Source of the DNA: Spirochaetota bacterium
Lineage (GTDB): Bacteria; Spirochaetota; Spirochaetia; B11-G9
Assembly: GCA_024280415.1 (NCBI GenBank)
Contig: JAJRQE010000100.1
Location: forward strand, 1 to 33,485
Reading direction: 5' to 3'
DNA: 33,485 nt
Shown here: positions 1 through 33,485 of the stretch, piece after piece
Layout of the letters: every line of letters begins with the position of its first letter
How positions within the stretch are numbered: position 1 is the stretch's first letter
Notes under the pieces: generated by a model
Told to the model about the DNA's origin: nothing
The model's input: only the letters and a program-made list of their open reading frames with translations
Databases searched by the model: none
Made by a program: the position numbers and the translations under genes

Positions 1-663
1 AAAGATGAAATAGGTGTAGTCATAATGGCTGCGAGTATCGTTGTATCTGAAAATGACTTCAAAAAAGAAGATATTTCTCTTAATTATGAAAAGAGTTCTC
101 TTAGAACAGATCCTGATCCTGAAATTGTTAACCAGGCAGTACAGATTCATAAAATTTATAGCAGGACGGTTCCCCGGGTTGTTTTGGAAGACAGTTCATT
201 GTTGATTCCGGTAGAAAATGGAATAACTACTTCCTGGTATGGAGACCGGAGAAAGTTTATCTATTCCAATGGATCTGTATCCGGCTCAATCCATACGGGC
301 ATAGATATTGCCGCTCCTATGGGAACTTTTATCAGGGCAGCTCACAGTGGAAAGGTTGTTTTTGCAGGTGACAGGATAATAACAGGGAAGAGTGTTGTTC
401 TGGAGTATCTTCCCGGAGTATATGGAGTTTTCTTTCATATGGAGAAGCTTTTTGTCAGAGAGGGGGAGACTGTTAACTCCAGTACCGTAGTAGGTAGTCT
501 TGGTAAATCAGGCCTGGCAACAGGACCCCACTTACATTGGGAAATAAGGGTTGGAGCTGTCCCTGTTGATCCCTATTCCCTTGTGGCAGGAGGACTTATT
601 GACAATTCTCTGATAATGAGTATAGTGAGCAGTCATACGGCTGAGTATTCAGGAAGGAGGTGA
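1..663 (+). CDS. M23 family metallopeptidase, 5' end missing
   Basis: LytM/M23 zinc peptidase, a family that cuts peptidoglycan cross-bridges in the periplasm. The frame is open from the first base, so the true start and any signal peptide lie outside the window. Counting from the ATG at 25, the zinc and catalytic residues are H90 and D94 in HTGID, H138 in FFHME, and H169/H171 in GPHLHWE. All are present, so an active enzyme is expected. The catalytic domain fills roughly residues 65-185; the part before it looks like the end of a longer N-terminal region. The stop codon TGA (661-663) sits inside the strong Shine-Dalgarno of rpsU, so the two genes are probably translationally coupled. Confidence 0.9.
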
Positions 664-878
664 TTCCCATAGCATTCGTAAAAATTGATGAATCAGAACC
701 CCTTGAAAAAGCGATTAAGCGCTTTAAAAGAATGGTGGAAAAAGAGGGTATAATCAGAGAATGGAAGAAAAATGAACACTTTGAAAAACCATCCACTATA
801 AAAAATCGCAAGAAAAAAGCCCTTCAGAGAAAGCAAATGAAGAAACTGAGAAAAGTTCAGGCAATGAAGAACTACTAA
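660..878 (+). CDS. rpsU: 30S ribosomal protein bS21
   Basis: Small basic protein of the 30S subunit that helps initiation near the anti-Shine-Dalgarno. The core [20 protein letters not shown] and the Lys/Arg-rich tail ([16 protein letters not shown]) are typical of bS21. The start is unusual. The only conventional start is GTG at 660, which lies within the sequence AAGGAGGTGAT (654-664), an 11-base complement of the 16S rRNA 3' end. The codon correctly spaced from that site (8 bases after GGAGG) is ATA at 669, which would give a 69-residue protein beginning (M)AFVKIDES, the usual bS21 beginning. ATT at 663 is too close. I think AUA initiation is likely; GTG with the weaker AGGA at 651-654 is the alternative. 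Confidence 0.93.
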
Positions 879-917
879 TCAGTAGCGAGTCAGACTATTA
901 TTTTTCGATCATTAATG

Positions 918-945
918 AGACCGGTTTATGCCGGTCTTTTTTTTT
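918..945 (+). terminator. Rho-independent terminator after rpsU
   Basis: AGACCGG (918-924) pairs with CCGGTCT (931-937) around a six-base TTTATG loop, followed by a run of nine T (937-945). It closes the transcript carrying the peptidase gene and rpsU. Confidence 0.88.
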
Positions 946-979
946 GTATTAATGTAATCATTGAAATATCAATAAATAT

Positions 980-1008
980 TTGACTTTTACCTAAAAAGAG
1001 ATTACGAT
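980..1008 (+). promoter_or_regulatory. Sigma-70-type promoter of the serine/glycine operon
   Basis: TTGACT (980-985) and TACGAT (1003-1008) are separated by exactly 17 bases. It is the only good promoter before a run of seven closely packed genes. Transcription would start near 1015, giving a leader of about 170 bases before serA. The leader holds a short ORF but no glycine riboswitch that I can recognise. Confidence 0.7.
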
Positions 1009-1042
1009 AATTTAGATAAATAGAGCAGGAGGAATGATAGAA

Positions 1043-1150
1043 ATGAATATGAGATATCATAGTAATGCAAAAAAAATCGTTTTATCATTCAGCGACAGAG
1101 ACTTTACGGGTACTTGTTATAATTTTTTTGTTTTTATAATAAAAATTTAA
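1043..1150 (+). CDS. Possible 35-residue leader peptide before serA
   Basis: A short ORF begins MNMRYHSNAKKIV and ends FFVFIIKI. AGGAGG (1027-1032) stands 10 bases before the ATG, so translation is plausible. It lies between the operon promoter and serA, where a leader peptide could act. Three Ser codons fall at residues 7, 15 and 17, two of them in LSFSD, which is not a strong amino-acid-sensing run. I see no attenuator terminator between it and serA. It could equally be a chance ORF in an AT-rich leader. Confidence 0.35.
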   Translation: MNMRYHSNAKKIVLSFSDRDFTGTCYNFFVFIIKI

Positions 1151-1184
1151 GGAAAGTGCTCGAAAGCGAATACAGGAGGATACT

Positions 1185-2072
1185 ATGCTATTATTAATTT
1201 CAGATGCTTTTGATGCCGCATTACCGGAAAAACTGGCGGATTTTGGGGAAGTAACCACCGATAAATCAAGATTAGCCGATGCTGATGTGGTTTTAATTAG
1301 AAGCAAGACCAAATGTAATAAAGAATATATCGATAATGCTGATAATCTGAAGCTGATTGTCAGGGGTGGTGTAGGTATAGATAATATCGATAAGGAATAT
1401 GCTGAAAGTAAGGGGATTGCAGTCAGAAATACCCCCAAAGCATCTTCTATTGCTGTGGCTGAGCTTACTTTTGCCCATATGCTTTCTGTTCCAAACAGGA
1501 TAATTGAGGGTCATAACAGCATGAACGAGGGTAAATGGATAAAGAAAGAGCTTAAAAGGACAGAACTTTTTGGTAAGACTCTCTGTCTTGTTGGTATTGG
1601 TAATATTTCCAAAGAGGTCGCAAAGAGAGCTGCCGCCTTCGGGATGAAAGTCGTAGCCTACGATAAATATGTATCCGAAAGCAATCTTGCAGAGATGAAA
1701 GGATCACTTTCAGAGGCTGCTTCAGATGCAGATTATATCTCAATGCATCTGCCTTTAACACCCGAAACAGAAGGAATGATGAATGGGGAAATAATAAATG
1801 GATTTACTAAGAAACCGGTAATTATAAATACAGGCCGTGGAGGTTGTATAAATGCCGATGATCTTAAGGCTGCTCTCGAGGATGGACGGGTTAGTGCTTA
1901 TGCCACTGATGTCTGGCCTTCAGATCCTCCTCCTTCTGACTATCCGATACTTAGTGCAAAAAATGTTCAGATGACTCCCCATCTGGGAGCAAGCAGTGCG
2001 GAAAACCTTCTGAGAATAGGTGCTGAGGCATATTCAATTATTGATGAATTGGTTAAGGGAGGAAAAATATGA
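1185..2072 (+). CDS. serA: D-3-phosphoglycerate dehydrogenase, short form
   Basis: NAD-dependent oxidation of 3-phosphoglycerate to 3-phosphohydroxypyruvate, the first step of serine synthesis. At 295 residues it is the short type without a C-terminal ACT regulatory domain. The nucleotide-binding loop is GIGNIS (137-142), with Ser where the third Gly usually stands, and D160 is the expected NAD-selecting acid. Catalytic R218 (NTGRGG) and H266 (TPHLGAS) are present. The usual catalytic Glu is replaced by D247 in WPSDPP. GGAGG lies 7 bases before the ATG. serC follows with an ATGA overlap, which supports the pathway assignment over another 2-hydroxyacid dehydrogenase such as hydroxypyruvate reductase. 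Confidence 0.88.
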   Translation: MLLLISDAFDAALPEKLADFGEVTTDKSRLADADVVLIRSKTKCNKEYIDNADNLKLIVRGGVGIDNIDKEYAESKGIAVRNTPKASSIAVAELTFAHMLSVPNRIIEGHNSMNEGKWIKKELKRTELFGKTLCLVGIGNISKEVAKRAAAFGMKVVAYDKYVSESNLAEMKGSLSEAASDADYISMHLPLTPETEGMMNGEIINGFTKKPVIINTGRGGCINADDLKAALEDGRVSAYATDVWPSDPPPSDYPILSAKNVQMTPHLGASSAENLLRIGAEAYSIIDELVKGGKI

Positions 2073-3151
2073 GTAGAAAATTAAATTTTTCAGCAGGTCC
2101 GTGTGCCATTCCGCTGGAGGTACTGGAAGAGATGCAGTCAAATATGTCCGATTATCAGGGCAATGGTATTTCTCTGGTGGAGGTAAGTCACAGACATAAA
2201 TTTTATGATGATGTCCATAATGAGGCAATTTCACTTTTTAAGGAATTGATGAATATTCCTGATAACTATTCAATTCTTTTTCTTGGTGGAGGAGCTACTC
2301 TTGCTTTTTCCATGATACCCATGAATTTTCTTACTCCCGGTAAAACTGCAGATTATGTAAACAGCGGTACCTGGGCAAAAAAAGCAATTGACGATGCAAA
2401 GAAAATTGGTAAAGTAAATGTTGTTTTTGACGGTAAAGAGGGTGCTTATTCTTCTCTACCTGCTGTTTCTGAACTATCTGCATCTCCTGATTCTGCATAT
2501 TTCCATTTTACATCCAACGAAACAATAGGTGGAATACAGTGGAAAGAATGGCCTGAACTTGGGGATATCCCCGTAATATGTGATATGTCCAGTGATATTA
2601 TGAGCAGGGAAATTGATGTCAGTAAGTTTGCAATGATCTATGGTGGTGTTCAAAAAAATCTTGGACCTGCGGGTGCTGCTTTTATGATTATCAGGAACGA
2701 TCTTCTTGAACGATCTCCGGACACTTTGACAGCTTACCTTAACTATAAAATTCACGCTGATAAAGGTTCCATGTATAACACACCTCCGGTTTTTACAATT
2801 TGGGGTGTCAAACTGTTTCTTGAATGGGTAAAAAGGAATGGTGGTGTTCCTGCCATGTCAGCTCTTGCTGATAAAAAATCAAAAATGATCTATGACTTGA
2901 TTGATTCGGGAGATTTTTACAGATCTCCTGTTGATTCTGCCTTCCGGTCAACAATGAATCTTGTATTCAGACTTCCTTCGGAGGAACTGGAAGCAAAGTT
3001 TGTAAAAGAAGCTTCAGCAAATGGGATGATGTTTTTAAAAGGGCATAGGAGTGTAGGGGGATGCAGGGCTTCCCTATACAATGGTGTTCCTGTATCTGCT
3101 GTCGAAACTCTGGTAGATTTTATGAAAGATTTCAGCGTCAAGAATGGCTGA
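2069..3151 (+). CDS. serC: Phosphoserine aminotransferase
   Basis: PLP-dependent transfer of an amino group from glutamate to 3-phosphohydroxypyruvate, giving phosphoserine; cytoplasmic. The start LNFSAGPCAIP, the phosphate-binding FLGGGATLAF (71-80) and the PLP lysine K196 in GGVQKNLGPAG are diagnostic. HRSVGGCRASLYNG near the C-terminus is the family's substrate-binding loop. At 360 residues it is full length. Its ATG overlaps the serA stop by four bases and its own end overlaps the lrp-like gene by eight, so the three are likely coupled in translation. No phosphoserine phosphatase gene (serB) is in the window. Confidence 0.96.
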   Translation: MSRKLNFSAGPCAIPLEVLEEMQSNMSDYQGNGISLVEVSHRHKFYDDVHNEAISLFKELMNIPDNYSILFLGGGATLAFSMIPMNFLTPGKTADYVNSGTWAKKAIDDAKKIGKVNVVFDGKEGAYSSLPAVSELSASPDSAYFHFTSNETIGGIQWKEWPELGDIPVICDMSSDIMSREIDVSKFAMIYGGVQKNLGPAGAAFMIIRNDLLERSPDTLTAYLNYKIHADKGSMYNTPPVFTIWGVKLFLEWVKRNGGVPAMSALADKKSKMIYDLIDSGDFYRSPVDSAFRSTMNLVFRLPSEELEAKFVKEASANGMMFLKGHRSVGGCRASLYNGVPVSAVETLVDFMKDFSVKNG

Positions 3152-3605
3152 TTCTGCTAAGATAGACAATACCAGTCTTGCTATTATTAAGCATCTCAAA
3201 GATGGACGGAAACCTTACAGTCTTATTGCAGAGGAGTTGTCTATTACAGAAAATACTGTCAGATCAAGAGTTAACAAACTCTTGTCTGACGGTGTTCTTG
3301 AAATTTCCGGCCTCATAAATCCGGATACTCTCCCTGGTCATCAGATGATACTTGCTGCTTTGAAAATGAGTACTGTGGAACTTGGAGCCAAAGCAGAGGA
3401 ATTCAGTAAGCTTAGGGGGGTCATTTCTGTTAGTGTAGTAACCGGCAGGTATGATCTCCTTGCCTATGTTATGCTTCACCCTTCAGCGGATTTTACACTT
3501 CTTGACTTTTTTAGGGATGAACTATCAAAAATTGAACTGATTCAGGATATTGAGACCTTTGTGGTGTATGAGGGTATCGACTTATCGGTACCATATGTAC
3601 TATAA
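3144..3605 (+). CDS. Lrp/AsnC family transcriptional regulator
   Basis: DNA-binding regulator that responds to an amino acid. The N-terminal winged helix-turn-helix is at about residues 10-55 (SLIAEELSITENTVRSRVNK), followed by a RAM ligand-binding and oligomerisation domain at about 68-145 containing VVTGRYDLLAYVML. At 153 residues it has the usual family length. The gene sits inside the operon, overlapping the end of serC and 36 bases before gcvT. The context suggests it senses serine or glycine and controls this operon, including itself; this is inference. Its operator was not identified. Confidence 0.9.
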   Translation: MADSAKIDNTSLAIIKHLKDGRKPYSLIAEELSITENTVRSRVNKLLSDGVLEISGLINPDTLPGHQMILAALKMSTVELGAKAEEFSKLRGVISVSVVTGRYDLLAYVMLHPSADFTLLDFFRDELSKIELIQDIETFVVYEGIDLSVPYVL

Positions 3606-3641
3606 TTATATATATAAATATTTTAATATCCGGGGGTAAAT

Positions 3642-4757
3642 ATGTTGAAAAGAACACCCCTTTTCGAAGTTTACAAAGACTACGAAGGGGCTAAACTGAT
3701 AGATTTCGGAGGCTGGGAACTCCCTGTGAATTTTGCCAGTGGAATAATTGCAGAACACATGGTTGTCAGGGAAAATGCAGGACTCTTTGATGTTTCCCAC
3801 ATGGGGGAAATTACAGTCGAAGGTGAAAAAAGTGAGGCTTTCCTGAACTGGCTGCTTCCCAATAATATTATAAAAATGAAAGAGAATCAGTGTCTCTACT
3901 CGCCAATGTGCTATGAAGATGGCGGTGTTGTAGATGACTTACTGGTTTATAAGTATAACAGTGAAAAATATCTTCTTGTGGTAAATGCATCGAATGTTGA
4001 AAAAGATTTTAAATGGATAACAGAAGAGAATGCCTGGATAAAAAGAGAACAGAATCCTCCTGAATTTGAGAATCTTTCAGAAAGTAAATCTTCAGTTGCA
4101 TTTCAGGGACCTAAGTCAACCGAATATTTAGCAGAAATGGCCGGAAAAGAGATAGACAATATTGATTTCTTCTATTTCAGGGATGACCTGAAGATAAATG
4201 GAATAGACTGCATTATTTCCAGAACAGGTTATACCGGTGAAGTCGGGGATGAAATATATGTTGACCGGGAAGATGCTCCAGCTTTATGGACCTATATTCT
4301 TGATACAACCCGGGGCAGAGGAGTTCTTCCTGTCGGTCTCGGTGCACGTGATACACTCCGTTTTGAGGCAAAACTGCCTCTCTATGGTCATGAACTGACG
4401 AAAGATATATCTCCCCTGGAGGCAAATCTTGGTTACTTTATTGATCTGGAAGGTGATGATTTCTGCGGCAGAGATGCTTTAATCGCACAGAAGAAAAATG
4501 GAATACCCAGATCTCTCCGGGGTTGTGAAATGATTGATCGGGGAATACCGAGAGAGAGTTATAGGGTACTGCTTGGGGGTAAAGATATAGGTCATGTAAC
4601 AAGTGGTACAAAATCTCCAATGCTTAATAAATTCTGTGGTCTGGTTCTTATTGAGAGAGGATTAGGATTAAAATTGGGCGATGAGATACAAATCGACATT
4701 AAGGGGAAACTAAAAAAAGCTAAACTTGTAAAAACCCCTTTTTATAAGAATATATAG
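3642..4757 (+). CDS. gcvT: Aminomethyltransferase, glycine cleavage T-protein
   Basis: Moves the aminomethyl carbon from lipoyl-H-protein to tetrahydrofolate, releasing ammonia and forming 5,10-methylene-THF. Visible family motifs are DVSHMGE (50-56), GGVVDDL (94-100), SRTGYTGE (193-200), GARDTLR (234-240) and GHELT (249-253). The length, 371 residues, is standard. GGGGG lies 7 bases before the ATG. It is the first of four adjacent glycine cleavage genes in the order T-H-PA-PB. Confidence 0.97.
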   Translation: MLKRTPLFEVYKDYEGAKLIDFGGWELPVNFASGIIAEHMVVRENAGLFDVSHMGEITVEGEKSEAFLNWLLPNNIIKMKENQCLYSPMCYEDGGVVDDLLVYKYNSEKYLLVVNASNVEKDFKWITEENAWIKREQNPPEFENLSESKSSVAFQGPKSTEYLAEMAGKEIDNIDFFYFRDDLKINGIDCIISRTGYTGEVGDEIYVDREDAPALWTYILDTTRGRGVLPVGLGARDTLRFEAKLPLYGHELTKDISPLEANLGYFIDLEGDDFCGRDALIAQKKNGIPRSLRGCEMIDRGIPRESYRVLLGGKDIGHVTSGTKSPMLNKFCGLVLIERGLGLKLGDEIQIDIKGKLKKAKLVKTPFYKNI

Positions 4758-4776
4758 GTACGGATAAGGAGACAAT

Positions 4777-5157
4777 ATGAATATTCCAGGTGATTTAAAG
4801 TACACAGAAGGACATGAATGGATAAGAGTTGAGGGAAAAATTGCATTTATAGGTATTACAGATCATGCACAGCATGAACTTGGTGATATTGTTTATGTAG
4901 AACTTCCTGAGGTTGATACAGAGATAGATAGTAAGGAAGAGGCTACAAATATAGAGTCTGTAAAGGCTGCAGCTCCGGTTTACTCTCCTGTATCCGGTAA
5001 TATTGTGAAAATTAATGAAGAGCTTGAAGATAATTCAGAGTTAATTAACTCCGATGCCTATGGTTCCTATATTTTTGCAGTTGAGATGTCAGATGCTTCT
5101 GAACTCGATGGATTAATGGATGCAGCTGCATATAAAGAATTTCTCGAAAAGGAGTAA
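4777..5157 (+). CDS. gcvH: Glycine cleavage H-protein
   Basis: Lipoyl carrier that shuttles the aminomethyl group between the P, T and L proteins. The lipoylated lysine is K63 in NIESVKAAAPVYSPVSG. GHEWI (12-16) and the HELGDIVYVELP segment are typical. It is full length at 126 residues. The end of the gene carries AAGGAG, which serves as the ribosome binding site of gcvPA, so the two are tightly coupled. Confidence 0.97.
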   Translation: MNIPGDLKYTEGHEWIRVEGKIAFIGITDHAQHELGDIVYVELPEVDTEIDSKEEATNIESVKAAAPVYSPVSGNIVKINEELEDNSELINSDAYGSYIFAVEMSDASELDGLMDAAAYKEFLEKE

Positions 5158-5159
5158 TA

Positions 5160-6494
5160 ATGTTTTCATACTTACCTCAGACTGATAAAGATATCCGGGA
5201 GATGCTGGATGTTATAGGTGTGAATTCCATAGATGACCTCTTTCGGGATATTCCAGCGGAAATCCTGCAGAAGAAAGAGTTGAATATTGCTCCGGGGCTC
5301 TCTGAATACGATGTTTATAAGCGTATGAAAGGGTTATCAGAAAAGAATATGCAGGGAATATCTTTTATGGGATGCGGATCCTATGATCATATAGTTCCCT
5401 CTGTAGTTGGACATGTTCTGCAGATGCCTAATTTCTATACCGCATATACACCTTATCAGGCAGAAATTTCCCAGGGAATTCTTCAGTCTATCTTTGAATT
5501 TCAGACATTAATATGTGAACTGACTGGAATGGATGTTTCCAATGCTTCTCTCTATGATGATCATACAGCTGCCAGTGAGGCCATTACAATGGCTGTTAAT
5601 GCACGTAAGAAAGCTGACAGAATACTCGTTTCAGGAACTATTCATCCTCATACGAGAGCCGTAATTGATACATTTTTTTCTGATATACCTGTGAAAATTG
5701 AAGAAATTGCTACTGAAAACTATTTAACTTCACTGGATGCCTTAAAAGAAAGCATTGATGATTCTGTTGCAGCTGTTCTGATACAGACACCTAATTTCTA
5801 TGGATGGGCAGAGGATCTGACAGGTCTTGCCGATCTTGTCCATGAGCATAAAGCTCTCCTGATTATTTCGAGTAACCCCATGTCTCTCGGTGTTTTTAAA
5901 TCACAGGCTGACTGGGGTGCAGATATTGCCATTGGTGGAACACAGCCCTTTGGACTTTCTACATATTTTGGAGGACCCTCAGTCGGATATATCTCTACAG
6001 GTACCAAACTTACACGAAAGATGCCTGGGAGAATTGTAGGACAGACAAAGGATGTTGATGGGAAAAGGGCATTTGTTCTGACCTTACAGGCAAGAGAACA
6101 GCATATAAAACGGGAGAGAGCAACTTCCAATATTTGTTCAAACCAGGCACTGGCTGCAATGGGAAGCGGTATCTATCTTTCGACCATAGGCTGGAAAGGT
6201 TTGCAGGAAGCGGCGTCTCAAAGTTTTCAAAAGGCTCACTATCTATATAAACGATTAACAGAAGAACTTGGATTAACATCTCAGGCGGGAAATGATTTTT
6301 TTAATGAATTTACCCTTCTGATTCCCAATGCAGCCCGGGTTATGGAAGATATGGAAGCTCAGGGTATATACGGGGGAGTTAATCTTCTTCGGTTTTTTCC
6401 TGATCTTAAAGATGCGGTAACAATTGCAGTAACTGAAAAAAGAACAAAAGAAGAGATGGATGCCTATGTTGATCTTATGAAGAGGGTACTGTAA
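5160..6494 (+). CDS. gcvPA: Glycine dehydrogenase (decarboxylating) subunit 1
   Basis: N-terminal half of the split P-protein, which with subunit 2 decarboxylates glycine and loads the aminomethyl group onto H-protein. Recognisable stretches are [41 protein letters not shown] and [13 protein letters not shown]. The length (444 residues) fits the split form found in many anaerobes and Gram-positive bacteria. The stop TAA overlaps the gcvPB ATG by one base, which favours equal production of the two subunits. Confidence 0.96.
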
Positions 6495-7948
6495 TGAGTA
6501 ATAAACTAATTTTTGAACTGTCCTCAGATGGAAGAACCGGATACCGTTTCCCGGATCTGGATGTACCGGCTGCTCCTCTGGAAGAGAGTGTAAGTACTTC
6601 TCTTTTAAGAAATAGTAAGCCTGAGCTTCCGGAAGTTTCTGAAGTGGATATTATACGACACTATACTTCTCTCGCAAAAAGAAATTTTGGAGTTGATGCC
6701 GGGTTTTACCCCTTAGGTTCCTGTACAATGAAGTATAATCCTAAGATAAATGAGGATGTCGGAGGCTTTTCTGGTTTCACATCAATTCATCCGCTTCAGT
6801 CCGAAGAGAGTGTCCAGGGATATCTTGAGATGCTTTATGAGACAATAAAGAGCCTCTCGGAAATTACAGGAATGAAATGGGGTACTCTGCAGCCCTATGC
6901 AGGTGCCCATGGTGAGTTCACAGGGATGAAACTATTCAAGTCCTACTTTAAAAAGAAGGGCGATAAGAAGAGAACGAAGATTCTTGTACCCACTTCGGCA
7001 CATGGTACTAATCCTGCATCAGCCAGAATTTCAGGGTTTCAGGTTGAGGAAATTACTGCAGATGAACGAGGTCTTGTTTCCATAGAAAACCTCAAGGAAC
7101 ACCTTTCCGATGAGGTTGCAGGGATAATGCTTACGAATCCAAACACCCTTGGACTATTTGAGAAAGATATTATTGAAATTGCACGACTTGTTCATGAAGC
7201 TGGAGGGCTTCTTTACTACGACGGTGCTAATATGAATGCAATTATGGGCAAGGTAAGACCCGGTGATATGGGTTTTGATGTGATACATCTTAATCTCCAT
7301 AAAACTATGTCGACACCTCATGGTGGCGGCGGCCCCGGAGCAGGACCTGTTTTTGTTTCAGATCGATTGATAGATTTTTTACCTGCGCCAGATGTTGGAA
7401 AGGATGGTGACAGATATTATTTCGATTATGATAAACCCCATACTATGGGCAGAGTCTCCGGATTCTATGGGAATATGGCGGTACTTGTTCGTGCCTATAC
7501 CTATATTATTACCATGGGAAGTGATGGTCTTCAAAAAGCATCTGAGTATGCTGTACTTAACGCAAATTATCTTAAGGAAAAGTTAAAGACTACCTATCAT
7601 CTCTACTATGATACAGTGTGTATGCATGAATTTGTTCTTTCTGCAAAGAAGATGAAAGAGGAATTTGGAATTTCTGCTCTTGATATTGCAAAGGGGCTTC
7701 TCGATTACGGAGTTCATCCTCCCACAATATATTTTCCCCTTATAGTTCCCGAAGCGATGATGATTGAACCCACGGAAACTGAATCAAAGGAAACTCTTGA
7801 TAGTTTTGTTGATGCAATGCTTGAAATATATAAGACTGCAAAAGAAAATCCTGAAATACTGCATGAGGCTCCTCTTAACACAGCTGTGAGACGCGTAGAT
7901 GAAGTACTTGCTGCAAAACATCCGATTCTTAAATGGAAACCGGAATAG
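6494..7948 (+). CDS. gcvPB: Glycine dehydrogenase (decarboxylating) subunit 2
   Basis: PLP-carrying half of the split P-protein. The PLP lysine is K270 in [20 protein letters not shown], and [14 protein letters not shown] and QPYAGAHGE are family signatures. The 484 residues match the usual length. It is the last gene of the operon, ending about 60 bases before an inverted repeat at 8008. The dihydrolipoamide dehydrogenase (L-protein) needed to complete the system is not in the window and must be encoded elsewhere. Confidence 0.96.
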
Positions 7949-8007
7949 AAGATCAAAAGAAGTGATTCTGCACTATTTCTGCAGGAACTTTAACTGATGA
8001 ACTTAAT

Positions 8008-8033
8008 GGGGAGTACGATTATTCGTGCTCCCC
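8008..8033 (+). terminator. Stem-loop ending the gcv operon
   Basis: GGGGAGTACGA (8008-8018) pairs with TCGTGCTCCCC (8023-8033) through ten normal pairs and one G-T, with a TTAT loop. It is followed by ACTTTTATAA, so the T run is short. The strong stem and the position after gcvPB support termination. Confidence 0.65.
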
Positions 8034-8193
8034 ACTTTTATAATATCTATTTTATATGATATAAATAAAGACACTGATGAAGTAATTTTTAGAATAGATA
8101 TTTAAATGTATAGTAATAAATAACTATTCGATCCCATAAAAGGTATCTTTCAATTTTTTTTTTTGCAGGAACCTGAGTCTTTAGGAGTTTTTT

Positions 8194-9177
8194 ATGGCCG
8201 ATCTTAGAACAACCTATATGAACTTATCCCTTAAAAATCCAGTTATTGCAGCTAGTTCAAGTCTTACTTCTTCCCTTGAGGGGGTTAAAAAATGTGAAGA
8301 TGCCGGTGCTGGGGCTGTTGTTATAAAATCTTTATTCGAGGAGCAAATAACTCAGGACAAAAATCGAATGATAGGTAGTATGAATTTCGATGCCTATACC
8401 GATGCGTATGATTTTTTTAATTCTGCCAGTGCAGATTTTTATCTGGATGAATATCTTGGCCTTGTGGAGGATGCAAAAGACTCGCTGGATATACCGGTTA
8501 TCGCAAGTGTTAACTGTGTATCCTCAGGGCAATGGATTGAATATGCAGAACGTTTTGAAAATATTGGAGCAGATGCGCTTGAACTGAACATATTTGTCCT
8601 TCCCTCTAATATTGGAACATCCGGGTCCCGGATAGAAGAGAATTATTTTGAAATTCTTGGTAACGTAAAAAAGAATATTAATATACCAGTTGCAGTAAAA
8701 ATTGGATATCATTTTTCGGGTATGGGTAACTTTATAAACAATATTTCAAATAAAGGTGCAGATGGGATTGTTCTTTTTAACCGTTTTTATAAAATAGATA
8801 TCGATATTGAGAATCTCTCATTAAAGTCTTCACCTTTGCTGAGTGAGCCTGGTGAGATTTATCTGGCTCTTCAATGGATTGCACTCATGGCAGGAGAAGT
8901 TTCTTCAGATTTTTCAGCTGCTACGGGTATTCATGATGCAGAAGGGGTCATTAAACATCTTCTTGCAGGTGCAAAATCTACACAGTTATGTTCAACTCTT
9001 CTAAAAAATGGTGTTAAGCACATTGGTGAAATAATTACAGACCTTGAGTTGTGGATGGATAGAAAGGGCTATAGTAGTATATCCGATTTTAATGGAAGTT
9101 TGAGTCAGGAAAACAGCAGCCATCCTGAATCCTATGAACGTTCTCAATTCATTAAATCGGTAATTGGTTCAGCATAG
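8194..9177 (+). CDS. Dihydroorotate dehydrogenase-like FMN protein
   Basis: FMN-binding TIM-barrel protein related to PyrD but of the divergent 'dihydroorotate dehydrogenase-like' group, whose true substrate is generally unknown. Visible signatures are LKNPVIAASS near the start, GAGAVVIKSLFEEQI, IPVIASVNCVSSGQW, ADALELNIF, VAVKIG and the phosphate-binding ATGIHDAEGVIKHLLAGA (about 243-260). The SCPN motif of true class 1 enzymes is absent, so I do not call it pyrD. GGAG lies 8 bases before the ATG, and a run of eleven T (8154-8164) lies just upstream. Its stop codon overlaps the GTG of the acyltransferase by one base. Confidence 0.85.
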   Translation: MADLRTTYMNLSLKNPVIAASSSLTSSLEGVKKCEDAGAGAVVIKSLFEEQITQDKNRMIGSMNFDAYTDAYDFFNSASADFYLDEYLGLVEDAKDSLDIPVIASVNCVSSGQWIEYAERFENIGADALELNIFVLPSNIGTSGSRIEENYFEILGNVKKNINIPVAVKIGYHFSGMGNFINNISNKGADGIVLFNRFYKIDIDIENLSLKSSPLLSEPGEIYLALQWIALMAGEVSSDFSAATGIHDAEGVIKHLLAGAKSTQLCSTLLKNGVKHIGEIITDLELWMDRKGYSSISDFNGSLSQENSSHPESYERSQFIKSVIGSA

Positions 9178-10305
9178 TGGACTTTGATGACATAAGACCA
9201 TATACAAACGAGGAGCTTCCGGAAGTTTTAAAGAGAATAGCTGTTAATAAATGGATTACAGGTGGTATAAGGCAATTATATTTGCCCCATCTCCATAAAA
9301 TGTTCTATAAACCCGTGGAAAAGCTTATATACTATTATCTTTTGTTGAAAATCAGGGATATTAAAACAACTGATGAGTTTAGGAAAAAGATATCCCTTGA
9401 TATTCTTGTTAAAAATTTGGTCAGGGATACCACAGCCGGTATAAGTTATTCGGGTTTGGAAAATCTTGATCTGAAAAAAAAAATATATTTTTATATCCAA
9501 CCACAGGGATATTATTCTTGATCCTGCATTTATGATCCGGACATTATACGATTACGGATTCAATTTTCCTCAAATAGCATTCGGTGATAATTTAATGATT
9601 AATGATATTATAACTGATATTATAAGGGCAAATAACGGGATTATTGTTAAGCGTAATCTTCCAATGAGGGAACAGATAAGGGAATCTTTAAAACTTTCCA
9701 CCTATATGTGCAGCGTAATAGATAATGGTTCCTCTATATGGATTGCCCAGCGGGAAGGCCGGGCAAAAGACGGAAAGGATGATACAAATCCTGCAGTTTT
9801 AAAAATGATCTATCTTAGCAAACGTAAGGAACTTTCATTTTCAGAGTTTTTAGGAAAGTATAAGATTGTCCCCGTTTCAATATCCTATGAATATGACCCA
9901 CTGGATAGAGCCAAGAGCTGGTCTGTCTACAGGGAACGAATTCATGGATTCCATGTTAAACGAAAATATGAAGATCTTATACATATGGCAAGCGGGTTGA
10001 AGGGGTATAAGGGGAGAGTTAATCTTGTTTTCAATAAACCTCTTGAAGGGGCATTTGAAAATGAAACTGCTGCGGCAAAAAGTATGGATGAACTTATACA
10101 CAAAAGTTATAAGCTCTGGAAAACCAATTATATAGCCTATGATCTGCTGAATAAGAGTACGAAATATGATAGTAAATATACAAATAAGGATGTGAGTAGT
10201 TTTCTTAAAAGGTATAAAAGGCTTTCCTTAGATGTACGAGAGATTGTCTTTGAATCATATGCAAATCCTGTTGTAAACTATGAAAAATACTATCTACGGA
10301 AATAG
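9177..10305 (+). CDS. 1-acyl-glycerol-phosphate acyltransferase-like protein, frame broken at an A10 tract
   Basis: Membrane phospholipid acyltransferase of the PlsB/PlsC superfamily, expected to load acyl chains onto glycerol phosphate. In the sequence as given the GTG-started frame stops at 9521, and the rest is open in the +1 frame to 10305. Reading A9 instead of A10 at 9474-9483 joins them into 375 residues and restores ISNHRDIILDPA, the catalytic NHxxxxxD-type motif (residues 107-117), directly after the tract. REGRAKDG (about 192-199) is the second conserved block and GDNLMI lies between them. Both halves are clearly one gene. Explanations are slippage during transcription, a phase-variable or recent mutation, or a sequencing error. 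Confidence 0.85.
9474..9483 (+). repeat. Homopolymer of ten A causing the frame change
   Basis: CTG is followed by ten A and then TATATTTT. With nine A the frame continues into YIFISNHRD; with ten A it runs to a stop at 9519-9521. Runs of nine or more A are known sites of RNA polymerase slippage and of replication slippage. Confidence 0.9.
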
Positions 10306-10327
10306 AAAAGTATTGGTTATAAAAATT

Positions 10328-10999
10328 ATGGCAAGATTAAAATATATTTTAATTTTATTTTTAATTTCTTTTTATGGCTGCAGTGGTTCTGCCCCTGAAA
10401 TTGGTCAGCTGATATGGCAGATAAATTACAAACAGGCAGCTGAAGGTTCTTCTGTATATACCTCTCTTTCCATTTTTATATTAACTGCAGATAAAGATGG
10501 TATAGAAGATGTCGATTCGGTATATCTAATCAATGATGATGCTGAACTCTTCTGGAAACTGGATAGGGAAAGCTGGACTATAAAGCTTCTGGAGGGGAAT
10601 AACTGGATTGGATCAAATTCCCTACAGATGAATGATGGAAGTTCTCTTCCATCAGGACTTTACCGGGTTGTTGTAATAGATAAAGCTGGAGAAAGAGACA
10701 GCAGGGAATTTAATATTATAAAGGATATGCTCTATTTTTCCAAAGAGAGATCTTTTCCTGAACTTTATATTGACTCTGATGTAGCAGTAATATCTGAATA
10801 TAGTGAAAATACACTGTGGATATATGATGAGAAAATGGTAATTTTGAAAAATATAAATATCAACAGCGGGGAAATCAATTTGGATATAATTAATAATGAC
10901 ACTGCAAACAGAGCAAGATGGATAAGTCTCTACTCTTTTGATTCAGACAGAGGTACCGGATATATCAGAGGACCCTATTCTTTACAGGGAAATAATTAA
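10328..10999 (+). CDS. Putative lipoprotein of unknown function
   Basis: Not a recognised family. From the ATG at 10328 the protein begins MARLKYILILFLISFYGCSG, a charged start and hydrophobic stretch ending in a possible lipobox Cys at residue 18. The residues before it (F-Y-G) fit only the looser spirochaete lipobox. An ATG in the same frame at 10280 would add 16 residues, hide the signal peptide and overlap the acyltransferase, so I prefer 10328, although neither has a good ribosome binding site. The mature part (about 205 residues) looks beta-rich, with YRVVVIDKAGERDSREF resembling an Ig-like fold. It is last in a three-gene unit with the flavoprotein and the acyltransferase, facing a minus-strand operon. 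Confidence 0.7.
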   Translation: MARLKYILILFLISFYGCSGSAPEIGQLIWQINYKQAAEGSSVYTSLSIFILTADKDGIEDVDSVYLINDDAELFWKLDRESWTIKLLEGNNWIGSNSLQMNDGSSLPSGLYRVVVIDKAGERDSREFNIIKDMLYFSKERSFPELYIDSDVAVISEYSENTLWIYDEKMVILKNININSGEINLDIINNDTANRARWISLYSFDSDRGTGYIRGPYSLQGNN

Positions 11000-11015
11000 C
11001 TCTACTACTGCTGAA

Positions 11016-11933
11016 TCAGGGAAATATTTTTCTTAAGAGATAGATCAGCCTCTGAAAAAATGTCTTGCCATATTTTGATGAAAAATGGACAGCTGCCTCC
11101 TGGAGGGAGAAATCGTTACCGTTCACCTCTTTCAGCTGATCCCAGTGTTTTATTATCCACATGTAAAGATCACCTTCTGTTCTTCCTGGGAATTTCCCAA
11201 GAATATGCTCCTCCCTGACTATATTTATGATGGGTTTGTACAGGGTTCTGTACCAGGATTTTCCTGCTTCTATAAAGGGAATTTCGTCTGTTTTGTCTTC
11301 GTTTAAAAAATATTTATGACCAAGAATATGTCTTAAAATTTCGTAAAATCGTCCGGTGGCGGTAAAGTTCAGTTCCCCGGGAGTAATTACTTCTCCCAAT
11401 TCTGTTTCTTTAAAAACTCTGTATTTTTCATAGGAGATAATTTTCGTTTCAATTTCTGACCTTGTAAGATCCGGACTGAGTGGAATTTCTGTATCGAGAC
11501 GTATGACTTCTGCATCTATACTCATTACACCCTGTATTTTAGCTACAGATACTCTGTGGTTTCCGTCCCGTACATAGTAGGTGCCTCCTATTTCATACAG
11601 CCTAATTGCCGGAAGTATAATAGATTTTAGATGAGCCTTGTCGATATTTTCCCATCTGTCTCTAATAAATTCCCTTTTAGGAAGAAAAGTCCTGTTGAAA
11701 TCCTTGTATCTTCCTTCACTTCCAACTATCAGGTTTATATCAACTGCTTTCATTCCGATATAAGTTTCAGATTTTGGCTTAATAAGATTTTTAATATCCT
11801 CAAGGGATAGTAATCTCTGTTTATCAGGGGTTAATGTATTTAGTATGCGGGAAATAGATGCCTTTGATCTTGCTTTGTTAAAATCTTCCCTTGCCTGATA
11901 ATTCACGAACTGGGGGTTATTACTGTCAATCAT
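11016..11933 (-). CDS. ParB/sulfiredoxin-fold protein
   Basis: Soluble protein of 305 residues with the ParB-like nucleotide-binding motif YYVRDGNHRVSVAKIQG (DGNHR at 123-127), preceded by a conserved stretch VDINLIVGSEGRYKDFN. No helix-turn-helix of a true chromosome-partitioning ParB is evident and no parA is adjacent, so a role in chromosome segregation is unlikely. This fold can bind CTP or ATP. Its start codon overlaps the end of the metallophosphoesterase by four bases, so the two are translated together. The function is not known. Confidence 0.75.
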   Translation of the reverse strand: MIDSNNPQFVNYQAREDFNKARSKASISRILNTLTPDKQRLLSLEDIKNLIKPKSETYIGMKAVDINLIVGSEGRYKDFNRTFLPKREFIRDRWENIDKAHLKSIILPAIRLYEIGGTYYVRDGNHRVSVAKIQGVMSIDAEVIRLDTEIPLSPDLTRSEIETKIISYEKYRVFKETELGEVITPGELNFTATGRFYEILRHILGHKYFLNEDKTDEIPFIEAGKSWYRTLYKPIINIVREEHILGKFPGRTEGDLYMWIIKHWDQLKEVNGNDFSLQEAAVHFSSKYGKTFFQRLIYLLRKIFP

Positions 11934-12610
11934 GGAACCTCAATATTTAGAATGTAGTGTTCATATATATTAATAATTTTTGTATTTAAGAAATTTATTT
12001 CCCGTTCTGCATTGAGGTCATAGAGGTGTATGTGTCCGTGGAGCATATACTGGGGTTTGAAAAATTTTAGAAAAGTTCTAAAAATTCTGAACCCCTGATG
12101 GCATCTGTCATTTTTATCACCCAGACCTCTGGGAGGAGTATGGGTAAGGAGTATATCCAGCCAGCGGCCTTTGAAAATTCTGTTAAAAAGCAAAACTGGA
12201 AGGAGTTTGATGATTTTGAGGGTCATTTCAAATTCAGTAAACTGATTGGGGCCATTGTTATAATTGTTACTTCCCCCAAGACCGGCAACCAGAATCGATT
12301 CTACATTCCGTACTCTGTCACCGATGTATGTCGAACCGAAACTGGAGTATAAATTTTGAATACTGTGGTTGCTCCCATAGTGATGTGTATTATTGGACTT
12401 CCGGTACCTGGATAAGAGTTTAAGATTGTGATTCCCAAAGATAAAAAGAAGTGGTTTGTTGAGTGAACTTACAATAAATCCATAATACTTAAGATCAAGA
12501 TCTCCTCCACTCAGAATCATGTCTATATCATTAAAACGTTTTTTTACATTATTTGAGTATATCAGAGGATCGACTTTATCTGAAATGCATAAGATTTTTA
12601 GTGATGACAT
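11930..12610 (-). CDS. Metallophosphoesterase
   Basis: Calcineurin-like phosphoesterase fold of 226 residues. Metal-binding blocks are GGD at 35-37, GNHN at 59-62, H157 in LTHTPPRG and HGHIH at 191-195. The first block, normally D-x-H, reads SDKVDP (D11, D14), so one usual metal-ligand histidine is missing. GLGDKNDRCHQG after the THTPP block resembles cytosolic phosphoesterases of the YfcE/YkuE type. The substrate is unknown. It lies 1 base after the TPR-Mrr gene and overlaps the ParB-like gene, making a three-gene operon. Confidence 0.82.
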   Translation of the reverse strand: MSSLKILCISDKVDPLIYSNNVKKRFNDIDMILSGGDLDLKYYGFIVSSLNKPLLFIFGNHNLKLLSRYRKSNNTHHYGSNHSIQNLYSSFGSTYIGDRVRNVESILVAGLGGSNNYNNGPNQFTEFEMTLKIIKLLPVLLFNRIFKGRWLDILLTHTPPRGLGDKNDRCHQGFRIFRTFLKFFKPQYMLHGHIHLYDLNAEREINFLNTKIINIYEHYILNIEVP

Positions 12611-12611
12611 A

Positions 12612-14003
12612 TTATTTTTTTTTCTTTAAGTTATTCTGGATCTCCTTGAAATTCAATTCCTTTAGATTTTTTTGGAGATTCTCTTTGTTTACCAGATCTA
12701 TCGGTCTGCTTTCCGCATATTCCTGAGCCTTCCTGGAAAAATTTGTACTTGCAACAATTATTCCTCTTGTTACACTTAAAGTTCTCATTTTTTCGTGAAA
12801 GGAGCGGATAATCGAGTCGGATATCATATCCGGAACTCTCAGGAACCAGATAAGTTTTGGCATTTTTCGTGTTCCTCTCCATTTTGTGTCACCATCTACA
12901 GCTATTATTTCACATCCGTTGGAAATATCATTCAATTCTGTTATATTTAAACCCATGGCATTTGTCAGAGCTTTGCTGATTTCATGGAATTCTGATGTAC
13001 CCGAAGTCAGGTAATCCTTCATCCTGTCATCTGTCCTAAGCTCCTGATACTGACTCAGTTTCTCTGCTACATCTCTGAAGTTGGGCTTTTTAGAGTAGAT
13101 CTCCTCCCATTGATCAATTGCATTTTCAAAATCTCTCTCCTGTTCATTGCAGGCTGCAAGGAAGTATCTTGCGTACAGAGTTTCCGGTGCTGTTGCATTA
13201 GTGGATAATTTAATACTTCTCTCGAGTTCGATTATTGCCTTATCGAAACTTTTCATGCTCATATAACAGCTTCCCCGTTCTACCAGAGCCTTTACCTTGA
13301 ATTCCTGGTCTCTTGTAGCTTTCTCAAAGGAGAGGAGTGCAGGTATATAATCATGATTGCTTTTCTGCAGCTTGCCGAGATAAAAATGGGCTGCATAATT
13401 ATCACCCTTATACTTTAATGCGGCCTCAAATTCTACTTTTGCTTCTATATTTTTTTTGCCTCTGTAAAGAATATATCCAAGACTGAAATGGACATGGCTC
13501 AGACGTGGATTAAGCTGGATAGCTTTTCTGTAGTATTGAACTGCTTTTTCCGGTTTATTTCTATTCTCAAACAGTTTTCCAGCTTTAAAATAGTATTCTC
13601 CAATAGTCGGCATCAATTTAATTAATAAAATGTACTCCTTTAAAGCTTCTTCCGGCTGGTTAAATTGTTCAAAAAGTTCACCTATAATCAGTCTGAATTC
13701 ATTTTCTTTACAGTACCCTCCGAAATTACCAATCTCATTTACTTTTTTTAGTTCCATTAAAGCAATTTCTGATTTATTCTGGGCAATATAGGAGAGAGCC
13801 AGTAGATAATGTGCTTCCGAATTTCTTGGATCTTTTTCAATTATCTGTTTAACAAGCCTAACTGCGGAGCTGTGTTTTCCCTGTTTTTGAAAATTTGAAA
13901 CAGTTGTTAACTTTTTAGGTCCAATAATCGACTTCATCATAAAAATAGTAATAAGTCCGAGGGTGATTCCGATGATTAAAACTAGTATAATAATTGGGGG
14001 CAT
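12612..14003 (-). CDS. Membrane-anchored TPR protein with C-terminal Mrr-like domain
   Basis: 463 residues in three parts. A single N-terminal membrane segment lies at about 4-25. Tetratricopeptide repeats follow at about 30-330 (for example PEKAVQYYRKAIQLNPRLSH). The last domain, about 340-455, ends with RGIIVASTNFSRKAQEYAES and PIDLVNKENL, closely patterned on the end of Mrr-type restriction endonuclease domains. The position where Mrr enzymes have the catalytic Q-x-K reads IWFLRVP, and the acidic lead-in is VDGDTKW, so nuclease activity is doubtful. The strong AAGGAG (14015-14010) fixes the start. A KKKK tail ends the protein. The domain may be a protein- or nucleic-acid-binding relic. Confidence 0.8.
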   Translation of the reverse strand: MPPIIILVLIIGITLGLITIFMMKSIIGPKKLTTVSNFQKQGKHSSAVRLVKQIIEKDPRNSEAHYLLALSYIAQNKSEIALMELKKVNEIGNFGGYCKENEFRLIIGELFEQFNQPEEALKEYILLIKLMPTIGEYYFKAGKLFENRNKPEKAVQYYRKAIQLNPRLSHVHFSLGYILYRGKKNIEAKVEFEAALKYKGDNYAAHFYLGKLQKSNHDYIPALLSFEKATRDQEFKVKALVERGSCYMSMKSFDKAIIELERSIKLSTNATAPETLYARYFLAACNEQERDFENAIDQWEEIYSKKPNFRDVAEKLSQYQELRTDDRMKDYLTSGTSEFHEISKALTNAMGLNITELNDISNGCEIIAVDGDTKWRGTRKMPKLIWFLRVPDMISDSIIRSFHEKMRTLSVTRGIIVASTNFSRKAQEYAESRPIDLVNKENLQKNLKELNFKEIQNNLKKKK

Positions 14004-14020
14004 ACACTTCTCCTTATAGA

Positions 14021-14049
14021 AGATTAATGAGAAAATCGAATACTGTCAA
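14021..14049 (-). promoter_or_regulatory. Candidate promoter for the minus-strand TPR-Mrr operon
   Basis: On the minus strand TTGACA (14049-14044), 17 bases, then TAATCT (14026-14021). The -35 is perfect and the -10 keeps the key T, A and T. Transcription would begin close to the AAGGAG of the TPR-Mrr gene, giving almost no leader, which lowers confidence. The promoter lies within the first codons of the plus-strand TPR gene. Confidence 0.4.
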
Positions 14050-14779
14050 ACCATTAGGGGGTAAAAAAATCAAGCTGCAATCAACTTTAGTCATAATAGC
14101 GGTTTTTTTCCTGTTTTCTCCTCTCCTAAGTGTTTTTTCTGAAAGTTCTCTCGGTTCTGGAGAGCAGTTGTTTTTGGAAAATAAGCCTGCCGAGGCAATC
14201 CCCCTGCTGGTTAAGGCTTTGGAGGAGTCTCCATCCAACAACAGAATCTACAGCTACCTTGGAATAGCCTATGAACAGACAGGACAGTATGAACAGGCCG
14301 TTGAAGTATATAAAAAGGGTCTTGATTATGCCGGTGAACTTGAGAGTGTTTTTCTGACAAATATTGGAAATAACTACAGTCTTCAGGGTGCTTATGATTC
14401 TGCAATAGAATATTACTCCAGAGCCATTGCTCTTCGGTATAATGGTGATGCTCTGCGTAACAGAGCTGGTGAATATTTACGTAAAGAGATGTACGATAAG
14501 GCTCTTGAGGATTATAAGCTCTATATGACCAGAGAAATTTCCCCCTATCAGAGTGATCGGATTAAAAAGGTTATAAATCTGCTGGAAAATAAACTTGATC
14601 TTATTGCCAGGCAGAAGGTGGAAGAGGAACGGAAGCGAATGGAAGAGGATGCACGTCAGAAGGAACTTCTCAGTAATGTACTTAATTCTCTTAGTACAGC
14701 GGGAAAGGATACTACCAATTTGTCCGGAGGTACGGAAAATGCCGACAACTATGCGGATGATTTTGATATTGTAGATTAG
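14027..14779 (+). CDS. Exported TPR protein
   Basis: From the ATG at 14027 the protein is 250 residues, with a signal peptide or anchor at about 13-38 (hydrophobic TLVIIAVFFLFSPLL, possible cleavage after VFS). About three TPR units follow at 45-165 (SYLGIAYEQTGQYEQAVEVY, FLTNIGNNYSLQGAYDSAIE), then a charged coiled-coil (RQKVEEERKRMEEDARQKE) and an acidic tail. A TTG in frame at 13994 would overlap the divergent gene and push the signal inward, so I reject it. Its start is only 23 bases from that of the minus-strand TPR-Mrr gene. Likely a periplasmic scaffold; partner unknown. Confidence 0.8.
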   Translation: MRKSNTVKPLGGKKIKLQSTLVIIAVFFLFSPLLSVFSESSLGSGEQLFLENKPAEAIPLLVKALEESPSNNRIYSYLGIAYEQTGQYEQAVEVYKKGLDYAGELESVFLTNIGNNYSLQGAYDSAIEYYSRAIALRYNGDALRNRAGEYLRKEMYDKALEDYKLYMTREISPYQSDRIKKVINLLENKLDLIARQKVEEERKRMEEDARQKELLSNVLNSLSTAGKDTTNLSGGTENADNYADDFDIVD

Positions 14780-14788
14780 ACAGCTCAG

Positions 14789-14851
14789 CCGGGCAATAGA
14801 CGAAGTCTATGACCAGGCAATGAGCCGTATCCGAAGGCCATAACCCGGAGG
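14789..14851 (+). ncRNA. Two tandem hairpins with matching internal loops before a TPR gene
   Basis: Hairpin 1: GG (14792-14793), CA, ATAGAC paired with GTCTAT (14796-14801/14805-14810) over a GAA loop, GA, CC (14813-14814). Hairpin 2: GG (14816-14817), CA, ATG-a-GCC paired with GGC-CAT (14820-14826/14836-14841), AA, CC (14844-14845). Both therefore have the form GG-CA-stem-[G/A]A-CC, with one A between them, and the second abuts the GGAGG (14847-14851) of the next gene. An alternative pairing CCGGG (14789-14793) with CCCGG (14844-14848) would cover part of that site. No known riboswitch is recognised. The stretch is more GC-rich than its surroundings. Folding was done by eye. Confidence 0.4.
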
Positions 14852-14858
14852 AACGATC

Positions 14859-16790
14859 TTGGCAACTGTAGGAGATATTATGGATAGAAAAAAGATTATT
14901 ATATTTGCAGCAGTTGGACTTGTTCTTATTATAGCTGCATTGTTTATTTTTTTACCTGGAGGTAAAACTTCCAGTGCCGAAAGCCTTAAAGCCGAAAACA
15001 CCCTTCGTCTTGCGAGGGAGTATTTTGAAACTGATGAGTTTGAAATGTCTTTGAACCTTATCAATTCATTATTAATTGATAATGCAGATAATGAAGCAGC
15101 GAGGACTTTGAGGGATAAAATTATAAAAAAGAAGAAAGAGATTGCAGTACAGGATCGTCTTCTGGAAGAACAGAGGAGCAATGAAGCCCTGAAAGCTCAG
15201 GATTCTCTGGCTCAAAGTCTCTCTGAGCTGGGGGATACTCTGGTTGAAAGTACTGCCAAAGAAGCATCTGCTGCAGAAACAGCTGCCAGTGAAGCCCAGC
15301 GTCAGGCGGAACTTCAAAGGCTTGAAGATCAGCGTCTGGAAGCAGAGAAAAGAAAAAAAGAAGAAGCCGCAAGGCTGGCGGCTCTGAGTCAGGCAGAGAG
15401 GGAAAAGGCAGTAAAGGTTCAGGAACTCATAGAGACCGGACGGGAGAAAATGGATGAGGAACAGCATGTTCAGGCAAGGGGTTACTTTGATGAGGCTCTT
15501 GGTCTGGATCCGGAATCTGCGGAAGCTTATGCAGAAACCGGTGAATCATATTTCAGAGAAGATGAAAACAGCCAGCCCAATATCAACAAAGCTGTGGAAT
15601 ATGCTAATAAAGCGATCGATAAGGATAAAAACCTCTGGATTCCTTATGAAACTCTGGGGAAGGTATATGCAAAGCAGAATCAATGGGATAGTGCTGTGGA
15701 TGCCTATAAAACTGCTGCCAGATTGAATCCTGAGAAGGCAGACCTTCTCTATGAACTGGGAAAGGCTCAGTACAGAGCTAAGGATTTTGATGGTGCAAGA
15801 CAGTCTTTTGAGGCGGCTATTCATATTGATCCCACTCACGAAAAAGCATTTATGAACCTGGGATTTACTCAACGAAGACTCGGAAGTTCCACTTCTGCAT
15901 ATCGTGCTTTCGAGAATGTCACCAGGATTAATCCGGGTAATGCAGCTGCCTTCTTTCAGCTGGGTGAGTTAAAGAGGCTTTCAGGAGATAAGGAGAGTGC
16001 AGCTGTTTTCTATAAAAAAGCATCGGGTCTTGATTCTACAAAAGCGATTTACTTTGGATCACTCGGGGTTGTTCTGTCAGATCTGGGTCGGTATGACGAA
16101 GCTGAGACTATTTACCAAAAAGCGCTTGATCTTGATGGAGATAATCCTGTAAGCAATAATAATATGGCTCTGGTGCAGCTGCATCTAGGAAAACCCGGAG
16201 TAGCTCTGGGATTCGCCGCAAAGGCTGTTCAGTTAAAACCTGAATCTGCAGAATATTTATATACCCTTGGTAATGCAAGTGAGGCAACAGGTAATAACGA
16301 CAGTGCCATACAGGCTTATGAAGCCTCGATATCAAGAAAATCTGACTATATCCTGCCCCGGATAAATTTAGGAAAGATATATGACGAAAAAGCTCAGTAC
16401 GATAAGGCTCTTGAACATCTCCTTAGAGCCTATCAGATTGATCCTGAATCACTTGAGGTAAACAATAATCTGGGAAATGTTTATCTCCATTCCGAACTTT
16501 ACACTGATAGTATTAAACACTATAAAAAAGCAATAGTCAGAAAGCCTAATGCGACCCTTATGCGTTATAATCTTTCTCTTGCATATATTGAACTGGAAGA
16601 GAATGATCTTGCCGCCGCTACACTATCGGAACTTATTAAGATAGATTCGTCCTACTGGGATGCATATTATACATTAGGTAAGCTGATGTATGCAGATGGA
16701 AACCATGAAGGTGCAAAGACAATATTTCAGAGTCTTCTTGAAAAAAAACCTGATTACGATAAAAGGACTGAAATAGAAAGCTTACTTTAG
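14859..16790 (+). CDS. Large membrane-anchored TPR protein
   Basis: 643 residues from a TTG start (GGAGG 7 bases upstream), or 636 from the in-frame ATG at 14880 (GGAG 5 bases upstream); both have good ribosome binding sites. A membrane segment lies at about 12-32, then a short helical region, a long Glu/Lys/Arg-rich coiled-coil (about 85-185), and around twelve TPR units to the end (for example AYRAFENVTRINPGNAAAFF, ALEHLLRAYQIDPESLEVNN). The repeats would lie on the periplasmic side if the anchor is a simple N-in type. No enzymatic domain is seen. Downstream is a short stem-loop and the convergent mutL. It probably forms a unit with the smaller TPR gene before it. Confidence 0.88.
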   Translation: MATVGDIMDRKKIIIFAAVGLVLIIAALFIFLPGGKTSSAESLKAENTLRLAREYFETDEFEMSLNLINSLLIDNADNEAARTLRDKIIKKKKEIAVQDRLLEEQRSNEALKAQDSLAQSLSELGDTLVESTAKEASAAETAASEAQRQAELQRLEDQRLEAEKRKKEEAARLAALSQAEREKAVKVQELIETGREKMDEEQHVQARGYFDEALGLDPESAEAYAETGESYFREDENSQPNINKAVEYANKAIDKDKNLWIPYETLGKVYAKQNQWDSAVDAYKTAARLNPEKADLLYELGKAQYRAKDFDGARQSFEAAIHIDPTHEKAFMNLGFTQRRLGSSTSAYRAFENVTRINPGNAAAFFQLGELKRLSGDKESAAVFYKKASGLDSTKAIYFGSLGVVLSDLGRYDEAETIYQKALDLDGDNPVSNNNMALVQLHLGKPGVALGFAAKAVQLKPESAEYLYTLGNASEATGNNDSAIQAYEASISRKSDYILPRINLGKIYDEKAQYDKALEHLLRAYQIDPESLEVNNNLGNVYLHSELYTDSIKHYKKAIVRKPNATLMRYNLSLAYIELEENDLAAATLSELIKIDSSYWDAYYTLGKLMYADGNHEGAKTIFQSLLEKKPDYDKRTEIESLL

Positions 16791-16798
16791 TAAGGAAG

Positions 16799-16815
16799 AC
16801 TGCTATTGCAGTTTT
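16799..16815 (+). terminator. Short stem-loop between convergent genes
   Basis: ACTGC (16799-16803) pairs with GCAGT (16808-16812) over a TATT loop, followed by TTT. G-T and A-T pairs can extend the stem to seven or more. It lies 9 bases after the TPR gene stop and before the end of mutL. The T run is short, so termination is only probable. Confidence 0.5.
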
Positions 16816-16831
16816 AATTCAGTACAGAGAA

Positions 16832-18595
16832 TTAGAGCCTGCCTACAAAACGAAACAATTCTTCCCGGGAGACCTGAAACCATACTGGTCTTCCGTGGGG
16901 GCATCTTGCGTTTTCGAGTTTAAAAGTTTTTTTTACCAGCTGGACAGCTGTAATTTTATCCAGGACGTCTCCATCCTTTATAGCACTCTTACATGCCATG
17001 TCGGCATATAATTCTGTTTCGAGATCGGAGATTGTCCCTTTCTGCTTTTTTACAAAATCAATAATTATACTCTCATTGCCAATACAGTTTTCCGGTACTG
17101 AGATAAGCTGCCATCTTCCAGCTCCAAGATCCTCAAAGGAAACCCCGGTTTTACTGTATTTTTCCAGGTCTGTAACAAAACTATTTTCCCTGTTCCCCTC
17201 AATTTCAAAAATTGCAGGGACAAGAAGCTCCTGGATTTTATTGTATTTTGATTTTAGTTCGTTAAAGATAATTTTCTCATGTGCAGCATGCTGGTCTATG
17301 AAATAAAACTTATCTTCCACTTCTGCAAGTAAAAAAAGATTGAAGATTTGACCCATATAGTGAATATTCCGGGATTCCGGAAGTTCCGAAACATTACTAT
17401 CCACAGCTTTGGATTTTTGAATCAGATCTACCGGAAATGTTCTATCTGAAACCTTGAAATTTGAATAATTAGTATTGGAAGGTCTGAATCCTTCAGTGTA
17501 TTTATTTCCCATTTCGGCTGCAATGTTCTTAAATTCATTAAGTTGCGTTAATTTGGGGTCAGCATTCTGTATAGATGTGGAATAGTTGTACCTGAAATCT
17601 GAAAGAAATGATTTGATGCTGTTAACAATGCTTTTATGTATTTCTGTAAGATTTTGAAATCGTACCTCTTTTTTTGCCGGATGGATATTAAAATCAATAA
17701 GGGATGGATCAATTTTAATGAATATAAAGGCAACAGGATAATTGCCTCCTGGTAAAAATTCTGAAAAGCCGTACTCAACAGCCTGAACAAGTGCAAATTC
17801 AGATATACGTCTATTATTAAGATAAACCTGGATATACCTTCTGTCTTTCCTTTTTAAAGAGGGATCACCGACTATAATCTGTATTGTAAAATCTTTATGT
17901 TCGGTTGAAAATTCATGAATAAGCTGTTTATTAAAGAGATCAGGGAAGGCTGCAAGAATCCGTTCCTTTAATGTTGATACAGGTAAAAAAGATTTCATTA
18001 CGTTATCCGAAAAAAATCTGAAAGTAATATCAGGAAAAGGAAGTGATTTCTCTACAAATATTTTTCTGCATGCTGTTGCCTCGGCAGAAGGTCTTTTTAG
18101 GAATTTTTTTCTCGCAGGAATTGAATAAAACAGATTGGAGACATCAATCAGAGTACCCTCCTGCCCCCAGGTTTCTGTAACTGGATCATTACTGGTTTTC
18201 GGCAGGAGAAGCTTATAAGCGGAACCCTCTCTTGTTTTACTGTTTATTTCCAGTTTTGAACAGGCTGAAATACTTGAGAGTGCCTCACCTCTAAAACCCA
18301 GGGTATTAAGTTTATCAAGATCTTCCAGGGTATTAATTTTACTTGTAGAGTAGGGGAGGCAGCAAATTTCAAGGTCTTCCCGGCTCATTCCTCTGCCGTT
18401 ATCAACTACCCTGATATTATCTATTCCGCCGTTCTTTACATAAACATCAATTTTATCAGCACCTGCATCAATGGAGTTGTCGATCAACTCTCTAATTACA
18501 GAAAAAGGCCGGTCAATAACTTCACCGGCCGCGATTCTAAGAGCTACTGAATCCGGCAGAAGTTTGATTCTGCCGGATTTGCTATTATCTTTCAT
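16832..18595 (-). CDS. mutL: DNA mismatch repair protein MutL
   Basis: GHKL ATPase that links mismatch recognition to strand removal. Motifs of the N-terminal ATPase are ELIDNSIDAG (36-45), DNGRGM (65-70) and GFRGEAL (100-106). The C-terminal endonuclease block is DQHAAHE (434-440) followed by KIIFNE; the second Glu of the DQHA(X)2E(X)4E motif is displaced by one residue. ACKSAIK and CPHGRP (565-570) are intact, so nicking activity is likely retained. At 587 residues it is normal length. mutS is not adjacent. It begins 12 bases after the FecR-barrel gene with a poor ribosome binding site, so it is probably co-transcribed with envelope genes. Confidence 0.97.
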   Translation of the reverse strand: MKDNSKSGRIKLLPDSVALRIAAGEVIDRPFSVIRELIDNSIDAGADKIDVYVKNGGIDNIRVVDNGRGMSREDLEICCLPYSTSKINTLEDLDKLNTLGFRGEALSSISACSKLEINSKTREGSAYKLLLPKTSNDPVTETWGQEGTLIDVSNLFYSIPARKKFLKRPSAEATACRKIFVEKSLPFPDITFRFFSDNVMKSFLPVSTLKERILAAFPDLFNKQLIHEFSTEHKDFTIQIIVGDPSLKRKDRRYIQVYLNNRRISEFALVQAVEYGFSEFLPGGNYPVAFIFIKIDPSLIDFNIHPAKKEVRFQNLTEIHKSIVNSIKSFLSDFRYNYSTSIQNADPKLTQLNEFKNIAAEMGNKYTEGFRPSNTNYSNFKVSDRTFPVDLIQKSKAVDSNVSELPESRNIHYMGQIFNLFLLAEVEDKFYFIDQHAAHEKIIFNELKSKYNKIQELLVPAIFEIEGNRENSFVTDLEKYSKTGVSFEDLGAGRWQLISVPENCIGNESIIIDFVKKQKGTISDLETELYADMACKSAIKDGDVLDKITAVQLVKKTFKLENARCPHGRPVWFQVSREELFRFVGRL

Positions 18596-18607
18596 AAGTA
18601 GAACTTA

Positions 18608-20746
18608 CTAAAAACCAATCCTTGTTTCAATAGTTATTACAGGTACAATTTCGGGATAACCGTTTTTATATACTATATTTCCTGCACCATCTGTTTTTGC
18701 ACTGGTGCTTACAATTGCCGCCAGATCAAGGGTGGGTGCCAGAGGGTAAACAAATTCACCCGTAAATGATGTATAAGCATCAAAAAGAGTCAGGTCTGCA
18801 CCTGTGCCTTTTTTGAGAAGTGTCGGGATGAATTTTGTTCTGTGGTAGGCAATTGAACCATAGATATCAAGAACAGGGATTGTTCCTGGAAGAATTTCGA
18901 CTTCGAAGAGGAATTCATCCTCATCAGAGAATCCGTTTTTGTCCCAGGGCCACATATATCCAATAGTCGCATTGATCTTTTCAAAGAGAGTGAACCCGCC
19001 TTCTCCGTATATACCCATTACAGGTTCTGTTGGTGTTGGATTAGACAAATATGCGTTTATACTGTCAATGTATGTTCCTCTTAAACGGTCGTAGGAAGAA
19101 TTAAAAAATGATGGTTTAAATTCTCCATCAAAATATCTGTACTCCAGTCGGTAATCCACAAAAAGGATGTTCCCGAATAAACCGGCATTCCAGCCGAAGT
19201 TTCTGAAATTACTCATTGCAAACTGTGTCTGGGATGTATCATAAATCATATCGTACTTGAACTGACCATCCATATATGGAACCATTCCCGCAATATCTGA
19301 AAAGAAAATAAAGGAGAGCAGATCGGATTCCACTATAGGAAAATCAAGATCTGCAGATGCAGTCAGGAACATAGTATCTGGAGGAACAGTAGTCTGGGCT
19401 GCGGTATCAGGATTTATATCAATAATACTCGAAAAACCTATGCCGAATTTTCCAATTGGTCTAAAGAAAAATCTTCCTCCGAATATTTCAGGTTTGGCCA
19501 GATCGTCAATTACAGTTTCAAAACCTACGGCTTTACCTTCGGCACCCAAATTAAGACCAACCTTCCGAACAGTTGGGAAATCTGCATCGTTGGAAAAATC
19601 TCTCATGAGTATTCCATGACCAAGAGTCATATTATTAATATTACCGACTTTAAAGAAGAAAGGATCTCGCTGCTGTCCCCATTCAATATATCTGATTTTA
19701 AGAAAAAAGTCTGACAGGATATCCATTGCAATATCTTCAATTGCAACCTGGTCGGTTCCGAATGACCATTCATCATTACCGTCAGGATGATACCAGTCAT
19801 TTGGATCAAAAAGATCTGTCTGATAGACAACCGGCAGGTAGAGGGAGAGTTTTAATTTCCCAATGTTAAATGTAGGCTGTACAATTGCTTTTGAGTATGT
19901 AGATCCGTCAATAGTTACAGTACCTATCTCCAGTCCCAGGAAATCACTCAGAGCTTTCATCAGAGCACTTTCCACAGGATCTTTTTTTACCGGTTCCTCA
20001 GCTTTTGGAGCTTCCGGGGAAGGGGTTTCCTGTGCAGATGCAGTTACAGGTTCCTCACTCTTCTTTTCCTCGGGTGTTTCTTCTGCAGCAGGTGATGCTG
20101 CTTCATGTCCGGGAACTGCTGTAGGATCAAGCTGTTCAAACATTACATCCTTAACAAGCTCATTCATCTGTTCTGCACTAGCCTGAATAGCCTGAAATAC
20201 TTCTGCAAGGGCATCTCCAATCATACCTGAACCAAGCTCTATCTTCTGATTGGTCAGGGTGTTGGTGTAATCAATTAGTCCATTAACAACAAATGCTTTC
20301 TCCTCGCTTCCTGGAATAGATATAATTCCAAAGTCAGTACCACGAATTCCTGCGACTGCAGACTGGGTCCTGACCTGATATCTTTCACCTATTCCGGCTC
20401 TGGATGCAATTGCCCTTATTTTTCCGGAAATAAGGCTGAAATTATTGGACTGTTCCGGTGTTCTCTGAAGCCCTTCAATAGTGAAAACTGTAAAGGGGGA
20501 GAGTTTAATAATAGAACCGTTTGGATCCAGCCTTATCTCTGCAGAAGTTTTACTTGTTCGTATAGTATCACCTTCTTCAAGATCCATGCCGTAATATATG
20601 TCTGTAAGAAGAACCCCGTCGGATCCGGTAATTTCCAATTCAATATCATCATCATAGTATTCAAGAATAGCTACAGGATTCCCGTATTGGGCATAAAGAC
20701 TAAAAGAGACTGCAATGAGCAGTAATATAATAAATATTTTTTTCAT
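18608..20746 (-). CDS. FecR-domain protein fused to an outer-membrane beta-barrel
   Basis: 712 residues. The signal peptide ends at about residue 19 (SLYA-Q). A FecR domain follows at about 50-160, with LEEGDTIRTS, LSPFTVFTIE and the hallmark VRTQSAVAGIRGTDFG (125-140). A Pro/Glu/Ala-rich linker covers about 215-258. The remaining 450 residues are beta-rich and end in Phe, as in outer-membrane barrels. The barrel shares a pattern with the next gene upstream: KVGNINNMTLGHGILM...VGL...GFET...FGGRFFFRPI. In classical systems FecR is a cytoplasmic-membrane sigma regulator; here an exported FecR domain joined to a barrel suggests a peptidoglycan- or ligand-facing periplasmic part. The function is not known. 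Confidence 0.82.
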   Translation of the reverse strand: MKKIFIILLLIAVSFSLYAQYGNPVAILEYYDDDIELEITGSDGVLLTDIYYGMDLEEGDTIRTSKTSAEIRLDPNGSIIKLSPFTVFTIEGLQRTPEQSNNFSLISGKIRAIASRAGIGERYQVRTQSAVAGIRGTDFGIISIPGSEEKAFVVNGLIDYTNTLTNQKIELGSGMIGDALAEVFQAIQASAEQMNELVKDVMFEQLDPTAVPGHEAASPAAEETPEEKKSEEPVTASAQETPSPEAPKAEEPVKKDPVESALMKALSDFLGLEIGTVTIDGSTYSKAIVQPTFNIGKLKLSLYLPVVYQTDLFDPNDWYHPDGNDEWSFGTDQVAIEDIAMDILSDFFLKIRYIEWGQQRDPFFFKVGNINNMTLGHGILMRDFSNDADFPTVRKVGLNLGAEGKAVGFETVIDDLAKPEIFGGRFFFRPIGKFGIGFSSIIDINPDTAAQTTVPPDTMFLTASADLDFPIVESDLLSFIFFSDIAGMVPYMDGQFKYDMIYDTSQTQFAMSNFRNFGWNAGLFGNILFVDYRLEYRYFDGEFKPSFFNSSYDRLRGTYIDSINAYLSNPTPTEPVMGIYGEGGFTLFEKINATIGYMWPWDKNGFSDEDEFLFEVEILPGTIPVLDIYGSIAYHRTKFIPTLLKKGTGADLTLFDAYTSFTGEFVYPLAPTLDLAAIVSTSAKTDGAGNIVYKNGYPEIVPVITIETRIGF

Positions 20747-20756
20747 TTCTAACCCC

Positions 20757-22100
20757 CTAAAATAAACTTATCGAAGTTGACAGTTTTGAAGTTGTATCAA
20801 ACTGTCCTGTTTCCGGTATATATCGCAGATTGTAACCAAGTGTTATAACAGCCGGTCCTGTTTTATAATTTATATTTAACCCGATAACCGCATTATTCGG
20901 ATCGATCAGGTCTGCCCAGTTTTCTATATATCGTTTATCGTAACTCGCATCAAAGAAAAACCCTGGAATAAGGTCTTCTGCAACAATAACTACAGCACGA
21001 AGATGGGGGTAAGTTTCCACATTACCCACCTGTTTGTTAAAAGCACCGTTAACGGAAGTATTAAAAACGAGCATATCGTTCATGAAACTGAAACCGAGAT
21101 TTGCGAGCCAGCCTGCATAACCTTTAATATTGGCGGCACCGCTGTAAACCGCATATTTATTCTCACGGAAGAGATCATAGGCAGAATCGAAGTAGAAGGG
21201 GAGAAAATTATCTCCCAGAAACAGAGCATTCAAACCATAGTTAACAAAACTGAAGAGCTTTCCGCCGAAACCAAGAAGGGAACCAGAAGAAGCTGTGGTT
21301 TTTGTACCTGCAGCAGGCTGGAAAGCAATATCGCCAAAAACAGCAAGAGATAAAGCAGAATTTGAAAGGATTGGCTGTTTGAAGTCAATACCGTATATCG
21401 AAACAGGATCAGGGTTGTCTACTGCAGTCAGGATAAAGTCGTTTATCGCATTGGGTTTCCTGTCAAATGCTGCTGTAGTTCCAATCTGAAGATCCTTAAT
21501 TATAGGGATATCGAGAGAGTTAAGTGGTCTTACATAGAGTCTTGTACCAAAAACATCCATTTGCGCAAGATTACCTGCAAAGGTTTCGATCCCAAGATAT
21601 GGAAAGTTAAAAAGACTGCCGTCCAGATCCAGGGCAAGCCCTACAATTCTTCGTTCTGGGAGAAAGTGTGAATTTGAGTAACTTCCCATAATAAAGCCGT
21701 TTCCAAGGGTACCATCGTCTATTGAACCAATTTTACCGTAGAGGGAATCACCCTTTCGTCCATATCTTACATATCGAAAAATAGGGAGATATATATCCCA
21801 GAAAGAACGTTTTGAGTCAGGAATCCAGTCCTGTTCTCTAAAATCAAAATTACCATTTCCATCATCAAATCTGTAATGGAGGGTAAAGTCCAGCCCTATG
21901 CCAACTTTTCCAAAGGCAAAGTCCGGATTAAGAGAAAGCATCTGATATGCAACAGCCTGATTATTTTCGTTAATAGTTACAGCCCCAAGCTCCATATCCA
22001 TTTGAAAATTAAATCCTGAATCAGTTCCCTCTTCACTAAAAACAGGAACAACCAATACTGCTACTATAAGCAGCAGAAATAATTTTTGTAGTAATTTCAT
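20757..22100 (-). CDS. Outer-membrane beta-barrel protein, paralogue of the FecR-barrel
   Basis: 447 residues with a clear signal peptide (cleavage near VFS, residue 22) followed directly by a beta-rich barrel ending STSISLF, a C-terminal Phe typical for barrel assembly. KIGSIDDGTLGNGFIMGSYS, RRIVGLALDL, LGIETFAGNLAQ and FGTRLYVRPL align by eye with the barrel half of the following gene, but there is no FecR domain or linker. AAGGAG lies 8 bases before the ATG, with a TATAAT-like box at 22127-22122. The stop is 10 bases from the start of the FecR-barrel gene. Porin or surface protein; the cargo is unknown. Confidence 0.8.
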   Translation of the reverse strand: MKLLQKLFLLLIVAVLVVPVFSEEGTDSGFNFQMDMELGAVTINENNQAVAYQMLSLNPDFAFGKVGIGLDFTLHYRFDDGNGNFDFREQDWIPDSKRSFWDIYLPIFRYVRYGRKGDSLYGKIGSIDDGTLGNGFIMGSYSNSHFLPERRIVGLALDLDGSLFNFPYLGIETFAGNLAQMDVFGTRLYVRPLNSLDIPIIKDLQIGTTAAFDRKPNAINDFILTAVDNPDPVSIYGIDFKQPILSNSALSLAVFGDIAFQPAAGTKTTASSGSLLGFGGKLFSFVNYGLNALFLGDNFLPFYFDSAYDLFRENKYAVYSGAANIKGYAGWLANLGFSFMNDMLVFNTSVNGAFNKQVGNVETYPHLRAVVIVAEDLIPGFFFDASYDKRYIENWADLIDPNNAVIGLNINYKTGPAVITLGYNLRYIPETGQFDTTSKLSTSISLF

Positions 22101-22177
22101 AACATCTCCTTGTCTTTATATATTATACATCAGTTAAGAAAAAAAAACAGCAACTCTTCCAAGCTTTTTGCGCTATA

Positions 22178-22198
22178 TCACATATTGTACTTTAAGAG
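22178..22198. repeat. Copy of the TCACATATTGTA motif
   Basis: TCACATATTGTA (22178-22189) followed by CTTTAAGAG. The same twelve bases occur at 30058-30069, there followed by TATTAAAGG. This copy is in the gap between the large surface protein gene and the barrel gene, upstream of the barrel operon. It may be a regulator site or chance in AT-rich DNA. Confidence 0.35.
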
Positions 22199-22242
22199 TA
22201 GTTCTTCTTTCCTGTAATGCATTCAATATTGGAATTTATAGA

Positions 22243-25200
22243 TTAAAATGAAAGTTTTACAGAAATACCGGTTTCTATACCAATTTTGTAATATTTACTT
22301 ACAAGCTTATCGTCAGTTATATTTTTCTGATCAAACCCTATTCCTGCAAAAAGTGATATCCTGCCTGCTTCGGAGATAATGAGACTGCTTGTATGATTCC
22401 CCTTAAACCCGAAAGCAAGCTCTTTTCCCTCCTCTCTGTCTGCTGCGGAAAATGAGACTTTATCAACATGTTCAAAATAGGGATCATCCTGGTTTTCTCC
22501 CCTTAACAATTCCGGTATCTGAATTGTTTTTTTTAACTCAGTTCTCCACCTGTACTCACCATCTATGGTAGTATTCCACTCAAATGGATCCCATTTCCAG
22601 TTATTTGCTGCTTCAAGTCTCAGGGAACTCTCTCTGCTGACAATGAAGTTAAGAAAAATAGTATAGCTGAGATTAATAAGAGGATCATTTAAACTTTTCT
22701 CCATATAGGAATCAAAATCTCCTCGAATGGAAAAAATATTGGTAATTTCTTCTGTCTGATAAAGATCTGTAATGGGATTGGTACCCAGATTCCCGAACAG
22801 ATTGAGGGTTGTGGCTCTTGATTCCACATTTAAGCTGACAATGTCAGTAAAGGAATCATACTCCTTTTTAAGATCCCTCGAAATTTTAACATTAATTACA
22901 GAAGGAATAAAAATATCTACCGGGTCTGATCCTGCAGTTCTTGATAGAGCAAATGTTAATTCCGGATTATAGCTTGCTTTTGATTGAAGTGCAGAATAGT
23001 TTTTAAACTGAGCAGCAAAACCAGGATAGAAAATTTCCCACACAGGGATTGCTGTAAAGTAGTAAACCTGAGTTCCCAGTGCTGTAAGAGAATCTGAGGT
23101 ATCTGTAAAAAAGTTTAAGTCTGTATAAGCAGGATTGGATATAGCTGCATCTTTTTTATACCCGGGTTTGATAGTTATCCGGTAAGGACTTTCCGGAAAG
23201 AGGATGAATCTGCTTCCAACAGAGAATAATTGTTCTGTTGATAATTTTCTCTCGTCTGTTCCCTCTGTTTTACTAATAAAAGTTTCATTAAAATCGAGAA
23301 AGAGCTTTTCTCTGTTTAGACCCGGATTTAAATTTATACCTGTAGTTCTGTCGACCGGAAGTTTTCCGGGGATGTATAGGCTGTAGGATTCAGCAATTTT
23401 TTCCAGGGATGTTTTGTTTTTATATGGATTTTCAGCGCTTGTCATTTTCAGATCTATCCATGAGTCCAAAAACAGACCCTGAGGCCATTTACTATTTGAG
23501 GATATCCCCCATGACCTTATGAGATTATTATTCGTATAAAACGATCCCAGTTTTAATATTAAGGAAGTATTTCCTGAATTTACTTTTAATCCATTCTCTC
23601 TGGTGACAGAATTTATCATAGGGATATTTATTTCACTATAACTGTCTTCAAATGTTAATCTGTTACCCAGAATGGGTAAGATAAAAGAAAACCCAGGAGA
23701 CGCATATAAGATATTATCCCTCCATTGGAGATTTAAAGTTCCGGCTGCAGTCATGGAAAGAATCTTTAAAGCAAAATCTGTGGCTGTAGAGATCTCCGAT
23801 ACCCTGTTATTTGCAAATCCCGTAGCAAACTCTTTTCCCGAAATCTGTGATGAATTTGTAAATTTGAAGTTGCTGATCAGTGGTTTATCCCTGTAGCTGA
23901 GGAGCGTACCGGGAAATTTGTAGTCAAAAAATGATCTGCCTGCAGCACTTATTCCTATGACCGGATCTTTCAGATGGATCTCGTCAATGAGTAGCTGCCC
24001 CCCTGTGGTGCAGAGAGCCTCCAGGGATATAAGGTTTACGTTTTTCTCATTGGGATCCAGTTTGTTCCATGCTGTTACAGGGAGAGTTGAATTATCTGCA
24101 GTTAAGATCCCTGTCCAGTAATCCAGGGTGTACTTTATCCATGAAGGACTTTCAATTGGTTGAAATGTTATGGAAACTCCCCTGTTTCCGGGGCTGGTCA
24201 GAGAAAATGTCATACTGGAGGGTGCAGGTGCAGGTGTTTTCAAATAGAAATTTATAGTACTGTATTCCGAAAGATCTACAGCTTCGGTAAACTGTGACGA
24301 TTCCCAGGTTCCTCCTTTATCCCATGTAAACTCTGCTACATTCTGTACACCTGTTCCTGCTGAAAAAACAGAAGTTTCCGGGTAGGAAGAGATTAACAGC
24401 GGTTCAGGAACCGCGGAATAAATCTCGTTAATCTCCCTGGATGTCACAATCTGATCAGGATCCGGAACAGTATCCGGTTTTACTACAAATTCAGAACCAG
24501 TCAGGGTAAGAGAACTTATTAAAAGCTTTCCGGAACTGCCTGAACCATTATCCGATATAATTATTTCTAACCCTGTTACAGCTTTAAGTTTACTCCGGTC
24601 AGAAGGGGAGAGATTGAGTGTCACAGTCTGCCATGTACTGCCGGGATCGGCAAAGTCTGTACCTGCTGTTTTTGTCAGAACCAGAAGAGTTCCTTCGCCG
24701 TCAAGGACACCATTGCCGTCCAGATCTTCGCTGTCCAGTTGTCCGTTTCCTGATTTCCCGTCAGGTGAAAGGCCAACCTTCATAGTGTAAGTGGAATCGT
24801 TAAAGTTAAAACCTGAACCGTACTGGGATAATTCTCTGTCAAGAAGTGTGTCATTATCAAGATCCTCAGCAAGTTTCCCTATTCTGACATAGGCGGTAAT
24901 ATTCCCGGAAGAGGAAATATGCTTCCACTGGAAAGAAATTGCCTGAGTTCCCGAAAGGTCGAGTGGATCAGAACCCAGGGTTAAAGGTATTCTGCCACCG
25001 GTCCACTCATTTATTGCCAGGTCATAATCCAGAACAACAGCATCTCCCTCGGTTTCAGAACCTGTTCCTGCAATGTAGGGGCCTGTACGTCCTCCATCTT
25101 TATAGGAGTAGTTCTGGTCAGCAGGGATTTCCCAGTCATAGTCCTTTAGAACCGACCCCCCGGCAGCATCATAGTTATGATAATCCTTGTAGTATAGAGA

Positions 25201-27015
25201 ACCCCTTGTTCCTGTAGTAACCCCTGTCTCAGGAGGGGCGGCAGGGTAGAGAAAATCAGAGGAAAGAGGTATATCAAATCCCTTCCTGTTCATACCTGCA
25301 AGACGGAGGATTCCTGTCGTATTAGGGTTGTAAAGGCTTATTCCAGCGTCCAGCCTGAAAGTCAGTTTTTCTCCTTCATAGGTTAACCCGCCTGTACCAA
25401 GAATTGATCCTCCGGATTTGCCGGGTTTATCAATATACTTTGATTCCAGGATATTCCATCTTAGCCCGGCTCCAACTTCCATCTTGAATTTATCTGAAAA
25501 ATTAAATTTCGATCCGAAACCGAGAAGAAGATCTCCTCCGTTTCCATTTTCAGAAGCAGTTCTGTAATTAATTTTAATCCCTGCATCCCCTGGAACAGGG
25601 AACAAAAATTCAAGGTTTCCGGAATCGGAATTGAAACTGTATCTGGTTTCTTTAATACCGTTAACAGTAACGGAAATCGATCCTTCCAGAACATCTTCAC
25701 CCAGATTATATCTATCTGAAGGGATAAGTTTCTGAAAGAGAAGCTCTTTTTTAGGCGGTGTACCGGTAAGACCTCTGTCGGGTTCATATATTAAACTATC
25801 CGGTCCTATGGTGTCGGACAGGGGATATCTGTTTCCTGGATTTCTCAAAGAATCTCCGGAATAGAGTAATCTCAACAGACCTGACTCAGATTCCGGAACA
25901 ATATTTAAAGGAACTCCGGTGGTGAGATTCTTAGCTGTCAGATCAGCCCTGAAGAGTGACGGATCCGAGGGAAGAGAATAGGGCAGGGAATAGAAGCTTA
26001 ATATTTCAAATGGAGAAAATACACCAGGTTCATAGAGAAGAAGAGACTGTTCAGAATCTATAGTTAATGACCACGAATCCATATCAATTCCCAGATATTC
26101 TTCTGTAGTACCAAACTGGAACTGATCCGTTCCTGTTATATCAAGTGTACCTGTGGTTCCTGCACCGAGTCCGTCTGAGTCCCGGGCCAGAAATCCGATG
26201 CCAAGGGAGGAGTTCCCTACAGGAAGACCCCCTTTGGAATAGCTGACAGCAGCACGCACATTAAGGGGGGTTCTGAAAAATACCAGTCCTTCCTCTGCAG
26301 ATATCACTGCATCCGAACTGTCAGCTTTTCTAAATCCATTATTGTCTTCGATATAGACAACGAGATTATCTACATTACTGTCAGGAAGGACAAAGAACCT
26401 GCCTCTGACATAGCTTTCAGGACTGATTCTTGTAGAATCAACCTCATATTTACCAATATAGTTTTTCTCCTGCAGCTCTGCAGGATCAAAGCGAATCATA
26501 ATCTGGTGTTCCCCTCTGTCTGTTCCAAACAGAGCCATTCCTCCAAAGGAGCCTGAGGAAGCCTCAGGGATATTCAAATATGAGTACTCACCGTAACCTA
26601 TATCGGTGTTCCCAAATCTGATACTCCTTAGAAACGTATCTTCCTGAGACTCATAGCCGAAGAGAATTGTATTCAGTTTGTAGTTATCTATAAAAGATGC
26701 ATCAAAGAAATAGCTGTGCATAAGCCAGAGGGAAATTAAAAGATCCGGTGTATTTGTGAACTGCAGACCCGAGGTCATACCCGGAAATGGATCTGATTTA
26801 ACTGTTTTATCATTGGAATTCCATGAAAATCCGAAACCCCATTTCAATTCCGTCTCCCATGAACCTGTAAGAAAGAGATCAACGTCTTCATCGTTGATTT
26901 TGGCCGAAAAAACAGAAACCGGAGCTTCTTCCCCTGGAAGGAGAACTGTCTGAGGAAAAATTACCCGAGGTACAAACATAAATATAATAAAAAACAGTTT
27001 AATATAGTTTGTCAT
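22243..27015 (-). CDS. Very large outer-membrane/surface protein with two CBM-like modules, SprA-like layout
   Basis: 1590 residues from the ATG at 27015, where MTNYIKLFFIIFMFVPRVIF forms a signal peptide; a GTG 37 codons earlier would bury it and overlap the divergent gene. The N-terminal third is beta-rich with VRGRFFVLPDSNVDNLVVYI. The middle holds two jelly-roll-like modules: one from DLSGTQAISFQWK to KLLISSLTLTG (about 24960 down to 24500), one from DLSEYSTINFYLK to GGQLLIDEIHLKDP (about 24280 down to 23965). The first carries two Asp-rich calcium-type loops, DLDNDTLLD and DLDGNGVLD. The last third resembles a large barrel and ends in SVKLSF. This layout recalls SprA, the giant type IX secretion barrel of Bacteroidota, but homology is not shown here. 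Confidence 0.72.
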   Translation of the reverse strand: MTNYIKLFFIIFMFVPRVIFPQTVLLPGEEAPVSVFSAKINDEDVDLFLTGSWETELKWGFGFSWNSNDKTVKSDPFPGMTSGLQFTNTPDLLISLWLMHSYFFDASFIDNYKLNTILFGYESQEDTFLRSIRFGNTDIGYGEYSYLNIPEASSGSFGGMALFGTDRGEHQIMIRFDPAELQEKNYIGKYEVDSTRISPESYVRGRFFVLPDSNVDNLVVYIEDNNGFRKADSSDAVISAEEGLVFFRTPLNVRAAVSYSKGGLPVGNSSLGIGFLARDSDGLGAGTTGTLDITGTDQFQFGTTEEYLGIDMDSWSLTIDSEQSLLLYEPGVFSPFEILSFYSLPYSLPSDPSLFRADLTAKNLTTGVPLNIVPESESGLLRLLYSGDSLRNPGNRYPLSDTIGPDSLIYEPDRGLTGTPPKKELLFQKLIPSDRYNLGEDVLEGSISVTVNGIKETRYSFNSDSGNLEFLFPVPGDAGIKINYRTASENGNGGDLLLGFGSKFNFSDKFKMEVGAGLRWNILESKYIDKPGKSGGSILGTGGLTYEGEKLTFRLDAGISLYNPNTTGILRLAGMNRKGFDIPLSSDFLYPAAPPETGVTTGTRGSLYYKDYHNYDAAGGSVLKDYDWEIPADQNYSYKDGGRTGPYIAGTGSETEGDAVVLDYDLAINEWTGGRIPLTLGSDPLDLSGTQAISFQWKHISSSGNITAYVRIGKLAEDLDNDTLLDRELSQYGSGFNFNDSTYTMKVGLSPDGKSGNGQLDSEDLDGNGVLDGEGTLLVLTKTAGTDFADPGSTWQTVTLNLSPSDRSKLKAVTGLEIIISDNGSGSSGKLLISSLTLTGSEFVVKPDTVPDPDQIVTSREINEIYSAVPEPLLISSYPETSVFSAGTGVQNVAEFTWDKGGTWESSQFTEAVDLSEYSTINFYLKTPAPAPSSMTFSLTSPGNRGVSITFQPIESPSWIKYTLDYWTGILTADNSTLPVTAWNKLDPNEKNVNLISLEALCTTGGQLLIDEIHLKDPVIGISAAGRSFFDYKFPGTLLSYRDKPLISNFKFTNSSQISGKEFATGFANNRVSEISTATDFALKILSMTAAGTLNLQWRDNILYASPGFSFILPILGNRLTFEDSYSEINIPMINSVTRENGLKVNSGNTSLILKLGSFYTNNNLIRSWGISSNSKWPQGLFLDSWIDLKMTSAENPYKNKTSLEKIAESYSLYIPGKLPVDRTTGINLNPGLNREKLFLDFNETFISKTEGTDERKLSTEQLFSVGSRFILFPESPYRITIKPGYKKDAAISNPAYTDLNFFTDTSDSLTALGTQVYYFTAIPVWEIFYPGFAAQFKNYSALQSKASYNPELTFALSRTAGSDPVDIFIPSVINVKISRDLKKEYDSFTDIVSLNVESRATTLNLFGNLGTNPITDLYQTEEITNIFSIRGDFDSYMEKSLNDPLINLSYTIFLNFIVSRESSLRLEAANNWKWDPFEWNTTIDGEYRWRTELKKTIQIPELLRGENQDDPYFEHVDKVSFSAADREEGKELAFGFKGNHTSSLIISEAGRISLFAGIGFDQKNITDDKLVSKYYKIGIETGISVKLSF

Positions 27016-27029
27016 TGTGTTATTCTTAT

Positions 27030-27041
27030 CAGTATATACTG
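27030..27041. promoter_or_regulatory. Perfect palindrome in a divergent gap
   Basis: CAGTATATACTG is a perfect 12-base palindrome in the 50-base gap between the divergent starts at 27015 and 27066. It could be an operator shared by both genes, or simply part of AT-rich promoter DNA (TATACT resembles a -10). A related GGTATATACTGG occurs at 30027-30038. Confidence 0.35.
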
Positions 27042-27065
27042 TAACACAGGCTGAGAAAAATATAT

Positions 27066-27986
27066 ATGAGTCAAGAAGAAGAAAAAGCAAAATTATTTGT
27101 AGCACGTCTCCTGTCCAATCCTTCATTGAGGTCTCTAAACCCGCTTCAGAGAGAGGAGCAGATATTAAGTTTTATGGAGATGAATGCTCAGCAGCTTCTC
27201 CCTACACTTTCATCAGGAGCCTTTTTCCCGGGAGAATCATGGTTTAAAATACATAGTTTACTGAAAGAAGTTCTGGGTACTTTAATTGACGGGTCTCTTC
27301 TTCCGGGAGTTCAGAGACAAATTTACGATAAAATTAATTTTTCCTTTCTATCTGTTTTTGGATCCCAAAAAGGGTTTCAGGATAAAACAAAGGATGGAAT
27401 ATTTACCTTTGTCAAACATCTTTTATCTGTTCCCGAGGGAAGAAAGGCTTTTTCAGGGAGTTACAATGCCATTGGAAGACAGATAGTCGACAAATATATT
27501 GAAGCTGTATTTAATGATCATTCCTATGTCCATTTTGAACTTATAAAGGTACAGAGACTTAAAATGAGTAAGGAAGAGATTCAGAATTTCTTAAAAGTTT
27601 CTCTTCTTCTGAGGCCGGTTATTTATACCTTCGGCACCAATATGCATAAGGATAATTCGAGTGGTATTATTACAACTTCTTTTGCCGAGAAAGTTGAGGA
27701 ATCTCTTCGGAAAGAGATTCCCTCTCTGCCTGAAGCACTGATAAAGAGTGCTGTCGGAAGTAATGTATCCTTTAACGATCATAAGTATCTTCAGGCGACC
27801 TCAAGGCTGACATCCATTATGAGTTCTCTGGCTCAATCCATAAAATCGGATATTACAGTTGACCGTGGAGCATCGACTCCTGAAAAAAGCTGGTTTAGTA
27901 TTGCAAGACGTAATTATAAATATTTTGGCTGGGACATTAAAATGCTGGATGAACTTTACAGATTTTCCGCTGAGAATAATTGGTAG
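27066..27986 (+). CDS. Uncharacterised soluble protein paired with the voltage-sensor gene
   Basis: 306 residues, no family recognised. It has no signal peptide or membrane segment and looks mainly helical. The start region is charged (MSQEEEKAKLFVARLLSNP), and the C-terminus has an aromatic stretch (SWFSIARRNYKYFGW). It ends 10 bases before the voltage-sensor gene on the same strand, with GGTGAT between, so the two are probably one transcript and it may be a cytoplasmic partner. The ribosome binding site is poor. It is divergent from the large surface protein. The function is not known. Confidence 0.78.
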   Translation: MSQEEEKAKLFVARLLSNPSLRSLNPLQREEQILSFMEMNAQQLLPTLSSGAFFPGESWFKIHSLLKEVLGTLIDGSLLPGVQRQIYDKINFSFLSVFGSQKGFQDKTKDGIFTFVKHLLSVPEGRKAFSGSYNAIGRQIVDKYIEAVFNDHSYVHFELIKVQRLKMSKEEIQNFLKVSLLLRPVIYTFGTNMHKDNSSGIITTSFAEKVEESLRKEIPSLPEALIKSAVGSNVSFNDHKYLQATSRLTSIMSSLAQSIKSDITVDRGASTPEKSWFSIARRNYKYFGWDIKMLDELYRFSAENNW

Positions 27987-27996
27987 GTGATTTAAT

Positions 27997-29112
27997 ATGC
28001 AGAGTAAAATAAAAAACTGGGCAGAATCGATAGTAATAGTTGCAATCTTTCTTGTTCTTATTCAAACTTTCCTTGAAGATTTTGCAGTTTTAACAGGATG
28101 GAGCTGGAATACACGAAGAATACTTATATTTACGAGTCTTGGTTTTGATCTATTTTTTTCAATAGAGTTTCTGACCAGATTTTTTTCAGGAATGATGAAA
28201 AAAGAAGCCGGGCGTTACTTTATGGAAGGAAAAGGATGGATAGATTTTCTTGCTTCCATTCCTCTCCTCCTCTTAAACAGCGGACCTGCTTTTTTTGCAC
28301 TGATTACAGGAAGTGGTTTCTTCTTTGGTATGGGCGGGCTTCTTAATATTCTTAAGATAATTAAGGCTATTCGGATTGCACGTATCCTTAGACTGCTCCG
28401 CATACTAAAAATATTCAGACAGATTAAACATACCGGAAGCAGAATGGCTCAAAGACATGTTGCAAAAATTACCACTTTAAGTATTACCACCTTTGTTTTT
28501 ACTCTACTTGTTTTTTCTATTTTTACCGGGTTTGTTTCTTTACCTACTTCGGAAAGCAAGGTTATGAAAAATGAAAAAGCAGGAATAAGCAATTTTGTTA
28601 CAAATATAAGTCAGGAAAGACCTTCTGTTGCAGCCCGGAATTTTGCAGATTATGATTCCGACCTGCTTGTTGTCAAACAAAAAGGGGAGACTTTATATAC
28701 CAGATACGATAATCCGTTTTACTCTACGGTTTTCGGTCCTGGTGACTATCAGTACTATAAAACTGCAGATTATGAGTTTTTCTTTGATACCAGGGAACTT
28801 TCACAAATACAGGCTTTAAATAATATATTGTTTTTTGTCATTGTAGTTATGAGTGTTCTTGTCTTCTTAATATATTACAGTCCTCACTTTGCCCTTACGG
28901 TAACAGATCCAATACATGTTATGCGGAGAGGATTTATGGAGAATGACTATAATCTTGAGGTTAAAATACCGGAATTGTTCCGGGAGGATGATATATATCA
29001 GCTGGGGAAGGCCTATAATGAAAAATATCTTCCAATGAAAGTCAGACAGGAAGAAATTTCAGAGGGACAGACCAGTCTGACTATGGATGATTTTGAAGAT
29101 CTGTTTAAATAA
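27997..29112 (+). CDS. Voltage-sensor-domain membrane protein with periplasmic loop and HAMP-like segment
   Basis: 371 residues. Residues 10-145 form a canonical voltage sensor: S1 about 10-29; S2 about 44-64 with E57; S3 with WIDFLASIP (D83); and S4, where K or R occurs at every third position, K120, K123, R126, R129, R132, R135, K138, R141 and K144. A fifth membrane segment spans about 160-182. Where an ion channel would have a short pore loop there are about 90 soluble residues (183-272) and no TVGYG or similar filter. A sixth segment (about 276-298) runs into a HAMP-like stretch (DPIHVMRRGF to DDIYQLGKAYNEKY, about 304-344) and a short acidic tail. It may be a potential-sensing signal protein rather than a potassium channel. 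Databases may label it 'ion transporter'. Confidence 0.83.
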   Translation: MQSKIKNWAESIVIVAIFLVLIQTFLEDFAVLTGWSWNTRRILIFTSLGFDLFFSIEFLTRFFSGMMKKEAGRYFMEGKGWIDFLASIPLLLLNSGPAFFALITGSGFFFGMGGLLNILKIIKAIRIARILRLLRILKIFRQIKHTGSRMAQRHVAKITTLSITTFVFTLLVFSIFTGFVSLPTSESKVMKNEKAGISNFVTNISQERPSVAARNFADYDSDLLVVKQKGETLYTRYDNPFYSTVFGPGDYQYYKTADYEFFFDTRELSQIQALNNILFFVIVVMSVLVFLIYYSPHFALTVTDPIHVMRRGFMENDYNLEVKIPELFREDDIYQLGKAYNEKYLPMKVRQEEISEGQTSLTMDDFEDLFK

Positions 29113-29139
29113 AAACAGATTAACCTCTCTAAATCTGTT
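29111..29139 (-). terminator. Terminator of the ComFB-like gene
   Basis: On the minus strand AACAGATT (29139-29132) pairs with AATCTGTT (29121-29114) over a ten-base loop, followed by a T run (29115-29111). The gene's stop codon TAG (29131-29129) lies at the edge of the loop. It also separates the convergent voltage-sensor gene. Confidence 0.6.
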
Positions 29140-29830
29140 CCTGGGATCTCTTGAAAAGATAGAGACCATCCATTTTTATTGTGGTTCCAATAGATGATGT
29201 TGTTACAATATTTTTTTCACTTTTAAGTTTTATTTCGAAAAAGTGACTTACAGGATCGTATCTTTTATCATCAATTCGCAGTTCAAAATGAAACACTCTT
29301 TCTTCATCTACTTCGTCCGCTGCTATTGGTGCCGGTCTGAAGGAGTAGCTTCCTCTGATACTCTTTACTATAGTAAACGGGTTCTGCCAGGTATTATCGA
29401 TCATCTGGGCAGGTGAATCCTCAAAATAAAGACTTATAATTGCATTTTCCACAGGAACAAAATTATCACCTAAAAGTACAGTTCCAATAATAGAAGGGAA
29501 ATTGAACAGATATCTTGTAGAGATATTTCTTGTAGTTTCCTTCTTGTTATAGTAGGGGCGCTTGTTTTCACTGATTTTTTTAATTCCGGCGTTGATAAGT
29601 GTCATCAGATCAACTTTTTTCTGAATTAGATCATGATAGTTGTCCTCGAAATGGAGAAGACCCCTGCCGGAAATAATATATTCAGGTTTAATTCTGTTTA
29701 GGACATAACAGGCAACATCGAGTCTGCACTGAAGGCAGTCTGCCATTTCGAAACCCTCTTTCCTCTTATCTTCAAATATTTCATTTACAGTATCAACAAC
29801 TATGCTCTCCATAATGTTATGAACATTCAT
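29129..29830 (-). CDS. ComFB-domain protein with C-terminal beta-domain
   Basis: 233 residues. The N-terminal part (about 1-90) matches the late competence ComFB family: MNVHNIMESIVVDTVNEIF, then CLQC (C32, C35) in CLQCRLDVACYVLNRIKPEY. ComFB proteins have recently been described as receptors of cyclic dinucleotides, mainly in cyanobacteria. The C-terminal part (about 105-225) is not found in simple ComFB proteins; GTVLLGDNFVPVENAIISLY and GSYSFRP resemble a carboxypeptidase-regulatory, Ig-like fold. GGAGG lies 8 bases before the ATG. It is divergent from the lipoprotein-PilZ genes, so a cyclic-di-GMP role is plausible but inferred. Confidence 0.8.
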   Translation of the reverse strand: MNVHNIMESIVVDTVNEIFEDKRKEGFEMADCLQCRLDVACYVLNRIKPEYIISGRGLLHFEDNYHDLIQKKVDLMTLINAGIKKISENKRPYYNKKETTRNISTRYLFNFPSIIGTVLLGDNFVPVENAIISLYFEDSPAQMIDNTWQNPFTIVKSIRGSYSFRPAPIAADEVDEERVFHFELRIDDKRYDPVSHFFEIKLKSEKNIVTTSSIGTTIKMDGLYLFKRSQEQI

Positions 29831-30006
29831 AGTTTAACCTCCATTTATCTATTTCAGGATTATAGCAAAAATAATCTCAATTATCTAATCCTTTTTACAA
29901 AAAAAATCACTATATTATTAACGCTGTTTAAGTCTGAGTGAGAGAGGCAGAGAGAAGCTTTTCGGTCATCAAGTCTCCAGACATCTTTAAAAAATGGGAA
30001 TTGTAC

Positions 30007-30078
30007 TGTATATTAAGGGTTAAAAAGGTATATACTGGCTTTAGAAACGGTATTTTTTCACATATTGTATATTAAAGG
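30007..30078. repeat. Two direct repeats in the lipoprotein leader
   Basis: TGTATATTAAGGG (30007-30019) and TGTATATTAAAGG (30066-30078) lie 59 bases apart in the 262-base gap 29831-30092. The second overlaps a TCACATATTGTA motif (30058-30069) shared with 22178. TATATT at 30009-30014 with TTTAAA 17 bases before it could be a weak promoter. The rest of the gap holds a purine-rich stretch (29936-29966) bracketed by GTCTG (29932-29936) and CAGAC (29978-29982), possibly a weak stem; nothing else is recognised. Confidence 0.35.
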
Positions 30079-30092
30079 AAAGTTGTCCTGAC

Positions 30093-30788
30093 ATGAAATT
30101 GGGTATTAAAAAGACAGAGAAAATATTTTTACTTCTTTTTCTAATCTTTGTATTGGGAGTTTCCTGTCAGAATAAAAAAAATATTCCGGAGAAACCGGAA
30201 CAGTCAATAAATCACAATCCTTCTCAGGAAGATAAAAATCAGCTGGTATTTGGATCAGCCAGACCAAAGGAAGCTCCTGTTTCAGATCTGACTTCCAGGG
30301 GCTTTACCGAAACAGACAGAGGAGATATTAAAGGGCAGCTTTTGCCCCTTGTTTCCATAGTACAGATACCCGAGGATATGGTGATTGGTCCACTTCAGAA
30401 TATAAGGTTGGCAGATACAGGGGATGTCTCTTTTTTATCTGCTGTGACTTCATTTTTCAAGGAAGCCGAAAAGGGAATTATCAGCGATGATGTGCTTCAT
30501 CCTGAATGGAAGGATTCCATTCGCAGAGTATTGGGGACAGAACTTGTTAAATCTGAATATTCCCTTAGAATAGGTAAAATCGTAAGTGAAGAAGGTCTTA
30601 AAAGAGCTAATATTCGTATTATAAGTAATATTGGAAGAATCAGCGGTGAGGTAATGGCAGACTACTATGAAGGTAGATGGCTTCTCAGCAGTATCTCTGT
30701 TGACTTTGCACAGCTGCATACCCTGTATGTAAGAGAGAATATCGAATTTTCTCCATTAGGTTATTCGAATATACTATTGAATTATTAG
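30093..30788 (+). CDS. Putative lipoprotein
   Basis: 231 residues beginning MKLGIKKTEKIFLLLFLIFV and then LGVSC, with the lipidated Cys at 25. A polar, Lys/Glu/Asn-rich spacer (about 26-60) leads to a compact domain with LGTELVKSEYSLRIGKIVSE and VMADYYEGRWLLSSISVDFA. No family is recognised. The Shine-Dalgarno-like AAAGGA is 13 bases before the ATG, a little far. Only 12 bases separate it from the PilZ gene, so they form an operon. It may be an envelope component tied to that signalling protein. Confidence 0.78.
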   Translation: MKLGIKKTEKIFLLLFLIFVLGVSCQNKKNIPEKPEQSINHNPSQEDKNQLVFGSARPKEAPVSDLTSRGFTETDRGDIKGQLLPLVSIVQIPEDMVIGPLQNIRLADTGDVSFLSAVTSFFKEAEKGIISDDVLHPEWKDSIRRVLGTELVKSEYSLRIGKIVSEEGLKRANIRIISNIGRISGEVMADYYEGRWLLSSISVDFAQLHTLYVRENIEFSPLGYSNILLNY

Positions 30789-30800
30789 AAAGGGTGGGTT

Positions 30801-32051
30801 ATGGGAACTGAAATGGGACGTATTGAACAGGAATTTATTCTTAATAATATTATAGAAAAAAAACTTCCGGTAAAACTCCACATAAGGAAAAATGAGATAG
30901 AAGGTATTTTTCTTTCTATGGATAATAATCTTTTGTTTTCGAGCAGTAATTCTCTAATAGGCGAAATAGAAAAAGGGGAGTATGTTAATTTTTTCTTTGC
31001 TTTTTTTAGTCATACCATGACTTTTAAAACGATAGTTTTGTCGGAGGGTAATCCTCTTAAACTCAAAGTTCCTGATCATATCTATAAAAATCTTAAAAGA
31101 AAGTTTGTCCGGGTTCCTACGGGATCAGATATTGAACTATCTTTTACCCTCGAAAATGCCAGGATAGTTCTCGATTTTCCTAAAACTCAGGAATATGAAT
31201 CCCTGGATTCAGAAATTTTTTCCGATGATTTTAATCTGGTGGATCTTAAGGACTTGTTTTCACAGTTTAAGACCAAATCCAGTCAGTTTGCTTCCGGTTC
31301 TGAGATAATTATGCTTCGATCCAGGGAACCTGGAACATTTGAAGAACGAATTATTGCAGAAACAGGAAAGAGTTTGTTCATCCCGGAAACCACAGCTCCT
31401 TTTCCGAATAACGAAAAGGTTGACAGCGAGTACGTAATAACTGAGGAGATGTTTCTGGATAAACATGGTGATGAGATAGTTATCCATGGAAAAAATCTGA
31501 GAGAAATGGAAATTCTTTTAAAGGAAAAATACAGAAGCGGGATATACGCAGAGTTGTTTACACCTGTTATTTATCATGAGTATGCCATTGGGTATCTTCA
31601 TCTGGTGAATGATGAGAAAAGGAAAAGACCTTTTACCAGTCAGACTCTGAACTTTGCAAGGGAATTTTCCAGAATCCTTGCATTCTCTCTGGAGAAACAG
31701 GGGTATTTTACCGGGGGTAAGCTGGCTGAAAGTCAGTACAATCCTGAAATAATTGATATAAGTGCTTCCGGACTCATGTTCACCCATCCTGAAAAGAAAT
31801 TATCCGAGATTCTTGGGATGTATGGTGACCTTAAACTCTCTCTTAAGATTGGTCCGAGAAAAATGGAGATGTTATCCCGGGTAATGAGGAAGTATAAATC
31901 AAAGGATATCTATTTTTACGGCTTGCAGTTTCTTGAAATAGAACCTGAGGATTTCAGATTCCTTTTTGATTATGTTTACGGAAGACCATTTTCGGATGAC
32001 GATGATAGGTTTTGGGAAGGCGGTGCTGAACCTCCTGAACTAAATTTTTAA
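30801..32051 (+). CDS. PilZ-type protein interrupted by a GAF-like insertion
   Basis: 416 residues. An N-terminal beta domain (about 1-95) resembles the YcgR-type N domain that precedes PilZ. The first PilZ c-di-GMP-binding motif RxxxR is R100-KFV-R104 (KRKFVRVP). The second, DxSxxG, is D319-IS-AS-G324 (IIDISASGLMF), followed by the expected barrel end (RVMRKYKSKDIYFYGLQFLE). The two motifs are normally about 20-30 residues apart; here about 215 lie between, and part of that insert (about 228-302) reads like a GAF domain (VIYHEYAIGYLHLVND, KRPFTSQTLNFAREFSRILA). The protein may combine cyclic-di-GMP with another small-molecule signal. No membrane segment is seen. An acidic tail ends the protein. 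The partial gene follows after 42 bases. Confidence 0.8.
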   Translation: MGTEMGRIEQEFILNNIIEKKLPVKLHIRKNEIEGIFLSMDNNLLFSSSNSLIGEIEKGEYVNFFFAFFSHTMTFKTIVLSEGNPLKLKVPDHIYKNLKRKFVRVPTGSDIELSFTLENARIVLDFPKTQEYESLDSEIFSDDFNLVDLKDLFSQFKTKSSQFASGSEIIMLRSREPGTFEERIIAETGKSLFIPETTAPFPNNEKVDSEYVITEEMFLDKHGDEIVIHGKNLREMEILLKEKYRSGIYAELFTPVIYHEYAIGYLHLVNDEKRKRPFTSQTLNFAREFSRILAFSLEKQGYFTGGKLAESQYNPEIIDISASGLMFTHPEKKLSEILGMYGDLKLSLKIGPRKMEMLSRVMRKYKSKDIYFYGLQFLEIEPEDFRFLFDYVYGRPFSDDDDRFWEGGAEPPELNF

Positions 32052-32093
32052 TAATGCTGTCAAATTGTACTTTTTCGGGTTAGGATATTGTGT

Positions 32094-33485
32094 ATGATTT
32101 ATATTTTAATTGAGCTCAACGGGTTCAGGCAGTTAAAAAAAATAGACAGTAGTTTCACAAAAACTCTTGAAGATACAATGAATAACACTTTTTCCGGTGA
32201 AAGCTGTAGTTTTATTAATCAAAAACACAGTGTTTTTTCATTTTTATTTTCCGGGGAGGATAAATATGTTTCCTCATTGTTTTACAGTATAGTGGAGTTT
32301 TTTAATTATCTAAAATCAAAGCGTAATCTTCTGACAGGTTTTAATATATTATTAAGTGATGCTTCATCATCTTCATCTGCGGATATCCTGACTGACCTTA
32401 CTGGAAAGCTTTTTTCAATAAATGAAGATGAATCCCTGTTTATAAGCAGAGGGCTTCTGTCTGTTCTTAATACTTCTGCAGAATTTTTAGAAGTCGGGAA
32501 TTTTTTAAAACTGGTTACATTTTATGAATATGAGCAGGAGCAGGGGGAAGATCTTATCAGTTTTCTCTCAGGATCCAAAGGTATAACAAAGTATATTGAT
32601 ATTTTGGAACCCTATATAAATGGGAGCCGCCGGGGATTGGTCTATTTTTACGGTAGAAAATCCTATGGCCTGTCCTGGCTAAGTTTTTCCATAGCCGGAC
32701 TTCTTCAGGGAAAGACCATGAATGCTCCATGGCTCTATATTAAATATAATAATAGTCTGATTTCCAGCATAAATTCACTTATAAACTGTATGGACAGGGA
32801 TTTTATTAAAAATTTAGATACTTATTTGACCGGAGTTGAGCGTTCTCTCTGGAGAGAAAAGTTTCCTCTTATTAAAGATAGCTACACTATTATTTTCGAT
32901 GAGGATGCACTGGTTCTGTTCAGACTCTACCTAAAAGCTTATTCACTCAGAATGGATGAACTTTATTTACCCTCTCTTGTTTTTATCATTGATTCTCACA
33001 GCTTTGATGAGACTACCTCCTCTTATCTTGCATCGATCCTGGAAGATCTATATGTAGAATTGAATCTTATTCCTGTGCTGTTTTCTGAAGAGGAGGATTT
33101 ACCTGCAGTCTATAACATGTTAAAGGGGAAAAAATACCAGGCCGATGAATGGGTTCTTGAGGCTGAAGATAAAAAAGAAAATGATGGCAGTGTATTGAGC
33201 TGTTACAGCTCTCCAGTGGCTTTTTATCATGCCGCCAGAACTTATAAAGTCAGTAATGAGATAATTTCTGAGAATGATATACCTAAGAGGATCAGAGGGG
33301 AGATGGGTTATTCGGTAAAACGATTTCTTCTCCTCTATTCATTATTCCACGATCTTTGCGATAAAGAGATATTTTTTTCCCTTCTGGAGACGGAACAGTC
33401 GGAGCATCTTAAGAACGAGCAGATATACAAAGATTTAATTTCGGATGGAGTTATTTATCCAGGTAATATGGGAATTTCTTATTTA
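32094..33485 (+). CDS. Large protein with degenerate P-loop, 3' end outside the window
   Basis: The frame is open from ATG 32094 to the last base (464 codons), so it continues beyond the window. AGGA lies 8 bases before the ATG and the PilZ gene ends 42 bases upstream. The first 130 residues (MIYILIELNGFRQLKKIDSS) may be a decayed nucleotidyl-cyclase-like domain, but this is weak. YFYGRKSYGLSWL (G187 to S194) has the spacing of a Walker A loop, GxxxxGKS, with Leu in place of the essential Lys. LVFIIDSHSFD (D300) resembles a Walker B strand. This pattern suggests a STAND/AAA-type signalling ATPase that has lost nucleotide binding. TPRs may follow outside. The assignment is tentative; the ORF itself is secure. 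Confidence 0.7.
   Translation, partial: MIYILIELNGFRQLKKIDSSFTKTLEDTMNNTFSGESCSFINQKHSVFSFLFSGEDKYVSSLFYSIVEFFNYLKSKRNLLTGFNILLSDASSSSSADILTDLTGKLFSINEDESLFISRGLLSVLNTSAEFLEVGNFLKLVTFYEYEQEQGEDLISFLSGSKGITKYIDILEPYINGSRRGLVYFYGRKSYGLSWLSFSIAGLLQGKTMNAPWLYIKYNNSLISSINSLINCMDRDFIKNLDTYLTGVERSLWREKFPLIKDSYTIIFDEDALVLFRLYLKAYSLRMDELYLPSLVFIIDSHSFDETTSSYLASILEDLYVELNLIPVLFSEEEDLPAVYNMLKGKKYQADEWVLEAEDKKENDGSVLSCYSSPVAFYHAARTYKVSNEIISENDIPKRIRGEMGYSVKRFLLLYSLFHDLCDKEIFFSLLETEQSEHLKNEQIYKDLISDGVIYPGNMGISYL

Follow-up and report, generated by a model that had tools for sequence, protein, structure and literature searches.

A putative pore-less voltage-sensor receptor with a HAMP-like relay and a conserved partner gene in Spirochaetota

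Many spirochaetes encode a membrane protein in which a voltage-sensor domain is followed by two further transmembrane helices, a soluble domain held between them and a HAMP-like cytoplasmic segment. Here, we describe one such protein, encoded in a window of 33,485 nucleotides (the whole stretch of DNA analysed, contig JAJRQE010000100.1 of a Spirochaetota bacterium), and suggest that it is a pore-less, voltage-modulated transmembrane receptor that would signal through the HAMP-like relay to P0002, the product of the adjoining gene. Judging from sequence evidence, we give this reading a probability of roughly 0.6. It agrees with the original prediction, in which the protein senses membrane potential as a receptor and relays it to the cytoplasm, perhaps via the 306-residue neighbour, and the family-wide lack of a pore, the HAMP-like tail and the conserved partner all argue for it. 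The relevant features of the window are as follows.

27066..27986, + strand: partner gene P0002, encoding a 306-residue soluble, mainly helical protein, directly upstream of the receptor gene
27997..29112, + strand: VSD-HAMP receptor gene (P0001), an open reading frame of 371 residues
28018..28095, + strand: S1 transmembrane helix, residues ~8-33 (hydropathy, low-confidence model helix 2-33, alignment)
28114..28194, + strand: S2 helix, residues ~40-66, with D51, F54, E57 and R61 (conservation)
28234..28308, + strand: S3 helix, residues ~80-104, GWIDFLASIP, with D83 (conservation, alignment to Kv1.2 S3)
28336..28434, + strand: S4 voltage-sensor helix, residues 114-146, nine K/R at spacing 3 (conservation)
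28459..28539, + strand: S5 or receptor TM1 helix, residues ~155-181 (hydropathy, model helix 149-180)
28540..28794, + strand: extracytoplasmic alpha/beta domain, residues ~182-266 (weak model, H-H-E-E-E-E)
28795..28878, + strand: S6 or receptor TM2 helix, residues ~267-294 (hydropathy, model helix 266-303)
28885..29046, + strand: HAMP-like relay, residues ~297-350, TDPI..M..G ... DDIYQLG.AYN..LP.K.R (hhalign)
29047..29109, + strand: C-terminal tail, residues ~351-371, with the acidic end DDFEDLFK (sequence)

By its residues and their conservation, the N-terminal half of the protein is a textbook voltage-sensor domain. In the hydropathy profile, S1-S3 stand out, S4 is less pronounced, and two strong helices follow at 154-186 and 267-303. 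The expected Pfam Ion_trans match was obtained over residues 8-202 (E 9.8e-9) and is shared by 50 of 53 family members, and the family profile aligns with S2-S4 of Kv1.2 (E 1e-3). S4, which reads RIARILRLLRILKIFR, carries basic residues at exactly the three-residue spacing originally described (K120, K123, R126, R129, R132, R135, K138, R141 and K144), a pattern that never arose in 100,000 shuffles of residues 111-150. The S2 glutamate and S3 aspartate named in the original prediction are likewise in place as E57 and D83, together with the charge-transfer position F54 in S2 and an acidic outer end of S1 (E27/D28). D51, F54 and E57 of S2 occur without exception in A2; among 72 homologues, F54 is kept in 67, D83 in 65 and E57 in 60. 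At least seven of the nine S4 charges are found in 54 of these 72 aligned sequences, and 54 are basic at all of positions 126, 129, 132, 135 and 138.

Between the two strong helices, where a pore would be sought, hydropathy places about 85 soluble residues (~182-266), close to the 90 or so that had been predicted, and no filter motif occurs in the S5-S6 stretch of the window protein. The survey of homologues extends this to the family: in the 72 sequences checked, a filter motif was matched once, by a chance GFGD inside the soluble domain. This domain was compared with the dCache_1 and sCache_2 sets of its own genome and scored 0.1-0.2% (hhalign).

Structure prediction bears mostly on the order of secondary-structure elements. 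AlphaFold was given five close sequences, and its output was used for this order only: the monomer of the window protein, modelled with four near relatives, gave the helix and strand order of the extracytoplasmic domain (H-H-E-E-E-E), but at an overall confidence too low to serve as a structural check (pLDDT 51), and a second model reached pLDDT 42. The extracytoplasmic domain is the best-scored part of the weak model (block pLDDT ~52-71). Foldseek returned no meaningful match; with models this poor, the HAMP fold and the oligomer are not seen in three dimensions.

The HAMP-like assignment comes from profile-profile comparison, in which slices of the family alignment were set against a reference profile built from 29 HAMP domains taken from the organism's own genome. 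Residues 296-371 matched this profile over 49 columns with a probability of 93% (hhalign, P 3.2e-7), and the two helices fall into the register expected of HAMP, helix 1 by its P-I and helix 2 by its DE..L...YN. The score of 35.3 exceeds that of all 100 column-shuffled controls (best 20.3), and the voltage-sensor and periplasmic slices, used as negative controls, gave 0.1-0.4%. Searches of single sequences told otherwise: Pfam HAMP has no match in the window protein and is missing, at E<=1, among the matches listed for 53 family members. The predicted HAMP-like segment is thus upheld by profile comparison and not by Pfam, and the match with its controls supports a tail that is related to HAMP, divergent and distinct from the canonical Pfam domain. 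Past this segment, no known output domain (MCP signalling, kinase or cyclase) was found, only a tail of ~20 residues, whose DDFEDLFK ending is without exception in close relatives.

The family is spread across Spirochaetota. With the window protein as query, matches were found in 107 of 393 Spirochaetota genomes; the profile reached 160 genomes, some of its matches being ordinary Ion_trans channels. P0002 is present in 124 genomes. A single contig scan with a close-relative query gave spirochaetal matches throughout, and a plasmid search gave none.

The gene for the 306-residue protein is the sole neighbour of the receptor gene that is conserved phylum-wide. In 59 of 79 loci it immediately precedes the receptor gene in the same orientation, with a median gap of -4 bp and mostly an overlap or a spacing of at most 20 bp, and the pairing reaches Borrelia-like and Brachyspira-like genomes, so called for their genome size (about 1 Mb in the Borrelia-like ones) and gene order; other neighbours vary from family to family. 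P0002 has a C-terminal motif, DRGA..P.KSWF.IAR, and profile searches found no relatives in Pfam, NCBIfam or the PDB. Three further genes stand near the pair in the window. A 1627-residue protein without a Pfam match (22243-27126, - strand) is divergent from the pair and lies beside it in 21 loci; its true start is probably further in than listed, because the listed start overlaps the partner gene. A ComFB-domain protein (29129-29830, - strand), convergent with the pair, is conserved there in 16 loci. The third gene, at 30801-32051 (+ strand), encodes a protein with a PilZ domain.

Natural variants separate the parts of the receptor. The extracytoplasmic domain has been lost in two separate lineages, family f51 (L057-L059) and two genomes of f38 (L073, L074), all of which keep the HAMP-like tail and P0002 despite the loss; in f51, S4 is intact as well. 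Where the domain is lost, the S5-S6 loop is only 8-15 residues long and therefore leaves no room for a pore. Conversely, three members that have no tail (L066, L071 and L072) have no adjoining P0002, and for L071 and L072 no match to it occurs anywhere in the genome, although such joint losses of tail and P0002 amount to very few events. Genome G012 carries two copies (L066, L087), one ending after S6 without P0002 and the other with tail and P0002. From these comparisons, the HAMP-like tail and P0002 look like a constant core, and the voltage sensor and extracytoplasmic domain like separable inputs to it.

Other gene contexts occur. In a paralogous clade (L044, L051, L172, L173, L175, L176; families f24 and f42, 100% support in the tree), P0002 is replaced upstream by a caspase-domain protein (Peptidase_C14) with a lipoprotein-type signal peptide, and the downstream gene encodes a polysaccharide deacetylase; the HAMP-like tail is thus not always tied to P0002. 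In f49, the next gene downstream encodes a K+ channel with a T.GYGD filter and a cNMP-binding domain, followed in some cases by a Na+/Ca2+ exchanger. Such a channel or exchanger lies directly downstream in L041, L043, L050, L178 and L179, in L047 and L180-L182, and in L040 and L054. That a voltage sensor without a pore shares an operon with a genuine channel is in keeping with a role connected with membrane potential. Upstream of L047 and L180-L182, a protein of ~260 residues (with DUF218 in L047) takes the place of P0002. The Borrelia-like loci L067-L070 form an operon of HAD phosphatase, P0002, VSD-HAMP receptor and a protein of ~171 residues, convergent with a cheA-cheW/cheR-cheX-cheY operon.

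How the parts might work together can be outlined in conditional terms. The S1-S4 domain would move with membrane potential, and S4 would push the S5/S6 pair through the conserved S4-S5 linker (S.MAQRH, comprising S148 and the MAQRH segment). S5 and S6 would serve as receptor TM1 and TM2, so that the movement would pass from TM2 to the HAMP-like relay, whose change of state would control P0002, the product of the neighbouring gene in the operon. A second, optional input would come from the extracytoplasmic domain. We infer the voltage-driven movement of S4, the binding and the role of P0002 and the oligomeric state in which the receptor would act.

Three other readings have to be weighed. The protein might be a receptor for a periplasmic ligand, with S1-S4 inherited as a membrane anchor or serving as an allosteric scaffold, and no meaningful voltage sensing. 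Brachyspira-like members (L160-L163, L169), with one of the nine S4 charges and hence essentially an uncharged S4, and Borrelia-like members, with three, speak for it: both groups retain the extracytoplasmic domain, the tail and P0002, so the pair can be kept without a need for voltage sensing. Strong conservation of the S4 arginines and of F54, E57 and D83 (54-67 of 72 homologues) is difficult to reconcile with a mere scaffold, however, as is the retention of the voltage sensor in L057-L059 after the extracytoplasmic domain had gone, and we regard a pure ligand receptor as unlikely.

Conduction of ions is less probable still. A voltage-gated channel with an unrecognised pore formed from S5-S6 would account for the six-transmembrane layout, which is that of voltage-gated channels, and for an Ion_trans match that takes in S5. 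We nevertheless think it very improbable, given 72 members without a filter, an S5-S6 region that is mostly a soluble domain or, in f51 and f38, a loop too short for pore helix and filter, the HAMP-like cytoplasmic continuation, and the true K+ channel that adjoins the VSD-HAMP gene in f49. Isolated voltage-sensor domains can conduct protons, as in Hv1, and an Hv1-like proton pathway through the sensor itself might be imagined on this ground; the Hv1 signature RxWRxxR is missing from S4, which reads ILKIIKAIRIARILRLLRILKIFRQIK, and the additional transmembrane pair and HAMP-like tail would be left without a role, which makes this the most far-fetched of the readings considered.

The receptor reading that we prefer also has counterparts in known systems. 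With voltage-gated cation channels (Ion_trans, Kv1.2), the window protein shares the S1-S4 sensor, the F..E of S2, the aspartate of S3 and the R/K repeat of S4, but it differs from them in lacking pore helix and filter and in having a soluble S5-S6 connection and a HAMP-like tail. Voltage sensors that drive non-channel functions are known from eukaryotic examples. Ci-VSP/TPTE, Hv1 and SLC9C1 resemble what we propose for the window protein in that a voltage sensor without a pore domain drives such a function; unlike them, the window protein is bacterial and has six transmembrane helices, a HAMP-like relay and a separate partner. Pfam detected no PTEN-like phosphatase, CNBD or exchanger domain in the receptor and no phosphatase in P0002. 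The order of helix, extracytoplasmic domain, helix and HAMP is that of chemoreceptors and sensor kinases, whereas the four voltage-sensor helices in front, the divergent HAMP and the lack of an MCP, kinase or cyclase output set the protein apart; in contrast to those systems, a separate protein presumably receives the signal. Voltage-sensor proteins without a pore are known, as are HAMP receptors, and their bacterial union with a partner of its own is apparently new, since no report of a bacterial voltage sensor joined to HAMP with its own partner was found in the open-licence literature searched.

A connection with motility is speculative. FlhA is present in 122 of 124 P0002-bearing genomes vs 226 of 269 without P0002 (Fisher p 5e-6, with the two genome lists matched by eye and relatedness uncontrolled), and the two P0002-bearing genomes that lack FlhA are incomplete assemblies (67% and 83%). 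We consider this association weak because the FlhA-less genomes listed come from a single family and because the pair is missing from many genomes with flagella, among them those of a Treponema-like family. A part for membrane potential in spirochaete chemotaxis has long been suggested: to judge by their titles as cited elsewhere (PMC4841586), Goulbourne and Greenberg (1981, 1983) addressed membrane potential and voltage clamp in the chemotaxis of Spirochaeta aurantia. How the motors at opposite ends of the cell communicate has been described as an unsolved question, the signalling being faster than diffusion of CheY would allow (PMC7225975). That a membrane-potential receptor of mainly flagellated spirochaetes is the missing voltage reader of S. 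aurantia chemotaxis and of fast coordination between the two flagellar bundles is a doubtful proposition at present.

The conserved receptor-partner pair is amenable to gene deletion and to a charge-neutralisation test. Because it unites a pore-less sensor, a HAMP-like relay and a partner gene, the VSD-HAMP receptor may be how many spirochaetes read their own membrane voltage.
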